This document shows positions 1 through 64,000 of a DNA stretch of 64,000 nucleotides, piece after piece; position 1 is the stretch's first letter; each line of letters begins with the position of its first letter. The notes below the pieces were generated by a model. That model did not search any database. It was not told where the DNA came from and was given only the letters and a program-made list of their open reading frames with translations. Origin of the DNA: Anaerosacchariphilus polymeriproducens (GTDB taxonomy: Bacteria; Bacillota; Clostridia; Lachnospirales; Lachnospiraceae); assembly GCF_003363435.1 (NCBI RefSeq), contig NZ_QRCT01000020.1, positions 1 to 64,000 on the forward strand, written 5' to 3'. Made by a program: the position numbers and the translations under genes.

Positions 1-117
<117 letters not shown>

Positions 118-314
118 AGTTTTTTCCTTCAGAATTTAGCTTGGCTAATTCTTCCGTCGACTGTTTCCAGTCTTTACTGTTTTTTAGGTCGCGTTATAGT
201 TATTTTTTAACTGTAACACTTGTTCTCTTTGAAATCTCTTTTGAATCTTTCAAGGTTGTTTTCACTGTTTAATTATCAATGTTCTTTTCTGCCTTTTATT
301 GCGACAGCTATAAT

Positions 315-343
315 AGATTATCACATCTTCAAGCTGTTGTCAA
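315..343 (-). promoter_or_regulatory. rRNA operon promoter, proximal
   Basis: On the minus strand a perfect -35 TTGACA (338-343) is separated by 17 bp from a -10 TAATCT (315-320), about 200 bp upstream of the 16S gene. This is the normal arrangement of a Firmicute rrn P2 promoter. Confidence 0.8.
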
Positions 344-389
344 CACTTTTTTTCTTTCTTTATTCCACCTTGTTTTGCGGTGGATTTAT

Positions 390-418
390 ATAATATCATT
401 ACTTGGACTAATTGTCAA
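390..418 (-). promoter_or_regulatory. rRNA operon promoter, distal
   Basis: On the minus strand a second TTGACA (413-418) sits 17 bp from TATTAT (390-395). It is in tandem with the proximal promoter 75 bp downstream. A short GC-containing inverted repeat (TCCACC ... GGTGGA, about 364-383) lies between them. Tandem promoters are typical of highly expressed rRNA operons. The rest of the 118-546 stretch shows no gene. Confidence 0.8.
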
Positions 419-546
419 TAACTTTTGTATATTTTATTACATTTTTCGTAACTATTCATTTGTACCTTAATCATATTAACGTTATACTTAGAATATTTGT
501 ATAAATTCGCCTATATATGTCTCGGATTTTATAAGCTATCAACAAA

Positions 547-636
547 CGGAGAAGGAGGGATTCGAACCCTCGCGCCGCTATTAACGACCTACTCCCTTTC
601 CAGGGGAGCCCCTTCGGCCAGCTTGGGTACTTCTCC
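547..636 (-). tRNA. tRNA-Ser, anticodon GGA
   Basis: On the minus strand the cloverleaf is complete. The 7-bp acceptor stem is GGAGAAG/CTTCTCC with discriminator G. The anticodon stem CTCCC/GGGAG encloses loop CTGGAAA, giving anticodon GGA. There is a long class II variable arm and a T-loop GGTTCGAATCC. No CCA is encoded. The 90-nt length and long variable arm are what serine tRNAs need. It lies upstream of the rRNA operon and downstream of the other serine tRNA. Confidence 0.95.
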
Positions 637-653
637 AACTTTGCACTTTTTTT

Positions 654-684
654 CATTATTAAAACCACCCAAGGTGGTCTTAAT
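654..684 (-). other. hairpin between two serine tRNAs
   Basis: A roughly 12-bp inverted repeat with a 3-nt loop (ATTAAGACCACC / GGTGGTTTTAAT, one G-U pair) lies between the two tRNA genes. No U-tract follows on the minus strand, so it is more likely a processing or spacer hairpin in a joint tRNA precursor than a terminator. Confidence 0.4.
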
Positions 685-690
685 TAAAAA

Positions 691-776
691 CGGAGAAGGT
701 GGGATTCGAACCCACGGTCCCTTTCGGAATCACTGGTTTTCAAGACCAGCTCCTTAAACCACTCGGACACCTCTCC
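691..776 (-). tRNA. tRNA-Ser, anticodon UGA
   Basis: On the minus strand a full class II cloverleaf is present: acceptor GGAGAGG paired with CTTCTCC (one mismatch or wobble), anticodon stem CTGGT/ACCAG around loop CTTGAAA (anticodon TGA), long variable arm, T-loop GGTTCGAATCC and discriminator G. CCA is not encoded. It is first in the tRNA-rRNA cluster, 38 bp downstream of its own promoter. Confidence 0.95.
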
Positions 777-813
777 TTACAGTCTTTAGTTGTTTGTCTC
801 AGCGACAAAAATT

Positions 814-842
814 ATTCTACCATCAATATATAATTATGTCAA
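814..842 (-). promoter_or_regulatory. tRNA-Ser promoter
   Basis: On the minus strand TTGACA (837-842), a 17-bp spacer and TAGAAT (814-819) sit 38 bp upstream of the tRNA-Ser(UGA). The promoter begins right after the ispD stop codon, and no terminator is visible between ispD and the tRNAs, so read-through from ispD is possible. Confidence 0.75.
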
Positions 843-860
843 TAAGCAATTTCATTTTTT

Positions 861-1556
861 TTACAATTCTTTTAAATACTGTTCTGCCATATATATATCT
901 TCGGGAGTCGTTATTTTAAAGTTGGTGTAATCCCCTTCGATAAGTTTAATCGGATAAGACAAAATAGCCTCTACAACCATCGCATCATCAGTAATGCCTT
1001 GTATTGATTCTTCCATTAATTTTTCATAAGCTTCTTTTATCAGAGCAAACGCAAAAACTTGTGGTGTTTGTACCTGCCAAACCAAATCTCTACTAGGCGT
1101 TTCTATTACAAAACCATTTTCATCCACTATTTTAATAGTATCTTTTACCGGCATACCAACAACACAAGCATTATACTCTCTGACACCCACAGTTACTCTA
1201 TCTAATATTTCATTGGAAATGAACGGTCTTGCCCCATCATGTATATAAACATAATCTGCATTTTGAATTGCTTTTATACCATGATAAACAGAATGATATC
1301 TTTCTGTTCCACCCTCTACAATCTTAACTACTTTATTAAAACTATATTTTTCAACTATCTCCGACTGACAATAAGCAATTTCCCCTTTGCCGACCACCAA
1401 TATGATTTCATCGATCGTGCTCTCCTGAAACGCACTAAGAGAATAAAACAAAACAGGTTTTCCACAAAGCTGCATATATTGTTTCTGCACCTTACTGTTC
1501 ATTCGTTTCCCTTGACCAGCCGCCAAAATAATAGCTACTTTCTTTTCTAGACTCAT
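861..1556 (-). CDS. ispD: 2-C-methyl-D-erythritol 4-phosphate cytidylyltransferase
   Basis: IspD transfers CMP from CTP to 2-C-methyl-D-erythritol 4-phosphate, the third step of the non-mevalonate (MEP) isoprenoid pathway, in the cytosol. The 231-aa length is normal. The nucleotide-binding N-terminus LAAGQGKRM with the following conserved K and Q residues (about 11-28) is diagnostic, as are the HDGARPF motif (around 106) and a C-terminal ITTPEDI. The start ATG overlaps the tsaD stop by four bases (ATGA) with an AGGGG ribosome site, so the two genes are translationally coupled. IspF, which often follows, is not present here. Confidence 0.95.
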
Positions 1557-2581
1557 CTTCGTTCCCCTATTTTGAGATTTGGTACTGCATTTAAATCCAA
1601 TCCATGCCGTGTTCCTTCCATATACTCATAATATGCTGCCACACCTATCATCGCCGCATTATCCGTACAATAGATGGGAGAAGGATGAAAAAACTGAATC
1701 CCTCTTTCTTCGCATATCTCTTGCATTGCAAGCCTAAGAGTCGTATTTGACGCAACTCCTCCTGCTATTGTAAATTTTTCAACTTTATAATCATTTAATG
1801 CTGACATTGATTTTTCTATCAGAGCATCTATCACTGCCTTTTGAAAAGAAGCTGCAATATTTGCCTTTACTATCTCCACATTCTTCATTTTACATCCATT
1901 AATATAATTTAATACAGATGATTTGACGCCGCTAAAACTAAAATCATATGGACTGCCATCAATATTTGCAATTGGAAATGAAATCGCATTTTCATTTCCC
2001 TCTTTAGCTAATTTTTCAATCTTGGGTCCGCCCGGATAACCTAATCCTACAGCTCTTGCCACTTTATCAAAAGCTTCTCCTGCTGCATCATCTCTAGTCC
2101 GTCCGACAATTTCATATTTACCATAATCCCTGACATAAACTAAATGTGTATGCCCTCCTGAAACGACCAGACACATAAAAGGAGGTTCTAACTTCGCATT
2201 CTCGATATAATTAGCTGAAATGTGTCCTTCGATATGGTGCACTCCGACTAATGGTATACTTCTTGCAAAACTAATCGCTTTGGCCTGTGATACTCCCACT
2301 AAAAGAGCACCCACCAACCCCGGGCCATAAGTGACCCCAATCGCATCTATATCTTCTAATGAAACATTTGCAACGTCTAGTGCTTCATCTATTACTTGAT
2401 TAATTTTTTCAATATGTTTTCTGGAAGCTATTTCAGGAACAACTCCCCCATATAATTTATGAAGTTCAATTTGAGATGAAATTATATTAGAAAGAATTTC
2501 TCTTCCATTCTTTACTACAGCTGCTGCTGTCTCATCACACGAACTTTCAATCGCTAATATTGTTACATTCTTCTCTTTCAT
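1553..2581 (-). CDS. tsaD: tRNA N6-adenosine threonylcarbamoyltransferase TsaD
   Basis: TsaD transfers the threonylcarbamoyl group from threonylcarbamoyl-AMP to A37 of ANN-decoding tRNAs, acting with TsaB and TsaE. At 342 aa it has the ASKHA-fold start ESSCDET (12-18), the metal-binding His pair H116 and H120 within HHIEGH, the VSGGHTHL motif (about 140-147), and a late Asp ligand at about 307 ([10 protein letters not shown]). It overlaps the upstream membrane protein gene and the downstream ispD by four bases each, so the three form one transcription unit. tsaB and tsaE lie about 2.5 kb upstream on the same strand; the fourth component, tsaC, is not in the window. Confidence 0.97.
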
Positions 2582-3171
2582 TCTTCTTTACTTGAACCAC
2601 TGTCTTTGGAAATCGTGTAACCATAAATCTTCCAAAGCTTGTTTGAATCCTTTCTTAATACATAATCCTCGGTAGCTCTTTGATAATCTTTCTTACTTTT
2701 CATGAAGTATTGTGCAGTTACCTTGGCCATTTCCTGATTATCTTTTGTAATATATTCAACTTCTCGACTATCCTGAATATCATAACTGATAATCGTACGC
2801 TTCTTTTTCTTGTACTCTTCAATTTCTTTCTTTAAATCCTTATAATACTTTTCTTCCGGATTATTCTCCAAAAGTTCCTTATCAAAAAGCTGCCTCGCCT
2901 TTTTACCTAAATCATTCAATTCTTCTTCTGTATAATTCTCATTATAAAAGCATAGTATGATCTGACTATATAACTTAACTACTTCTCGTGGAGTTTTAGG
3001 ATATTTTTTATCTAAATCCCTTGTGGTAATTTCTGTAATTGGGGTAGTTTCTACTTTATCTGTAGAATCTTTATTATTCCTATTGGCCACCTTCCAGAAT
3101 GCTGCAAGCAACACTCCGACAGATACAAGCATGATTAAAATATAAATTATTCCTTTATTCTTACCTTTCAT
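2578..3171 (-). CDS. membrane-anchored protein of unknown function (DUF6715-like)
   Basis: This 197-aa protein has one N-terminal membrane segment (about 8-28) and then a soluble, lysine-rich extracytoplasmic part. The middle (about 60-130) is predicted helical and highly charged; the C-terminal third looks like an NTF2/SnoaL-type beta sheet ending in LWKIYGYTI. Similar proteins occur beside tsaD in Lachnospiraceae, and I recall them as DUF6715, but I cannot check this. The start ATG has GGAG nine bases upstream, and the stop overlaps the tsaD start by four bases. No catalytic motif is visible. A role in the cell envelope is only inference. Confidence 0.75.
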
Positions 3172-3209
3172 AAACTCACTCCATTTTCTTTTGTTTTAGA
3201 TCATTTTTA

Positions 3210-4121
3210 TTAATCCATAAATTCAAGTGTTACTGTTTTCCCGTCTTTTCCTGGTAAGCTGTTTTTAAAAATTTTTTTAACTTCGGGCATATATTCTTCT
3301 GCTCTATTTAATGATGGACTAAAATGTGTAAGCCATAGTTCTCCTACTTCTGCACTTTTGGCTAACTTAGCTGCTTCGTAGAAAGTCATATGTTTATACT
3401 GTACTGCCTTTGATTCTTTTTCTTTCTCTCCATACATCCCTTCACATATAAATAAATCAGCCCCTATTGCATTATCAATTATCGATTGCGTTGGTCTTGT
3501 GTCTGTACAATAAGTAAGCTTAATCCCTTTCCTTTCCGGTCCCATGACCATTTCCGGTGAATATGTTTTGCCATCTTTTGAAATAACTGTCTCTCCTTTT
3601 TGAAGTTTATTCCAAAAATGCTGTGGGATCTGCTGTTCTAATGCCTTTTCTAATTGAAACTTTCCTGCTCTTAAAATTCGAATGGAATATCCATAGCAAA
3701 CCACATTATGATTTACACGAAATGCATCTATCTGATATCCGTTTAGCTGAATCGTTTGTTGTTTTTCTTCTAACTCTATAAACTCTAGCTCAAAAGGTAG
3801 TTCAGGTGCTATCATTCTTAATGCAGAAACTACCTTGATAAGTCCTTTGGGACCAATTAACGTAAGAGGGGTTGTCCGTTCTGCGTTTCCCATAGTAAGT
3901 AACAATCCAGGCAACCCGCTTATGTGGTCTGCATGATAATGGGTAAAACAAATAATATCTATAGGTTTCGGACTCCATCCTTTTTCTTTCAGTGCAATTT
4001 GAGTTCCTTCTCCACAATCAATCAATAAACTACTACCATTATATCTAGTCATTAAGGATGTAAGCCAACGGTACGGTAATGGCATCATTCCTCCTGTTCC
4101 TAATAAACATACATCAAGCAT
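3210..4121 (-). CDS. rnz: ribonuclease Z
   Basis: RNase Z is the zinc-dependent endonuclease that removes the 3' trailer of tRNA precursors lacking an encoded CCA, as both serine tRNAs here do. The 303-aa protein is a metallo-beta-lactamase fold with the metal motif HYHADH (H61, H63, D65, H66). Further conserved features are the early GTGGMMP loop, the TDTRPT segment (about 208-213) and the late LTHFSPS histidine motif. The length matches the bacterial short form. The start has a good GGAG site. It lies 38 bp upstream of the DUF6715-like gene, in the same direction. Confidence 0.95.
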   Translation of the reverse strand: MLDVCLLGTGGMMPLPYRWLTSLMTRYNGSSLLIDCGEGTQIALKEKGWSPKPIDIICFTHYHADHISGLPGLLLTMGNAERTTPLTLIGPKGLIKVVSALRMIAPELPFELEFIELEEKQQTIQLNGYQIDAFRVNHNVVCYGYSIRILRAGKFQLEKALEQQIPQHFWNKLQKGETVISKDGKTYSPEMVMGPERKGIKLTYCTDTRPTQSIIDNAIGADLFICEGMYGEKEKESKAVQYKHMTFYEAAKLAKSAEVGELWLTHFSPSLNRAEEYMPEVKKIFKNSLPGKDGKTVTLEFMD

Positions 4122-4189
4122 AAGTTACTCCTTCACTTTCACTAATTGCTTTTATTCTACCATATATTAGTTAAAGGAACAAGAGACTG

Positions 4190-4447
4190 CTATGCCAAAA
4201 ACTCCTTTTTCTTTTTCGTCTGAACTGGTATTTGAAATTGGGAAATAAATTCATCATAACATTCTTCACACAAGTCAAACCCATGTATCTCTCCATCTTT
4301 ATCAGAAAAGAACCCCCATTCTTTTTCTCCATGATACACATCTTCCATTAATATTCCTCGAGTTATTTTAATTTCTTTTTTGCATTTGTTACAATAAACT
4401 GCTTTTAATTCTCTCGTTTTCTTATTAGCATTTTCATATACTCTCAT
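4190..4447 (-). CDS. small zinc-ribbon-like protein
   Basis: An 85-aa protein with two CxxC pairs, CNKC (about 20-23) and CEEC (about 63-66), suggests one zinc ribbon. The C-terminus is lysine-rich. I place the start at the ATG preceded by GGGAGG seven bases upstream; an in-frame ATG 33 bases further up has no ribosome site and would lie inside a predicted terminator hairpin. No function can be assigned. It is separated from rnz by 68 bp and from rimI by a hairpin with a U-tract, so it may be expressed only when that terminator is read through. Confidence 0.75.
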   Translation of the reverse strand: MRVYENANKKTRELKAVYCNKCKKEIKITRGILMEDVYHGEKEWGFFSDKDGEIHGFDLCEECYDEFISQFQIPVQTKKKKEFLA

Positions 4448-4460
4448 ATTATTTCCTCCC

Positions 4461-4492
4461 AAAAAAGTAAGGACCCGCAATTAACAAGTCCT
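4461..4492 (-). terminator. terminator-like hairpin before the zinc-ribbon gene
   Basis: On the minus strand an 8-bp stem (AGGACTTG / CGGGTCCT, two G-U pairs) is followed by TACTTTTTT. It ends directly at the ribosome binding site of the next gene, so it could terminate the tsaE-tsaB-rimI transcript or act as an attenuator in the leader of the small gene. Confidence 0.6.
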
Positions 4493-4609
4493 CCTTTGTG
4501 CAGTCATAAAATGTTTTTAAAAACATCTTATTAAAATCAATGTGGTTTCTACAAACTATTATACAAATACTTTTGAATTCTTCCTAGTGGTAATGTAAGG
4601 CAGGCCTGT

Positions 4610-5044
4610 TTATGATTTCCACATGATCAATGCATCTTCTTTGGGTTTCTCGTAAAACCCTTTTCTTATTCCTTCTACCTTAAAACCTAATGCTTTATAT
4701 AATTCAATCGCTCCTTTATTGCTTTCTCTGACTTCTAAAAAAAAACGGGTGACCCCTAACTTTTTTGCTTCTTCTTGTAATTTTTCTATTAATTGCTTTC
4801 CTACTTTTTGTCTGCGATAAGCAGGTTCTACAGCAACATTTGTAATTTCCCCATCTTCAAATGAACCATATATTCCAGAATATCCTACTACATTTTGCCC
4901 TTCTTTTGCCACCAAATAAATGGTATCTTTACGTATCATAGACTCATAAAATGCATTCTTTGACCAAGGAAGTGAAAAAATTTTCCGCTCTATATCGGCA
5001 ACCTGCTCTAAATCTTCTTCCTGCATCGGATAAACTTGTATCAT
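4610..5044 (-). CDS. rimI: ribosomal protein S18 alanine N-acetyltransferase (GNAT family)
   Basis: RimI transfers acetyl from acetyl-CoA to protein N-termini, classically ribosomal protein S18. The 144-aa single GNAT domain has the acetyl-CoA loop YRRQKVGKQL (76-85) and the motif EVRESNKGAIELYKALGF near 104-121, both typical of RimI. It follows tsaB by 14 bp; the tsaE-tsaB-rimI order is common in Firmicutes and supports the name over other GNAT enzymes. The start has an AGGAG site. Confidence 0.92.
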   Translation of the reverse strand: MIQVYPMQEEDLEQVADIERKIFSLPWSKNAFYESMIRKDTIYLVAKEGQNVVGYSGIYGSFEDGEITNVAVEPAYRRQKVGKQLIEKLQEEAKKLGVTRFFLEVRESNKGAIELYKALGFKVEGIRKGFYEKPKEDALIMWKS

Positions 5045-5058
5045 GAGATTTTACTCCT

Positions 5059-5784
5059 TTATTCCTGCCCTATTTCTTCTTTTATAACTTTTTCTTTCTC
5101 CAATCTCTCTCTTTCCGCTTGGGAAAGCCGAAGGTAATCTGGTTGAAATTCTGCAGCTGTCAATATTTTACCTTCATTAAAATATTTCTGGGCCAAAGCC
5201 GCGACTGCGCCAGCTCTCTGGCGATTCATATGACATGGTGCAAAAGAGAGTGGAACTATTATTTCTTTCATTAATCTTTCTTTAAATACCGGTACCCCAT
5301 CTCCCAGAAATACCACAGGGCGTTTATATTTATTTATTTTTTTAATTATTATCTCTATCGCTACAGCCATTTGCTGTTCAACAACTTCAAACTCTTTTTC
5401 AAAAAAGTAAAGTCCTGTATAAACTTGTTCTCTACGGGCATCCATAAGAGGGCAGATCAACTGATTCGTGCCGAACATATTATAAGCCAATCCATCTACT
5501 GTAGGTATGTGAATCAATGGCTTTCCTAATGCCTGTCCCAAGCCTTTGGCAATAGCCGCACCGATTCTTAGACCAGTAAAGGAACCAGGACCTCCGGCAC
5601 TTGCTATTGCATCTATTGTTTCTAAATCTAACTCTGTCATTTGAACAATCTCATTTAGCATTGGTAATAATGTTTGAGAATGAGTTTTTTTATAATTCAC
5701 TGTATATTCAGCTATTAAATTTTCATCTTCTACGATTGCAACACTCGCAACTAATCCTGAACTATCTAGAGCTAATATTTTCAT
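5059..5784 (-). CDS. tsaB: tRNA threonylcarbamoyladenosine biosynthesis protein TsaB
   Basis: TsaB is the catalytically inactive paralogue of TsaD that forms the TsaD-TsaB-TsaE complex for t6A37 synthesis. The 241-aa protein starts MKILALDSSG and carries the hallmark GGPGSFTGLRIG (64-75), and has no metal-binding HxxxH motif. Its start overlaps the tsaE stop by four bases, so the two are translationally coupled. Confidence 0.95.
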   Translation of the reverse strand: MKILALDSSGLVASVAIVEDENLIAEYTVNYKKTHSQTLLPMLNEIVQMTELDLETIDAIASAGGPGSFTGLRIGAAIAKGLGQALGKPLIHIPTVDGLAYNMFGTNQLICPLMDARREQVYTGLYFFEKEFEVVEQQMAVAIEIIIKKINKYKRPVVFLGDGVPVFKERLMKEIIVPLSFAPCHMNRQRAGAVAALAQKYFNEGKILTAAEFQPDYLRLSQAERERLEKEKVIKEEIGQE

Positions 5785-6218
5785 TTTTCCGTTCTCACTT
5801 CCATGATGGTTATTTTTCTATAATCAAACCCTTTTTCTAAATCCTTTTCAATCAAAATATTCAGATAACAGGCCGGCATGATTTCCTGAATCAAATCTGC
5901 CCATTCAACTAAACATACGCCGTTTCCATAAAAATAATCTTCATAACCAATTTCGTCCATTTCCTCAATATCACTAATCCTGTATACATCAAAATGATAA
6001 AATGGCATTCTGCCATCATCATACTGTTGAATAATTGTAAATGTAGGACTACTAATGGGTTCTTGAATTCCTAACCCGTTTGCCATTCCCTGTGTCAAAA
6101 CGGTTTTTCCAACTCCTAAATCTCCCATTAATCCAAAAACTTGTCCGGATTTTGCTTCTTTTCCCAGCTTTACGCCAACTTCATATGTTTCCTTCGTTGA
6201 ATTAGTTTCTATAACCAT
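5781..6218 (-). CDS. tsaE: tRNA threonylcarbamoyladenosine biosynthesis ATPase TsaE
   Basis: TsaE is a small P-loop ATPase that drives turnover of the t6A-forming complex. At 145 aa it has the Walker A motif GDLGVGKT (32-39), the SSPTF switch motif (about 56-60) and the late LVEWAD motif (about 101-107), all standard for the family. It is first in the tsaE-tsaB-rimI unit, with a clear promoter 50-80 bp upstream. Confidence 0.95.
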   Translation of the reverse strand: MVIETNSTKETYEVGVKLGKEAKSGQVFGLMGDLGVGKTVLTQGMANGLGIQEPISSPTFTIIQQYDDGRMPFYHFDVYRISDIEEMDEIGYEDYFYGNGVCLVEWADLIQEIMPACYLNILIEKDLEKGFDYRKITIMEVRTEK

Positions 6219-6238
6219 ACCTTTTTTCCTAACTTAAA

Positions 6239-6331
6239 AAATTGTTATTGATCTTCAAAATCTTTCCTAATTATATCACACCAGTTTCTTTGTGACAACA
6301 TAGGCAAAATCTATCTTATCAATAACAATTT
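6239..6331. repeat. 14-bp inverted repeats flanking the tsaE promoter
   Basis: AAATTGTTATTGAT at 6239-6252 is matched exactly by its reverse complement at 6318-6331, with 65 bp between that contain the tsaE promoter. Function unknown. Confidence 0.7.
6270..6298 (-). promoter_or_regulatory. promoter of tsaE-tsaB-rimI
   Basis: On the minus strand TTGTCA (6293-6298), a 17-bp spacer and a perfect TATAAT (6270-6275) are preceded by the TG dinucleotide of an extended -10. The promoter lies between two 14-bp inverted repeats (6239-6252 and 6318-6331). Confidence 0.8.
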
Positions 6332-6341
6332 AATATAGTCT

Positions 6342-7571
6342 TTATTCTCTTCTTAAAGCTTCAATTGGACTCATCTTAGCCGCTTTCCTTGCCGGATATA
6401 TACCAAAGAACAATCCGATCGCTGATGAAAAACTTACGGCAATCAAAATAGATGTTACACTAAGTACCGGCGTGATACCTTTATCGCTTACCTGGGGAAT
6501 TGCACAGACCAGATATGCTCCACAGATTCCCACTACTATCCCAATGATTCCTCCTAATAAAGTAATAATAGCTGATTCTGCAAGGAATTGTAACATAATG
6601 GATTTCGTCTTAGCTCCCAATGCTTTTCGAATTCCTATCTCTCTTGTTCTCTCCGTTACAGAAACCAACATTATATTCATTACGCCAATACCTCCAACAA
6701 GTAATGATATTGCGGCAACAAATACAATAAACATCGTCATAATAGAAATTACTTGATTAATGGATTTCATTTGATCATTGAAATCTTGTATTATATAAAC
6801 ATCATCTTTTGTAACTTGATGTCTCGCTTTTAATAAATCAATTGTTTCCTTAATAATTTCTTTTGAATATTTTCCTGATTCACCAATAAGATATGTAGCT
6901 TGAAAAGGTTCGACATCTGTTCCTGTAATTGCTTCAAGTGTTGTATAAGGAATATTAATCGTCACCGGCATACCTTCATATTGATAGGAAAACATAGAAT
7001 CTTCAAGTTCCATTACACCCACAATACTGATTATAGTTGATTGTCCTTGTACATTCACTTCCAACTCCATACCTATCACATCAACAGTTCCAAACAATCT
7101 GAGTGCATCCGATTTATTAATAACTCCAACTTTCTGAGCCGATTCCACATCTGATTTTGTGTAATATTTACCTCTTATCATCGTATGTTGCTGCAAATAG
7201 GTATTGTCCTCTGTTCCTGCTGAAAACTGTGCATCAAATTCTCCCTTTTTTACATATGCGGTACCATCAGAACCCGTTACCGGTGCTACTCCTTTCAGAT
7301 GATCGACTTGCTCTTTTATAGCATCAATATCTTCTTGCGTAATACCATTCTGATTATCTAAGCCTAGGTCATTTACCGTTAAATACATCTGTCCTCCGGC
7401 AAGTCCCTCTAATTCACTGTTAACTTTTTTCCCTGCTCCGTTTCCAATGGATACAATTAGAATAACAGATGAAATTCCAATAATAATTCCCAGCATAGTT
7501 AAAAAAGATCTTCCTTTATTGGATTTGATATTATCCACTGCCATTTTTAAATATTCTAAAAGCTGTGCCAT
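6342..7571 (-). CDS. MacB-like ABC transporter permease (FtsX family)
   Basis: This 409-aa membrane protein is a MacB-type permease. It has a first membrane helix around 22-42 (following the NIKSNKGRSFLTMLG segment), a large extracytoplasmic MacB_PCD domain (about 45-275), and an FtsX domain with three helices (about 285-405) containing GIGVMNIMLVSVTERTREIG. The start was chosen at an ATG with AAGGAGG seven bases upstream; an in-frame ATG 45 bases earlier lacks a site. With the adaptor and ATPase just upstream it should form a MacAB-like exporter; the substrate (peptide, lipid or drug) cannot be told from sequence. No clear terminator follows. Confidence 0.9.
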   Translation of the reverse strand: MAQLLEYLKMAVDNIKSNKGRSFLTMLGIIIGISSVILIVSIGNGAGKKVNSELEGLAGGQMYLTVNDLGLDNQNGITQEDIDAIKEQVDHLKGVAPVTGSDGTAYVKKGEFDAQFSAGTEDNTYLQQHTMIRGKYYTKSDVESAQKVGVINKSDALRLFGTVDVIGMELEVNVQGQSTIISIVGVMELEDSMFSYQYEGMPVTINIPYTTLEAITGTDVEPFQATYLIGESGKYSKEIIKETIDLLKARHQVTKDDVYIIQDFNDQMKSINQVISIMTMFIVFVAAISLLVGGIGVMNIMLVSVTERTREIGIRKALGAKTKSIMLQFLAESAIITLLGGIIGIVVGICGAYLVCAIPQVSDKGITPVLSVTSILIAVSFSSAIGLFFGIYPARKAAKMSPIEALRRE

Positions 7572-7626
7572 AAGTTCCTCCTTTCCAGAGCATACCTTAG
7601 TTATGCTCCGACTCAACTTTTAGTTA

Positions 7627-9186
7627 TTATTCACTTTTACCATCTTCTGTCTGTTCATTCATTACTTTATTCGTTTGCTCTTTTGTCAGAACTTTAGCTC
7701 CTTCTTCTACGCCATTGCCAACATCAATTACGACCATATCTCCTTGAGCAATTCCATCTTCTATTTCTATATACTCTGTAGATGAAACTCCTGTAGTTAC
7801 CGGTTTCTTAACAACTATGTTATCTTCTACTATATAACAAAAATCTCCATCTTTTCCTGAGTTAATTGCCTGAACCGGAATTATTACAACATCTTTAGCA
7901 GAATCTATATTAATTTTTACCTTTGCCTCAATTCCAATAAAAATTTCATTATCGGGATTATCTACACGTACTTCTGCTTTTACTAAAGTAGCTCCTTTTT
8001 CATTCTTCTCTGCAATACGATTGATTCTGGTCACGGTACCTTTATATTCTTTTCCGGCAATAGTAATTTCAGCCGTTTGATTTTCTTTTATTTTCTCTAA
8101 ATCATATTTTGATAATGAAATATCTACTTTAATGGAATTTGATTGTGCAATCGTAAATAATTCTGCTCCTTGGGTTACGGTAGCGCCTTTCACTGCTGTT
8201 ACCGCTGCCACAATTCCATCAAAATCTGCAGTAATCCCTTTTTTCGCTTCTTCTAATAATTCTTCTGCTGTCATTCTATCATACTTTGCCAACTCTTGTT
8301 GTGCATCTAGTTGAGCTTTCTGACTACCATTGATCACAGTACTTTCTGATGAAGTTTTAATAGATTCCTGTTCCGCCAATTTACTCTGTAACGTCTGCAA
8401 CTGAGCACTTAATTCTTCTATTTGAGATTGTATTGGTGAAACAGCAGAACCATTCGCTGAACTTGTAGAAAGAGATGCAAGTTCTGCATTAATATCCACC
8501 TCTCGTTTTCCCCATGTAACCATATCGGCCTGCAGATCTTTCAATTTCTCTTTTTCTTTTTCAGTAATACTTCCATCCATTTCTTTCTTTTGATATGTAT
8601 CGATTTTGGCCTGAGCTTCAATTTTCTTTTTACTAATATCGATTGCTTCTTTTTTCAAACTTGCTTCTTTTTTGGCTGCTTCTTCATTTGAAGATGAGGG
8701 AAGCTGTCCCTTTAGTGACTCGATTTCAGCTTCTTTAGCAGAAATCTCAGACTGTAAATTTGATATTTTTTCTGACGCCTCACTTGCCTGAGCAGCACTT
8801 TTATTAGATTTTTCAATTTGATCCTGATATCCTAAATTGGTAGCTTTTGTTTGTAAGGAAGCTTTCTCATATTGAGTCTGTAAATCTTCCATATCATATT
8901 CCAATAGCTTATCACCTTTTTTAATAATACTTCCTACTTTTAATTCACATGTACTAATTTTTGCATTAACAGGTGAGAAGTAGCTTTTTGTATTTTCACT
9001 ACTCACTATTCCGCTGGTATCTAAGACTTCTTCTACATCACCAGTGACTGCCTGTACTACATTTACACTAGGTATCACTTCCTTTTTAAAAAGGTTAGGA
9101 ATAATACATAATCCTAATAAAATTACAATAATTACAATAACGGTGACCCGAATTATAATTTTTTTCTTTCCTTGTTTCTTTTTCAT
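7627..9186 (-). CDS. MacA-like efflux adaptor (HlyD/RND family)
   Basis: This 519-aa protein is anchored by one N-terminal helix (about 10-30). It then has a barrel-sandwich half (about 75-105, containing LKVGSIIKKGDKLLEYD), a long coiled coil rich in Lys, Glu and Gln (about 105-310), a second lipoyl half (about 315-350), a beta-barrel and a membrane-proximal domain. This is the MacA/HlyD layout. The coiled coil is unusually long and includes a Ser/Asn-rich break. The start ATG has GGGAGG eight bases upstream, and it lies two bases after the ATPase gene. In a Gram-positive cell it would act as an extracytoplasmic partner for the permease. Confidence 0.9.
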   Translation of the reverse strand: MKKKQGKKKIIIRVTVIVIIVILLGLCIIPNLFKKEVIPSVNVVQAVTGDVEEVLDTSGIVSSENTKSYFSPVNAKISTCELKVGSIIKKGDKLLEYDMEDLQTQYEKASLQTKATNLGYQDQIEKSNKSAAQASEASEKISNLQSEISAKEAEIESLKGQLPSSSNEEAAKKEASLKKEAIDISKKKIEAQAKIDTYQKKEMDGSITEKEKEKLKDLQADMVTWGKREVDINAELASLSTSSANGSAVSPIQSQIEELSAQLQTLQSKLAEQESIKTSSESTVINGSQKAQLDAQQELAKYDRMTAEELLEEAKKGITADFDGIVAAVTAVKGATVTQGAELFTIAQSNSIKVDISLSKYDLEKIKENQTAEITIAGKEYKGTVTRINRIAEKNEKGATLVKAEVRVDNPDNEIFIGIEAKVKINIDSAKDVVIIPVQAINSGKDGDFCYIVEDNIVVKKPVTTGVSSTEYIEIEDGIAQGDMVVIDVGNGVEEGAKVLTKEQTNKVMNEQTEDGKSE

Positions 9187-9188
9187 GG

Positions 9189-9884
9189 TTATTCCTCCCA
9201 ATTATTTTCTATATCCGATTCTATTCTTCCATCTTTGATACGTATTACTCTTTTCGCCTGAGCTGCGATATCATTGTCATGCGTAATCAAGATAACACTT
9301 CTTCCATCTGTATGTAAATCTTTTAAAATCTGTAATATTTCTGCACTTGAATGTGAATCTAAGTTACCAGTTGGTTCATCTGCTAAAATTACAGGTGGTT
9401 TCGCTGCAATAGCCCTGGCTATTGCCACCCTTTGTTGTTGTCCTCCAGACATTTCTGAAGGTTTATGATCCATTCTCGACTTTAGTCCAACCTGTATCAA
9501 AGAATCGGTCGCTAATTTTCTACGTTCTTTCTTGCCTATTCCACGATAAATTAAAGGCAGCTCAACATTTTCTAATGCTGTAAGATTCGCTACTAAATTA
9601 AAGCCCTGAAAGATAAAACCAATTTCTAAATTTCTAATTTCAGACAAACTGTCATCATCCATTTCAGAAACATCGTTACCATTTAATAAATAGGTACCTG
9701 ATGTCGGTATATCCAGACATCCAAGCATATTCATCAGAGTGGATTTCCCTGAGCCTGATTGCCCTATAATCGCAACAAACTCGCCATGATCGATTCTCAG
9801 ACTCACACCATCTAATGCCCGTACTTCATTCTCACCGGCATTATATATCTTATGAATATCATGGATTTCAATTAAAGCATCCAT
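9189..9884 (-). CDS. MacB/LolD-like ABC transporter ATP-binding protein
   Basis: The 231-aa cytosolic ATPase has Walker [10 protein letters not shown] (41-49), Q-loop FQGFNL (92-97), signature MSGGQ (145-149), Walker B ILADEP (166-171) and an H-loop ITHD. Its relatives are the LolD/MacB-type ATPases that pair with FtsX permeases. It is first in the three-gene exporter operon, with a strong AGGAGG site and a promoter about 60 bp upstream. Confidence 0.95.
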
Positions 9885-9919
9885 CTATTTTCCTCCTCTT
9901 AAGATTTTAAACAATTTTA

Positions 9920-9965
9920 TGTATTACTTGGTTAATACAATAATACATTTAATAAAATTTGTCAA
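9920..9965 (-). promoter_or_regulatory. promoter and possible operator of the MacAB-like operon
   Basis: On the minus strand TTGACA (9960-9965), a 17-bp spacer and TATTGT (9937-9942) form a good promoter. An inverted repeat TGTATTA-N6-TAATACA (9920-9939) covers the 3' edge of the -10 and the transcription start, a usual place for a repressor site. No regulator gene is adjacent. Confidence 0.65.
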
Positions 9966-10073
9966 CTCTTTACAGAGAATATCATATAATTACTTAGAAT
10001 TATTTTGAATTTGTTTAATATTTTCTTAACGCTGGCCACTTGAAAGAACAGACTTTCTAACCACCTCAAATGC

Positions 10074-10141
10074 ATTAAGGGAATCTTAGTTCCGTAAATG
10101 GATGCTTTTGCATCCAAAGTTGGAACTTAGATTCCCTTAAT
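10074..10141. repeat. 68-bp near-perfect palindrome
   Basis: Two 20-nt arms (10074-10093 and 10122-10141) pair with one T-T mismatch. Inside them a second 7-bp stem TGGATGC/GCATCCA with a TTTT loop spans 10099-10116. No T-tract follows on either strand. It lies between the ribU-like gene end and the exporter promoter. Confidence 0.75.
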
Positions 10142-10178
10142 ACAAACCAAAGAGATAACAGATATGGATCTAGCCCAC

Positions 10179-10769
10179 TTAGTGCTGGCCTTTAATAACA
10201 GGTGAAATATGTTTATATATCAAAAACGTAATTCCAACACTTAACATCCCTTTTACAAAAGTAAATGGCATATTTATAAAAATGAGTGCTTCCCATAGAT
10301 TATCTATTTTCGGATAAAGTATCTGATATGATTTTATTATGGTCTCCATTGGCATTAACATAGAATAAAACGGATACACAATAAAGTAATTGGATAGTAT
10401 TGAAGCTGCTGCCATAGCAACTGCCCCTATCACGGCTCCTATGAATGCCCATTTTCGATTTTTCTTCTTTTTATAGATGAAACCTGCCGGCACTACAAAA
10501 CAAATTCCCAAAATTAAATTTGATAGTTCGCCGATACCACCTGATTTCGTAACCATTAAATGCAATAAATTTTTAATTAAGCAGATGAACACGCCTGAAA
10601 CCGGTCCTAAAGAAAATGATCCGACTAAAGCAGGCAGGTCTGAAATATCCATCTTGATATATTCCGGCACAAACGATATACTGAACTGCATATACATCAA
10701 AATAAAACTGATAGCTGACAACATTCCAATCATTGTAATTTTTCTAATATCTAATCTTTTATAACTCAT
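10179..10769 (-). CDS. ECF transporter S component, RibU-like (riboflavin)
   Basis: The 196-aa protein has about six membrane helices and the S-component start (MIGMLSAISFILMYM) that contacts the EcfT subunit. The stretch PEYIKMDISDLPALVGSFSLGP followed by IKNLLHL (about 35-70) is close to RibU riboflavin transporters, so riboflavin is the likely substrate. Energy would come from shared EcfA/EcfT subunits encoded elsewhere. It starts 14 bp after tex and is probably co-transcribed with it; no FMN riboswitch is present in the gap. Riboflavin specificity is inferred from similarity only. Confidence 0.85.
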   Translation of the reverse strand: MSYKRLDIRKITMIGMLSAISFILMYMQFSISFVPEYIKMDISDLPALVGSFSLGPVSGVFICLIKNLLHLMVTKSGGIGELSNLILGICFVVPAGFIYKKKKNRKWAFIGAVIGAVAMAAASILSNYFIVYPFYSMLMPMETIIKSYQILYPKIDNLWEALIFINMPFTFVKGMLSVGITFLIYKHISPVIKGQH

Positions 10770-10783
10770 AATTTCTCCTTAAG

Positions 10784-12925
10784 TTAACCTTTCATCGTTA
10801 ACTGAATTCTTTTTTTCGCCAAATCAACACTCATGACCTTTACCTCTATAATATCACCTACGCTAACTACTTCTAACGGATGTTTAATATAACGGTCTGT
10901 CATTTGTGATATATGAACCAAACCATCTTGATGAACTCCAATATCCACGAAAGCACCAAAATCAATTACATTACGTACCGTACCTTTTAAGGTCATTCCT
11001 TCTTTCAGATCTTTCATCTCCAACACATCTGTTCTTAATATCGGCTTTGGCATTTCATCTCTTGGATCTCTTCCCGGCTTTTCTAATTCTTTTATGATAT
11101 CCTGTAAAGTCATTTCCCCAATTTCCAATTCTTTAGAAATAGTCTTAGTATCCTTTACTGACTTAGATATATTTCCTAACGTTCCTTTTTTTAAATCTTC
11201 AGGTGTATAACCCAGCTTCTCTAGAAATTTTTCAGCAGCTTCGTAACTCTCAGGATGGACGCTGGTTTTATCTAACGGATTGTTCCCATCCTGGATTCTC
11301 ATAAATCCTGCACACTGTTCAAAAGCTTTAGGACCTAATTTAGCAACCTTTAGTAATTGTTTTCTATCTTTAAATTTTCCATTTTCTTCACGATATAATA
11401 CTATGTTTTTAGCGATAGCTTTACTGATTCCGGAAATATATTCCAAAAGTGATGCAGAAGCTGTATTTAAATCAACGCCAACTTTATTTACACTATCTTC
11501 TACAACTCCGGTAAGCGCTTCACTTAATTTTTTTTGATTCATGTCATGCTGATACTGACCCACACCTATAGACTTTGGATCTATTTTAACTAATTCAGCT
11601 AATGGATCTTGTAACCTTCTGGCAATGGATACTGCACTCCTTTGTCCTACATCAAAATTTGGGAATTCTTCGGTTGCTAATTTACTTGCTGAATAAACAG
11701 ATGCACCGGCTTCGTTAACGATAATATATTGTACTTGTTCTTGAATTTCTTTCAATAAATCTACAATAATCATTTCTGATTCTCTTGAAGCAGTACCATT
11801 TCCTACAGATATCAGATTAATATTATATTTTCTAATTAATTTTTTCAAAACTTCTTTCGATTCGTCCACCTTATTCTGGGGAGCCGTCGGATAAATAACT
11901 GTCGTATCCAAAACTTTACCTGTTCCATCTACAACGGCTAACTTACAACCGGTACGAAAAGCCGGATCCCATCCTAAAACGTTCTGATTAACGATAGGCG
12001 GCTGCATAAGAAGCTGTTCCAAATTTTTACCAAATACTTTAATCGCACCATCTTCTGCTCTTTCTGTCAATTCATTACGGATTTCTCTTTCAATGGCTGG
12101 CGCTATCAAGCGTTTATAACTATCTTCAATCGCCGCTTTTAAAAGTGGTGTTGTATTTACATTATCATTAGAAATTACTTTATTTTCTAAATAGCGAATG
12201 ATTTTGTCTTCCGGAGCCTCTAATTTCACATTCAATATTTTTTCTTTTTCGCCACGATTCAATGCAAGTATTCTATGGCCTGCTAATTTGCTGATCGGTT
12301 CTTCAAAATCATAATACATTTCAAATACGGACTCTGCTTTTTCGTCTTTTGCCTGTGAAATGATTTTACCTTCTTTTGCGGTAAGCTCCCGTATGCGAAT
12401 TCTATAATCTGCTTCATCGGAGATAAATTCTGCAATGATATCCAAAGCTCCTGCAATTGCCTCCTCTACTGAATGAACTTCTTTCTCTTCATTTAAGAAT
12501 TGTTTCGCTTCTTCTTCAATGGAATTGCTAGTCATCTGCAATGTAATAATATTAGCTAATGGTTCTAATCCTTTTTCTTTTGCAATCGTAGCTCTTGTCC
12601 TTCGTTTCGGTCGATATGGACGATATAGATCTTCTACTACTACCAAAGTTTCTGCAGAAAGAATTTGATTTTTCAACTCTTCTGACAGTTTCCCCTGTTC
12701 TTCTATCGTAGCTAAAACTTGTTGCTTTTTCTCTTCCAAATTTCTCAGATAATTCAAACGGTCATTTAAATTTCTTAATACTTCATCATTTAAAGCTCCG
12801 GTAACTTCTTTTCTATATCTTGCAATAAATGGTATCGTATTCCCTTCATCTATTAATTTGACTGCCGCTTCTACCTGCCACTTCTCCACTTTAAGTTCTT
12901 GTGTCAATACTTTTGTAATATCCAT
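10784..12925 (-). CDS. tex: Tex-family S1 RNA-binding transcription accessory protein
   Basis: Tex (YhgF) is a conserved nucleic-acid-binding protein. The 713-aa length and layout fit: N-terminal helical Tex domain, YqgF-like RNase H fold (about 320-450, with GWDPAFRTGCKLAVVDG), tandem helix-hairpin-helix segments (about 490-560), and a C-terminal S1 domain (about 640-713, GTVRNVIDFGAFVDIGVHQDG). The start has AAGGAG and lies opposite the plus-strand DUF4190 gene. It is followed by the RibU-like gene after 14 bp. Confidence 0.95.
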   Translation of the reverse strand: MDITKVLTQELKVEKWQVEAAVKLIDEGNTIPFIARYRKEVTGALNDEVLRNLNDRLNYLRNLEEKKQQVLATIEEQGKLSEELKNQILSAETLVVVEDLYRPYRPKRRTRATIAKEKGLEPLANIITLQMTSNSIEEEAKQFLNEEKEVHSVEEAIAGALDIIAEFISDEADYRIRIRELTAKEGKIISQAKDEKAESVFEMYYDFEEPISKLAGHRILALNRGEKEKILNVKLEAPEDKIIRYLENKVISNDNVNTTPLLKAAIEDSYKRLIAPAIEREIRNELTERAEDGAIKVFGKNLEQLLMQPPIVNQNVLGWDPAFRTGCKLAVVDGTGKVLDTTVIYPTAPQNKVDESKEVLKKLIRKYNINLISVGNGTASRESEMIIVDLLKEIQEQVQYIIVNEAGASVYSASKLATEEFPNFDVGQRSAVSIARRLQDPLAELVKIDPKSIGVGQYQHDMNQKKLSEALTGVVEDSVNKVGVDLNTASASLLEYISGISKAIAKNIVLYREENGKFKDRKQLLKVAKLGPKAFEQCAGFMRIQDGNNPLDKTSVHPESYEAAEKFLEKLGYTPEDLKKGTLGNISKSVKDTKTISKELEIGEMTLQDIIKELEKPGRDPRDEMPKPILRTDVLEMKDLKEGMTLKGTVRNVIDFGAFVDIGVHQDGLVHISQMTDRYIKHPLEVVSVGDIIEVKVMSVDLAKKRIQLTMKG

Positions 12926-13109
12926 CTATAATGCTCCTTTTCACTTATAAAGTGTCTTCTTTGTTACTATTTCTTACGAGTCCAGTAACTTTTTTCTGTT
13001 GCTTATTATAATTCATATTATTACCGGATTCAAGAAGTAATTGAAATTATTGGATATCCATGTTACAATGTTGCAAATAGTTTATAATTTATTTCAAGGG
13101 GGATATATC

Positions 13110-13640
13110 ATGAATTACAATGATAATGATTGGAATCCAAATTCTGATCAAAATACCACAAATCAGAATCAAAACGAGGTACCAAACAACTACACTGATT
13201 CAAATCAAAGTTACAACAACTATCCTGAAACGCAACAAGGAAACAACAATTACAATAATTACCAGCAGTCATATAATTATAATAATAACAATGCTCCAGA
13301 GCCAACAGGCTCAAACGGAATGGCAATCGCTTCTCTAGTATTAGGTATTTTATCAATACCTGCTGTATTTTGCTGTTGTCCAATTTTCGCTGGTCTCGGT
13401 CTTATTTTTGGAATTCTTTCTAAAGGCAATGCTCCTCAAAGAGACTCAAAAGCAACGATTGGTATTATAATATCTTCTATCGGATTGGTTCTTGCTATTA
13501 TTTATATTATTTTAATAATTATCGGTATCAACAGTTATGGTGGATGGGATGATTTTCAACGGGAAATTACCAGAGAATATTCCAATTATGATTATGATAA
13601 CAGTTTATCCATTCTTCCGTTTCTAAATCAAATATTATAA
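13110..13640 (+). CDS. DUF4190 membrane protein with Asn/Gln-rich N-terminus
   Basis: This 176-aa plus-strand gene starts at the ATG after AAGGGGG (an upstream in-frame ATG at 13041 has no site). Residues 1-68 are a low-complexity Asn/Gln/Tyr tract. Then come a hydrophobic hairpin (about 70-103) with the FCCCP segment and a second helix (about 115-146), which is the DUF4190 pattern, ending in a short acidic Tyr/Asp tail. The family function is not known. The Asn-rich tail is probably disordered and cytosolic. The gene ends at a bidirectional terminator shared with the DUF2752 gene. Confidence 0.85.
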   Translation: MNYNDNDWNPNSDQNTTNQNQNEVPNNYTDSNQSYNNYPETQQGNNNYNNYQQSYNYNNNNAPEPTGSNGMAIASLVLGILSIPAVFCCCPIFAGLGLIFGILSKGNAPQRDSKATIGIIISSIGLVLAIIYIILIIIGINSYGGWDDFQREITREYSNYDYDNSLSILPFLNQIL

Positions 13641-13647
13641 AATACTA

Positions 13648-13686
13648 AAAGCTGTTTTGCTATATCAATTATAGCAGAACAGCTTT
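13648..13686. terminator. bidirectional terminator
   Basis: A 17-bp stem (one G-U) with a 5-nt loop lies between the convergent DUF4190 and DUF2752 genes. AAA/TTT runs on both sides give a U-tract in each direction, and the stem overlaps the DUF2752 stop codon. Confidence 0.9.
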
Positions 13687-14104
13687 ATTTAATAATACGA
13701 ATTCCCCAGCCTATGTAGACAATATTTTTTATAAAGCAATTTAATATAATTATAAAAAGTGCAATCCATAAATAAATATCTTTGTATTTCATACCTATTT
13801 TGATTTTTCCTTTAGATACCAGCTGAATGGTATTTGTGACCATATAAATCATATAAATCGCTGCTGTATAAGGAACTACCGGATGATAAATAAAAGACTG
13901 TAGAATTTCTCCTTTCATTAAACTCATTACTGCTCTTGTTCCACCACAACCAGGACAATACAATCCAAATAAGCTATGTATAAGACATGGTGCCGTAATA
14001 GATGATAACGAGATTGAAAATACTTCCCCTAAAAGGAATGCTATTAAAACAATTACAAATAATATCCATCCGGTAATATATAATCCTTTATTTTCTGAAT
14101 CCAT
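13685..14104 (-). CDS. DUF2752 membrane protein
   Basis: A 139-aa protein with about three membrane helices and the DUF2752 hallmark CPGCGGTRA (50-58) right after FGLY. The start is the ATG with AAGGGGG six bases upstream; an upstream GTG gives only eight more residues and has no site. The conserved CxxC could bind metal or form a disulfide at the membrane surface, but the function is unknown. DUF2752 genes often sit beside DUF4190 or TM2 genes, as here. Confidence 0.88.
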   Translation of the reverse strand: MDSENKGLYITGWILFVIVLIAFLLGEVFSISLSSITAPCLIHSLFGLYCPGCGGTRAVMSLMKGEILQSFIYHPVVPYTAAIYMIYMVTNTIQLVSKGKIKIGMKYKDIYLWIALFIIILNCFIKNIVYIGWGIRIIK

Positions 14105-14157
14105 CCGTTTCCCCCTTTTTCTTTCCACAATATATCATATCAAAAAATCAAATAAGG

Positions 14158-14320
14158 GGCAATAGACTTGTGACTGAATTTGTGATATAATTTATACAAT
14201 TCAAATAACGATTGACTAAAAACAATACTGCTTTTTATTTAACCAATCAGCTTCCTACTGATTCAAATACATAATTTTATAAACACAAAAGTATCTGTAT
14301 ATTTTATAGATACTTTTTTA
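14158..14320 (+). ncRNA. candidate small RNA
   Basis: On the plus strand a TATAAT near 14187, with a weak TAGACT -35 17 bp upstream, is followed by about 100 nt without an open frame. These contain a small hairpin (AATCAG/CTGATT, about 14245-14265) and then a terminator-like stem AAAAGTATCT/AGATACTTTT with T6 (14287-14320). I recognise no Rfam family. It could equally be untranslated debris. Confidence 0.3.
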
Positions 14321-14510
14321 TTTTAAAGAATTTTCTTTTCAATTTATTATTAATATTATTTTAATTTATTTGTAAGATATTCTTAATATTGTTCGGTTCC
14401 TTTTTTCTACAATTTTAGCTATATTTAGAGTAATAATGCTAATACAAACTCTCTTTACCGTTTTAATAATTCTAAAATGTAATATTTTATATTTTTTTCA
14501 GATTCAGGTA

Positions 14511-14552
14511 TTGACATTATGTTACGTAAATGTTAAATTTATATTACGCAAA
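14511..14552 (+). promoter_or_regulatory. promoter with direct-repeat operator candidate
   Basis: TTGACA (14511-14516), a 17-bp spacer and TAAATT (14534-14539) make a plausible promoter. The 9-mer TTACGTAAA (14522-14530) is repeated as TTACGCAAA (14544-14552), 22 bp apart (two helix turns), which suggests a regulator bound on one face of the DNA. Confidence 0.5.
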
Positions 14553-14957
14553 CATATTGTTTATAGTAGTATTTATAACAAAATTTAACATTTGTCATGC
14601 AGAGAATATGTTTTTATTAATGTAATTCTTACAAACGGAGGTGCTACATTATCTTAAAACACATTGATAAAGACATTAGTAAATAACATACTTATCTATA
14701 TTCAATTATGCTTTGATTACCTAACATAAATAATCTTATTACAAAAAGGAGGAATTGATAAAAAGAATACTTTTAGAAACAAGGAAAACGTCTTGATTTT
14801 AAGATAGACCACAATTCATTCTATAAATATACCAAATCATTTGATATAGATCAAATACAAAATCACAAAACAACAATTCAAAATAAAGAACCAAAACGCC
14901 TATGGCACCCACTTTTCCAGTTCCTCTTTCACCGAGGGGAACTGGTCTTTTTATTTT
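14546..14957 (+). other. transcribed region with ribosome sites but no start codon
   Basis: Between the promoter at 14511 and a strong terminator at 14957 there is about 400 nt with two good Shine-Dalgarno sequences (GGAGG at 14638-14642 and AGGAGG at 14747-14752). Each is followed at a normal distance by a near-ATG codon (ATC, ATA) and a frame of only 12-13 codons. No known structured RNA was recognised. It may be a leader, a regulatory RNA or the remains of small genes. Confidence 0.35.
14917..14957 (+). terminator. strong intrinsic terminator
   Basis: CCAGTTCCTC pairs with GAGGGGAACTGG around a 7-nt loop, followed by TCTTTTTATTTT. It separates the upstream transcript from the hydrolase promoter that starts 28 bp later. 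Confidence 0.88.
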
Positions 14958-14984
14958 ATAGAATATACTTTAATATTTCTTAAG

Positions 14985-15013
14985 TTGACATATTATTGCA
15001 CAACTATTAAAAT
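14985..15013 (+). promoter_or_regulatory. promoter of the polyester-hydrolase-like gene
   Basis: Perfect TTGACA (14985-14990), a 17-bp spacer and TAAAAT (15008-15013). The 5' leader to the ATG at 15192 is about 170 nt long and contains another AAGGAGG (about 15095) not followed by a start codon. Confidence 0.8.
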
Positions 15014-15191
15014 TATGTTACCTTAAAGTATTGTTTTGGCAATATATTAAGTTTTTTTAATTAATTTTGTCAATTGATACTAAATTAATAAGATAAGGAG
15101 GGTTTTACACGGGGTATTTGAAAACAGTATTCTTAATTGACATCGCTAATAACAACTATTTTAAGGAATATATTTAGTAGGAGAGAATTAT

Positions 15192-16139
15192 ATGAATAAG
15201 GAGAAGTCATCTTTCGATCAAACAGCAAAAATCACAACAAGAAGCAAATCTATCTTTAAAACTATCTTTACTTACTTATTAGTATTGGCATTTATCACAA
15301 CAATTTTTCCTATGAATGCCTTTGCTAATAGCCCTGCAATCATCCGCAATGAAGAAGCACCGGGAAAATATGCCGGAAACGGCCCATTTTCTTATAATTC
15401 TTATCGCCTGCCTCTTCTATCTGTATATGGTACCGGAGGTGCAACGGTTTATTATCCAACAAGCGGAACAGCACCTTATTCCGGGCTTGTTTATTGTCCT
15501 CCCTATACAGCCAAACAATCAGCATTGGCAGCTTGGGGGCCGTTTTTCGCATCACACGGTATTATATTAGTAACTTTTGACACATTAACTCCACTAGACC
15601 CTGTCTCTTTGAGAGCTCTGCAGCAAAGAACCGTTCTGAATGCATTAAAAACAGAAAATTCACGTTTGAACAGTCCTCTCTATCAAAAAGTCGCTACGGA
15701 TAGAATCGGAGCAATGGGTTGGTCCATGGGTGGTGGAGCTACTTGGATTAATTCTGCAGAATATTCAGGACTCAAAACAGCTATGACAATAGCGGGGCAT
15801 AATTTATCATCCACGAACTTAAATTCAAAAGGTTACAATACAAAATGCCCTACTTTAATTATGAATGGTGCTATGGATACTACAGGTCTTGGAGGCTTGG
15901 GACAATCTAATGGAGTTTATAAAAATATTCCTGCAAATGTACCAAAAGTACTATATGAAGTTGCATCAGCAGGCCATTTAAATTGGACTTCGCCTATTTC
16001 TGCATCTAATGATGTGGCTGCAATCGCACTTGCATTTCAGAAAACTTATCTGGATGGAGACTCCCGTTGGTTAGCTTTTATTACAAGGCCCAATAGTAAT
16101 GTTTCTATCTGGGAAACTTCCAATTTAATGAATCCATAA
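15192..16139 (+). CDS. secreted PETase/cutinase-like polyester hydrolase
   Basis: A 315-aa alpha/beta hydrolase with a signal peptide (positive start, helix about 22-40, cleavage likely after AFA at 45). The nucleophile elbow is GWSMGGG (176-182) with catalytic Ser178; Asp229 (MNGAMD) and His262 (SAGHLN) complete the triad, and Tyr105 with Met179 form the oxyanion hole. Order and wording (TVYYPT, YTAKQS, WGPFFASHGI, LQQR, SPLY-KV) closely follow Ideonella sakaiensis PETase and bacterial cutinases, recalled from memory. Trp177 matches the PETase Trp159, where classical cutinases have His. The clamp Trp185 is replaced by His203, and the two PETase disulfides are absent. It should cleave esters of polymers or lipids outside the cell; the substrate is unknown. 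It has its own promoter, an AGGAG site and a terminator, and stands alone on the plus strand. Confidence 0.88.
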   Translation: MNKEKSSFDQTAKITTRSKSIFKTIFTYLLVLAFITTIFPMNAFANSPAIIRNEEAPGKYAGNGPFSYNSYRLPLLSVYGTGGATVYYPTSGTAPYSGLVYCPPYTAKQSALAAWGPFFASHGIILVTFDTLTPLDPVSLRALQQRTVLNALKTENSRLNSPLYQKVATDRIGAMGWSMGGGATWINSAEYSGLKTAMTIAGHNLSSTNLNSKGYNTKCPTLIMNGAMDTTGLGGLGQSNGVYKNIPANVPKVLYEVASAGHLNWTSPISASNDVAAIALAFQKTYLDGDSRWLAFITRPNSNVSIWETSNLMNP

Positions 16140-16144
16140 AAAAC

Positions 16145-16174
16145 GGGGTAAGTTTTTCAACTTACCCCTCTTTA
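16145..16174. terminator. terminator between hydrolase and lysC
   Basis: A perfect 10-bp stem GGGGTAAGTT/AACTTACCCC with a 4-nt loop lies between the two convergent genes. It is followed by CTCTTT on the plus strand and AAAAACC on the other side (which reads as a U-run on the minus strand). Confidence 0.85.
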
Positions 16175-16179
16175 AATTC

Positions 16180-17385
16180 TTACTCTTCTAAAAATGCATC
16201 ATGTACCGCACGTACTGCTTTATCAACATCTGTTTCATCAATAATAACAGTTACTCGAATTTCAGATGTTGAAATCATTTTTATATTCACGCCAACGTTA
16301 TATAAAGTTTCAAACATTGATGCTGCCACTCCCGGATTTGTCATCATTCCTGCTCCTACAATAGAAACTTTAGCAACATTTTCTTCAATTTCTATTTTCT
16401 GAGCTGTAAGGCTGTCTTTATATTCTTCTAAAGTCTCAACAGCTTCTTTTAAATTATCTCTACCAACTGTGAAGGTAATATCCTTTGTTCCATCACGGCC
16501 AACAGATTGTAAAATAACATCTACATTAATATTACGTTTTGCTAATAAATTAAATACTTTAAATGCAATACCTGGTTGATCTTTCAATCCCATTACTGCA
16601 ATTCTAGCTGTATTTTTATCTGCCGCCACTCCACTAACAAGCATTCTTTCCATTTTTACTGCCTCCTTAACAATTGTTCCTTCTGCTGTATTTAAACTGG
16701 AACGTACTACTAATTGCACTCCGTATTTCTTTGCCATTTCTACTGAACGATTATGCAATACTTTTGCCCCCAGCGTAGCAAGTTCTAACATTTCATCATA
16801 TGTGATTTCTTTCAATTTTTTCGCATTCGGTACAACGCGCGGATCTGCTGTATATACACCTTCTACGTCTGTATAAATTTCACAAGCATCTGCCTTCAAA
16901 GCAGCTGCCAATGCGACTGCTGTAGTATCGGAACCTCCACGGCCCAAAGTAGTATAATCATCATATTTGTTTATTCCCTGGAAGCCGGTGATAATTACTA
17001 TTTTTCTGGAATCTAATTCATGGCGGATTCTTTCTGAATCAATTCTTTTCAAACGTGCATTACTATAACTTGATGTAGTATGCATTGCAACTTGATAAGC
17101 ATTTAGAGAAACGGCCGGAACATCTAATGCTCCCATTGCCATTGCCATTAATGCTACAGACGTCTGTTCACCAGTGGCCAATAACATATCCATTTCCCTT
17201 TTGGAAGGATTCGGATTGATTTCATTTGCTAATTCTAACAAATGATCTGTCGTATCTCCCATAGCAGAAAGTACAACTACAACATCATTACCTTTCTGAT
17301 AATCTTCAATACATCTTCTGGCAACGTTATAAATTCTCTCTTTATCGGCAACTGAAGTTCCACCGAATTTCTTAACTATAAGCAT
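16180..17385 (-). CDS. lysC: aspartate kinase
   Basis: Aspartokinase phosphorylates aspartate, the first step to lysine, threonine and methionine. The 401-aa protein has the kinase start KKFGGTSVAD (5-14), GRGGSDTTAVALA (about 148-160) and two C-terminal ACT domains (about 265-401, with NINVDVILQSVGRDGTKDITF and ISTSEIRVTVII) that bind the feedback amino acid. It is the last gene of the ACT-hom-apgM-lysC operon, 49 bp after apgM. Which end-product inhibits it cannot be read from the sequence. Confidence 0.96.
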   Translation of the reverse strand: MLIVKKFGGTSVADKERIYNVARRCIEDYQKGNDVVVVLSAMGDTTDHLLELANEINPNPSKREMDMLLATGEQTSVALMAMAMGALDVPAVSLNAYQVAMHTTSSYSNARLKRIDSERIRHELDSRKIVIITGFQGINKYDDYTTLGRGGSDTTAVALAAALKADACEIYTDVEGVYTADPRVVPNAKKLKEITYDEMLELATLGAKVLHNRSVEMAKKYGVQLVVRSSLNTAEGTIVKEAVKMERMLVSGVAADKNTARIAVMGLKDQPGIAFKVFNLLAKRNINVDVILQSVGRDGTKDITFTVGRDNLKEAVETLEEYKDSLTAQKIEIEENVAKVSIVGAGMMTNPGVAASMFETLYNVGVNIKMISTSEIRVTVIIDETDVDKAVRAVHDAFLEE

Positions 17386-17434
17386 AATGTCCTCCTGATT
17401 TTATAACTGTCTTATTCTACTGCTTTAATATCAC

Positions 17435-18634
17435 TTATTGAAATAGATAATCTATCATTTCATGTCCTTTTCCTATGAATTTTCCACTAGCTTTAGCATC
17501 TTTTTCATTATACTTCAATTGATTATCTATACATTTGGTACTATCATAAAGCATATAGGGAACCGGGTCACTTGTATGAGTCCTAATGCGTATTGGTGTT
17601 GGATGATCCGGCATAACGAGCATTCGATAATCTTCTTTGGATTCATCCAATGCTTCTTTTATTATTTTAATCACACGCTGATCCAAATTTTCTATTGCTT
17701 GAATTTTTTTATCTATAAGTCCCTGATGACCCATTTCGTCCGGCGCTTCTACATGAACATATACAAAATCAAATCCTTGATTTAATAATGCACCAACTGC
17801 CGCTTCTGCTTTCCCTTCATAATTCGTATGAAGCCCTCCATTGGCACCTTCTACTTCTATATTGAACATATCTGCACCGACTGCTATTCCTTTTAACAAA
17901 TCAACCGCTGAAATCATTGCACCTTTTTTATGAGTTTTTTCTTCAAAAGATGAAAGCGTCGGTTTTGTTCCTGCTCCCCAAAACCACAAGGAATTTCCAG
18001 GACGCAATCCTTTTTCTCTTCTTGAGACATTAATTGGATGATTATTCAAAATTTCATGACTTTTTTTCATCATTTCTCTAAGAACAGTATCACCAGGTAG
18101 ATGCTGACCAATTGTCTGATCTAATACATCATGAGGCTGAACCAGATCAATAGTTTCACCATGATCCCAAATTATCAAATGGCGATAACTGGTTCCAACA
18201 TAAAATTTGTATGTTTCTGTTTCTAATTCTTTACGAACTGCCTCTATCAATATCGTAGCTTCTTCTGAACTGATTTCACCTGCACTGTGATCAATAATTC
18301 TCTTTTCTTCATATGGCTTTTCATCATCAGTAATTGTTACTATATTACAACGAAGAGATATATCTGTAGCCTTCATATCCACCCCGATGCTAAGTGCTTC
18401 TAATGGTGAACGTCCTGAATAATATTTCCTTGGATCATAACCTAATACCGATAAATTAGCTGTATCACTGCCAGGTTTCATTCCCTCAGGAATTGTATGA
18501 ACTAATCCTATTTCAGATTTCTTTGCCAATTCATCCATTACAGGTGTCTTAGCATAATCCAACGGAGTTTTATTTCCTAAACTTTCTATTGGCTCATCAG
18601 CCATACCATCACCTAATACGATAACATATTTCAT
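17435..18634 (-). CDS. apgM: cofactor-independent phosphoglycerate mutase family; probable homoserine kinase
   Basis: The 399-aa protein is an alkaline-phosphatase-superfamily enzyme of the ApgM branch: metal-binding LGDGMAD (7-13), nucleophile Ser56 in PGSDTANLSVLGYDP (54-68), a GRSPLEA motif, and late metal ligands (HVEAPDEMGHQG about 290-301; MPDHPTP about 347-353). The family name implies 2- to 3-phosphoglycerate interconversion. The gene, however, sits between hom and lysC, with 16 bp to hom, and in many Clostridia and other bacteria lacking ThrB this protein is thought to act as homoserine kinase. I favour that role by context. Confidence 0.9.
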   Translation of the reverse strand: MKYVIVLGDGMADEPIESLGNKTPLDYAKTPVMDELAKKSEIGLVHTIPEGMKPGSDTANLSVLGYDPRKYYSGRSPLEALSIGVDMKATDISLRCNIVTITDDEKPYEEKRIIDHSAGEISSEEATILIEAVRKELETETYKFYVGTSYRHLIIWDHGETIDLVQPHDVLDQTIGQHLPGDTVLREMMKKSHEILNNHPINVSRREKGLRPGNSLWFWGAGTKPTLSSFEEKTHKKGAMISAVDLLKGIAVGADMFNIEVEGANGGLHTNYEGKAEAAVGALLNQGFDFVYVHVEAPDEMGHQGLIDKKIQAIENLDQRVIKIIKEALDESKEDYRMLVMPDHPTPIRIRTHTSDPVPYMLYDSTKCIDNQLKYNEKDAKASGKFIGKGHEMIDYLFQ

Positions 18635-18650
18635 TCGTGACCCCTCCTTC

Positions 18651-19865
18651 TTATTCTACCCGAATCATTTGGATGACTTCTTCTATCCTCTTGACTTTTT
18701 CGTTATATTCAGCTTCTGACATTATATCTGTCACAAAACCAAATTCACCACTTACGTCAGGAAGCGTTACTGTCATTACTTTTCCAAATATTTCTTGCAG
18801 ATTCTCTAAATTTTCTTCTACTGTTCCTCTCATACGGACAAAAAATCTTCGCTTAGAAGCCTTCATATCCACTAGATTTAATTTCTTTTTACTCCACTCT
18901 ACCAAAATATTGGTCTTTAAATGTTTCACAATGTCTACTATATCTGCCACCACAGCACTTGCCGTAGGAAGTTTTCCTGCTCCACTTCCATAGAACATAG
19001 CATCTCCTAATACATTTCCCCTCACAAAAATACCATTAAAGACATCATTCACACTAAACAGTGGATGATCCTGGGAAATCATAAAGGGGGCAACCATCGC
19101 ATAAAAGCTTTCATCAACTCTTTTACTGGAAGCTAATAATTTGATTGCTCTTCCCATAGCTTTAGCATACTTAATATCCGTTGCCGTAATCTTATCAATT
19201 CCTTCTGTGTAAATATCTTCATAATCTACTTGCTGCCCGCATACTAACGATGTGAGTATCGCAATCTTCCTACAAGCATCATGTCCTTTGATATCTGCTG
19301 TTGGATCTTTTTCCGCATAACCTTTTTCCTGAGCATCTTTCAAAACTTCATCAAATTCTAGTCCTTCATTGGTCATCTTGCTCATCATATAGTTTGTGGT
19401 ACCATTAAGGATACCTGTAATTTCCTGGATCTCATCTGCTGTAAGAGAGGAATTTAAAGGACGGATAATAGGTATCCCTCCTCCTACACTTGCTTCAAAT
19501 AAGAAATTTATACTATGTTCTTTCGCTATTGCAATTAACTCTGCTCCATGCTTCGCAACCAAAGCTTTATTGGATGTAGTGACATGCTTTCCTGCAAGTA
19601 ACGCTCGTTTTACAAAAGTATATGCAGGTTCAACTCCACCCATTACTTCAACAACAACTTGTATATCCGGGTCGTTTACAATTACTTCGTAATCATGAAC
19701 AATTTTATCCTGGATAGATTCTCCGGGGAAATCCCTTAAATCCAAGACATATTTAACTTGTATTTCATCTCCTGCCCGATTCGCTATACTCTCCGAATTC
19801 GTATCCAATACTTCTACTACACCTGAACCTATTGTACCATATCCTAAAACTGCTATATTTATCAT
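18651..19865 (-). CDS. hom: homoserine dehydrogenase
   Basis: Hom reduces aspartate semialdehyde to homoserine with NAD(P)H. The 404-aa protein has the Rossmann start AVLGYGTIGSGVVEVL (5-20), the catalytic-domain FLFEASVGGGIPIIRPL (about 120-136) and GILNGTTNYM (about 149-158), and a C-terminal ACT domain (about 330-404, FFVRMRGTVEENLENL) for threonine feedback. It starts seven bases after the ACT-domain gene and is followed by apgM. Confidence 0.96.
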   Translation of the reverse strand: MINIAVLGYGTIGSGVVEVLDTNSESIANRAGDEIQVKYVLDLRDFPGESIQDKIVHDYEVIVNDPDIQVVVEVMGGVEPAYTFVKRALLAGKHVTTSNKALVAKHGAELIAIAKEHSINFLFEASVGGGIPIIRPLNSSLTADEIQEITGILNGTTNYMMSKMTNEGLEFDEVLKDAQEKGYAEKDPTADIKGHDACRKIAILTSLVCGQQVDYEDIYTEGIDKITATDIKYAKAMGRAIKLLASSKRVDESFYAMVAPFMISQDHPLFSVNDVFNGIFVRGNVLGDAMFYGSGAGKLPTASAVVADIVDIVKHLKTNILVEWSKKKLNLVDMKASKRRFFVRMRGTVEENLENLQEIFGKVMTVTLPDVSGEFGFVTDIMSEAEYNEKVKRIEEVIQMIRVE

Positions 19866-19872
19866 GTTTGTT

Positions 19873-20316
19873 TCACTCCCTAGCTATTATTTTCAAATAA
19901 TGAATGCCTTCTTTTTCTTCAATCTCTTCTATCATATTTGATACATCACCTGTAGTCGGCAAAATATCCACGCTCAAAGTAACCGATGCAACTCCATTAA
20001 TCGGAATACTTTGATGAATTGTAAGAATATTAGCTTTGTGAACAGCAATTACTCCTAAAACCTCAGATAAAAGTCCCGGTTCATCATCCATCTGCATAAC
20101 AACGGTAATATTTCTACCCCTTGCATTATCATGAAATGGAAAAATATCATCTTTATACTTATAAAATGAACTTCTACTAATTCCAACTTGATCTGTTGCA
20201 TCTTGAATTGAAGCAACTTTATCCGACTCAAGTAATCTTTTTGCTTCAACAACTTTAAGCAAAACTTCCGGAACCGCTTTCTTCTTTAATACAAAATATT
20301 GATATTTCTCAACCAT
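19873..20316 (-). CDS. UPF0735 ACT-domain protein (PheB-like)
   Basis: This 147-aa protein belongs to the UPF0735/PheB family. It has an N-terminal segment with a helix-turn-helix-like stretch (VASIQDATDQVGISRSSFYKY, about 36-56) and a C-terminal ACT domain (about 70-147, MDDEPGLLSEVLGVIAVHKANILTIHQSI). It is first in the aspartate-family operon, which suggests an amino-acid-sensing role, perhaps regulatory. PheB was linked to phenylalanine synthesis in Bacillus, but the function is not settled. Confidence 0.88.
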   Translation of the reverse strand: MVEKYQYFVLKKKAVPEVLLKVVEAKRLLESDKVASIQDATDQVGISRSSFYKYKDDIFPFHDNARGRNITVVMQMDDEPGLLSEVLGVIAVHKANILTIHQSIPINGVASVTLSVDILPTTGDVSNMIEEIEEKEGIHYLKIIARE

Positions 20317-20381
20317 AAATTCGAAACCTGCCTTATCTGCATTGTGTTTTTATAGTAAATACATTTGTCTTTCTAACAAAG

Positions 20382-20410
20382 ATATTAACATATGTTTTTC
20401 TTTTATGCAA
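20382..20410 (-). promoter_or_regulatory. promoter of the aspartate-family operon
   Basis: On the minus strand TTGCAT (20405-20410), a 17-bp spacer and TAATAT (20382-20387) lie about 65 bp before the ACT gene start. No T-box, lysine riboswitch or threonine leader peptide is visible between promoter and gene. Confidence 0.7.
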
Positions 20411-20474
20411 CTATTTTCTTGTACTTATTTCAAGACATATGATTAACTCCTTCTTTTCGACAAAATGATACAAA

Positions 20475-20506
20475 AATTTAGCACCGGCAAATACCGATGC
20501 TAAATT
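20475..20506 (-). terminator. prfB terminator
   Basis: A 13-bp stem (AATTTAGCAYCGG and its complement, one wobble) with a 6-nt loop, followed on the minus strand by TTTTTG, five bases past the prfB stop. Confidence 0.88.
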
Positions 20507-20510
20507 CATA

Positions 20511-21627
20511 CTATTCTTTCTTATTTAAACTATTCCATTTTAAATATTCGCTGATAAAATAATCTAAGTCTCCATCCATCACCTTATCTACATTACCGGA
20601 TTCGGCACTCGTTCTATGATCTTTTACCATAGTATATGGCTGCATAACATAAGAACGAATTTGATTGCCCCAGCCGATTTCTGTCACCTCGCCACGAATA
20701 CCTGCAACTTTTTCTGCATTTTCTTGCTGTTTTAATAAATAAAGCTTAGCTTTCAACATCTGCATTGCTTTATCTTTATTCATGTGTTGAGATCGTTCAT
20801 TTTGACATTGAACAACAATGCCTGTCGGTAAATGTGTAATTCGAATCGCAGATGAAGTTTTATTAATATGCTGTCCTCCTGCTCCACTGGAACGATAAGT
20901 ATCAATCCGCAAATCATCATCATTGACTTCGATATCAATATCTTCTTCTATATCCGGCATAACATCTAAGGATACAAAAGAAGTCTGCCGCTTCCCTTGT
21001 GCATTAAACGGTGAAATTCTGACTAGTCGATGGACACCTCTTTCAGATTTTAAATAACCATAAGCATTTTCGCCATTTATCTGAAAGGTTACTGATTTAA
21101 TCCCTGTCTCTTCACCATCTAAATAGTCCAATACTTCAATAGAATACCCTTTGGACTCTGCCCATCTTGTATACATTCGATACAACATGCCGGCCCAGTC
21201 ACATGATTCTGTTCCTCCGGCTCCCGCATTCAGTTTTAATATGGCACTATATCTGTCATATTCCTCTGAAAGAAGGGTCTTGACCTTTATATTATCTAAA
21301 GTATTGACAAAACACTGTAGCATTTCTTCAATCTCCGGAATAACGGAACCATCATTTTCTTCATATCCCATCTCGATCATTGTTTCAATATCTTCAAATT
21401 GTTCTTTTAATTGATTATAAGTCTCTACATCGTCTTTAATCCCTTTGAGCTCCTTCATTTTCTTTTGTGAAGTATCTGTATCATCCCAAAAATCAGGAGC
21501 TTCCATTTCTCTTTCTAACTCTTCAATTCTTCTTTGCTTATTAGCTAAGTCAAAGTGAATCCCTTACTTCCGTTAGTGAGTCTGTATATGAATTTAATGT
21601 ATACTTAAATTGATCTAATTCAACCAA
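20511..21627 (-). CDS. prfB: peptide chain release factor 2, with programmed +1 frameshift
   Basis: RF2 ends translation at UGA and UAA. The gene is in two frames. The 25-codon first part starts at TTG 21627 and runs to an in-frame TGA at 21552-21550 in the canonical slip site CTTTGAC. The ribosome skips one base there (T at 21552) and continues as DLANKQRRIEELE to 20511, giving about 371 aa. An AAGGGA Shine-Dalgarno-like sequence lies just before the slip site, as in other prfB genes. The catalytic GGQ is within SSGAGGQHINKTSSA. This is autoregulation: low RF2 raises frameshifting. The start is nine bases past the secA stop, so the two are co-transcribed. It is not a pseudogene. Confidence 0.96.
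21549..21555 (-). promoter_or_regulatory. RF2 frameshift site CTTTGAC
   Basis: The heptamer at 21555-21549 on the minus strand places a zero-frame UGA stop after a CUU codon followed by C. It is the universal RF2 recoding signal and joins the two reading frames exactly. Confidence 0.95.
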
Positions 21628-21635
21628 ACTGACAC

Positions 21636-24200
21636 CTACTTTCTTCCACAACATTGTTTATATTTTTTTCCACTTCCACATGGACATGGATCATTTGGAT
21701 ATACTTTGGCACCTTCGCGTTTTTGCGGGGTACGGGGACCTGAGTCATCTTTATTGGTACCGGTTACTTTGGCAACCTGTTCACGTTCTACTTTCTCTTC
21801 TATTTTAACATGCATTAAAAGACGAACCGTATCCTCTTGGATATTAGCAGTCATAGTATCAAACATTTCATATCCATTTAATTTGTACTCTACAAGTGGA
21901 TCTCTTTGTCCGTATGCCTGCAATCCAATACCTTGGCGCAATTGATCCATATCATCAATATGATCCATCCATTTTCTATCAATTACTTTTAACAGAATAA
22001 CCCTTTCTAATTCACGGATTGCTTCTATTTCCGGAAATTCAGTTTCTTTCTCTTCATATAGCTTAACTGCTTTTTCCTTTAACAGATGCTTCAGCTGATC
22101 ACGTTTCATTCCCTCTACATCTGCATGATGGATTTTTTCCATCGGAACAATAGAAAGTAATAATCCATTCAGCTCATTTAAATTCCATTCTTCAGAACTT
22201 TGTTCATCTGATATACACACATCTACCGTATTCTCAACTGTATCCGTAATCATCTTGTAAATTGAATCACGCATATTCTCTCCGTCAAGAACTCGACGTC
22301 TTTCTCCATAAATAATCTCACGCTGCTCGTTCATGACCTGGTCATATTCAAGAAGATTTTTACGGATACCATAGTTATTATTTTCAATCTTTGTCTGCGC
22401 ACGTTCAATTGCTTTCGATAACATCTTATGTTCAATTTCTTCGTTCTCCGGAACTCCCAGTGTATTAAACATTGTCATTAAACGTTCGGATCCAAATAAA
22501 CGCATTAAATCATCTTCAAGAGAAATATAAAATCTTGATTCACCTGAATCTCCCTGACGACCGGAACGGCCTCTCAACTGATTATCAATTCGTCGGGACT
22601 CATGACGCTCTGTACCGATAATTTTTAGTCCTCCTGCTGCCTTTGCTTCTTCATCCAGCTTAATATCAGTACCACGACCAGCCATATTAGTAGCAATCGT
22701 TACAGAGCCATGTATACCTGCCTGTGCTACTATCTCAGCCTCTAACTCATGAAATTTAGCATTTAATACTTTATGCTGAATTCCACGTTTTTTCAAATAG
22801 CCACTTAGTTCTTCTGATGTATCAATTGTAATAGTACCTACCAGAACCGGTTGTCCCTTTTCATGAGCACCGATTATTTCTTCTACAACCGCATGAAACT
22901 TCTCTTTTTTTGTTTTGTATACAGCATCTTGTCTATCATCTCTGATAACAGGCATATTTGTAGGAATCTCAATTACATCCATTCCATAAATATCTCGGAA
23001 TTCTTTTTCTTCGGTAAGAGCGGTACCGGTCATACCACACTTCTTTGTATACTTATTGAAGAAATTCTGGAATGTAATGGTTGCAAGTGTCTTGCTCTCT
23101 CTTTTCACTTTAACATGCTCTTTTGCTTCAATTGCCTGATGAAGTCCATCGGAGTAACGTCTTCCGGGCATAATACGACCAGTAAATTCATCTACGATCA
23201 GAACTTGATCATCTTTCACTACATAATCCTGATCCTTGAACATTAGATTATGTGCACGAAGTGCCAAAATTATATTATGCTGAATTTCTAAATTTTCAGC
23301 ATCTGCAAGATTCTCAATATGGAAAAATTTCTCTACTTTATGGACACCCTCTTCGGTCAAATTGACTACTTTATCTTTTTCATTAACAATAAAGTCACCC
23401 GTTTCTTCAATGTCCTCGCCCATAATGGCATTCATCTTGGTAAACTCTCCACTCGCTTCACCTTTTTCTAATTGTCTGGCTAAAATATCACAAGCCTCGT
23501 ACAATTTGGTAGATTTTCCACTTTGACCGGAAATAATCAATGGTGTTCTTGCTTCATCAATTAAGACAGAATCGACTTCGTCGATAATGGCAAAATGCAG
23601 ATCTCTTTGAACTAACTGCTCTTTATAAATAACCATATTATCACGCAAATAATCGAATCCTAATTCGTTGTTGGTTATATAGGTGATATCACAGTTATAT
23701 GCTTCTCTTCTTTCATCATTGTCCATTGAGTTCAAAACAACGCCGACCGTCAGACCCAAAAATTCATGTACTTTACCCATCCATTCCGCATCACGGTGTG
23801 CCAGATAGTCATTTACTGTAACAATATGGACACCTTTTCCTTCTAATGCATTCAAATATGCCGGCAGTGTAGAAACTAAAGTCTTACCTTCACCTGTTTT
23901 CATTTCGGCAATTCTACCCTGGTGAAGAATCATTCCACCAATTAACTGTACACGATAATGTTCCATTGAGAGTACTCTTCTGGCAGCCTCTCTTATCGTA
24001 GCATATGCTTCCGGAAGAATGTCATCTAACGTTTCACCCTCGCTCAGCCTTTTTTTATATTCCTTTGTCTTGTCCCTTAACTCTTCATCTGAGAGTTCCA
24101 TCATTGCGGGACGCAATGCTTCAATCTTATCTACCGTTGAAGATATTAATTTTAACTCGCGCTCACTATGTGTTCCAAATATTTTTTGTATAAATCCCAT
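21636..24200 (-). CDS. secA: preprotein translocase ATPase SecA
   Basis: SecA drives protein export through SecYEG. The 854-aa protein has Walker A MKTGEGKT (100-107), the [19 protein letters not shown]-type box (about 204-218), the NMAGRGTDI motif (about 495-503), the [20 protein letters not shown] segment and a C-terminal SEC-C zinc site ([13 protein letters not shown], about 839-851) that binds SecB-like partners and ribosomes. It is full length. The start has a GGGAG site. It is followed by prfB nine bases later, a common Firmicute pair. Confidence 0.97.
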
Positions 24201-24390
24201 GCTTCGCTCCCGTTTCTAATAATTAATTCTTATTTTCTCTTATTATTTTTTATCAATTACCTTATTGACACTTTAATGTTCATTTTATCACTAACATGAC
24301 GTTTAAACAATAAAAATTTTGTGAACAATTTTCTACTATTTTTAAAATTGCCTTAAATTCATCCTTTTTCATATATTCCTTTCATCGTAT

Positions 24391-24433
24391 AAAGCCACCG
24401 TCCTACAAAATTAAGTAGTTAACGGTGGCTTTT
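24391..24433 (-). terminator. hpf terminator
   Basis: AAAGCCACCG pairs with CGGTGGCTTT, with an inner CTAC/GTAG stem in the 22-nt loop, about 25 bp past the hpf stop. It marks the boundary to secA. The stretch 24201-24390 holds no gene and presumably the secA promoter. Confidence 0.8.
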
Positions 24434-24457
24434 ATTCTTTTTCTTCCTATATTAATA

Positions 24458-24985
24458 TTAGCACTCTGGTTCTATCAGACCATATGTGTTGCCTTTTCTT
24501 TTATAAACAACATTAATTTCATCGTTTTCTGCATTTCGGAATACGAAAAAATTATGTCCCAATAATTCCATTTGTACACATGCATCTTCCGGATACATTG
24601 GTTTCACACCAAACTTTTTGGTACGAATGATTTTGATTTCTTCATCTTCTTCATATTCTTTGTTCAAAAATTCTTTCTGGAAATTCAAACCACTTTGCTT
24701 ATGATCTATAATCTTATTCCTATATTTCTTTAATTGTCTTTCAATAATTTCTTCCACTAGATCAATGGATACATACATATCATTGCTAACTTGCTCAGAA
24801 CGTATAATATTCCCTTTAACAGGAATCGTTACTTCAATTTTTTGTCTATCTTTTTCAACACTTAAAGTTACAATTACTTCCGTCTCAGGAGTGAAATACT
24901 TCTCTAACTTACCAATCTTTTCCTTAATAGCAGATTTTAAGCCCTCTGTCACTTCAATATTTCTTCCAGTAATAGTAAAACGCAT
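24458..24985 (-). CDS. hpf: ribosome hibernation promoting factor, long form
   Basis: Long HPF makes inactive 100S ribosome dimers in stationary phase. The 175-aa protein has the N-terminal S30AE domain (1-105; FTITGRNIEVTEGLK, VEKDRQKIEVTIPVKGNIIRSEQ) and the C-terminal dimerisation domain (about 118-172; RTKKFGVKPMYPEDACVQMELLGHNFFVFRNAE). The ATG is chosen over an upstream TTG because GGAG lies nine bases before it. It is monocistronic, with its own promoter and terminator. Confidence 0.96.
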   Translation of the reverse strand: MRFTITGRNIEVTEGLKSAIKEKIGKLEKYFTPETEVIVTLSVEKDRQKIEVTIPVKGNIIRSEQVSNDMYVSIDLVEEIIERQLKKYRNKIIDHKQSGLNFQKEFLNKEYEEDEEIKIIRTKKFGVKPMYPEDACVQMELLGHNFFVFRNAENDEINVVYKRKGNTYGLIEPEC

Positions 24986-25078
24986 AATGTCCAACTCCTT
25001 TATCGTTTATTCTGTGATACCCACACTCTTATGTACTTTCTTCAGCACTGAATGATTTATAACTTGTATCATGTAATA

Positions 25079-25106
25079 ATTATACCATACTTTATATTTG
25101 TTTCAA
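25079..25106 (-). promoter_or_regulatory. hpf promoter
   Basis: On the minus strand TTGAAA (25101-25106), a 16-bp spacer and TATAAT (25079-25084), about 95 bp before the hpf start. It is divergent from the SDR gene promoter. Confidence 0.75.
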
Positions 25107-25163
25107 GCAATGATTTTACAATTTTTTAACAATTTAACAAAAACTTTACGTTTTTCTAATTAT

Positions 25164-25192
25164 TTGCCTTTTTATTAATAGCAAGCTATAAT
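25164..25192 (+). promoter_or_regulatory. promoter of the FabG-like gene
   Basis: TTGCCT (25164-25169), a 17-bp spacer and TATAAT (25187-25192), 39 bp before the start codon. Confidence 0.75.
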
Positions 25193-25230
25193 ATGATGAA
25201 CATAAATTTAACTATACAAGGAGAATGTCT

Positions 25231-25962
25231 ATGGCTAAAACCGCTATTATAACAGGCGCTTCAAGAGGAATTGGACGGGCTATTGCAACTACGTTTGCTT
25301 CTCATGGTTATGATTTAATACTTACTTGTTCTAAATCTATGGAAACTTTAAAAGATTTAGAAAAGATTCTAGTACAAACCTATGGCGTTCAATGTTCCAG
25401 TGTATCCTGTGACGGTGGAAATCCTCAACAGGTAGATAAACTTTTCGAACTAATAAAAACAAAACATTCCAATATTGATGTACTGGTAAACAACGCCGGA
25501 ATCTCATACTTTGGTTTACTTCAAGATATGTCAATCGAAGATTGGAACCATATTATGCAGACTAATCTCTCCTCTGCATTTTATTTTTCAAGGAACGTAA
25601 TTCCTATTATGCTGACAAAACATCAGGGAAAAATCATAAACATATCTTCTGTCTGGGGGATTCATGGCGCTTCTTATGAAGTCGCTTATTCTGCTTCGAA
25701 GGGCGGAATCAATTCCTTAACAAAAGCCCTTGCAAAAGAATTAGCACCAAGTAATATTCAGGTAAACGCAATCGCATGTGGAGTCATAGATACTGCCATG
25801 AACCATTGCATCTCACCTGAAGATACTCAGTGCTTAAAAAATGAAATCCCTTCTAATCGCTTCGGTACTCCTGAAGAAGTGGCTCACCTTACGATGCAGC
25901 TATGTACTTCTAATAACTACCTTACCGGTCAGATCATTTCCTTAGATGGGGGCTGGTGCTAA
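25231..25962 (+). CDS. SDR-family oxidoreductase, FabG-like
   Basis: A 243-aa short-chain dehydrogenase with cofactor motif TGASRGIG (8-15), NNAG (87-90), catalytic Ser140, Tyr153 and Lys157 (YSASK) and a C-terminal GQIISLDGGWC. It is close to 3-oxoacyl-ACP reductases, which reduce 3-oxoacyl-ACP with NADPH in fatty acid synthesis. It stands alone on the plus strand, away from other fab genes, so it may serve another 3-oxo or hydroxy substrate. The start is the ATG seven bases after AAGGAG; the ATG two codons earlier is too close to the ribosome site. Confidence 0.9.
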   Translation: MAKTAIITGASRGIGRAIATTFASHGYDLILTCSKSMETLKDLEKILVQTYGVQCSSVSCDGGNPQQVDKLFELIKTKHSNIDVLVNNAGISYFGLLQDMSIEDWNHIMQTNLSSAFYFSRNVIPIMLTKHQGKIINISSVWGIHGASYEVAYSASKGGINSLTKALAKELAPSNIQVNAIACGVIDTAMNHCISPEDTQCLKNEIPSNRFGTPEEVAHLTMQLCTSNNYLTGQIISLDGGWC

Positions 25963-25973
25963 TTATCAGCTCC

Positions 25974-28409
25974 TTACATTTTTGTTGTCAAATAAATGAC
26001 TCCCATCCAATGATATCCGTATAATTCTGTATTATCTCCCAATATCTTGTAAACCTGAGCTACAATTTGATTAAACTGATCATCATTTAATTCATAATCG
26101 GTACGTAATGTAGTGCTGCCTTTTTCTTTTATTTCCTTAGCCAATTGTTCTGCTATTTTCTTTCCATCAAAGTATTTGGAACTAATTCTGTAATATTCTG
26201 ATTCTGTTTCTTTTGCTTCATAATTAGTCAAACACTTATCGATAGCAAATTCTTCATCTTCTACTAAAACTCTGTCTCCAGCATAGTTAGGGAGGTTAAA
26301 TAACGCATTGGTCATGTATTCGTTATCATTATTTGTACTATCAATGATTTTCCATTTTCCATCAACCTTTACTTTATTCCATGCATGTGCCAAATTACCA
26401 TCTAACAATCCCGTTACTACAATTGATTCTAAACCTGCAGCATCTGCCAGAAGCTTAAATGCCGCCGAATATCCTGCACAAACACACTTTCCGTTAATTA
26501 ACGCTCCATAGGCTGTAAAAGAATCATTAAAATTTTCATCAACTGATTTGAAATCATTTTCTTCTGCACTCTTAAGCGCTGCTTCATCATATTCAATGGT
26601 ATCACATAAATATTGGTTGATAGCAAGCTCTTTTTCTAAGTCTGTCATACCATCTTTAATAATTTTTGAGTTGATTTCTTGAACCTTCTTAAAAATTTCT
26701 TTTTGCTTAACAGCAGTTGTAGAATCATCATTATCATAGACTATTTTTATAGCATTACCATCACGACTTAATTGATATCCCTTAATACCCAAAATAGCTG
26801 GATTTTGATAATATGCTTCCTTCCATGCGTCTTCTAAAAGATTCTGGTCAGTACTTTCAGGGAATTCTGATAAGTCAATTATGGATGACGTTCCCAACAT
26901 ATTTTCAGCTAAATATTCACTCAAGGCACTGTTAGCAGTAATCTTTGTATCTACTTGCCTTACCTGCTCTTTCCCTTTTTTATCCTCTTTTACTTGAATG
27001 TCGGAATCAATTTTAACATCACCAGATTTTTTTCGTAACTCGTCTTGACGTGACTGTAGAATTTTCATATCATTTTCAAAGTTTTTTTCATCATAATCTT
27101 GTATTTCCACAGTATCAATATATGGAGTTCCAGCAACTTTATATGGTATAATTAAGAATTTAACATCATTGCTTTTTATATACTTATTAGTATTTTTTTC
27201 AATAGTAATTAAATGTTTACTAATTACTCGCGCTTCAGATGTATTATATTCAATCAATTTCTTGGCTATATATCCATCACACATAGTCACATACTCATAT
27301 AGTGGCATTTCTTTTACTGATTTATATTTACTATTATTATTTTTTTCACCTAACTTAATTCCTTTGTATTCTGCTATTTGATATGGTACATTTGAAGCAA
27401 TATTTGAAACTTTAATAGGATTACTTAACATCGATGTACCATCTTTATTAATAGCAATTACATAAAATTCTTTATTCATATAATCCTTATCTGTTACAAC
27501 ACCCTCTTTTGCTCCTGTTGTTTCTATTGCAAATTTTGATGCATCTTTATCAAACCAAGTGTCTTCACAAACTTTAAAAGTTTTAAAACTATTATTCATA
27601 TTATAATCACCAGTTTTCGGAACTTCGGAAATCCATTCTGTCTTATTTGTAACTCCTATCACGTCGACGGAAGATGACGCTATACTTGGATCGTTAATCA
27701 TTCCAACAATATATTCATCGGCTTCTTCAACTTCACTCCACTGGAATTTTACAAGTCCATTCTCTGTAACAGAATATGAAAGCTTTGGACTTTCTTTAAT
27801 TTCACCTTGGAATGTAATAACACGAACAAGTGGTTTGTCTAACTTTTTACCTGTCTTTAAATCTATATATGTTGCCATGTATACCGTTTCAATATTTCCC
27901 CAGTTTGTACCAGCATCTTTATCAAACAAGTAAGTACCTATGCGACTGCCTGTATTATTATATTTCTCCAAAAAATCATATTGTAAATTGTTCGTAGATA
28001 TCCTTCCCTTAGGATATCCTGGTGGATGAATTTTTACTTTATTATTACGGTCAGCAACTTCATAAGTTGGCGTATATTCCCCAGTTAAATCAGGATTTTT
28101 ATAAAAACCAAATAATTCAGTCCACTTTTTAAATTCAACTTTTGATAGATCAAAACCTAGTTCAATATTCATAACATAATCTCGGGTTACATCCTTAATA
28201 GGTTCCCCATAATCGTAGCCATATAAATTATCGTCTGCATACTTATCTTTTATATTTGATGCCAAACGGGAGGATGATACATACTTCGCATCCTTTAAAG
28301 CATTCGTTCCTATTTGCAAATATCCTAATTTGTAGATTACTCCGGCCGCTACAATACAAAACACAGCAGCACCCAAAATTCCAATAACTAATTTCTTCTT
28401 TATGTTCAT
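25974..28409 (-). CDS. membrane-anchored transglutaminase-like protein
   Basis: An 811-aa protein with one N-terminal helix (about 6-27) and a large extracytoplasmic part. Residues about 190-320 contain a fibronectin-III-like segment (SYSVTENGLVKFQWSEVEEADEYIVG). A transglutaminase/papain-like domain lies at about 590-720, with Cys644 in VCAGYSAAF, His675 in LAHAWN and Asp690 in IIDSTN, the full catalytic triad. Such domains cross-link or cleave peptide bonds at the cell surface. It lies 31 bp after an anti-sigma-like gene, so it is probably part of that ECF operon and perhaps its effector. ATG 28409 has GAGG nine bases before; a TTG two codons earlier is too close. Confidence 0.85.
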   Translation of the reverse strand: MNIKKKLVIGILGAAVFCIVAAGVIYKLGYLQIGTNALKDAKYVSSSRLASNIKDKYADDNLYGYDYGEPIKDVTRDYVMNIELGFDLSKVEFKKWTELFGFYKNPDLTGEYTPTYEVADRNNKVKIHPPGYPKGRISTNNLQYDFLEKYNNTGSRIGTYLFDKDAGTNWGNIETVYMATYIDLKTGKKLDKPLVRVITFQGEIKESPKLSYSVTENGLVKFQWSEVEEADEYIVGMINDPSIASSSVDVIGVTNKTEWISEVPKTGDYNMNNSFKTFKVCEDTWFDKDASKFAIETTGAKEGVVTDKDYMNKEFYVIAINKDGTSMLSNPIKVSNIASNVPYQIAEYKGIKLGEKNNNSKYKSVKEMPLYEYVTMCDGYIAKKLIEYNTSEARVISKHLITIEKNTNKYIKSNDVKFLIIPYKVAGTPYIDTVEIQDYDEKNFENDMKILQSRQDELRKKSGDVKIDSDIQVKEDKKGKEQVRQVDTKITANSALSEYLAENMLGTSSIIDLSEFPESTDQNLLEDAWKEAYYQNPAILGIKGYQLSRDGNAIKIVYDNDDSTTAVKQKEIFKKVQEINSKIIKDGMTDLEKELAINQYLCDTIEYDEAALKSAEENDFKSVDENFNDSFTAYGALINGKCVCAGYSAAFKLLADAAGLESIVVTGLLDGNLAHAWNKVKVDGKWKIIDSTNNDNEYMTNALFNLPNYAGDRVLVEDEEFAIDKCLTNYEAKETESEYYRISSKYFDGKKIAEQLAKEIKEKGSTTLRTDYELNDDQFNQIVAQVYKILGDNTELYGYHWMGVIYLTTKM

Positions 28410-28440
28410 TTTCAATATCCTCTTCCTACTCCACTTTTCT

Positions 28441-29121
28441 TTATTGCAGTTTTTCTATTACTTCTTTCACGGCCTTTACAAATTCATTTTGATTACAGTT
28501 CTCTGCTTCCAAAGTATATGAGCCGTTATCAATCTCAGAATATGCCGTAAGGCAGTCTCCTTCTTTATTCTTTGTAAACCAAACTTTCTTCCCTTTTATG
28601 GTTAGGCTTCTTTTATCTCTTAATTCCTCAGGAAGCAAAGATTTACCAAAAGAGACTACCAGATTTAAAGATTTATCCTTCTTTTTAAATAAAATGCTCC
28701 CCTCTCCCTTTTCCACTTCCCCAACCATGGATTGAATCATATAAAAAGAACTCTCTGACCTTTCTAACTCTAAAACCGATTCTATATCATTCATCTCTAT
28801 ATTCCAAATTTCATCAAACTCTACTCCCTCTATCTCCCTCTTCAATGGATTTAAAGTACCAAATCTCATATCCATCTTTTCTTCTGACTCCATTTCATAA
28901 AAATGTACTTGATTTGGTAATTTAAGCGCAAAAGCTGATCCGACAATCAAAATAAATGCTGCCGCTACACTTAAATAACGAAATGTCAAATTTTTCTTCT
29001 TACTATTCTTTTGGGGATTATCCTGATTTTCTAATACCTCATACATTGCATTTTTCGTTCTGCTAATTAGTTCTTTAGACGCATGTTGTTGTTCTAATAT
29101 TTTTTTATATTGTTTATTCAA
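28441..29121 (-). CDS. probable anti-sigma factor (membrane)
   Basis: The 226-aa protein has a charged cytosolic N-terminus (about 1-48), one membrane helix (about 49-66) and an extracytoplasmic C-terminal domain resembling DUF4367. This is the common form of anti-sigma factors paired with ECF sigma genes in Firmicutes. It starts with TTG, with GGAGAG eight bases before, two bases after the sigma stop. No zinc-binding HxxxCxxC motif is seen, so it is not of the ZAS class. The assignment rests on context and layout. Confidence 0.75.
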   Translation of the reverse strand: MNKQYKKILEQQHASKELISRTKNAMYEVLENQDNPQKNSKKKNLTFRYLSVAAAFILIVGSAFALKLPNQVHFYEMESEEKMDMRFGTLNPLKREIEGVEFDEIWNIEMNDIESVLELERSESSFYMIQSMVGEVEKGEGSILFKKKDKSLNLVVSFGKSLLPEELRDKRSLTIKGKKVWFTKNKEGDCLTAYSEIDNGSYTLEAENCNQNEFVKAVKEVIEKLQ

Positions 29122-29123
29122 AG

Positions 29124-29630
29124 CTAAAACTCTCCTTCCAACTTCTTCCTTAACAGCTCCCTCGCTCTAAAAAGTTGAGATTTCACAGTACTCTCTTTTT
29201 TCTTTAGAAGCTTACTTATCTCTAGAATAGACAACTCCTCGAAATAGAATAAATGTACAATCTCCTTATATTTGGGTGGCAGATCTCTTACTGCTTTATA
29301 CACCTGACTATCTTCTTTTTCTATCTCATATTTATCTGTCTGGCTTCCTTCTATTTGATTTTCATCTTCTATGGAAGTTACATTTTTTGACCAATAACTG
29401 GTAAAATGTTTCTTTGCACAATTAAGAGTAACTCGAATTAGCCATGCCTTTATATGTTCTTCTGTTTTCAACTTATGTAAATGTTTCACCAATCTTATAA
29501 AAACTTCTTGAAAAATATCATCTGCATCTACTCTATTCTTACACTCAACTATTGCTAACCGATATACCATATCTGCATATTTTTCAATAACCTCATCAGG
29601 TTCCATAATAAACCTTTTTTTATTAGTCAC
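29124..29630 (-). CDS. ECF-type RNA polymerase sigma factor
   Basis: The 168-aa protein has sigma region 2 (about 10-75, with DADDIFQEVFIRLVKHLHKL) and region 4 (about 113-165, LPPKYKEIVHLFYFEELSILEISKLLKKKESTVKSQLFRAR, a helix-turn-helix), and lacks regions 1 and 3, as ECF factors do. The start is GTG with GGGGAGG eight bases before. It is followed by the anti-sigma-like gene, and the transglutaminase-like gene comes next. It resembles SigV/SigW-like envelope-stress factors, but the group is not certain. Confidence 0.92.
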   Translation of the reverse strand: MTNKKRFIMEPDEVIEKYADMVYRLAIVECKNRVDADDIFQEVFIRLVKHLHKLKTEEHIKAWLIRVTLNCAKKHFTSYWSKNVTSIEDENQIEGSQTDKYEIEKEDSQVYKAVRDLPPKYKEIVHLFYFEELSILEISKLLKKKESTVKSQLFRARELLRKKLEGEF

Positions 29631-29704
29631 TTTACAATCCTCCCCATAAAGTATTACTTAATACTTTTATAATACCTTATTAAGGAAGATTTTTCACTAA
29701 TTTT

Positions 29705-30994
29705 TTATTGAACCTGACCATTTTCTAATATATCATTTACAATATTGAATACTTCCCCATTTCCCGAAGAACATGCTACAATAGCATAAAGATTTCCGTT
29801 TTTGCCTCCTATATACATCTTAAACTTAGCATTTTGTCCTTTTTTGATAATGTCCATATAATATACCTCCCCCATGCATTTGGTTTCCATTTTTGTTGCA
29901 TTTATATCTTTTTTATCAATATTTTGAGCTTCAGCTACAATTCTCTTCATCTCTTCTATTCCGGACTCTAAAGCATCATCAGTTGGTCCAACTTCCATTT
30001 TATTAATTGCAAAATACTGATCTGCAAAACTGGAGTCTCCATTTGGTGCATATGTTTGTATTAGGTCATCTCCATCATTTACATCTTCTTTCCAACCTTC
30101 CGGTAAATCAAACTTAATGTACTTTTCAGCTGAATCGCTTTTTCCAGAAGATGAAGTCGTATCTTTATCATCCTCTTCTACTGGTTTAAAATCATCTGAA
30201 TTCATAAAACTGTTAGAATTCGTTTCTTCTTCCGATTTGGTTGATTCTGTATTTTTTTCTTCTGATTCTGACGAGTCCTTATTGCCTTTTTCCTTTTCAT
30301 TATTAGAAGAAGCTGATGGCGTTTGACCTTCCATTTTTTCTAACTTTTCCTGTGCTTCCTCTTGGTTCCATTCTATGTTAAAACCATAGAACTTTTCTAA
30401 TTCCTCAATTAAGTCCTCTGTTTTTCCTGTTACTTCTGATTCTTTTACAGTAACTTTTACTAATAACTTCATTTTATTTTTCAAACGTACCATATAATAG
30501 GTGTCTGAATATACATTATATTTTTCTTCATACTCATCGTACTTGCAATATGTTGCAGCTATTTTTGCCTTTTTATCATTTCCTTTCACTTCAGTTTTTT
30601 CCAATTCTTGTGCGCTTTCATATTCATACTCTGATTCAGAATTAAAATAATATTCTAGATTTTCAGTTAAAAGAAAATCTTCCTCTTCATGTCTCATGGT
30701 CGGGTTTAATATAAGATTGATACTTACCCCCATTTTTTCAGAATAAGCCATAGTTCTATTTACACTATTATAATCACTTTTGGGTAAATAAACTACTAAC
30801 TCCTTACTTTCCATTTTTTTTGTTTCTGAATTTTCTTCTGATTCTGTTGTTAAAACATCATCATATAAATATTCATATCCGTCATAACCTCTTGTTGAAT
30901 CTCCCAGCACAGGGTACCCTTTTCCTTTACTTCCCCCGCAGCCACTTACTGCTATGCTAAATCCTAATAGTAATAAAATTAATTTCTTTTTCAT
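29705..30994 (-). CDS. lipoprotein of unknown function
   Basis: A 429-aa lipoprotein with signal helix and lipobox AVSGCGG (Cys at about 19). The N-terminal half (about 60-215) is an acidic, Tyr-rich domain. A Ser/Glu/Lys-rich linker (about 220-290) follows, then a C-terminal domain (about 293-425) starting with KYIKFDLPEGW that resembles PsbP/DUF1795-like folds. No enzyme motif is seen. It lies 74 bp upstream of the ECF sigma gene in the same direction, so a shared envelope role is possible but not shown. Confidence 0.8.
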   Translation of the reverse strand: MKKKLILLLLGFSIAVSGCGGSKGKGYPVLGDSTRGYDGYEYLYDDVLTTESEENSETKKMESKELVVYLPKSDYNSVNRTMAYSEKMGVSINLILNPTMRHEEEDFLLTENLEYYFNSESEYEYESAQELEKTEVKGNDKKAKIAATYCKYDEYEEKYNVYSDTYYMVRLKNKMKLLVKVTVKESEVTGKTEDLIEELEKFYGFNIEWNQEEAQEKLEKMEGQTPSASSNNEKEKGNKDSSESEEKNTESTKSEEETNSNSFMNSDDFKPVEEDDKDTTSSSGKSDSAEKYIKFDLPEGWKEDVNDGDDLIQTYAPNGDSSFADQYFAINKMEVGPTDDALESGIEEMKRIVAEAQNIDKKDINATKMETKCMGEVYYMDIIKKGQNAKFKMYIGGKNGNLYAIVACSSGNGEVFNIVNDILENGQVQ

Positions 30995-31070
30995 GGTTCT
31001 ACTCCTCTATTTATAATGTTAAAATGTTACTTTTTAAGCGCTTACATTAGTAATACCTTTGAGCATAAGA

Positions 31071-31107
31071 AAAGGTTGCAAAAAATTAAATTTTTTTTAC
31101 AACCTTT
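31071..31107 (-). terminator. terminator after the MerR gene
   Basis: AAAGGTTG with A-rich/U-rich extensions pairs with CAACCTTT across a short loop, 14 bp past the MerR stop, and forms an A/U-rich stem whose arm doubles as the U-tract. Confidence 0.65.
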
Positions 31108-31120
31108 AAACATATCTAAA

Positions 31121-31945
31121 TTAAAGAAATTCTTCTGATTTTTTATTACTATCTTGGAAACTATAAACAACTAACATTAGTGAAAATATCGCAAAAACAA
31201 TTCCCATTCCTGCATTCCCTAACACCTGAAACCAATCTCCATTCCATTCTAATAACATCATCTTCGCATTATAAAAACCTTCTCGTAACATATAAGCAGA
31301 ATTGAAATAGAAACAAACAGCCAACACAATAAAAAGTAAGATTTCACTTAACTTTCGTTCAAGTAAATCAAGACCTAGCTTCTTTCTCTTTTCTCTTTTC
31401 AAAATACTAGCTACCGTTACTATTAAGATTAAAATATTGAACCCAAAATAAAATAACCCTGAAATATCTAAGCCAAATACCTCTTGTATATTCCAATTTA
31501 CCAAAAAATAACTTAATATTATAATATACATTGCTAAATTAAAAAAACCAAAAGCTAAGTTATTCTTTCTTATATAAAGATACTTCCTTTTCTTTTCTGC
31601 CAAAAGATTCTTTTCCACATCAATATGATCAATTGACTTACCTTCTAACATTTTTTCTAGTATCTGCTTGATTGCATAAACTCTCTGCTGCTTCTCCTCT
31701 TGTTCATGTATTTTACTTGAGATTAAATTATTTTTATTGTCTTCCATAAAGTATTCTTTTATTTCAGAAACCGTAAAGTCAAGTAATCTTAATCGCTTAA
31801 TCTCTATTAAACGTTCAATTGTTTTTTCTTCATATTCTTTATACCCATTCTCCTTTTTAGCAGTAACTATTAATCCATTTTCTTCGTAATATCGTATTGC
31901 TTTTTTTGTTAGACCCGTTTTGTTTTCTACTTCTTTTATCTGCAT
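31121..31945 (-). CDS. MerR-family regulator with C-terminal membrane segments
   Basis: The 274-aa protein has an N-terminal MerR winged helix (1-70; IKEVENKTGLTKKAIRYYEENGLI), a dimerisation coiled coil (about 75-108), and then four hydrophobic helices (about 130-150, 162-182, 200-225, 245-265). Membrane-tethered MerR proteins are known in Clostridia; the membrane part may sense an envelope signal. The start has AGGAGG ten bases before. It lies 61 bp downstream of the PH-domain gene and may be co-transcribed with that pair. Confidence 0.88.
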   Translation of the reverse strand: MQIKEVENKTGLTKKAIRYYEENGLIVTAKKENGYKEYEEKTIERLIEIKRLRLLDFTVSEIKEYFMEDNKNNLISSKIHEQEEKQQRVYAIKQILEKMLEGKSIDHIDVEKNLLAEKKRKYLYIRKNNLAFGFFNLAMYIIILSYFLVNWNIQEVFGLDISGLFYFGFNILILIVTVASILKREKRKKLGLDLLERKLSEILLFIVLAVCFYFNSAYMLREGFYNAKMMLLEWNGDWFQVLGNAGMGIVFAIFSLMLVVYSFQDSNKKSEEFL

Positions 31946-32006
31946 AACTAAACCTCCTCTCCTTTATTTTTACACCAGGCCCTTGGGGAATAGTCAATAA
32001 ATATTT

Positions 32007-33473
32007 TTAAAAAGGAACTTTTTCTAAGATTTTTCCCAATATTTTTTTATTATAATTCTTTGCTTTTATACTGCTCTCATATATCGGTGCATTTGTAGAT
32101 AACCGTAAGGATATTAAGCCTGCTTTTTGTTTCCAGATACTTCCGTAACCACTGACAGCCTCAACTTTATTCCAAGGTATCATCTTCTTTTCAGTGCGAA
32201 AACTTCCATAGGCAATTGTAATATAATGATTACTAATAAAAATCCTGGCAGCCTTATACTCCATAAATACTGAAATCATTACAACGAGACCAAGTAATAA
32301 GAAAATTACTCTGCAAACAGCCAGCTGTTTTATTAATAAGGATGCCATAATTAATATAATTACCCCAAATACTCTAAAGGTAAGAAAGTAATAAAAAAGT
32401 CCTTTTTTATCTGCATGAAGCTCTTCTTTTTCTTCTTGATAATTTTTAAATAGCTGAGATAAAATCTGTTCTGTCTTATTCACTTTAATAATGGGTACTA
32501 ATAGAGGTACTTCCTTCACTTTATCCTCTTCACTTGTATCTCCATAACCTACCACCATTAATTCTAGTGATTCATAACCAAAGATTCTCATAAGTATACT
32601 TTGTTTTCTTTTAATTCCTGAAATCTTTTTTCTTGGAAATGTATAAGATTTTTTTGATAAAGTGCCATAATCAACTCTTATTTCTTTTTCATTCATCTGA
32701 ACCTGAAATGGATAATATCGTAATAATGAATTCACTATGACATAGACAAAATTCGCCACTATAATTCCTACAATTAATAAAATTATTCGAACTCCATTCC
32801 CATCCACGAACCATTCAAAAGCACTATCGAAAAAATCCTCAATCTTTCTCTCACTAGAGAATAGATTTACAAAAAAACTTAAAACAGGAACTCCAACTGC
32901 TAAGATCTGAATTATACTAAGAATATTTGAGGAGAATAAGCCAAGCAATATTATCTCGCCTACACTGCTATTCAAAGAATCCTTCTCGTTTTTTTCCTTT
33001 ATATTTTGTTTATCAACACTATCTTCCATTAATAACTCTTTTAAATAAAAAGCATCTTTTTTTGATAAACTTAATACAATTTCTGCCTTATCTTTTTGCG
33101 TAATAGCCTGACTGGCATTATCAATTTTGACTTTGTAGCATTTAAAAATTTGATAAAATAAACTTTGTCCAAAATCAACTGTTGTTATTACTTCTAATGG
33201 TATTTCTATTGTTCTCTTAACTAGAATTCCTTTTTTTACATAAAAGCTTTTATCTGTTACCGTATATATAGTAGATAAATATTCAATTAACTTTGAAATA
33301 GGTTTGAAAACAAATCCAATGATAATCACAACTGTCGCCTGTAAAACTTCTCCATTTTGCGAAACCAGATTGATAAAAAGAACACCCAATACAGAAGCTG
33401 CTATTTTCCACAATTCATTAAAAATAGTAATTATACTTCCTCTTGTTGGTCCGAATTTTCTGTTTTGTTCCAT
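32007..33473 (-). CDS. bacterial PH-domain membrane protein, YdbT-like
   Basis: The 488-aa protein has about six membrane helices arranged as pairs, each pair followed by a bPH_2 domain (about 60-130, 260-330 and 405-488). This matches YdbT of Bacillus subtilis, whose function is little known but which, with YdbS, is linked to resistance to certain bacteriocins. Its ATG lies 43 bp inside the ydbS-like gene in another frame, preceded by AAGGGG, so the two are coupled. Confidence 0.88.
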   Translation of the reverse strand: MEQNRKFGPTRGSIITIFNELWKIAASVLGVLFINLVSQNGEVLQATVVIIIGFVFKPISKLIEYLSTIYTVTDKSFYVKKGILVKRTIEIPLEVITTVDFGQSLFYQIFKCYKVKIDNASQAITQKDKAEIVLSLSKKDAFYLKELLMEDSVDKQNIKEKNEKDSLNSSVGEIILLGLFSSNILSIIQILAVGVPVLSFFVNLFSSERKIEDFFDSAFEWFVDGNGVRIILLIVGIIVANFVYVIVNSLLRYYPFQVQMNEKEIRVDYGTLSKKSYTFPRKKISGIKRKQSILMRIFGYESLELMVVGYGDTSEEDKVKEVPLLVPIIKVNKTEQILSQLFKNYQEEKEELHADKKGLFYYFLTFRVFGVIILIMASLLIKQLAVCRVIFLLLGLVVMISVFMEYKAARIFISNHYITIAYGSFRTEKKMIPWNKVEAVSGYGSIWKQKAGLISLRLSTNAPIYESSIKAKNYNKKILGKILEKVPF

Positions 33474-33991
33474 ACAACCCCTTCTCCTTCTAGTCTGTTA
33501 TATAATTTCTCTTTTAGACTTTCCACAATTTTTTCTGCTGTTTCTTTCTTTATTCCCACAATATGAAAATTAGACGTTGCTACTGAAATTTCAATTCTAT
33601 GTAGACCAAGTGCCCTGAATATTGGTCCTTGTGACATTGAAATATGTTGAATTCTTACAATGGGTATCATAATTTCTGTTAAAAAGAAGATTCCTTTGTG
33701 AATCACCACTTTATCTTCTGTGATTTGATATCCCCATTGGCAATATTCGATCCAAGGATAAAGAAACAGTCCTATTATGCTATATCCAATCCAAATAATA
33801 CCCACAATTTTGATTATTGACTCTAATAATTCAGGATTCATAAAGCCTACCTGCTCAGTTAATTTGAATTCTTTATTTAAAACTGCTAATCCACATAAAA
33901 AAAGTGCTAAAATAATTATCCCGATAAAGCGTGATATTCGCCATGCAATCATAGCCTTTTTCTCAACTCTTAAAAATTTCTTATCTTGCAT
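33431..33991 (-). CDS. bacterial PH-domain membrane protein, YdbS-like
   Basis: A 186-aa protein with two N-terminal membrane helices (about 18-38 and 58-78) and one bPH_2 domain (about 85-165, including GYQITEDKVVIHKGIFFLTE and the IPIVRIQHISMSQGPIFRALGL block, highly typical of the family). It overlaps the YdbT-like gene by 43 bp. The start has GGAGG. The neighbouring MerR regulator may control both. Confidence 0.9.
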   Translation of the reverse strand: MQDKKFLRVEKKAMIAWRISRFIGIIILALFLCGLAVLNKEFKLTEQVGFMNPELLESIIKIVGIIWIGYSIIGLFLYPWIEYCQWGYQITEDKVVIHKGIFFLTEIMIPIVRIQHISMSQGPIFRALGLHRIEISVATSNFHIVGIKKETAEKIVESLKEKLYNRLEGEGVVWNKTENSDQQEEV

Positions 33992-34084
33992 TTTTTATTC
34001 CTCCAAATTTTTGTATCATTTAAATAATCTTTATTATAAATGAAATTATTAAAAAAGAAAAGTCTATAAATACTACTCCTCAAC

Positions 34085-34125
34085 CAAAAAACGTCCGACC
34101 AACATAATTGATCGAACGTATTTTT
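34085..34125. terminator. bidirectional-type terminator after purine permease
   Basis: A 12-bp stem (ACGTYCGAYCAA and complement, two G-U pairs) with a 5-nt loop, flanked by A6 and T6 runs, lies 24 bp past the permease stop. Confidence 0.88.
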
Positions 34126-34142
34126 TAACTTAACACATTAAT

Positions 34143-35492
34143 TTAATTAATAAAAGCCTGCAATACAAAATTCAAAATAAATAGTGCTGTACAAACCCAT
34201 AAGACCGGATGGATATCTCGTATTTCTTTTTTACAAACTTTAATTAAACAATAGAAAATGAAACCGGCTGCTATACCATAAGATATACTATAACACAATG
34301 CCATAAATATACCTGCAAAAAACGCCGGAATAGCTTCACTGATATCAGACCAATTGATTTCCTTGAAGGAAGCCAACATCATAACACCAACTGCAACCAA
34401 TGCCGGAGCAGTCGCGGCAGCAGGAATCGCACTGACAAAAGTAGATAAAAAAGCACTTAACGCAAAACATATTGATACAACAACACTTGTCAAACCGGTA
34501 CGCCCACCAGCACCAATACCGGCAGCACTTTCCACATAAGTAGTTGTATTTGAAGTACCAACGATTGCACCGATAGATGTCGCAACCGCATCAGCAAATA
34601 ATGCCTTGTCCATCTTTGACTTAAATCCTGAACTAGAATCCATTTGTTTTTCGTCTTCTTCTGTAAAGATACCACTACGGCGTCCAGTTCCGATAAAAGT
34701 GCCAATTGTATCAAATGTATCAGAAATACTGAATGAGAAAATTGTGATTAATAGTAAAGGCATTTGAGGACCTACTTCTAACAAAGAAGGTAAACCTTCC
34801 TTAGTAAATATTATACCAAAAGTCGAAGGCAACGCCTTACACGAATCTATAAAACTAACAGAATCTGTCATTGTCGTAATTCCCATAGGTATTCCTATAA
34901 TTGTAGTAGCAATAATGCTAATTAAAATTGCACCTCTAACTTTACATATCAAAAGTACAACAACTAATATAAGACCTATCAAAAATAATACAAGATTTTT
35001 ATTATTTATTACAGAAAGCCCCGGAACTCCAGCTTCGAAATTAATCATTTTAATATTTAACAAACCAATGTATGCTACATAAATACCTATACCACCGCCA
35101 ATTGCATTTTGAATGCTGTGTGGTATTGCCTTAATGATAAATTTACGTATTTTGGTTACCGTAATTAAAATATTTAGAATACCGCATATAAATACCATTG
35201 ATAATGCCTGCTGCCAAGTAAAACCATACAGTAAACACACCGTATAAACAAAAAAAGCATTAAGCCCCATACCCGGTGCTTGTGCATATGGAACGTTTGC
35301 AACGAGTCCCATAATTAAGGTTCCTATAATTGCAGAAATTATCGTAGCTAAAAATACAGCTCCCCATTCCATTCCCGATTGACTGAGCAGTGTAGGATTA
35401 ACAACAATAATATAAGCCATCGCAAAAAATGTAGTTAAACCAGCTATAATCTCAGTGGATACATTCGTACCATTTTCCTTAAGTTTAAACAT
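34143..35492 (-). CDS. NCS2-family purine permease (guanine/hypoxanthine, PbuG-like)
   Basis: A 449-aa transporter with 12-14 membrane helices. It begins MFKLKENGTNVSTEIIAGLTTFFAMAYII with the typical AzgA/PbuG motifs, including PGMGLNAFF (about 74-82), the DTFDTIGTFIGTGRRSG segment and TSNTTTYVESAAGIGAGGRTGLTS. The AzgA branch of NCS2 carries adenine, guanine or hypoxanthine by proton symport. The start follows AGGAGG; the ATG ten codons earlier has no site. I looked for a purine riboswitch in the 150 bp upstream and saw none. Confidence 0.93.
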   Translation of the reverse strand: MFKLKENGTNVSTEIIAGLTTFFAMAYIIVVNPTLLSQSGMEWGAVFLATIISAIIGTLIMGLVANVPYAQAPGMGLNAFFVYTVCLLYGFTWQQALSMVFICGILNILITVTKIRKFIIKAIPHSIQNAIGGGIGIYVAYIGLLNIKMINFEAGVPGLSVINNKNLVLFLIGLILVVVLLICKVRGAILISIIATTIIGIPMGITTMTDSVSFIDSCKALPSTFGIIFTKEGLPSLLEVGPQMPLLLITIFSFSISDTFDTIGTFIGTGRRSGIFTEEDEKQMDSSSGFKSKMDKALFADAVATSIGAIVGTSNTTTYVESAAGIGAGGRTGLTSVVVSICFALSAFLSTFVSAIPAAATAPALVAVGVMMLASFKEINWSDISEAIPAFFAGIFMALCYSISYGIAAGFIFYCLIKVCKKEIRDIHPVLWVCTALFILNFVLQAFIN

Positions 35493-35658
35493 AACTTTCC
35501 TCCTAAATTTAATTTGATTCACTCACAGAATGATTTAATTTTATTATCTGGAAATGTTTTGATTTATTTCCTTATCTTATCCACAAATGAATTATACAGG
35601 AATTTATCTAAAATTTCTATTAAAATTTAAAAAACTAACAATAAATTTTTTTTATTAC

Positions 35659-36333
35659 TTAAATCCATTCATTTTCTTCCCAATATTTTTTATCAATAGG
35701 GTTCCAATTATTCACTTTTTGTTGTTTTCGAATAAGTTTAAAAATAAAACCCACTTTTAAACCTGGTTTGATCGTTCCAACTCTTCTTAATATTTTATCT
35801 GCAGTTTTATTTACTTCATCCGTTATCTTTTCCTTTTTTATAGGTTTTACCTCATTCCAGGACATGGCTTCAACTTGTTCTGCAATTTGATATACTTTGG
35901 GAATGCTCCACCAAAACATTTGACGTTTTATACTCTTTGTAACTGTTTTTGCTCCCATTCCTGCTGTGGTAGAAATAGCTACACCAATTTTCTTTTTCAT
36001 AAGCGGATGTGGTCTATGTGCCATCCATCGATATGCCATATGATCAAATAACATTTTTAACTGTCCTGTCATTCCCATACAATAATTAGGCGATTCTGCA
36101 ATAATTATATCTGCATTTTCAATCGCTTTTATTATTGGTTGTACTTCAGTTCTATGTGGGCAAAATTCCTCACCTTTCACAATGCAGGCAAAGCACCCGA
36201 TACACGGTTTTAAATGATTGGTCTGAAATTCTAGGATTTCTTCTGCACTATCAGCCAATCGATCCAATAGCATTTTGGTAATATTATATGTACTACCTTT
36301 ATGACTTTGTCCATGTAAAACAACAATCTTCAT
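35659..36333 (-). CDS. flavodoxin-fold NAD(P)H-dependent reductase with Cys cluster (Isf-like)
   Basis: The 224-aa protein has a flavodoxin-like NADPH-dependent FMN reductase fold, beginning IVVLHGQSHKGSTYNITK with the phosphate-binding loop. Cys44, Cys47, Cys50 and Cys58 (CxxCxxC-x7-C) match the compact [4Fe-4S] motif of iron-sulfur flavoproteins of anaerobes. SPNYCMGMTGQLKMLFDH (about 81-98) supports the FMN site. It may pass electrons in oxidative stress or to small molecules. It stands alone between the permease and the biotin operon. Confidence 0.85.
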   Translation of the reverse strand: MKIVVLHGQSHKGSTYNITKMLLDRLADSAEEILEFQTNHLKPCIGCFACIVKGEEFCPHRTEVQPIIKAIENADIIIAESPNYCMGMTGQLKMLFDHMAYRWMAHRPHPLMKKKIGVAISTTAGMGAKTVTKSIKRQMFWWSIPKVYQIAEQVEAMSWNEVKPIKKEKITDEVNKTADKILRRVGTIKPGLKVGFIFKLIRKQQKVNNWNPIDKKYWEENEWI

Positions 36334-36430
36334 AATCTCTTTCCTTTCCCCTATTATTTACTATTTTACATATAATAAACAATATAATTTCTTTTAAATA
36401 ATATCATCGAATCTCTTTAAAAGTAAAGAA

Positions 36431-36464
36431 AATCCTCCTAAAACTAAAAAGTTTTAAAAGGATT
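36431..36464 (-). terminator. terminator of the biotin-ADH operon
   Basis: AATCCT ... AGGATT, with a long inner TTAAAAC/GTTTTAG stem, lies just past the alcohol dehydrogenase stop and is followed on the minus strand by TTTCTTT. Confidence 0.7.
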
Positions 36465-36470
36465 ATAATT

Positions 36471-37640
36471 CTATCGATATGATTGCTTTAAGATTTCCAA
36501 ACAAGTCTCATCACTAACAGGCAATGGATCTACCTCGAATAGTCCCCCCATTGTATGTCTTGCATTTTTTGCAATATCAGGTAACTCTTCTTTCGTTATT
36601 CCGTAATCAGACATTTTTAATTCACTGACTCCACATGCTTCTTGCAATTCAACAAGGGCTTCTACAAACTCCATTGGATTACTTGCATTGGATTTACCCA
36701 TGACTCTTGCCATTTCAATAAATTTTTCATCACAAGCATGGTTCTCTACAAAATTTGAATAATATGCTTTACTAATCATAATCAGCCCTGCTCCATGTGG
36801 AAGGTTTGGGTGAAAAGCGCTCATTGCATGTTCTATTGAATGTTCAGATATACATCCGGAAGTCGATTCTACCATTCCGGCTAATGTATTTCCTAATGCA
36901 ACACACTCTCTTGCACCAATATTTTTGCCATCTCGAACTGCTGTTGCAAGATTCTTTGAAATCAATTCAATAGCTTTTAAACTATAAATATCACTCATCA
37001 CATTAGCAGTATTATTGATGTAACCTTCTGTACTATGGAATAAAGCGTCAAATCCTTGATAAGCTGTTAAATCTGCTGGTACTGTTAACATCAACTCAGG
37101 ATCCACAACAGACAATACTGGAAATGTTTTTTCGTATCCAAATCCTATTTTTTCATTCGTTTCCTCTTTGGTTATAACTGTCCATGGGTCTGCTTCTGTT
37201 CCTGTACCCGCCGTTGTAGTTATTGCTATAATAGGAAGAGGATCGTTCTTTACCTGCAGTCCTTTTCCACTTCCACCGCTAATGTAGTCCCAAAAATCAC
37301 CTTCATTGGTACTCATAACAGCAATCGCTTTCGCAGAATCAATACTGCTTCCACCACCAAGACCAACTACAAAATCACATTTCTTTTCTCTTGCAAAAAC
37401 TGCCCCTTCCATAACATGTCCATTAATTGGATTTGATAGAATTTTATCAAACACAAATGTCTCTACACCAGCTTTATGCATCTGCTCTTCTACCTTTTGT
37501 AAATAGCCGTTCGCCCTGGTGGATTTCCCTGCCGAGATGACTATCAGAGCTTTTTTACCGGGCATTTTTTCCTTATATAATTGATCTAATTTACCTCGGC
37601 CAAACAAAATTTTCGTTGGTATAAAATAATCAAATTCCAT
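36471..37640 (-). CDS. iron-containing alcohol dehydrogenase (group III)
   Basis: The 389-aa protein is a group III metal-dependent alcohol dehydrogenase (butanol/lactaldehyde type): NAD(P) loop GLGGGSSIDSAKAIA (93-107), TAGTGTEAD (143-151), and metal ligands Asp198, His202, His267 (near His271) and His282. It reduces aldehydes or oxidises alcohols; the substrate is unknown. It starts 27 bp after bioA with a good GGAGG and no terminator between, and a terminator follows, so it is likely the last gene of the biotin operon, which is unusual. Confidence 0.9.
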   Translation of the reverse strand: MEFDYFIPTKILFGRGKLDQLYKEKMPGKKALIVISAGKSTRANGYLQKVEEQMHKAGVETFVFDKILSNPINGHVMEGAVFAREKKCDFVVGLGGGSSIDSAKAIAVMSTNEGDFWDYISGGSGKGLQVKNDPLPIIAITTTAGTGTEADPWTVITKEETNEKIGFGYEKTFPVLSVVDPELMLTVPADLTAYQGFDALFHSTEGYINNTANVMSDIYSLKAIELISKNLATAVRDGKNIGARECVALGNTLAGMVESTSGCISEHSIEHAMSAFHPNLPHGAGLIMISKAYYSNFVENHACDEKFIEMARVMGKSNASNPMEFVEALVELQEACGVSELKMSDYGITKEELPDIAKNARHTMGGLFEVDPLPVSDETCLEILKQSYR

Positions 37641-37667
37641 ATAATACCTCCAATCCGTTTCTTTAAT

Positions 37668-39011
37668 TTAGCACGTTAATATTTCATTGATAGATTCTTT
37701 ACATATTTTAATAGCTTTATCAATTTGCTCTGTATTTATTATAAGTGGCGGATTAAAATACAATACATTCCCCAAGGGACGCAATATCAAACCTTTTTTT
37801 AATGCACTTTTATATATTTGATATCCAATTCTTAATGAAGAGTCAAACTCTGTTTTCGTTTTCTTATCCGGAGTCAATTCGATTGCATTGATAAGTCCAA
37901 TGTTTCTAATTTCACCTACATTAGGATGTTCTATTAATGCTTCTTTTAATCTCTCATGCAGATAAAAACCGCGTAGCTTCACATTTTGAAGAATATTATC
38001 CTCACGTAAGACTTTTTGTACTGCAAGAGCTGCAGAACAACCTAAGGGGTTCCCACTATATGTATGGCTATGCATAAATGCTTTCCCTTTACTATAATCA
38101 TCATAAAAAGCATTATAAATTTGATCTGTTGTTATGGTAATTGCCATCGGCATATAGCCGCCTGTAAGACCTTTAGAAATACACATAATATCCGGGCTTA
38201 CTTCTGCATGTTCAAAAGCAAACATTTTGCCTGTCCGTCCAAACCCTGTTGCGATTTCATCTGCTATTAATAAAACGTTAAACTTATCACAGATTTCTCT
38301 CAACTTTTTCAAATAGACCGGAGGATATATCCGCATTCCTGCACATGCCTGCAACAAAGGCTCCACAATGATCGCGCAAGTCTCCTCTGCATGTTCTTCA
38401 AAAGCTTTCTCCGCCATTTCAAAACACTCCGCATTACAACTATCTCTACATTTTCCATATTTACATCGATAGCAGTCCGGCGCCTCAATTCGAATGGAAT
38501 CCATTAACATTGGCTGATACAATTTAGCATATAAATCTAAACTACCCACTGATAAAGCTCCTATGGTCTCTCCATGATAACCTTCTGAAAGACACATAAA
38601 CTTTATTTTTTTTGGAAAACCTGTTTGATACTGATATTGAAAACTCATTTTTAATGCACACTCAATAGATGCTGAACCATTATCTGAAAAGTTAAATTTT
38701 GTGAGCCCTTTCGGTATTATCTTTAACAATTCTTCACATAACTCTATCGCCGGTTCATGGGTTAGATTTGCAAATATAACATGTTCTAATTTATCAATTT
38801 GTTCTTTAATCCGTTCGTTTATCTTCGGATTACAATGACCTAGCAAATTACACCACCAGGAACTTACGATATCAATATATTCTTTTCCGTCCTTATCATA
38901 TAAATAAATACCTTTTCCATGATCTATTAAGATAGGTTTTAACTCTTCATAATCTTTCATCTGTGAACAAGGATGCCATATAAATTTTAAATCTTTTGCC
39001 ACTAAATCCAT
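37668..39011 (-). CDS. bioA: adenosylmethionine-8-amino-7-oxononanoate aminotransferase
   Basis: BioA makes 7,8-diaminononanoate from 7-keto-8-aminopelargonate, a PLP-dependent step in biotin synthesis. The 447-aa protein has YHGETIGALSVG (about 143-154), LLIADEIATGFGRTGKMFAFEH (about 240-261) and the PLP Lys in CISKGLTGGYMP (about 270-281). A Cys-rich insert (CYRCKYGKCRDSCNAECF, about 188-205) is shared with Gram-positive BioA. In bioW-type pathways the amino donor can be lysine instead of SAM; this cannot be settled here. It is 15 bp after bioD. Confidence 0.94.
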   Translation of the reverse strand: MDLVAKDLKFIWHPCSQMKDYEELKPILIDHGKGIYLYDKDGKEYIDIVSSWWCNLLGHCNPKINERIKEQIDKLEHVIFANLTHEPAIELCEELLKIIPKGLTKFNFSDNGSASIECALKMSFQYQYQTGFPKKIKFMCLSEGYHGETIGALSVGSLDLYAKLYQPMLMDSIRIEAPDCYRCKYGKCRDSCNAECFEMAEKAFEEHAEETCAIIVEPLLQACAGMRIYPPVYLKKLREICDKFNVLLIADEIATGFGRTGKMFAFEHAEVSPDIMCISKGLTGGYMPMAITITTDQIYNAFYDDYSKGKAFMHSHTYSGNPLGCSAALAVQKVLREDNILQNVKLRGFYLHERLKEALIEHPNVGEIRNIGLINAIELTPDKKTKTEFDSSLRIGYQIYKSALKKGLILRPLGNVLYFNPPLIINTEQIDKAIKICKESINEILTC

Positions 39012-39026
39012 ACTTTTTCTTTCCCT

Positions 39027-39710
39027 TCATTTATATAAAGCAATTAGTTTATCAAGTTCTATTTTCAATTCCCGATCTCCCCGCTGCACTTTAGAAATCA
39101 CATCAATTCCCGTCACTTCCTCAATCATTTTTATGTTGTCTTCTTCCATAATATTCCTCGGATGATAATTATTAAATATTATTCCTTTTATTTCAATGTT
39201 TTTACTACGCATATACTCTACAGTCAAAACAACACTATTAATCGTTCCCAGCCCTGCATCTGCAACTATCAGACACGGAGTTTCAAATTCATGAATAATA
39301 TCTACCAACCATAATGATCTTTCATCATATCTTATCGGACAAACAATTCCTCCACTACCTTCTAAAGTAAGATAATCATACTTACTACTATTTTTTTGAA
39401 AGTCTCTTTTTACGACTTCCATACAGACCGGATTCCCTTCTATTTTTGCAGCAAGATGGGGGGAAACTTCTGCTTCATAAACATACGAGACCATATTTTC
39501 CACCTCTTCTTGAAGCCCTGACATAGAACGGACAGCCAATGCATCACCAGGTATCAATCTATTGTCCAAATCCCGCCGATTACCACTAACTGCAGCTTTG
39601 TAATATCCTGCATTTTTTCCAGCATCCTTAAGTCTTTTTGTTATTAATCCTGTTATATAAGTCTTGCCTACCTCAGTACCAGTTCCTGTTATAAATAAAT
39701 TTTTACTCAT
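39027..39710 (-). CDS. bioD: dethiobiotin synthetase
   Basis: BioD closes the ureido ring of dethiobiotin from diaminononanoate, CO2 and ATP. The 227-aa protein has the P-loop-like start LFITGTGTEVGKTYITGLI (5-23), the catalytic KAAVSG (38-43) and LEGSGGIVCPI (about 116-126). It is 24 bp after the bioW-bioF fusion and 15 bp before bioA. Confidence 0.95.
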   Translation of the reverse strand: MSKNLFITGTGTEVGKTYITGLITKRLKDAGKNAGYYKAAVSGNRRDLDNRLIPGDALAVRSMSGLQEEVENMVSYVYEAEVSPHLAAKIEGNPVCMEVVKRDFQKNSSKYDYLTLEGSGGIVCPIRYDERSLWLVDIIHEFETPCLIVADAGLGTINSVVLTVEYMRSKNIEIKGIIFNNYHPRNIMEEDNIKMIEEVTGIDVISKVQRGDRELKIELDKLIALYK

Positions 39711-39734
39711 ACCGGTTCACCTCATCTTTCTGTT

Positions 39735-41642
39735 TTAAAGTAAGGATGCTATTTTATTTGCAACATTCTCCAATTCCCAATATGTATGGGAAGACATAAT
39801 TGTAATTCTTAGGATTGCTTCCCCTTTCTTTACCGTTGGATACCGAATAGCCGAAATAAAATATCCCATTTTTAACAACTTTTCTGATATCTCCATTGCT
39901 TTTTCCTCATTTCCTATAACAACGGGAACGATAGCACTTTTCGCTTCTACTTCAATTCCCTTCTTCTTTAAACACTTTTCAAAAAAAGTAATATTTTCTT
40001 GTAATCTGCGGACTCTTTTTGGATCTTTTTTTATAATCTCAACTGCTTTAATAGATGCAGCTATCGTTACCGGAGATAACGCTGTTGTATAAATAAACCC
40101 TCTTGCCTTATTTTTCAAATATTCAATCAACATTTGATTTCCACAAACAAATCCACCTTCACTTCCTATGGCTTTACTTAATGTACCCATTAATATATCA
40201 GGCTTTTGATTCAATCCATAATATTCTACAACGCCTCTACCGGTTTTCCCAATAACGCCTAAGGTATGTGCTTCATCCACCATAGAAAATAATCCGTATT
40301 GATCCGCAATCCTTAAAAGCTCCGGTAAATGAACAATATCTCCACCCATACTAAAAACTGCGTCGCTGACAATCATTCCTTTTTTGCCTATATACTGTTT
40401 TACTTTCTCCTCTAAATCCCTCATATCATTATGTTTATAGATTACTAATTCAGCTTTACTAAGTCTGCATCCATCTATAATACTTGCATGATTAAGTTCA
40501 TCACTAAATATAATATCTTCACTTGAACATAATGTAGAAATCGTAGCAAGATTAGCTATATAACCACTGTTAAAAACCAATGCTGCTTCTGTACCCAAAA
40601 AATCTGATAATACCTGCTCAAGTTTTTCATGAATCTTTGTATTCCCTGTGGTTAGTCTAGATCCCCCTGAACCGGTTCCATATTGTTCTAATATTTTTTT
40701 TGCATATTCATTAATCGCTTTTTCATTTGCCAAGTCCAGATAACTATTTGAAGATAGCATTAACATATCTTGATTATTTAAGGAAATATATTTATTTTGT
40801 GCAGAACTTATTGTTTTCATTTTTCTATATAGATTACAATCTTTCAGTTGTTCCAACTCATTATCAATTTCTTGCCACTTCTTATCTACCGACTCCTTTC
40901 GACTGTCTTTCAATTCTACAATATTATCTACTAAAACATATTGTTTTTCTAAAAAGTTAATTGTTTTATATATCTCATCTTTATCACCATCATAGAGAAA
41001 AATCCTGCCGCCTTTATCTGAACCGGCTTTTTTCATATTCGTAATTCTGACATAACCAAATTGTTGAGAAGCTACATAACCTGTAACATAATCCGGATCA
41101 TCCGAAACACAAATCTCCCCAATTATATTAGGAGCATTGGCAACCTTAGTAGCTAACACAATTGCCTCTTTGTAATGATTTTTTTGAATCGCATTAGATA
41201 AGAATTGTACTCCGGAGTCCATATTGGTAGCTCTTATTCCTCTTTCTTTATCCGGCTCTAATCTTTCTAATGTATTGATATCCAAAATTACTGCTCCTCT
41301 AAGCGTATCTACCTTGTCAAATATTTTCAAAATTTCTTTTCCTTTTGAAATTCCAAGAAGCTCAAGCAGTTCTAAAACTTTTTGCCTTCCATCTTCATAA
41401 CTGTCTGTTTCAACTGTCCTCACTTTCAATGATTCAAGTCTGATAATTTTCTCTTCCCTCACTTCTTCCATTTTTAAATTTATATAATCCGGTTTCCCTT
41501 TAGAATGTTTCATTGCCCTGCTTATTAATTGTTTCGAACAGTCTATTATTTGCTCATCCATAATAATTCTTTCTGCACCAGATATATGTTTATTAAACTC
41601 TCCATCTTTTTTACTTGCCCTCATTTTTATACTATATAACAT
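39735..41642 (-). CDS. fused 6-carboxyhexanoate-CoA ligase / 8-amino-7-oxononanoate synthase (BioW-BioF)
   Basis: A single 635-aa protein joins two biotin enzymes. Residues 1-255 are BioW, which makes pimeloyl-CoA from pimelate, ATP and CoA: YSIKMRAS (3-10), HISGAERI (19-26), RGIRATNMD (134-142) and KAGSDKGGRIF (205-215). Residues about 258-635 are BioF, a PLP enzyme that condenses pimeloyl-CoA with alanine: YGTGSGGSRLTTGN (321-334), VDEAHTLGVIG (455-465) and PLP Lys490 in GTLSKAIGSEGG. Fusion would hand pimeloyl-CoA directly to BioF. It is first in the operon, right after a BirA operator. No pimelate source (BioI, BioC/BioH) or bioB is in the window. Confidence 0.95.
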   Translation of the reverse strand: MLYSIKMRASKKDGEFNKHISGAERIIMDEQIIDCSKQLISRAMKHSKGKPDYINLKMEEVREEKIIRLESLKVRTVETDSYEDGRQKVLELLELLGISKGKEILKIFDKVDTLRGAVILDINTLERLEPDKERGIRATNMDSGVQFLSNAIQKNHYKEAIVLATKVANAPNIIGEICVSDDPDYVTGYVASQQFGYVRITNMKKAGSDKGGRIFLYDGDKDEIYKTINFLEKQYVLVDNIVELKDSRKESVDKKWQEIDNELEQLKDCNLYRKMKTISSAQNKYISLNNQDMLMLSSNSYLDLANEKAINEYAKKILEQYGTGSGGSRLTTGNTKIHEKLEQVLSDFLGTEAALVFNSGYIANLATISTLCSSEDIIFSDELNHASIIDGCRLSKAELVIYKHNDMRDLEEKVKQYIGKKGMIVSDAVFSMGGDIVHLPELLRIADQYGLFSMVDEAHTLGVIGKTGRGVVEYYGLNQKPDILMGTLSKAIGSEGGFVCGNQMLIEYLKNKARGFIYTTALSPVTIAASIKAVEIIKKDPKRVRRLQENITFFEKCLKKKGIEVEAKSAIVPVVIGNEEKAMEISEKLLKMGYFISAIRYPTVKKGEAILRITIMSSHTYWELENVANKIASLL

Positions 41643-41669
41643 TTAAACACACCCCTTTTTATTCTATAC

Positions 41670-41698
41670 ATTATAAAAAAAGAAGATTCAATTGTCAA
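41670..41698 (-). promoter_or_regulatory. biotin operon promoter
   Basis: On the minus strand perfect TTGACA (41693-41698), a 17-bp spacer and perfect TATAAT (41670-41675). The -35 lies inside the right half of the BirA operator. Confidence 0.9.
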
Positions 41699-41729
41699 CC
41701 TTTCTTTTTAACAGGTTAACAATTGAATC
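41685..41729. promoter_or_regulatory. BirA biotin repressor operator
   Basis: Two 16-bp half-sites (41685-41700 and 41714-41729), inverted, identical except one base and 13 bp apart, contain the BirA core TTGTTAACC-N13-GGTTGACAA. The site covers the -35 of the bio promoter, so biotinyl-AMP-loaded BirA should block transcription. Confidence 0.9.
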
Positions 41730-41804
41730 TTATATAATTTACTCTTAATATATATTTATAATTTCACTAAATTATGTTAATTCAATAAACTTTAAATTAA
41801 TTTT

Positions 41805-42557
41805 TTACCCTTCGTATTCCTTCACATCCATCCATGAAAGTAAAAAATCTCTTTCCTCTGGTTTACTTTTTACTGACTGCGAAGCTGCTACGACTGGAAG
41901 CCACTTCTGGATATACTGCTTTGCTGTACCACTCTTCTTACAGAACAATTCAAGATATTTGTCTGCAACTTCTTTTTCTCCTGACAGGCAAAAAAGCAAA
42001 TAAGTTCTTGCAACATCAGCTGATGCATTACCCTGTGTTGCATGAGACCAATCGATAATGTAAGCAACATTATCTTCTCCCAGTATTATATTGGTGGGGT
42101 TGAAATCACCGTGGCATACTTTATCATGCTTAGGCATTCCTTCAAGTCTGCTATGCAATTCAAAGCGGTTGTCAGAATCCAGTTTAGCTTCTGAAATCTT
42201 ACGGTTCATTTTATCTTTAAGTTTATTTAACAAAGGAGCCTTTTTGTTATGGACCTGAATCTGCAATTCAACGAACATCTCTAAATACTCATCATATTTA
42301 TTGGGATTTTCCTGCATTAACTGAGCAAGTGTTTTTCCTTCAATATATTCCGAAATTATTGCCCATTTATTTTCATACATAGTAACACCCAGTATCTTAG
42401 GTATATTTAAACCAGTTTCTTCGATCCGTGCCTGATTTAATGCTTCATTAAGAATATCAGCTTTTGAATAATCATTATCAAATAACTTAATTACTTTATC
42501 TTCATCCCTGTAAACTGTTTTCCCTGTTCTAACTGCAATAATTCGATCCAAATTCAT
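41805..42557 (-). CDS. aminoglycoside-phosphotransferase-fold kinase
   Basis: The 250-aa protein has an APH/choline-kinase fold: catalytic HGDFNPTN (149-156, with Asp151 and Asn156) and metal-binding IIDW (167-170). Such proteins phosphorylate small hydroxyl compounds (aminoglycosides, fructosamine, choline, homoserine). The 12-bp gap to adhE makes co-transcription with it very likely; genes of this kind follow adhE in related Lachnospiraceae, as far as I recall. The natural substrate is unknown, and I would not call it an antibiotic resistance gene. Confidence 0.85.
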   Translation of the reverse strand: MNLDRIIAVRTGKTVYRDEDKVIKLFDNDYSKADILNEALNQARIEETGLNIPKILGVTMYENKWAIISEYIEGKTLAQLMQENPNKYDEYLEMFVELQIQVHNKKAPLLNKLKDKMNRKISEAKLDSDNRFELHSRLEGMPKHDKVCHGDFNPTNIILGEDNVAYIIDWSHATQGNASADVARTYLLFCLSGEKEVADKYLELFCKKSGTAKQYIQKWLPVVAASQSVKSKPEERDFLLSWMDVKEYEG

Positions 42558-42569
42558 TAATTTTCCTCC

Positions 42570-45191
42570 TTATACTCTTTCATGATTACCATAATAAGCA
42601 TTGAGATACATCTGTTTGATTTCACTCATTAAAGGATATCTTGGATTAGCACCTGTACATTGATCGTCAAATGCCTGCTCAACCATATCATCTAAACGAG
42701 CAAGGAAATCCTTTTCATCTGGAACGTAGTCTTTAATCGTTTTCTTAATACCAACTTTTTCTTTTAATTCATCAATGGCTTTAATTAAACTTTCTAATTT
42801 TTCTTCATCATTCTTTCCTTTAAGTCCAAGATAATCAGCAATTTCTGCATATCTAGATAATGTATATGGATGATCATATTGTGAGAAAGTACCCATCTTT
42901 GTCGGAACGTTTGATGCATTAAAACGTAACACTTCGTCAATCATAAGTGCATTTGCAACACCGTGTGGTAAATGATGGAATGCACCTAATTTATGAGCCA
43001 TTGAATGGCATACACCAAGGAATGCATTCGCAAATGCCATACCTGCCATAGTAGCTGCGTTAGCCATTTTTTCACGTGCTTCAGGATCTTCCTGTCCATT
43101 ATCATAAGCTCTAGGCAAGAATTCAAAGATCATTTTTAATGAACGTAATGCGATTCCATCTGTATAATCTGTTGCAAGCATAGCAGCATAAGCTTCTAAA
43201 GCATGTGTAACAGCATCAATACCAGATGCAGCTGTAAGTCCCTTAGGAGCTGCCATATGAAGATCAGCATCTACAATTGCCATATCAGGCATTAACTCAT
43301 AATCTGCTAGTGGATATTTAACACCTGTTTTTTCATCTGTAATAACTGCGAAAGGTGTTACTTCAGAACCTGTTCCTGCAGATGTAGGTATTGCTATAAA
43401 GTATGCTTTTTCTCCCATTTTAGGGAATGTATATACTCTCTTACGGATATCAACAAATCGCATAGCCATATCCATGAAATCTGCTTCCGGATGTTCATAA
43501 AGAACCCACATAATCTTACCAGCATCCATAGCAGAACCACCACCAACAGCAATAATAGTGTCTGGTTCAAAAGTTCTCATCTGTTCAGCGCCTTCTTTTG
43601 CACATGCCAATGTTGGGTCTGGTGTTACATTGTAGAATGTGGTATGTTGAATACCCATTTCATCCAATTTATCCATGATAGGTTTAGTGTAACCATTTTT
43701 ATAAAGAAAATTATCAGTTACAATAAAAACTTTCTTTTTACCCATAACATTTTTAAGTTCATCAAGTGCTACCGGTAAACATCCCTTCTTCATATATATC
43801 TTTTCAGGTGTTCTAAACCAAAGCATATTTTCTCTCCTCTCAGCTACAGTTTTAATATTAAGCAAATGCTTTACTCCTACATTTTCAGATACAGAGTTTC
43901 CTCCCCAAGATCCACAACCAAGTGTTAAAGAAGGCTGTAACTTAAAGTTATATAAATCACCAATTCCACCATGAGAAGAAGGTGTATTTACAAGAATACG
44001 GCATGTTTTCATACGTTCACCGAATTCAGCAAGTTTTTCTTTTTCTGTAGTCGCATTTAAATAAATAGATGAAGTGTGTCCATAACCACCATCAGCAATC
44101 AATTGTTCTGCTTTCGCAAATGCATCCTTAATATCTTTTGCTTTATACATAGCAAGTACTGGAGATAATTTTTCATGTGTAAATTCTTCTGAAATATCTA
44201 CGCTTTCAACTTCACCAATTAAAATTTTTGTATCTTCAGGCACTTTTACACCTGCAAATCCTGCGATAGTAACAGGTTTTTGACCAACGATCTTTGCATT
44301 TAAGGATCCATTGATAATAATTACTTTTCGTAATTTTTCTGTTTCTTCCGCATTAAGGAAATAACAGCCTCTTGCAGCAAATTCTTTTCTCACTTGATCA
44401 TAAACTTTTTCATGAGCAATAACAGATTGTTCAGATGCACAAATCATACCATTATCAAATGTCTTTGAATGAATAATTGAGTTTACAGCTAGTAAAACAT
44501 CTGCTGTCTCATCTATAATAGCCGGTGTATTACCCGCTCCAACACCAAGTGCCGGTTTTCCACTTGAATAAGCAGCTTTTACCATTCCCGGACCGCCTGT
44601 AGCAAGAATGATATCTGCTTCTTTCATAACCATATTTGTCATTTCCAAGGAAGGTTCATCGACCCATCCTACAATTCCTTCCGGAGCGCCTGCTTCAACA
44701 GCTGCTTCAAGAATCAATTTTGCAGCTGCAATTGTACAATTTTTTGCTCTTGGATGAGGACTAATAATAATACCATTACGCGTTTTTAAAGAAATAAGTA
44801 CTTTAAATATAGCAGTAGATGTTGGATTTGTAGTTGGAATAACTGCAGCAATTACTCCAATCGGTTCTGCTACTTTCTTTGTACCAAAAGCTTTATCTTC
44901 TTCTATAACACCACATGTTTTTGTATTTTTATATGCATTGTAAATATATTCTGCCGCGTAATGATTCTTAATTACTTTATCTTCTACTACACCCATTCCG
45001 GTTTCTTCTACAGCCATCTTCGCAAGTGGGATTCTTGCTTTATTCGCAGCTGTTACAGCAGCAAGGAAAATTTTATCTACTTGCTCTTGAGTATAAGTAG
45101 AAAATATTTTCTGTGCTTCACGCACACGTGCGATGGCTTCTTCTAACATCTCTACCCCGTCAACTACTGGATAAGTTACTTGTTTTTTCAT
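42570..45191 (-). CDS. adhE: bifunctional acetaldehyde-CoA / alcohol dehydrogenase
   Basis: AdhE reduces acetyl-CoA to acetaldehyde and then to ethanol, using two NADH, and forms spirosomes. Of the 873 aa, residues 1-440 are an aldehyde dehydrogenase (catalytic Cys251 in NGMICASEQ; GVGAGNTPAII 216-226). Residues about 450-873 are an iron-dependent alcohol dehydrogenase (GGGSAMDAGKIMWVLYEHP; TSAGTGSEVTPFAVITD; metal His in CHSMAHKLGAFHHLPHG). The start follows AAGGAG. A Rex operator upstream shows NADH/NAD-dependent control. It is the main ethanol-forming route of fermentation. Confidence 0.97.
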   Translation of the reverse strand: MKKQVTYPVVDGVEMLEEAIARVREAQKIFSTYTQEQVDKIFLAAVTAANKARIPLAKMAVEETGMGVVEDKVIKNHYAAEYIYNAYKNTKTCGVIEEDKAFGTKKVAEPIGVIAAVIPTTNPTSTAIFKVLISLKTRNGIIISPHPRAKNCTIAAAKLILEAAVEAGAPEGIVGWVDEPSLEMTNMVMKEADIILATGGPGMVKAAYSSGKPALGVGAGNTPAIIDETADVLLAVNSIIHSKTFDNGMICASEQSVIAHEKVYDQVRKEFAARGCYFLNAEETEKLRKVIIINGSLNAKIVGQKPVTIAGFAGVKVPEDTKILIGEVESVDISEEFTHEKLSPVLAMYKAKDIKDAFAKAEQLIADGGYGHTSSIYLNATTEKEKLAEFGERMKTCRILVNTPSSHGGIGDLYNFKLQPSLTLGCGSWGGNSVSENVGVKHLLNIKTVAERRENMLWFRTPEKIYMKKGCLPVALDELKNVMGKKKVFIVTDNFLYKNGYTKPIMDKLDEMGIQHTTFYNVTPDPTLACAKEGAEQMRTFEPDTIIAVGGGSAMDAGKIMWVLYEHPEADFMDMAMRFVDIRKRVYTFPKMGEKAYFIAIPTSAGTGSEVTPFAVITDEKTGVKYPLADYELMPDMAIVDADLHMAAPKGLTAASGIDAVTHALEAYAAMLATDYTDGIALRSLKMIFEFLPRAYDNGQEDPEAREKMANAATMAGMAFANAFLGVCHSMAHKLGAFHHLPHGVANALMIDEVLRFNASNVPTKMGTFSQYDHPYTLSRYAEIADYLGLKGKNDEEKLESLIKAIDELKEKVGIKKTIKDYVPDEKDFLARLDDMVEQAFDDQCTGANPRYPLMSEIKQMYLNAYYGNHERV

Positions 45192-45294
45192 GTTTTTTTC
45201 TCCTTTACTACATTACTATTATTCTAATTATTACCATTATTACCAGAATTACATTGATAATTCCAAATATTTATAATGGTCCCCTTTTACTTAT

Positions 45295-45312
45295 TCGTTA
45301 ATACTTTAACAA
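45295..45312. promoter_or_regulatory. Rex redox-sensor operator
   Basis: On the minus strand TTGTTAA-AGTA-TTAACGA matches the Rex consensus TTGTTAANNNNTTAACAA with one mismatch. It lies about 105 bp upstream of adhE, a classical Rex target. The rest of 45192-45429 has only AT-rich leader and a possible TATAAA. Confidence 0.85.
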
Positions 45313-45429
45313 TGTTCGACACATAAGTAAAATGCTAAATATACATACCCCTATGTTATTGTCGATATATCTGTTTTAAAGTTATTAAAAGTCGTTTTTT
45401 AGTTATAAGAATTTTCTATAATTTTACAT

Positions 45430-45473
45430 AAAAAAAGTATTCAAAACATACAATATTTGAACATTTTGAACAC
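45430..45473 (-). terminator. terminator after the LysR gene
   Basis: GTGTTCAAAA pairs with TTTTGAATAC (one G-U) around a 17-nt loop, followed by T7 on the minus strand, 70 bp past the LysR stop. Confidence 0.75.
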
Positions 45474-45543
45474 CTCTATTCTATCTGCCACTATTATATT
45501 TCAGTGAATATTTTTTATAAGAAAAACGATACAAAATAGCAAT

Positions 45544-46467
45544 TTACATATACTTTCTTTTTTCTTCACAAACTAATGTAATAAATTCATTATCTAATTC
45601 CGTCAATTTATAGCCTTTTCGATATATTAAAACATCTCTATGTATTCTTGTGTTTTCTCTGCATTTTTTCTGAATCAATCCAAATTTGGTTATTAAATCA
45701 TTTGGTTCCGGAGAAGTAAACATAAATGTATTTGGATTTTTTTCAAGAATTGCAAACTGACTTCCTCGTTCATAGACATAAATATGCTTATCTGAATATT
45801 TTGACAGCTCTTCTTTCCTAACATCTGCAAGAGATAAAGATGGAACATACAAATCTGCATGGGTAATTTCTACATAAGCTGCCAGTTCAGAAAGCTTTAT
45901 ATCATCGTTCTGTGCCAGAGGATGCTCTTTTGACATAAGAACTACATAAGAAAAGTCTGCTATAATCCCTGCAACTAATTTTTTATCATTAAATAATGAG
46001 CGATAATATTTATCAAATATATTTTGATATCGAATAATACCTAAATTGGAATCTCCCTTTACCACTCTATTAATCGTCTGCATGGGATTGGTTTCTTTAT
46101 AGTAAATTTCTGCTGATTTATCAGTCTTTATATGGTTGGAAAACTCTGCAAATGCATTTGAAATATAGCTGGTCCGAGGAACACAAACAGTAAATTTCTG
46201 CTTCGGTTTCTTACCTCTTTTATAAAGTTCTTCTACTTCCTCTACTTGAGAGATTATGCACTTTGCATATTTCAGAAACTCTTCTCCATCTATCGTAAGC
46301 AATATTCCTTTTGAGGTACGTTTGAATATAGTTATTCCTAACTCTTCTTCCAATTGTCGAATTGCGCGGGATAAATTGGGTTGTCCCATATAAAGATTTT
46401 CCGCAGCTTTACTGATTGATTTCGTTTTTGCAATTTCAACAGCGTACTTTAAATGAAGTATATTCAT
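45544..46467 (-). CDS. LysR-family transcriptional regulator
   Basis: The 307-aa protein has an N-terminal LysR helix-turn-helix (1-60; LKYAVEIAKTKSISKAAENLYMGQPNLSRAIRQLEEELG) and a periplasmic-binding-like effector domain (about 90-300). The start is the ATG with AGGAGG nine bases before; the GTG/ATG further up gives 12 extra residues and has no site. LysR proteins often regulate a neighbouring gene. The nearest candidates are adhE (next downstream, same strand) and the MATE gene (upstream, same strand), and there is no divergent partner. Confidence 0.92.
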   Translation of the reverse strand: MNILHLKYAVEIAKTKSISKAAENLYMGQPNLSRAIRQLEEELGITIFKRTSKGILLTIDGEEFLKYAKCIISQVEEVEELYKRGKKPKQKFTVCVPRTSYISNAFAEFSNHIKTDKSAEIYYKETNPMQTINRVVKGDSNLGIIRYQNIFDKYYRSLFNDKKLVAGIIADFSYVVLMSKEHPLAQNDDIKLSELAAYVEITHADLYVPSLSLADVRKEELSKYSDKHIYVYERGSQFAILEKNPNTFMFTSPEPNDLITKFGLIQKKCRENTRIHRDVLIYRKGYKLTELDNEFITLVCEEKRKYM

Positions 46468-46603
46468 CTCTTCTCCTCCTAATACTTCTATTGGCAAAAT
46501 CATTCCCTTCCTAACTAAAGAATTGAGAACAATAGTTTCGCTGTTAAAATCTTATCATACATTATCCTGTTTCTCCATTATTTTTTTTAATTTAGCACTT
46601 CAA

Positions 46604-47941
46604 CTATGTTATATTTTTCATCCACTTCCTGGTCTTAACTATAAATAGACCAATAATTAATCGTATTATTTCTTCCAATGATAATATCAGATATACATAA
46701 TAAATTGGTAACTTTAGTACAAAAGCAGCCAATAATCCAAGAGGTACTCCAAAAATCCATGTTCCAATCAAATCAATTACCATGGTGAAATTTGTATTTC
46801 CTCCACTTCTTAAGATTCCACCACCCATAATCATGTTTAAAATTTTAGCAAATAGCACAAAAGATAATGCATAGACGATATATATTGTCATTTGTTCAAC
46901 TTCTGGCTCAACATTAAACAATCTAACATAAAACGGTATGGTAAGAGCCAATATTATACTAATTATAATTGAACCTACTAATCCTGCTTTTAATAAAAAT
47001 TTGGAAATATCATAAGCTTTTTCATTCTCGTTTTTTCCCAAACGTTTTCCAACCATAACCACAGCTGCTGATGATACCCCTGAAAACATACCAATGAACA
47101 TTCCTTGCAAAGGATTTGTAATCGTCATTGCTGCCAACGCTTTTGTCCCAAGTCTCCCATAAATAGCTGCATAAATATTTTCACCGATACTCCAGGAACA
47201 CTCATTTAACATAATAGGTAAAATTATAATCGAAATACGTTTATAGAATTTTGTATTCCACAAATGAATAGGTTTTAGATAAATTTCTTTCTTTAATTTT
47301 AATCGAAGTATAAAATAAAGTAAATAAAAGGCTTCCAATATTCTGGCAATTAAGGTTCCTATTGCTGCTCCTGTTAAGTACATCTTAGGTACACCAAACT
47401 TTCCAAAAATAAATATATAATTAAAAATTATATTAACAAGCACAGATATAACACTGGCATACATTGGATATTTGCTTTTCTCTATACTCCGCAGGTAAGA
47501 AGATGCAAGTAATGTAAATGTCATTGGAATAAAACTTATTGAAATTACTCTCAAATATTGCGCCGCCATATGAATGGCAGCAGAATCATCCGTGTAAACT
47601 CTCATAATTAAATCAGGCATTAATAATGATGGTAATGTAAACAAAAGCATAATAATGACTGAAATATATAAGCAAGAAAAAAAACTTTGGTTTATCCCTT
47701 TTTTATCTTTGATTCCATGATACTGTGCAATCAATATTGAGGCAACTGCTGCAACGGATGATAATGTAAAAGTTACCAAACTTGAAAATTTAGCTCCAAG
47801 ACCACTTCCGGCAATACTCAATGAACCAAGAGACCCTACCATCAATTGATCAACTAAACTATAAGAAGCTTGAAAAATACTCTGTAAAGTTACAGGAAGA
47901 CCAATTGATATCATTTCCTTCATGTATCCCTTATTATTCAT
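46604..47941 (-). CDS. MATE-family efflux transporter
   Basis: A 445-aa membrane protein with 12 helices and the two-halves MATE layout (SIGLPVTLQSIFQASYSLVDQLMVGSLG near the start, repeated as IPFYVRLFNVEPE near 330). It exports drugs or organic cations against sodium or protons. Substrate unknown. It lies between LysR and a DUF1848 gene without tight spacing. Confidence 0.93.
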   Translation of the reverse strand: MNNKGYMKEMISIGLPVTLQSIFQASYSLVDQLMVGSLGSLSIAGSGLGAKFSSLVTFTLSSVAAVASILIAQYHGIKDKKGINQSFFSCLYISVIIMLLFTLPSLLMPDLIMRVYTDDSAAIHMAAQYLRVISISFIPMTFTLLASSYLRSIEKSKYPMYASVISVLVNIIFNYIFIFGKFGVPKMYLTGAAIGTLIARILEAFYLLYFILRLKLKKEIYLKPIHLWNTKFYKRISIIILPIMLNECSWSIGENIYAAIYGRLGTKALAAMTITNPLQGMFIGMFSGVSSAAVVMVGKRLGKNENEKAYDISKFLLKAGLVGSIIISIILALTIPFYVRLFNVEPEVEQMTIYIVYALSFVLFAKILNMIMGGGILRSGGNTNFTMVIDLIGTWIFGVPLGLLAAFVLKLPIYYVYLILSLEEIIRLIIGLFIVKTRKWMKNIT

Positions 47942-48025
47942 TTTTAATCCCCTTTTTTAGTTAATGAATAATAATATATATGATAACTTAGTATGAAAAG
48001 AAGTACTAATTTTCAGAAGGTATAA

Positions 48026-48958
48026 TTAATTAAAAAAACTCAACTGCTCTTCTTTTAATGATTTTAATTTTCTTTCTGTAATTTTATCTTTCTCATCCAA
48101 TTCACTACATAAAATTGGGGAATACGGATTATATACTTTTAAGTTTTCTTTTACTTTATTACAATTTTCATTTGCATAACAATAGATACATTCATTTTTA
48201 CAGGTATCATAACAGCCTATATCAATACTTTCCATACATCCACATTCATTACGCTGATTTTTATCTTTCTTGACTTTGATTTTTGAACCTATTATTTGTT
48301 CAATTAAAGTTTTGTCAATACAACTACTACGGCCTATTCCGTATTTTGATAAATCTATTTTTTCAGCACACGTATCTATCAACAGTTGATTTTTCTTTGC
48401 AATTTGAGCTAATTGCCCTGTAAAATTTTCTATATCTTCTATCTCTTGCACTTTTATATTTTTCATATTTCTTTTTGTTTTTAAATATAAATCCAAAAAG
48501 CTGATTATTACTTTATTGGTATACCCATTCAAATTCTCTGCAATTTTTGTAAACGCTTTAATATGATAGTCTAATGAATACTTCTCGGTTATTAGGATAG
48601 GGTCATAACGCCATATTACTTTTTCTTTCCCAATCTTATTTGATAATTCTTGAAAGATAGGAATCATATAATTCTTTTTATCAGGTACATTAGGTTCTAA
48701 ATCTTTTCCATACCCTGTTAAAGTAAACTGAAAGTAATACTTATAGTCTTTTAATTCATCCAGTTTTTGAAGCATAGGTTCAGGATTTTTTGTCCAAAAC
48801 ACAATACAATCGACATTCTTAGGAGAAACATCTATTTTACTGACTTGATATATATTGATAGGGTTTCGTACATATAAATGCCCTTCTTTTAATCGGTTAA
48901 GAAACCAATCCGAATAATAATTTGGTATGTCAGTACGCCTGCTTGCACTTAAAATCAT
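48026..48958 (-). CDS. DUF1848 protein, probable radical-SAM-like Fe-S protein
   Basis: The 310-aa protein matches DUF1848: it begins MILSASRRTDIPNYYSDWFLNRLKEG and has a DCIVFWTKNPEPML segment (about 50-63). At about 236-256 it has CGC-x7-C-x3-C-x3-C-x2-CYA, a Cys cluster that could hold a [4Fe-4S] centre as in radical SAM enzymes. The usual CxxxCxxC start motif is not at the N-terminus, which sets it apart. Function unknown. It is 20 bp downstream of the racemase gene and may share its transcript. Confidence 0.85.
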   Translation of the reverse strand: MILSASRRTDIPNYYSDWFLNRLKEGHLYVRNPINIYQVSKIDVSPKNVDCIVFWTKNPEPMLQKLDELKDYKYYFQFTLTGYGKDLEPNVPDKKNYMIPIFQELSNKIGKEKVIWRYDPILITEKYSLDYHIKAFTKIAENLNGYTNKVIISFLDLYLKTKRNMKNIKVQEIEDIENFTGQLAQIAKKNQLLIDTCAEKIDLSKYGIGRSSCIDKTLIEQIIGSKIKVKKDKNQRNECGCMESIDIGCYDTCKNECIYCYANENCNKVKENLKVYNPYSPILCSELDEKDKITERKLKSLKEEQLSFFN

Positions 48959-48978
48959 TATCGAGAATCCTTTCCATT

Positions 48979-49671
48979 TTACTTCTTTATTGCATCCATT
49001 GCTGCTTTTTCACCATGTATATGTGTCGTATCGAAAACAGGAAGTTTTGTATCTTCTTGTTGAATCAAAAGACCTATTTCTGTACAACCTAAAATAACTC
49101 CTTGTGCTCCCTGCTCCGCTAACTTATGAATAATACGTAAATACTCCTGTTTCGATTTTTCTTCTATCTTTCCCATACAAAGTTCATCATAAATCACATG
49201 ATTTACAAACTCTATATCTTCATCATCTGGGATAAGAACTTCTATACCTACATTCATTAATTTTTCTTTATAAAAATCCTGCTTCATGGTATATTTCGTT
49301 CCTAACAATGCCACTTTTTCAATTTTATTTTCTAAGAGTTTTTCTGCCGTTGCTTCTGCAATGTGAATAATTGGTATCTTAATTTTTGACTGTATCTGCG
49401 GCACTACTTTATGCATCGTATTCGTACAGATAACAATGAAATCAGCACCCGCTTTCTCAAGACTTAGAGCCGCTTCTGCTAAAATCTCTCCACTCTTTTC
49501 CCAATCGCCATTTACCTGACATTCTTCTATTTCTTGAAAATCTACACTATATAATAATATTTTTGCAGAGTGTAACCCACCCAGTTGTTCTTTCACCACC
49601 TCATTTATTATCTTGTAATATGTAACTGTACTTTCCCAACTCATTCCCCCAATTAATCCTATTGTTTTCAT
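48979..49671 (-). CDS. aspartate/glutamate racemase family protein
   Basis: The 230-aa protein is a two-cysteine racemase: Cys82 in VICTNTMH and Cys196 in LGCTEIGLL, with the GLIGGMSWEST start (5-15). These enzymes racemise aspartate, glutamate or other amino acids without cofactor and supply D-amino acids for cell wall or signalling. Substrate cannot be named from sequence. It is 21 bp downstream of the M23 peptidase, which would fit a cell-wall role. Confidence 0.93.
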   Translation of the reverse strand: MKTIGLIGGMSWESTVTYYKIINEVVKEQLGGLHSAKILLYSVDFQEIEECQVNGDWEKSGEILAEAALSLEKAGADFIVICTNTMHKVVPQIQSKIKIPIIHIAEATAEKLLENKIEKVALLGTKYTMKQDFYKEKLMNVGIEVLIPDDEDIEFVNHVIYDELCMGKIEEKSKQEYLRIIHKLAEQGAQGVILGCTEIGLLIQQEDTKLPVFDTTHIHGEKAAMDAIKK

Positions 49672-49692
49672 ATTCCATCATCCTTATCTAAT

Positions 49693-50490
49693 TTATTTTT
49701 TAAACTTGATTGGTAACCCTTCCGAACAAGTCGGAAATACCATTTGCAACGGATTGTTTCTCTGATGCTGTATATGCAAATGTGGCTCCGAGGTAGTACC
49801 TGAATTGCCAACCTTACCTATGTACTCACCTTCTGTTATATGATCACCAACTGTTACTTTGATACTATTCTTTTCTAAATGTGCCAATATCATAAAGGTT
49901 CCCGTACGATCTATTTTGATAAATACATAGTTACCTAATTGACTTTTAAACTCATCCGTATTCGGAAGAATATCTTCTTCTGAATTTTCAAGACCAATAA
50001 TAGTACCTGAGACCGGTGCAACTACATCTGCATTGTATATACCAAATTTAGTCAAATCGTTACTTTCAATATCATAAGGCTCTACTAGTATATCATATGC
50101 ATAACATTCAGATGGCCATATTGCATGAGTCTTATAATTAACACCACCAAAAGTAATGCCATCCTTTACAGGCATAACAGCTGCTATTTCCTCTTTCTTG
50201 TCCGCCTTTGTTGGATAGGTAATGCTGGAAATACCTAATAAAATTGTAATCGGATATGCTCCAATCAAAGAGATTATTAATAGCATCAAATTCCACTTTA
50301 GACTTTTCTTTTTTAACTTTCTTACTAGTAACGCTATGACTTGAACCAATGCTACTATCAATGATAATGGCGCCAAAACAAATACTGCGAAGCTCCATGC
50401 ATAAGCACCTGCCATTCCTCCTGCCAGATAAACACATGCTAAACATATAACTTCCATAACACATAATACATAAAAAACTATTTTTTTCAT
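49693..50490 (-). CDS. membrane-anchored M23-family peptidase
   Basis: The 265-aa protein has about three N-terminal helices (5-25, 30-57, 68-90) and a C-terminal M23/LytM domain (about 108-245). The final metal motif HLH (237-239, in SEPHLHIQH) is intact; the first, usually HxxxD, is represented by His122 and Asp133 (AYDILV), wider than usual. It may cut peptidoglycan cross-links, or be a binding variant with altered metal site. The start has GAGG. Confidence 0.88.
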   Translation of the reverse strand: MKKIVFYVLCVMEVICLACVYLAGGMAGAYAWSFAVFVLAPLSLIVALVQVIALLVRKLKKKSLKWNLMLLIISLIGAYPITILLGISSITYPTKADKKEEIAAVMPVKDGITFGGVNYKTHAIWPSECYAYDILVEPYDIESNDLTKFGIYNADVVAPVSGTIIGLENSEEDILPNTDEFKSQLGNYVFIKIDRTGTFMILAHLEKNSIKVTVGDHITEGEYIGKVGNSGTTSEPHLHIQHQRNNPLQMVFPTCSEGLPIKFKK

Positions 50491-50602
50491 TTGTATCTCC
50501 TCTATTATTATTTTTTTTCATTATAAATTAAAAATATAAAGATTTTAATAAGAAGAACTTAATTATAGTTTATATATAATGAGGTGGAAAAAATTTTATA
50601 TT

Positions 50603-51355
50603 TTAAAAACCCTGTTTTTCCAACCACTCTGATAACCATTTCTCTCGGTATATCTTTTTATTTTCTGAAATATCCCATTTCCCCAATTTCAATTCATTAT
50701 GTAATTTTCCATCCATTAAGTATATGACTCTGCTTGCCCTGGCTGCTACTTTTGCATCATGAGTTACAATAATGACCGTTTTCCCTTCACGATTTACAGT
50801 ATTCAAAATATCCATTATTTCTCTTGTCGCACTACTATTTAATGCTCCAGTGGGTTCATCTCCAAACAAGATATCAGGCTGGTTAATAAGCGCCCTGCAA
50901 ATTGCTGCGCGCTGCAGCTGACCTCCAGAAACTTTTTTTATATCATGGTCTGCTACACTTAAGATACCTGTCTTTTCCATTAGCATATTTGCATTACAAT
51001 TTATTTGTTCTCTAGTCAATTTTCTTGCCTTAAATCCTGGCAGTACAATATTGTCACGAATAGATAAATTTTTCAAAAGATAAGAATTCTGAAATATAAA
51101 TCCCATCTGTTTTAATCTTACTTCGCTCATCATATCATCATTCAGCATAGAAATATCTTTCCCACAAAACAGTACGTTACCGGAAGAAGACTTGTCCATT
51201 CCACTTAAATTGTAAAGCAATGTAGATTTTCCTGAACCTGACTGTCCCATAATTGCTATAAATTCTCCTTCAGATACCTTGAGATTTATATTCTTTAAAA
51301 CTTTAATATCTTCAAAACTTTTACATAGATTCTGTGTCTCTAATAATGTTTTCAC
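50603..51355 (-). CDS. ABC transporter ATP-binding protein
   Basis: The 250-aa ATPase has Walker A GQSGSGKS (37-44), Q-loop FQNSYL, signature VSGGQLQR and Walker B ILFGDEPTGAL. It starts with GTG, preceded by GGGAGG; a longer reading adds six residues and overlaps the permease stop. It forms a LolCDE/MacB-type transporter with the FtsX permease encoded just before it. It is the last gene of the TetR-MFS-permease-ATPase operon. Confidence 0.92.
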   Translation of the reverse strand: MKTLLETQNLCKSFEDIKVLKNINLKVSEGEFIAIMGQSGSGKSTLLYNLSGMDKSSSGNVLFCGKDISMLNDDMMSEVRLKQMGFIFQNSYLLKNLSIRDNIVLPGFKARKLTREQINCNANMLMEKTGILSVADHDIKKVSGGQLQRAAICRALINQPDILFGDEPTGALNSSATREIMDILNTVNREGKTVIIVTHDAKVAARASRVIYLMDGKLHNELKLGKWDISENKKIYREKWLSEWLEKQGF

Positions 51356-51372
51356 ATTGGCCTCCCTAATCA

Positions 51373-53727
51373 CTATTCGTTTATAAGCGTAATAATATTA
51401 TATTTTTTAATTGTTCTTACAACAATCCAAGTTATCAGAAGTATAAGCATAATCAAAAACAGAGGACAAATAATAAACTCCGTTACAGGATTAATAATAA
51501 GTTCTACCTTCTTTATCCCAAGCCCTGCGCTGCTTAATGCAACGTTACTAATCTTTTCTCCTAACACTTGCGTCAATACTATACCCGTTAATATTCCAAT
51601 CATTGAAATGCAACCGATTTTTATCATATATTGCATTTTTATATCTCGCTTTGAAAACCCAATTGCTCTTAAAACTGCTATTTCCGATAGGTCCTTTGCA
51701 AGTCGCAGCTTTATAAATAAAATTGTTACAAACATAGTCAGACAGGAACTAATAATAATAATTACAAAAATAATTGTCCTAAGTTGATTTACAACTCCCC
51801 CCAAAGTTTGATTGATGAATTCTTCCATTGGTTCCACCTTAATTCCATAACCAAGGATTTCATTCCATTCATCTGCCTTTTTTTTCACATCTGTTTTTTC
51901 GTTAAAGTTAACTGAAAAAGAATATTTTTCACTATTCAATCCCGAAAAATGATATTTTGATTTTGCTGTGTATCCACCACTTGTAACGTCCTGATAAATT
52001 CCTGAAATAACAAATTCCTTTTCTTTTCCATTTAAATATAGTACTATAATGTCATTGGTCTCTTTACCCATTTCATTAGCATTAAGATAGGAAATTGCAA
52101 GTTCATTTTCCCTCTCAGGTGACTTTCCACTAAGAAACTGAAGTTCATTTCCAGCGTTTTCTCCACTGTCTATATGTAAATTCATAAGCTTCTTTTGTGC
52201 ATCAACAGTTTTTGCGCAAACTCTTCGATATTCCTGATAATTTAAGATATCTTCATCTCTTTTTAAGAGCTGTTTTATAGTTTCATAATTATCTTCAATA
52301 TTTTTACCATTACCTGTTTCAATCATAATATCTTCCAATGAACTTCCCATATAGGAAATAAATTTAGGCGATTTTAAGGTGTTCATCAGATTTACCGGAA
52401 TTAGAATCATCAATACAACTATAATAGACGAGAAAAATACGATAAGCCAGTTTCTAAATTGAAAGAAAACTTCACAAATTCCTAGCAACCAATTAACTGG
52501 CAGTTTCTTAGATTTATATATGATTTTCTTGAAACCTGCTGCATTTTTATTCAATCTATTTCCTCTTACCAGCGTTTCAACGACCGATAACTTTTTGATT
52601 TTTTTTAATACAATTTTACAGTAAAAATTAGTAATATAAAAAACGATACAACTAATAATTAATGATAATACTATTGCATGAATTGATATCTTTTTATCTC
52701 CGAATGTTATACTAATATGCCTTGTAAAAATACTACTTATTAATAATGCAAAAATATTTCCCGCTATTACACCTGCGATTGCCAATGTCCTGTACTTAAT
52801 AAGATAAAGGTCTCTGATATCAAAAAATCGAAGCCCTATCGCCTTCATTACCCCAATCTCATTCATATCTTCTTCCATTGCAGCCAATATCGTAAACCTA
52901 ACACATATAAAAGAAATAAGGATTAAAAGTATACTTACAAAAAATAAAACAAATACCGTTATAATATCCGTTAAAGCACTCAGCAAAAAAATCATTGAAT
53001 AAGTAACAGCCTGTCCATTCTGTGGTAGTCCTGCATTTTCATAATCAGTCTGAAAAGCGTTAGCTTCTTTAGAATTGGTAAGATATGCTTCTATCAGATA
53101 CTCAACCTCTCCAACTTTACCTTGCAGCATATTGAAGTCTTTTTCACTTAATAGTATTCTTGTTGAAGAACACATTGTAGAATTCATCATGGAATCCAAA
53201 ATAAATTCTTTAATTACAAACTCTTTGGTAATTCCATTACAGTTCAAAATAATGCGGTCTCCTAATTCCATTTTGTACATTTCTTTTAATAGTACAGGTA
53301 CCCCTATTTCTCCTTGACGAATAACTGCTTTATTATGTTTCGAATTTAATAGTATATCTCTTTCTTTATTCTGCATAACCAGGCCGATGTCGAGACGGCA
53401 ATCAGAAAGATTGTATGTATTTTGATCTCCCTTAACTGTAATACATTCGCCGTACATATCAATCATTGTGCAAGTCTGCCAATAGGTTATATCCCCATGT
53501 TCTGACATAAATTTATTGATTGCTTCCCGATTGATTTCTCCTTTATGCATCTGCATGAAATGAGAAGGCTTTGCTTTCTTATATAATTCAGATATTGATG
53601 TAAAAGTCTGTACAGCCACAATCACAGACAAAGCTGCAAGCATCGCAGAAAATACCATAAACAAAAATAATGCCAGATTAATTAATTTATTTCTTTTCAA
53701 ATCCTTTTTAATTATTTGCCAATTCAT
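51373..53727 (-). CDS. ABC transporter permease, FtsX family, large
   Basis: A 784-aa permease with an N-terminal helix, a large external domain, and two FtsX blocks (about 235-385 and 660-780). Each ends in an FtsX-like stretch (NEIGVMKAIGLRFFDIRDLY about 304-323; DLSEIAVLRAIGFSKRDI about 690-707). This is the eight- to ten-helix layout of export/defence permeases. The start is the ATG with AAGGAG nine bases before; it lies 20 bp inside the MFS gene in another frame. The function is probably efflux or envelope export. Confidence 0.9.
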   Translation of the reverse strand: MNWQIIKKDLKRNKLINLALFLFMVFSAMLAALSVIVAVQTFTSISELYKKAKPSHFMQMHKGEINREAINKFMSEHGDITYWQTCTMIDMYGECITVKGDQNTYNLSDCRLDIGLVMQNKERDILLNSKHNKAVIRQGEIGVPVLLKEMYKMELGDRIILNCNGITKEFVIKEFILDSMMNSTMCSSTRILLSEKDFNMLQGKVGEVEYLIEAYLTNSKEANAFQTDYENAGLPQNGQAVTYSMIFLLSALTDIITVFVLFFVSILLILISFICVRFTILAAMEEDMNEIGVMKAIGLRFFDIRDLYLIKYRTLAIAGVIAGNIFALLISSIFTRHISITFGDKKISIHAIVLSLIISCIVFYITNFYCKIVLKKIKKLSVVETLVRGNRLNKNAAGFKKIIYKSKKLPVNWLLGICEVFFQFRNWLIVFFSSIIVVLMILIPVNLMNTLKSPKFISYMGSSLEDIMIETGNGKNIEDNYETIKQLLKRDEDILNYQEYRRVCAKTVDAQKKLMNLHIDSGENAGNELQFLSGKSPERENELAISYLNANEMGKETNDIIVLYLNGKEKEFVISGIYQDVTSGGYTAKSKYHFSGLNSEKYSFSVNFNEKTDVKKKADEWNEILGYGIKVEPMEEFINQTLGGVVNQLRTIIFVIIIISSCLTMFVTILFIKLRLAKDLSEIAVLRAIGFSKRDIKMQYMIKIGCISMIGILTGIVLTQVLGEKISNVALSSAGLGIKKVELIINPVTEFIICPLFLIMLILLITWIVVRTIKKYNIITLINE

Positions 53728-54979
53728 TTTCCATCTCCTTAATACTTTTCCTTGATCCAAAAATAACTGCAAACGCAAACATTATAATACCGGTAATAAT
53801 AAGCATAAATCCAATTCCTCGACCTTCTCCGATACCAATAATACGACCAATGTTTCCTGCCAAAATTCCTTCCTTAGTCAGCATTGGCTCAAACACATAA
53901 TCAGCCAATACACCACAGACCGCATAAGCCGCTACATAGCCTGCTTGTGTTATTACACTTATTATTCCCCATACCCTGCCTTGCATCTCATTAGATACCC
54001 TGACACGAATTAATACGTCTGCACATGTATTGACAAATGGTAACGCTGCAAAAAATAATATACAAAATGCCGCAAGCAATCCTATATGGGTCGTTGTTCC
54101 TGCCAATGCCATAAAAATTCCTGCCGCCATTAGAGAAAATATAAGTATCTTGGAATAATTTCTTTTTATATTCAAACTTGCAATAATAACACTGCCAATT
54201 AACATACCGACAGCACTAACTGATTCCATAATTCCAAGTACTTTAGAATTAGAAAAAGCCAAAATCATAGGAGCCAGCAAAGTCTGCATGAATGCTAAAA
54301 AAAAGCAAGTAAAAGTCATCAATAATACTAAGCTGCTTATTCCTTTATCGGCAGTAATACTCCTTATTCCTTCCTGGAATTCTCTGAAAAAATTGAAATC
54401 ACTCTGTTTTAATTTAATGTTATTTACATTTCTTCGCACGATTACTAAAACAAAAACAGTAACAAAAAATGTTAGTATATCAATTATTAAAATCCCCTTA
54501 ATTCCTATAGAAGAAAGAAGTAATCCTGCTATCAAAGGTGATACTAAGTACTTAGATGCACCTGCCAGCTGAACCAGACCACTTGCTTTTGCAAATTCTT
54601 CTTTGGGGAGTAATTCTGTTATCGTTGCTTTATAAGCAGGCTCAAGTAATCCTAAAAAGATGGAACTTATCGTAACACCGATACATATAGGAATTACACC
54701 CGTATAACCAGACTGCATACAGATGATTATAACCAAAAGACCCACGGCTGAAAAAAAATCTCCACATATCATTAATAACCTTCTGTCATAACGATCTGCA
54801 AGGATACCTCCAAAGGGGTTCAAAAGAATGGTAGGAGCAAATGCCAGAAGAGCTACGACCGATACCCATGTTGCGCTTCTTGTAAGCTGATAAACATAAA
54901 TTGAAATGGCAAATGCAGTCATACCACTACCAATATTTGAAATTAATTCCCCAATCCATATAGCTATAAACTTTTTCAT
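53708..54979 (-). CDS. MFS transporter
   Basis: The 423-aa protein has 12 helices and the MFS start (MKKFIAIWIGELISNIGSGMTAFAISIYVYQLT), the loop-2 motif GGILADRYDRRLLM (about 59-72) and a mid-loop near 190. It resembles MdfA/NepI-like macrolide or multidrug pumps of the enterobactin exporter (TIGR) type. Its end overlaps the ABC permease start by 20 bp, linking an MFS pump and an ABC system in one operon. It is 36 bp after the TetR gene. Confidence 0.92.
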   Translation of the reverse strand: MKKFIAIWIGELISNIGSGMTAFAISIYVYQLTRSATWVSVVALLAFAPTILLNPFGGILADRYDRRLLMICGDFFSAVGLLVIIICMQSGYTGVIPICIGVTISSIFLGLLEPAYKATITELLPKEEFAKASGLVQLAGASKYLVSPLIAGLLLSSIGIKGILIIDILTFFVTVFVLVIVRRNVNNIKLKQSDFNFFREFQEGIRSITADKGISSLVLLMTFTCFFLAFMQTLLAPMILAFSNSKVLGIMESVSAVGMLIGSVIIASLNIKRNYSKILIFSLMAAGIFMALAGTTTHIGLLAAFCILFFAALPFVNTCADVLIRVRVSNEMQGRVWGIISVITQAGYVAAYAVCGVLADYVFEPMLTKEGILAGNIGRIIGIGEGRGIGFMLIITGIIMFAFAVIFGSRKSIKEMENELANN

Positions 54980-55014
54980 AATAGTTTCCTTTTACTTTTA
55001 AATTATCTTTTGTA

Positions 55015-55647
55015 TCAAGTTTTTTCCCACTTTTGTATAAACAACTGATTGAAGGAATTTTCTGGTACTTCTAACATCTTTTCAATTAGTGAAATCAAAG
55101 CTGTCATAAGCATACCTTGTTCTTCTTTATCCAATTTGAAAATCCCCTCATCTGTTAACGTTAATGCAGCAGACAGAAAAATCTGCATATATTGTAATGG
55201 GTATTTACAACTCCAAATTTTTCTTTCTACACCTTCTTCAACCACCTGTACTAAAATGGGTGCCATTGTAGTAACCATTTGATTTAAAATTTTCTGATGT
55301 AATTGGGCATTTTCAGCTTTATGCATTTCATTCAGCACATCGCTATCAATTTGGTCATTAATCTTCATGGCACGAAATATACAAACTAATTTTTCTTCGG
55401 TGCTAATTTTATCGTTCTTAAGAATCTTATTTGCTCTTTCAGCCACCACATCAGTATAGCGTGATACGACCGCTTCCATGACTTCTTTTTTCGATTTGAA
55501 ATAATAATAAAAAGTGCCTTTAGCAATAGCAACCTCTTCAAGTATGTCATTCACAGTACACTTTTCATATCCTTTCACATGAAACAGTCGTTCCGCCGCA
55601 TCCAGAATTTCATTTTTTCTCTCATCATGCTTTTTTATAACTCTCAT
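55015..55647 (-). CDS. TetR-family transcriptional regulator
   Basis: The 210-aa protein has a TetR helix-turn-helix (about 12-56; ILDAAERLFHVKGYEKCTVNDILEEVAIAKGTFYYYFKSKKEV) and a helical effector domain. It is first in the operon with MFS and ABC genes, and its own promoter overlaps a perfect inverted repeat, so it likely represses the operon until a drug binds. Confidence 0.94.
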   Translation of the reverse strand: MRVIKKHDERKNEILDAAERLFHVKGYEKCTVNDILEEVAIAKGTFYYYFKSKKEVMEAVVSRYTDVVAERANKILKNDKISTEEKLVCIFRAMKINDQIDSDVLNEMHKAENAQLHQKILNQMVTTMAPILVQVVEEGVERKIWSCKYPLQYMQIFLSAALTLTDEGIFKLDKEEQGMLMTALISLIEKMLEVPENSFNQLFIQKWEKT

Positions 55648-55666
55648 AGTTTCACCTCACTTATAT

Positions 55667-55716
55667 ACCGACCGTCGGTCTATAATTAATATAGTATAAA
55701 TTTACTGAATTGTCAA
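55667..55716 (-). promoter_or_regulatory. promoter and TetR operator
   Basis: On the minus strand TTGACA (55711-55716), a 17-bp spacer and TATATT (55688-55693). Just downstream is the palindrome ACCGAC-C-GTCGGT (55667-55679), at the transcription start, a usual TetR site. Confidence 0.85.
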
Positions 55717-55770
55717 TCATTTAATAATTTAACTTTATCCAAATTCGGATGAACTTTGAATTTTTAAAAT

Positions 55771-55801
55771 AAAAATGAGCCAGTACTAAATGTACCGACT
55801 C
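55771..55801 (-). terminator. terminator of the phosphoesterase gene
   Basis: GAGTCGGTAC pairs with GTACTGGCTC (two G-U pairs) around a 5-nt loop, followed on the minus strand by ATTTTTATTTT. It lies about 15 bp past the phosphoesterase stop. Confidence 0.8.
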
Positions 55802-55816
55802 GTTGTATGTCTTATA

Positions 55817-56374
55817 CTATGCAAAATCGCCTTTTTTCCAGGACAAATATTCAATTCCATTTTCAAGGTCTTTCCAAACAATGCTGGTCTCACTCATAAT
55901 CATATAACTATGACAGCTATTTTCTTTCGGCAAGGATATAGAGCCCGGATTCATATAAACATAATTTTCATGCTCTACACATTTAGGTATATGTGTATGA
56001 CCATTTAAAAGGATATCTCCTTTCTGTATTGGAGGAAGATTTTTTTGGTTATACTTATGTCCGTGGGAAGCATAAATCATATATGAACCTAACAAAACAA
56101 CAGCGTAATCCGCCATAATCGGAAACTCTAACACCATCTGATCAACCTCTGTATCACAATTACCACGCACAGATAATATTTTATCTTTCATATGGTTCAA
56201 CATCGTTATCACTTCCTTAGGTGCATATCCTTTTGGGAGTTCATTACGTGGTCCATGATACAAAATATCACCTAACAAAATCAGTCTGTCTGCTTTTTCT
56301 CTCCAAAAGGATTCTATCATAAGCCGTCCATAATAAAATGAACCATGTATATCTGATGCTATCATTAATTTCAT
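55817..56374 (-). CDS. YfcE-like metallophosphoesterase
   Basis: The 185-aa protein has the full two-metal set: DIHGS (8-12), GDILYHGPRNELP (about 36-48), GNCD (about 72-75) and GHTHIP (about 124-129). These are YfcE/MJ0936-type phosphodiesterases; the cell substrate is unknown (bis-pNPP in vitro for YfcE). It is 19 bp past the acyltransferase gene. Confidence 0.94.
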   Translation of the reverse strand: MKLMIASDIHGSFYYGRLMIESFWREKADRLILLGDILYHGPRNELPKGYAPKEVITMLNHMKDKILSVRGNCDTEVDQMVLEFPIMADYAVVLLGSYMIYASHGHKYNQKNLPPIQKGDILLNGHTHIPKCVEHENYVYMNPGSISLPKENSCHSYMIMSETSIVWKDLENGIEYLSWKKGDFA

Positions 56375-56393
56375 AAGTTCTACTCAATCCCTT

Positions 56394-57449
56394 CTATCTT
56401 TTTATTCCGAATAAAAACCGGGTAACTGCAATTCTTTTACATAATTCATACATTATAATAGTTAATAAAAATGAACTTATAACAATACTAATATACTGTA
56501 TACTCAACAATTGAACCCGCTGCACTATCACATAACCTACTATTACTATAATAGATTGATGAAAGATATAGATAGGAAACGATGCCGGTGCAAAATATTT
56601 TGTAAAGCAATTATTAAAGTTTAAAAAACGTTTTCCCAATCCAATCATTGCTAAAATTCCAATCCAGCTAAAAACATTCTGTACTATATCGGAAAAAATC
56701 CCCTTCATGCCACTCTGATACAAGCTACAATATATAACAATCATTATTATCCAAACTATCCCAAGCGGCATACAATATTTTTCAAGTCGGACTTGTACCT
56801 CTTCCATACTTAAAATAAAATACCCTAATAAAAAGTAAGCTGCAAATCCTCCAACACTCTTACCCCCTATGTTAAGTATCGGGGTAGCAATTAGTGGAAT
56901 AACGAACAGTAACAACAGTTTCAACATCGTCATTTTTGTTCCGATTATTTTTTTCTCCCTGTTATAATTCCACACCATAAATGGTATTGAAATCAAAGAT
57001 ATGAGAAATAAATATAAAATAAACCAAGTATGACCTGGTGTAAAATGACCATCGTAACCTGTCCAATCAGTCAATGTAAAAAATATAGATAAATGCTCAA
57101 AATAATTTCCATGATAATTATTAAAAAATTGGTCAGCTATATATGGCTGAACCGGTATAAGCAATGCAAGAGCAGACAAAAACGGAAGAAAGAGTTTTAG
57201 GAATCTTTCTTTTATATATTGCCTCACTGTTCTTTTCTTTAATGCATATACGGACGACATTCCAGCCAATACAAATAAACCTGACATCCACCATGGATAA
57301 ATACCAACAATAAACAAAGTTGCAGCACTATTCTCTTGACTATGTATGTACCAATTCTCTCCAAAGCTGTTAAATATCATTGCTGCATGAAACGGAATCA
57401 GTAATAATATACACAATATTCGAATATTATCAATATAATATTTTCTCAT
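56394..57449 (-). CDS. acyltransferase-3 family membrane protein
   Basis: The 351-aa protein has about ten helices and the acyltransferase-3 start (YYIDNIRILCILLLIPFHA, with the conserved Arg and His near 10 and 20) and the HTWFILYLFLISL segment (about 139-151). The family O-acetylates surface sugars or other envelope targets. The start has GAAGGGAG before it. It follows a TetR gene by 13 bp and is likely co-transcribed and controlled by it. Confidence 0.9.
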   Translation of the reverse strand: MRKYYIDNIRILCILLLIPFHAAMIFNSFGENWYIHSQENSAATLFIVGIYPWWMSGLFVLAGMSSVYALKKRTVRQYIKERFLKLFLPFLSALALLIPVQPYIADQFFNNYHGNYFEHLSIFFTLTDWTGYDGHFTPGHTWFILYLFLISLISIPFMVWNYNREKKIIGTKMTMLKLLLLFVIPLIATPILNIGGKSVGGFAAYFLLGYFILSMEEVQVRLEKYCMPLGIVWIIMIVIYCSLYQSGMKGIFSDIVQNVFSWIGILAMIGLGKRFLNFNNCFTKYFAPASFPIYIFHQSIIVIVGYVIVQRVQLLSIQYISIVISSFLLTIIMYELCKRIAVTRFLFGIKR

Positions 57450-57462
57450 ACTCTTTCTCCCT

Positions 57463-58020
57463 TCATAAGTTATCAACTAACTCACAAACATATGCATCCA
57501 TAAACATTTTCTTATCATCTATCAAATTTTCTGCAATTTCATTCCACAATGCCGGATGTGTCAATGCAGATAATAATGATACCACTTTAATTTTCAGTGA
57601 TTCCTCTTTACAATTTGGATTACATTGCTTAACTAAATGAGAAAAAGCTTTAAATTGTAAATTGATTCTTTCTTTTGTTTTTTCATCAATTTTGTAATTT
57701 TGATACATAACCTGCTCTGAACGAAGAATCCCTGTTGAGCTCATTTCTTTTTCCATATAACGAAGACAAAAATTTTTAGCATCTAGATTTGATATTGATT
57801 CCTGCTCAAGTATTTCCATACATAACAATTTAAGATCTTCCCAGTACTGTTCCATCATAGAAGAGAACAATTCTGATTTCCCGCCAAAATAGTAACTGAT
57901 AGCTGCTATATTTACACCAGCTTCTTTAGCGATTTCTCTCACAGAAATCGAATTCATGTCTTTTTTCTCCAATAATAAAAAAGCTGCTTTTAAAATTACT
58001 TGTTTTGTCTGTTCTTCCAT
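57463..58020 (-). CDS. TetR-family transcriptional regulator
   Basis: The 185-aa protein has a TetR helix-turn-helix (about 6-50; ILKAAFLLLEKKDMNSISVREIAKEAGVNIAAISYYFGGKSELF). It is first in a unit with the acyltransferase and phosphoesterase, and two tandem palindromes lie just upstream. Confidence 0.92.
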   Translation of the reverse strand: MEEQTKQVILKAAFLLLEKKDMNSISVREIAKEAGVNIAAISYYFGGKSELFSSMMEQYWEDLKLLCMEILEQESISNLDAKNFCLRYMEKEMSSTGILRSEQVMYQNYKIDEKTKERINLQFKAFSHLVKQCNPNCKEESLKIKVVSLLSALTHPALWNEIAENLIDDKKMFMDAYVCELVDNL

Positions 58021-58042
58021 ATCTACCTATTCTTCCCTTCTA

Positions 58043-58070
58043 TAAAACGCTTGTTTTAAACACTTGTTTA
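58043..58070. promoter_or_regulatory. tandem palindromes, probable TetR operator
   Basis: On the minus strand AAACA-AG-TGTTT and AAAAC-AAGC-GTTTT are adjacent, about 25-50 bp before the TetR start codon, and share the core ACAAGYG. They look like two turns of one operator. Confidence 0.6.
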
Positions 58071-58127
58071 TTCTACTCTTAAATCATTATTATGTCAAGT
58101 CTGTTAACTAAGATGCCTATTAATATT

Positions 58128-58173
58128 TGAAGGTTTTAAAGAGGATCTGACCAAAGCCTCTTTAAAACCTTCA
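58128..58173 (-). terminator. terminator of the bce-like operon
   Basis: A perfect 17-bp stem (TGAAGGTTTTAAAGAGG and its complement) with a 12-nt loop, nine bases past the histidine kinase stop. The U-run is weak, but the stem is unusually long. Confidence 0.75.
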
Positions 58174-58181
58174 TTTATAAT

Positions 58182-59210
58182 TTATTCAATAATTGGAAAC
58201 AGAAAATGGATTTCGAAACCCTCGTTATATTCTTCTACAATTTCTATTCTTACGTTCAAAGCAAGCGCTACTTGCTTTGCCAGATAAAGTCCCATTCCTG
58301 TCGCTCTTTTTCTTTGTTCCCCTATATCCCCAGTAAATCCTTTGTCAAACAGAAATGGTATATCATAAGGTTTAACACCTATCCCATTATCCCGTATTCC
58401 AAGTACAAGATATCCTTTTTCTTTGTCAGCAATTGTAAATAAGTGTAAAAAAGGATTTTTATCTTCTGGTTTAACATATTTTATCGAATTACTGATTACC
58501 TGACTAAGTATGAAAATCAACCCTTTTTCGTCAGCTAGCACCTGGATGTCCTGAACCTCATTAATAATACTAAACTTTTGTTCCTGCAACAAGATTTCAT
58601 ACTCTTTCAAGATATCATAACAGCATTTCTGTAAGGATATTTTTTCAAATAGATAATCCGTATGTACGGATTTGAGTCTTGCATAATATAGAATCCTATC
58701 TATATTTTCCTGCATCTGGTTCCTGATATATTCCAGGCGACGGTAAATTATTGGTGAAATCTCTTCTTTTCGATTATCTAATACAAAAGTCATCAAAGCC
58801 AAAGGGTTCTTGATTTCGTGTGCCCAGCTTTCTATATATTCTTCATACTCTTGAATATTAAAATTAGACTCCTTTATTTTTTCATCCTTTTCACGCAGCT
58901 TCCTTCCAATAAGATAAATCTGATTTTTTTCGGTTCCCTTTCCTAAATTGACTGCTTTTTTCTCTCGATGTAAATCCGGATTTTCCAGGAACTCAAGTAT
59001 TGCTTTTTCTTTCTTGCTCTCCGTTTTGTAGACAACAAATATTGAGATACAATACAATCCAAAAGATCCAAGAAGCATAACACAAAACAGTTTAACGAAA
59101 CCTTCTTCATCAATAAGCCACAAAAAAGTCCCAAACATAACATTCAAAACAAGCAACATAAGGAACCAAAATATATTTTTCCTGCAAACATCCACTATTT
59201 TTTTAATCAT
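58182..59210 (-). CDS. BceS-like sensor histidine kinase
   Basis: The 342-aa kinase has two helices (12-33 and 41-62) with almost no external loop, then an H-box with phospho-acceptor His131 (ESWAHEIKNPLALM) and ATPase motifs (NSIKYV, DNGIGV, GMGLYLA). Short intramembrane-sensing kinases of this type take their signal from a BceAB transporter. The start overlaps the response regulator stop by eight bases. Confidence 0.93.
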   Translation of the reverse strand: MIKKIVDVCRKNIFWFLMLLVLNVMFGTFLWLIDEEGFVKLFCVMLLGSFGLYCISIFVVYKTESKKEKAILEFLENPDLHREKKAVNLGKGTEKNQIYLIGRKLREKDEKIKESNFNIQEYEEYIESWAHEIKNPLALMTFVLDNRKEEISPIIYRRLEYIRNQMQENIDRILYYARLKSVHTDYLFEKISLQKCCYDILKEYEILLQEQKFSIINEVQDIQVLADEKGLIFILSQVISNSIKYVKPEDKNPFLHLFTIADKEKGYLVLGIRDNGIGVKPYDIPFLFDKGFTGDIGEQRKRATGMGLYLAKQVALALNVRIEIVEEYNEGFEIHFLFPIIE

Positions 59211-59889
59211 TTTTCATACCTTCACTTGATACCAGACAATACCCCTTACCCCTGATTGTTATAATTCTTTCGTTTAGAAAAATACTTCCGAGCGTTTTCT
59301 TCAATCTTGTCATATTGACCTGAAGCGCATTTTCATCGATGTATTCTGTCGTTCCCCATAACTTTTTAAAGAACATTTCCTTTGTAACGATATCATCTGA
59401 ATGAGACAAAAGAAGTTCCATTATTTTACCTTGATTCTCTGGGAGTACGATAGAGCGTTCTCCCACATACAGGGTATATGTTTTACGATCCAACCTGATT
59501 CCCTGTACTTCAACAAAATGATTTCGTCCTTCATATCTGCGAAGTAAATTTGATACACGAGCCAATAATCTGTCTTTATGGCAGGGCTTTGTCAAATATT
59601 CATCTGCTCCTAAATTCAATGCATGTAGTTCATCCCGCATCTGATCCCGGCTTGTCAGAACAAGTAGTGGAACAGAACTTTTCTGCTTGACCGTTCTGCA
59701 AATTTCAAATCCAGTAGCTCCAGGCAGATTGATATCTAGGATTACTAAATCGGGGGATTCTTTTAAAATATCTTTTGATGTATGCTGAAAACAGGTAATA
59801 CAGGAAATTGCATACTTTTCTTTCATAAAAATAGAAGCCAACTCTTCCCGCATAAACAAATCATCTTCTACAATCACTATTTTTTTCAA
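59203..59889 (-). CDS. BceR-like OmpR-family response regulator
   Basis: The 228-aa regulator has a receiver domain with phospho-acceptor Asp52 (LVILDINLPG), conserved Thr/Ser and Lys (LVLTS, LTKPC) and a winged-helix OmpR DNA-binding domain (about 130-225). The start is TTG with AAAGGAGG six bases before; in-frame ATGs further up have no site. It follows the permease by 49 bp. Confidence 0.93.
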   Translation of the reverse strand: MKKIVIVEDDLFMREELASIFMKEKYAISCITCFQHTSKDILKESPDLVILDINLPGATGFEICRTVKQKSSVPLLVLTSRDQMRDELHALNLGADEYLTKPCHKDRLLARVSNLLRRYEGRNHFVEVQGIRLDRKTYTLYVGERSIVLPENQGKIMELLLSHSDDIVTKEMFFKKLWGTTEYIDENALQVNMTRLKKTLGSIFLNERIITIRGKGYCLVSSEGMKND

Positions 59890-59938
59890 AATAATCCCTC
59901 CTTTACTCATAGGGGCGGTCGCCTTTTGTATCATTCTT

Positions 59939-61984
59939 TTAGTTGTCTTCTTGCCTGCTCTCTATTAGTTCAAGCAGATACTTGTCACTTAATTTCATAA
60001 CAACAGTCATATAAATTAATTCTATCACACAAATAGATACAATTATAGCTGCTGCTACAAATAATAATTTTTCATCTTTCACACTTCGAACTAATATACC
60101 AGTAAACAATGATTTTACCCCAAACAGACTTCCTATTGCTGCCACTGTTACTGGAAGACCAAAATACCATTTAATCTGCCGTCTCGCCGAATGACACAAA
60201 ACTTCGTAATGACAGCCAAGATTAATCAATGTACGATAACGTTTTCCTGTTTTATGTTGCTGCATCAAAAACTGAACTCCAATCACTGTATTTGCAATAA
60301 TCAGGAAAATAACTGCAAGATAAATTGTTGTATAACTAGATGCGACCAAATAAAATAACTTTCTGCCCATATTCTGCAAATAGCTTTCATATTTAAGCGA
60401 GGTCTGATCTATCTTGTCATTGACCTGAGAAATCGCCTGCAATAATCCTTTGCTTTTGACAATCTCTTTCTTCAATGCAGCATTCCAATAAGAACTGTAA
60501 TTCACATTTGTAAGCCGCTCAAATAAATCATCGGATACAACCAATCCGTAACCAATACTAATAGCACGGTCTACGACAATATCATCTTGACAAAATTTTT
60601 CTATTAACTGATACTGTTTGCCCTTTATTTCTACATACGGCTTTTCAAGCAATGAATCTTTTACTACTTCCTCCATTTTTTCATCAGAAAATTCAGGATC
60701 TCTATATAAAGCTACCTGGTACTCATTCATTTTAATGGGTTCTTTTCCTGCAAGCTCAAGTATATGGTTATATCCAGATAGAGAAATTAAATGCATAGAT
60801 GTAAAATATTGCAGATAATTAAATATAATATCTTCATCATTCGAATCATTCTGCCTTTTCAAAGCACTAATCAATGACTCTGCCGAAAAGCCGTCTTCAT
60901 CATCTTGTTCTACAGAAAAATAACCTGTTCTGACTTCAAACAATTCTTGTGTATAATCTGAAAAATTTATCTTTTCTAATTCCGTTTTTATTTGCTTCTC
61001 GTCTCCCTGGAATGTATAATCCAAAACATGCTGTTCCTTTCTGTCGGAACCGAAACCAACGGAAATGCCATACCCAAAAAAGCAAAGTGCCATCAAAACT
61101 AACAAGGAGGAAATTGCTAAAGAATTAGGACGCAGAAATACTGTCTCCTGCAACTGGCGAAACGTAAATATTCCCAACCCTTTATTCGTTCCCCTTTTCT
61201 TCAAAAACATCTCAAACAAAATTCCAATACCATAAAACAAGAGGAAAGTACCGGAAATACCAATAATTATAGTGATTATCATCCCGCTAATCGAATTCCA
61301 AGATATTCCTGAAATAGCCATTCCATATGCTGCTGCCAATAACAAAATACCAGATGTAAATTGAATCAAAACTAAGCTCCGATTATGAATCCTTTGTTTC
61401 TCTTCTTGTGAATCATACAGTAACTGCCCAATTTCTTTTTTTACAATATTACCACTTAAGATTGCCAATGCCAATAACCGAATTGCAAAATAACCAACAG
61501 CAGTCCAAAATATTGCATATATTGAAAATGTAAAACGGTGACCTATAATACCAAGTCCAACAACTCTAGCTGTAATCAGGCTGATCATCTCAGATATGAA
61601 TACTGCTACTGGTATTCCGACTGCCAGAGATAAAACACTGCTCCATATTTCTTCAGCCAACAACATTAATAACAGCCTTGTTCGCCGCATACCCATCATC
61701 ATATAAATGCCCAATTGGTGATTCCTTCTATCAAGTTGATATTTTCCGGAAAAGTATACCAAGAAAAATAAAATAAATAGGGAAACTCCATATAATACCG
61801 GTATCATCATGAACAGATGATTCACGGCATCACTTTCCATTTTCCTTAAAAAAATGATTACGTCCTGATTTTTAAGCGATAAAATAATATAAAATGCCAC
61901 AATTGAAACAATAAGGGATAGAAAGAAAAGTCCGTTCTCTTTCCGGCTGCGCTTACTGTTTTTTCGAACCAGTTTAAAGAACAT
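59939..61984 (-). CDS. BceB-like ABC transporter permease
   Basis: A 681-aa membrane protein with ten helices and a large external domain (about 310-540) between helices 7 and 8, the hallmark of BceB-type peptide-antibiotic detoxification modules. The start is the ATG after GGAGGAGG; it overlaps the ATPase stop by 11 bp. It is followed by the two-component genes. Confidence 0.93.
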   Translation of the reverse strand: MFFKLVRKNSKRSRKENGLFFLSLIVSIVAFYIILSLKNQDVIIFLRKMESDAVNHLFMMIPVLYGVSLFILFFLVYFSGKYQLDRRNHQLGIYMMMGMRRTRLLLMLLAEEIWSSVLSLAVGIPVAVFISEMISLITARVVGLGIIGHRFTFSIYAIFWTAVGYFAIRLLALAILSGNIVKKEIGQLLYDSQEEKQRIHNRSLVLIQFTSGILLLAAAYGMAISGISWNSISGMIITIIIGISGTFLLFYGIGILFEMFLKKRGTNKGLGIFTFRQLQETVFLRPNSLAISSLLVLMALCFFGYGISVGFGSDRKEQHVLDYTFQGDEKQIKTELEKINFSDYTQELFEVRTGYFSVEQDDEDGFSAESLISALKRQNDSNDEDIIFNYLQYFTSMHLISLSGYNHILELAGKEPIKMNEYQVALYRDPEFSDEKMEEVVKDSLLEKPYVEIKGKQYQLIEKFCQDDIVVDRAISIGYGLVVSDDLFERLTNVNYSSYWNAALKKEIVKSKGLLQAISQVNDKIDQTSLKYESYLQNMGRKLFYLVASSYTTIYLAVIFLIIANTVIGVQFLMQQHKTGKRYRTLINLGCHYEVLCHSARRQIKWYFGLPVTVAAIGSLFGVKSLFTGILVRSVKDEKLLFVAAAIIVSICVIELIYMTVVMKLSDKYLLELIESRQEDN

Positions 61985-62750
61985 TTGCACTTCCTCCTCC
62001 CAATTGTGCCATGACCGAAATGATTCGTTCATAGAACTCTTGCTGGGTTTCTTCAGGAATTTTTTTTCTCAATTCATGGAAAATCATTCCGTCCTGAATA
62101 AATAAAATCCTCGAACAATAGCTTGCTGCATTTGAATCATGAGTTACCATCAAAATTGTTACTTTTTGCTTTTGATTTAAATCAGAGAGTTTATTCATTA
62201 GAATTTTCGCATTTTTAGAATCCAAAGCTCCAGTCGGCTCATCAGCCAGCACAATGTCCGGATTCAAAATCATAGCCCTGGCTGCTGCCACCCGTTGTTT
62301 CTGACCGCCTGACATCTGGGACGGGAATTTTGACAAGACATCTTCTATCTCCAAAAATTGAGCAAGGCGTTCAATTTGATCTACGCCATCCTGTTCTTTC
62401 ACATTGTGTATTGCCAGAGGTAGCATGATATTTTCCCTGCCTGTTAAATTATCGAGTAATTCATAATTCTGGAAAAGATAACCTATTCTGCTTCCTCTGT
62501 AATCCGCCAGTTGCTCCCCTTTAAAATCTCCGATATTTTTACCCTTCAAAAGTATCTTCCCTTCTGTCGGACAAATTGTTGTAGCAATACAATTTAAAAG
62601 TGTTGTTTTACCCGATCCACTGCTCCCCATAATCCCAATGAACTCTCCTTCCATTACCTGAAAAGTAAGTCCATCTATCGCTTTTGTAACTGTATCCTGT
62701 TTTCCATAGTACTTCCTTAAAGACTGTACTTCTAATATTTTCTGATTCAT
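61974..62750 (-). CDS. BceA-like ABC transporter ATP-binding protein
   Basis: The 258-aa ATPase has Walker A GSSGSGKT (42-49), Q-loop FQNYELL (93-99), signature MSGGQ (146-150) and Walker B IVLADEPTGALDS. Its best match is BceA/YtsC-type ATPases. It is first in the bceAB-RS-like operon. A TATAAT lies about 50 bp upstream with no good -35, as expected for a promoter activated by the response regulator. Confidence 0.94.
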   Translation of the reverse strand: MNQKILEVQSLRKYYGKQDTVTKAIDGLTFQVMEGEFIGIMGSSGSGKTTLLNCIATTICPTEGKILLKGKNIGDFKGEQLADYRGSRIGYLFQNYELLDNLTGRENIMLPLAIHNVKEQDGVDQIERLAQFLEIEDVLSKFPSQMSGGQKQRVAAARAMILNPDIVLADEPTGALDSKNAKILMNKLSDLNQKQKVTILMVTHDSNAASYCSRILFIQDGMIFHELRKKIPEETQQEFYERIISVMAQLGGGSANVL

Positions 62751-62846
62751 TCAACTTTTCCTCACTTTCATTCTCAAATTCATTAACTCCTATTATACAG
62801 AATGAATGTGATATATAACACTTACAGTTATTGAAAGATTTAACTT

Positions 62847-64000
62847 CTAAATATCTATTTTATGCATAAAAAAATCCAAAGCATTGAATCTTCTAATCCC
62901 TTCATAATCAGCTACAGGGTCTCTATCTAGTGTCATAATACACTTTGGATAATGATCCTGTATTTTTTGTAACGGTTTAAGCTCTCTTTTCAATGTATTT
63001 TCGTCACGAACACTTGCAGCAACCTGGATATATTTTGTCCCCTGCTCATTTTTAACTACAAAGTCTACCTCTACATCTTCCACCTTACCAACGTATACTT
63101 CATACCCCCTCCGGATCAGCTCAAGATAAACAACATTTTCCAAGATATGTCCTACATCTTGCCCACGATTACCAAGTAGGGCATTCCTTAGACCAATGTC
63201 AACAATATAATACTTTTCCAAAGTCTTCAAATACTGTTTCCCCTTAATATCAAATCGTTTCGCTTGGTACACAATATAAGAGTTCATAAATGCTGATAAA
63301 TAGGATTCAACCGTTCTAACATTTATACCTCTTCCATTTGAAGTCATCGTATCACTTATTTTTTTTGTTGATAACTGATTACCTATATTATCCATTAAAA
63401 AGCGAATAACACTTTCTAACATCATAATATCTGTTATCTTCTTTCTCCCAATAACATCTTTCAAAATTACAGTGTCGTAAATACTTGATAGATATTCCTT
63501 TATCTGTCTATTTTCTTTTTCCAAGTATAGCGCATAAGGGAATGAACTAGTTTCTATATACTCCTGATAATTTTCGTCCATGCTTTTTCCTTCCCCTCTT
63601 ACTGAAACATACTCTGCGAAAGAGAGCGGAAGCATTTCTATTTTAATATACCGGCCTGATAGAAGAGTAGCCAATTCTCCCGATAGCATATATGCATTTG
63701 AACCTGTTAAATAAATATCTATATTATCCTTAATAAATAAACTGTCTACTACTTTTTGAAATTCTTTCACATTCTGGATTTCATCTAGTATCACATATAC
63801 CATTCTATTTGGCAGCAATTTACTTTTAATATACTTATATAATTCTTTTGGATCTTTCAATTCCTCAAACTCATAATCTTCAAAGTTTATAGCTACTATT
63901 TGTATTTTTTCTACTCCATTATCTAGTAAATATTCCTGAAACATTCTCAGTAACGTAGATTTTCCACAACGCCTAATACCAGTTACTACTTTTATGATTT
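62847..64000 (-). CDS. AAA ATPase with DUF4143 domain, 5' end truncated by window
   Basis: A partial gene whose start lies beyond the right edge; the frame is open to 64000. Encoded parts: Walker A GIRRCGKSTLL (at the edge, about 63945-63980), Walker B VYVILDEIQN, sensor LTGSNAYML, and a C-terminal DUF4143 domain (PLSFAEYVSVRG, VDFVVKNEQGTKYIQVA). At least 383 aa are present. These ATPases often sit near mobile or defence-type regions; the function is unknown. Confidence 0.92.
   Translation of the reverse strand, partial: IIKVVTGIRRCGKSTLLRMFQEYLLDNGVEKIQIVAINFEDYEFEELKDPKELYKYIKSKLLPNRMVYVILDEIQNVKEFQKVVDSLFIKDNIDIYLTGSNAYMLSGELATLLSGRYIKIEMLPLSFAEYVSVRGEGKSMDENYQEYIETSSFPYALYLEKENRQIKEYLSSIYDTVILKDVIGRKKITDIMMLESVIRFLMDNIGNQLSTKKISDTMTSNGRGINVRTVESYLSAFMNSYIVYQAKRFDIKGKQYLKTLEKYYIVDIGLRNALLGNRGQDVGHILENVVYLELIRRGYEVYVGKVEDVEVDFVVKNEQGTKYIQVAASVRDENTLKRELKPLQKIQDHYPKCIMTLDRDPVADYEGIRRFNALDFFMHKIDI

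Follow-up and report, generated by a model that had tools for sequence, protein, structure and literature searches.

A PETase-like hydrolase of Anaerosacchariphilus polymeriproducens belongs to a distinct, apparently uncharacterised clade of family PF12740

A gene found in Anaerosacchariphilus polymeriproducens raises the question of what a secreted enzyme resembling the PETase of Ideonella sakaiensis (IsPETase) hydrolyses when the clamp tryptophan of the latter is replaced, and of whether this replacement has anything to do with life without oxygen. The gene lies in a stretch of 64,000 nucleotides (contig NZ_QRCT01000020.1, positions 1 to 64,000), here called the window, and a preliminary description had presented its product as a PETase-like polyester hydrolase of an anaerobe with a different clamp. 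It occupies positions 15192..16139 on the + strand and encodes a PETase-like alpha/beta hydrolase (PF12740) of 315 aa counted from an ATG, as indicated by the list of open reading frames, Pfam and fold comparison. A ribosome binding site, GGAGAG (15180..15185, +), is located 6 nt 5' of this ATG, and a bidirectional terminator-like hairpin (16145..16168) separates the gene from that of an aspartokinase.

Upstream of the gene there is an AT-rich region of about 1 kb (14129-15191) that has no ORF of 60 aa and includes several promoter-like matches. The best of them, TTGACA-17-TAAAAT (14985..15013, +), is a candidate promoter by consensus match only, and a weak one, given that the region holds 22 promoter-like matches against 13.3 expected (sd 4.2). 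Also in this region is a terminator-like hairpin (14917-14945) that no listed gene closely precedes on that strand. The 211-nt stretch 14985-15195, which runs from the candidate promoter as far as the start codon, folds better than all 200 shuffled sequences (z -3.4); its structure includes a long stem, the 3' arm of which is located just ahead of the start codon. The shorter stretch 15060-15200 folds no better than shuffles (z 1.5), and no RNA family of Rfam was matched in 14100-15300.

The N-terminus of the translation, read by eye, has a basic n-region, followed by a hydrophobic core and the residues A-F-A. Thus, residues 1-46 (15192..15329, +) are a candidate Sec signal peptide, with a putative cleavage site after AFA; in the AlphaFold2 model, pLDDT is below 50 at residues 39-57. 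Cys102 and Cys219 are the only cysteines of the whole protein, and they could form a disulfide. Both are present in six of the 11 members of the clade described below, Cys102 alone in three (L030, L032, L033), neither in two (L063, L028), and Cys219 alone in none. The proteins from Desulfatitalea (L031:8019-8957) and from a Myxococcota genome (L032:780-1979) have lipobox-like signal peptides, with Cys31 in both, followed by additional cysteines near the N-terminus, which suggests that they may be anchored in the membrane.

Membership in the PETase/cutinase family, as proposed initially, was borne out by sequence and structure comparisons. The Pfam model PF12740 (PETase, PET hydrolase-like) matches the window protein at about 153 bits, against a gathering cut-off of 28 (E 1e-44), and all 11 clade members match it. 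A phmmer search of the PDB found 178 distinct sequences at E 0.001; among the best 60 of these, a PET hydrolase chain comes first (E 1.7e-34) and a PBS(A) depolymerase fifth. An AlphaFold2 model built from 18 sequences (mean pLDDT 84.5) had an IsPETase chain as its top Foldseek match (E 8.8e-24), and VIA-align superposed it on IsPETase chains with Z of about 36 and rmsd of 1.8-2.1 Å over 250-256 residues. The sequence blocks singled out in the preliminary description (TVYYPT, YTAKQS, WGPFFASHGI, SPLYQKV, GWSMGGG) are all found in ORF 15192-16139, and the fold match, together with the aligned invariant columns, predicts the alpha/beta hydrolase fold with a Ser-Asp-His triad that is proper to PF12740.

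The possibility that a dienelactone hydrolase, an acyl-peptidase or another alpha/beta hydrolase has been misread as PETase-like has to be weighed here. The dienelactone hydrolase model PF01738 touches residues 147-231 (E 0.0011) and reaches E 0.001 or better in two of the 11 clade members; moreover, all 1000 chains aligned by VIA-align have Z of 8 or more, so the fold as such is common to many alpha/beta hydrolases. However, PF01738 scores 19 bits, under its cut-off of 21, while the PETase model exceeds its own by far, and the best 50 of the 1000 VIA-align rows are PET/polyester hydrolases or cutinases, apart from one titled only 'a hydrolase mutant'; since most of these rows are IsPETase variants, they represent few independent proteins. 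The best matches are therefore PET hydrolases and not the two enzyme kinds that would have spoken against the initial proposal, and a misreading of this sort has next to no likelihood.

The catalytic residues were mapped by alignment to IsPETase chain 6qgc, within an alignment of 25 rows. Ser178, the nucleophile, with the neighbouring Met179 (15723..15728, +), Asp229, the catalytic acid (15876..15878, +), and His262 (15975..15977, +) correspond to S160, M161, D206 and H237 of IsPETase, and Tyr105, an oxyanion and clamp residue (15504..15506, +), to Y87. The triad and the oxyanion pair Tyr105/Met179 were thus correctly identified beforehand, and superposition of the triad holds as far as the alignment and the overall predicted fold indicate. 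Ser178, Met179, Asp229 and His262 are invariant in the 24 counted rows, the left-out remote row L064 having Lys for Met, and the position of Tyr105 holds Tyr in eight clade rows, Phe in two and Leu in one. With the catalytic machinery complete, ester hydrolysis is well supported as the predicted activity. The tryptophan before the nucleophile (Trp177, W159 of IsPETase) is present as described, but it is not unusual, since 21 of 25 aligned rows have it (the exceptions being L024 with His, L025 with Tyr, L052 with Phe and L064 with Tyr), and it is consequently no mark of IsPETase.

The substrate cleft departs from that of IsPETase. The clamp tryptophan W185 is replaced by His203 (15798..15800, +), and both disulfides are missing, because C203, C239, C273 and C289 have all been replaced (by G226, N264, T298 and N314), again in agreement with the preliminary description. 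In IsPETase, W185 shifts its conformation thanks to S214 and I218, positions at which other PET hydrolases have His and Phe respectively, according to PMC10080609 in its available part. In the window protein this Trp185/Ser214/Ile218 unit is replaced whole by His203/Gln238/Val242, and the clade shares the change, with His203 and Gln238 in 11 of 11 rows and Val242 in ten (Ala in L033). Gln238, at the position of S214, belongs to an L-G-G-x-x-Q-S loop (residues 233-239; 15888..15908, +) that lies 3' of the catalytic Asp and is one residue longer than its IsPETase counterpart; L, G, G, Q and S are each found in every clade row. Two tryptophans complete the picture, Trp185 in window numbering (15744..15746, +; L167 of IsPETase) and Trp265 (15984..15986, +; A240 of IsPETase), three residues after the catalytic His; both are present in 11 of 11 clade rows, the former, like His203, in none of the 14 others and the latter in none of 13 references. 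The exchange of Trp for His comes with Gln238, Trp265, Trp185 and the LGGxxQS loop throughout the clade, a point on which the preliminary description was silent, and we infer from the alignment that the substrate platform may have been rebuilt as a unit.

The relatives on which these counts depend were obtained by scanning a genome collection with two peptide patterns, so that relatives lacking these patterns would be missed. The scan gave 28 loci, nine of close relatives (42-65% identity to the window protein) and 19 of the Bacteroidota type, eight of which were taken into the tree of 25 rows; L063, a second paralogue from a Pseudomonadales MAG, was added to the rows beside the window protein. 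In this tree the window protein falls within a separate clade of 11 sequences (support 99/96), on a branch apart from IsPETase and the cutinases and from the Bacteroidota rows. Its members are, besides the window protein, those of Clostridium manihotivorum (L034), Clostridium sp. (L026), Syntrophothermus (L027), a Syntrophomonadaceae genome (L029), Pseudomonadales (L030, L063), Teredinibacter (L028), Desulfatitalea (L031) and Myxococcota (L032, L033), the window protein pairing with the two Clostridium rows (99/99). The clade is still one branch (98/93) when 12 trait columns and the long rows L064 and L025 are removed. A remote PF12740 row, L064, is placed next to it, weakly supported (83/76), on a very long branch. 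A profile of the clade run against PDB chains gave 190.7 bits at best, for a PET hydrolase, and no member-like score, the window protein itself reaching 428 bits with profile A3, which contains it. The clade is a distinct and, it appears, uncharacterised subfamily of the known family PF12740.

Eight residues are found in all 11 clade rows and in none of 13 references: Val138, Trp185, Gly202, His203, Leu233, Gly234, Gln238 and Trp265. Cleft segments hold seven of them, and 50 of the 252 remaining columns (Fisher p 1.2e-4). If L064 is counted as a 14th reference, six are left, since this row shares Val138 and Trp265, and five of the six lie in the cleft against 52 of 254 columns (p 0.0022). Both p values are indicative only, because the cleft segments were picked by IsPETase numbering after the alignment had been seen. 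Trp265 as a residue strictly of the clade's own was ruled out by its equivalent in L064. In Desulfatitalea alkaliphila (G1295), beside the clade member, five PF12740 matches at 61-88 bits were observed, some in tandem, and one weaker; two of these proteins were read, and both have GYSKGG at the nucleophile, and the tryptophan of L064 stands at the position of Trp265.

The idea of an anaerobe member with a different clamp held in part. The clamp is indeed different and the host is likely an anaerobe, judging from its genome: no match to the heme-copper oxidase family PF00115 was found in it (a control search matched in eight of 14 genomes), and it encodes two class III ribonucleotide reductases, although the control search showed enzymes of this class in facultative species too, E. 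coli among them. The clamp as a trait of anaerobes did not stand, since His is found in all 11 clade rows, those of gammaproteobacteria included. Teredinibacter and the Pseudomonadales are oxygen-breathing hosts, and an anaerobe-specific clamp was ruled out by the presence of His in Teredinibacter and in the two paralogues of the Pseudomonadales MAG. His203 and the other fixed residues are consequently a feature of the clade.

Taken together, the set formed by His203, Gln238 and the loop, and the tree, lead us to consider it quite probable that the window protein is a secreted serine carboxylesterase of PF12740, from a distinct subfamily with a rebuilt cleft, acting on a substrate different from that of IsPETase. 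The protein would be exported through the Sec system, and Ser178 would attack the ester by the usual acyl-enzyme route, with His262 and Asp229 relaying the proton and, by homology, the backbone amides of Tyr105 and Met179 stabilising the oxyanion. The substrate would be bound in a cleft rebuilt with His203/Gln238/Val242, the longer loop after Asp229 and Trp265 beside the catalytic His. It could be a natural extracellular ester, whether plant cutin-like, polyhydroxyalkanoate-like or a soluble acyl ester; which of these it is can only be guessed. Soft aliphatic polyesters could plausibly be hydrolysed through promiscuity, and PET is a less likely substrate.

A narrower form of this reading, an esterase of lipids or soluble short-chain acyl esters with no polymer activity, is possible although doubtful. 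Several of the clade hosts, such as Syntrophomonadaceae and, as its strain name suggests, Desulfatitalea strain M08but, are fatty-acid or butyrate users, which fits with it. So does the opinion expressed in PMC8767016, in its available part, that the related PET27 and PET30 are short-chain fatty-acid esterases with promiscuity. Nevertheless, secretion and the PETase fold are no less suited to a polymer or to a surface substrate.

The opposite reading, that of a true polyester hydrolase with PET among its substrates, whose clamp would be formed by Tyr105 and another partner (His203 or Trp265), draws on the fact that PET hydrolases, together with a PBS(A) depolymerase, are its nearest neighbours in sequence and fold. 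In addition, HaloPETase1 degrades PET without the canonical clamp (PMC12442448, available part), and PET30, with Phe-Met-Tyr, hydrolyses it weakly (PMC8767016, available part). However, PMC8767016 mentions inactive members of this family as well, and its available part gives no enzyme with Tyr-Met-His as binding residues. The motifs of the M5-PETases are likewise lacking in the window protein, which has GGGA, PPY and DGDSRWLAFIT instead of GGGG after Ser, [PG]G[YF] and DxDxRxxxFxC, patterns written as regular expressions from the wording of PMC12224614 that may differ from those of the paper itself. According to the available part of the latter, only the enzymes with M5 motifs hydrolysed PET among 11 ocean enzymes that were made, those of M1-M4 being inactive when tested. 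Finally, the NCBIfam model for the BHET hydrolase BdeA (NF051441) gives 119.3 bits against a curated cut-off of 520. As for a two-enzyme PET-using system, in which MHETase accompanies PETase, the tannase family PF07519 had no match in the genome, the control search likewise matching in none of 14 genomes. A true polyester hydrolase is, on balance, unlikely, though not negligibly so.

Nor does the protein fall into PETase types I, II or III. The available part of PMC12442448 assigns disulfides and an aromatic clamp to types I and II, and to type III a box of sequence GHSQG. The GWSMG box of type II is present (residues 176-180), but the two conserved disulfides of this type are absent, with G/N/T/N at C203/C239/C273/C289, and of the aromatic clamp (Tyr/Phe plus Trp) only Tyr105 is kept. 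The extended active-site loop is shared by length only, equal to that of IsPETase after the catalytic His and three residues longer than in the type I-like L024. Compared with type I and the bacterial cutinases (GHSMG, one disulfide, no extended loop), the window protein has GWSMG, Thr and Asn at the positions of C273 and C289 and the longer loop; it also lacks the GHSQG box of type III. Some enzymes active on PET likewise fall outside the published types and motifs. A more far-reaching proposal, which we hold to be rather improbable, would make the clade a further type of polyester hydrolase, in which His203 replaces the mobile Trp185 of IsPETase and Trp265 binds the polymer, for the anoxic depolymerisation of natural or synthetic polyesters; that Trp265 takes over the stacking is its working hypothesis. 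If true, this moved aromatic platform would bear on polyester breakdown under anoxia in digesters, sediments and plant-degrading communities.

Returning to the preferred reading, a carboxylesterase with a substrate of its own, one Pseudomonadales MAG (G1294) has, besides the clade members L030 and L063, a type II-like PETase (L057, 381 bits), a combination that suggests a division of substrates if the bin is clean; a mixed bin is possible, because the three PF12740 genes lie on three contigs. In the same MAG, a fourth PF12740 match at 78 bits and two weaker ones were observed.

The surroundings of the gene do not reveal a substrate. It stands isolated in a housekeeping region, flanked by a DUF2752 gene and that of the aspartokinase, with genes for Tex, phosphoglycerate mutase and homoserine dehydrogenase (scanned) and for SecA nearby, aspartokinase and SecA having been named by reading of the sequence. 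No operon or functional partner was found when neighbours of the clade loci were inspected by eye and 10 proteins, four of them from relatives, were scanned. The neighbours, judged by eye, differ between the Clostridium, Syntrophomonadaceae, gammaproteobacterial and Desulfatitalea loci, so that gene context gives no substrate. An AraC-type regulator is encoded upstream in both Clostridium loci (scanned in L034, by likeness in L026), whose clade proteins are 95% identical to each other. Elsewhere in the window, on the - strand, 39735-41642 encodes a protein of 635 aa in which BioW (6-carboxyhexanoate-CoA ligase, 6e-81) is fused to a class I/II aminotransferase domain that may be BioF-like; the adjoining genes are those for an AAA_26 (BioD-like) protein and a class-III aminotransferase (BioA-like), and the whole looks like a biotin cluster that includes this fused enzyme.

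The distribution of the gene, counted on genomes that are samples of larger groups, is narrow. At E 1e-20 or better, PF12740 has a match in one of 392 genomes sampled from the order, namely the own genome, and in two of 398 sampled from the phylum, the own genome included. With profile A3 at 1e-30, the own genome is again the single match in 391 sampled from its class, and there are two of 63, both of one genus, in the class of G510. In the own family, PF12740 matches at 0.001 appear in 44 of 120 genomes, the own included, and 28 of 120 exceed the Pfam cut-off; the best score after that of the window protein is 46.9 bits, and the own genome has one further, weak match (19.9 bits). The gene is rare but not absent, as the named Clostridium genomes carry a clade member. 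That the gene is foreign to this genome through contamination of the assembly could be suspected from its being the only strong PF12740 match among the genomes sampled of the order; but it lies inside a contig, is flanked by housekeeping genes and has like codon usage and GC3, and the adjoining aspartokinase shares 75-82% identity with its counterparts in family relatives, all of which makes contamination extremely improbable.

The gene was probably acquired by horizontal transfer, as an older gain. Its GC content (0.394) is the highest of 50 ORFs (mean 0.341, sd 0.027; window 0.335), while its GC3 and codon usage are ordinary; with codon usage ordinary and GC only moderately high, transfer, if any, was not recent. 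No PETase-like gene was found beside that of aspartokinase at the aspartokinase loci of 16 relatives, where ORFs were identified visually by their 60 N-terminal residues, one locus (L079) ending soon after aspartokinase; 26 genomes were looked at, nine of which gave no match and contribute no locus. No match to the gene was obtained in the phages searched, five stretches of viral contigs matched a peptide pattern without encoding a relative, and the five plasmid matches are all below 36% identity. The Bacillota rows of the clade form one branch with support of 65/9 in the tree without trait columns. Vertical descent with heavy loss is possible, as the tree does not reject a single Bacillota branch.

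PET hydrolases are classed by a few cleft residues, and this clade swaps that set together while keeping the catalytic machinery. This makes it a natural experiment on the role of the Trp185/Ser214/Ile218 unit, and it supplies anaerobic and marine sequences, with no close structure among the PDB chains searched, for testing polyester breakdown by anaerobes. Should its members be inactive on polyesters, they would be of use to PETase mining as negatives, because all 11 are labelled 'PETase' by Pfam. Among the listed matches of the open-licence literature, supplements aside, titles and the first lines of abstracts pointed to no publication dealing with a clade member or with this set of residues, although large screens may hold unnamed members.

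Among known systems, IsPETase and the type IIb enzymes (Ideonella sakaiensis; Piscinibacter gummiphilus, L023) share with the window protein the fold, the triad, the Tyr/Met oxyanion pair, GWSMG and the length of the loop after His. At about 30-33% identity, however, the window protein lacks W185, S214, I218 and the C203-C239 and C273-C289 bridges, and has the LGGxxQS loop, Trp265 and GGGA for GGGG after Ser. Its nearest relatives, from Clostridium manihotivorum CT4 (L034) and Clostridium sp. C8-1-8 (L026), are 65% identical to it, with all eight clade-fixed residues and a hydrophobic, signal-peptide-like N-terminus, but in another gene neighbourhood. The Bacteroidota esterases akin to PET27 and PET30 (7pzj) have in common with it PF12740, mostly GWSMG (seven of eight rows) and no bridge beside the active site, yet they form a branch of their own (100/99), and their binding residues are Phe-Met-Trp/Tyr/Ala, with a C-terminal PorC sorting domain, according to the available part of PMC8767016. 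The type III enzymes (HaloPETase1 and the P. mendocina cutinase) are, like the window protein, devoid of the canonical pi-stacking clamp, but have GHSQG and Thr at the position of Y87, where the window protein has GWSMG and Tyr105 (PMC12442448, available part). As for anaerobes, the available part of PMC11782994 describes Thb, a polyester hydrolase from an anaerobic Thermoanaerobacterales bacterium that is 90% identical to PHL7 and 60% to IsPETase, and by those figures outside the clade, and cites esterases of Clostridium hathewayi and C. botulinum as polyester hydrolases from anaerobes. The Lipase Family 1.5 polyesterases described in PMC12616515 (available part), a paper in which Syntrophomonadaceae are mentioned, are unrelated to cutinase-type enzymes. 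Polyester hydrolases from anaerobes are thus already in print, and what is new here is the clade and its fixed residue set.
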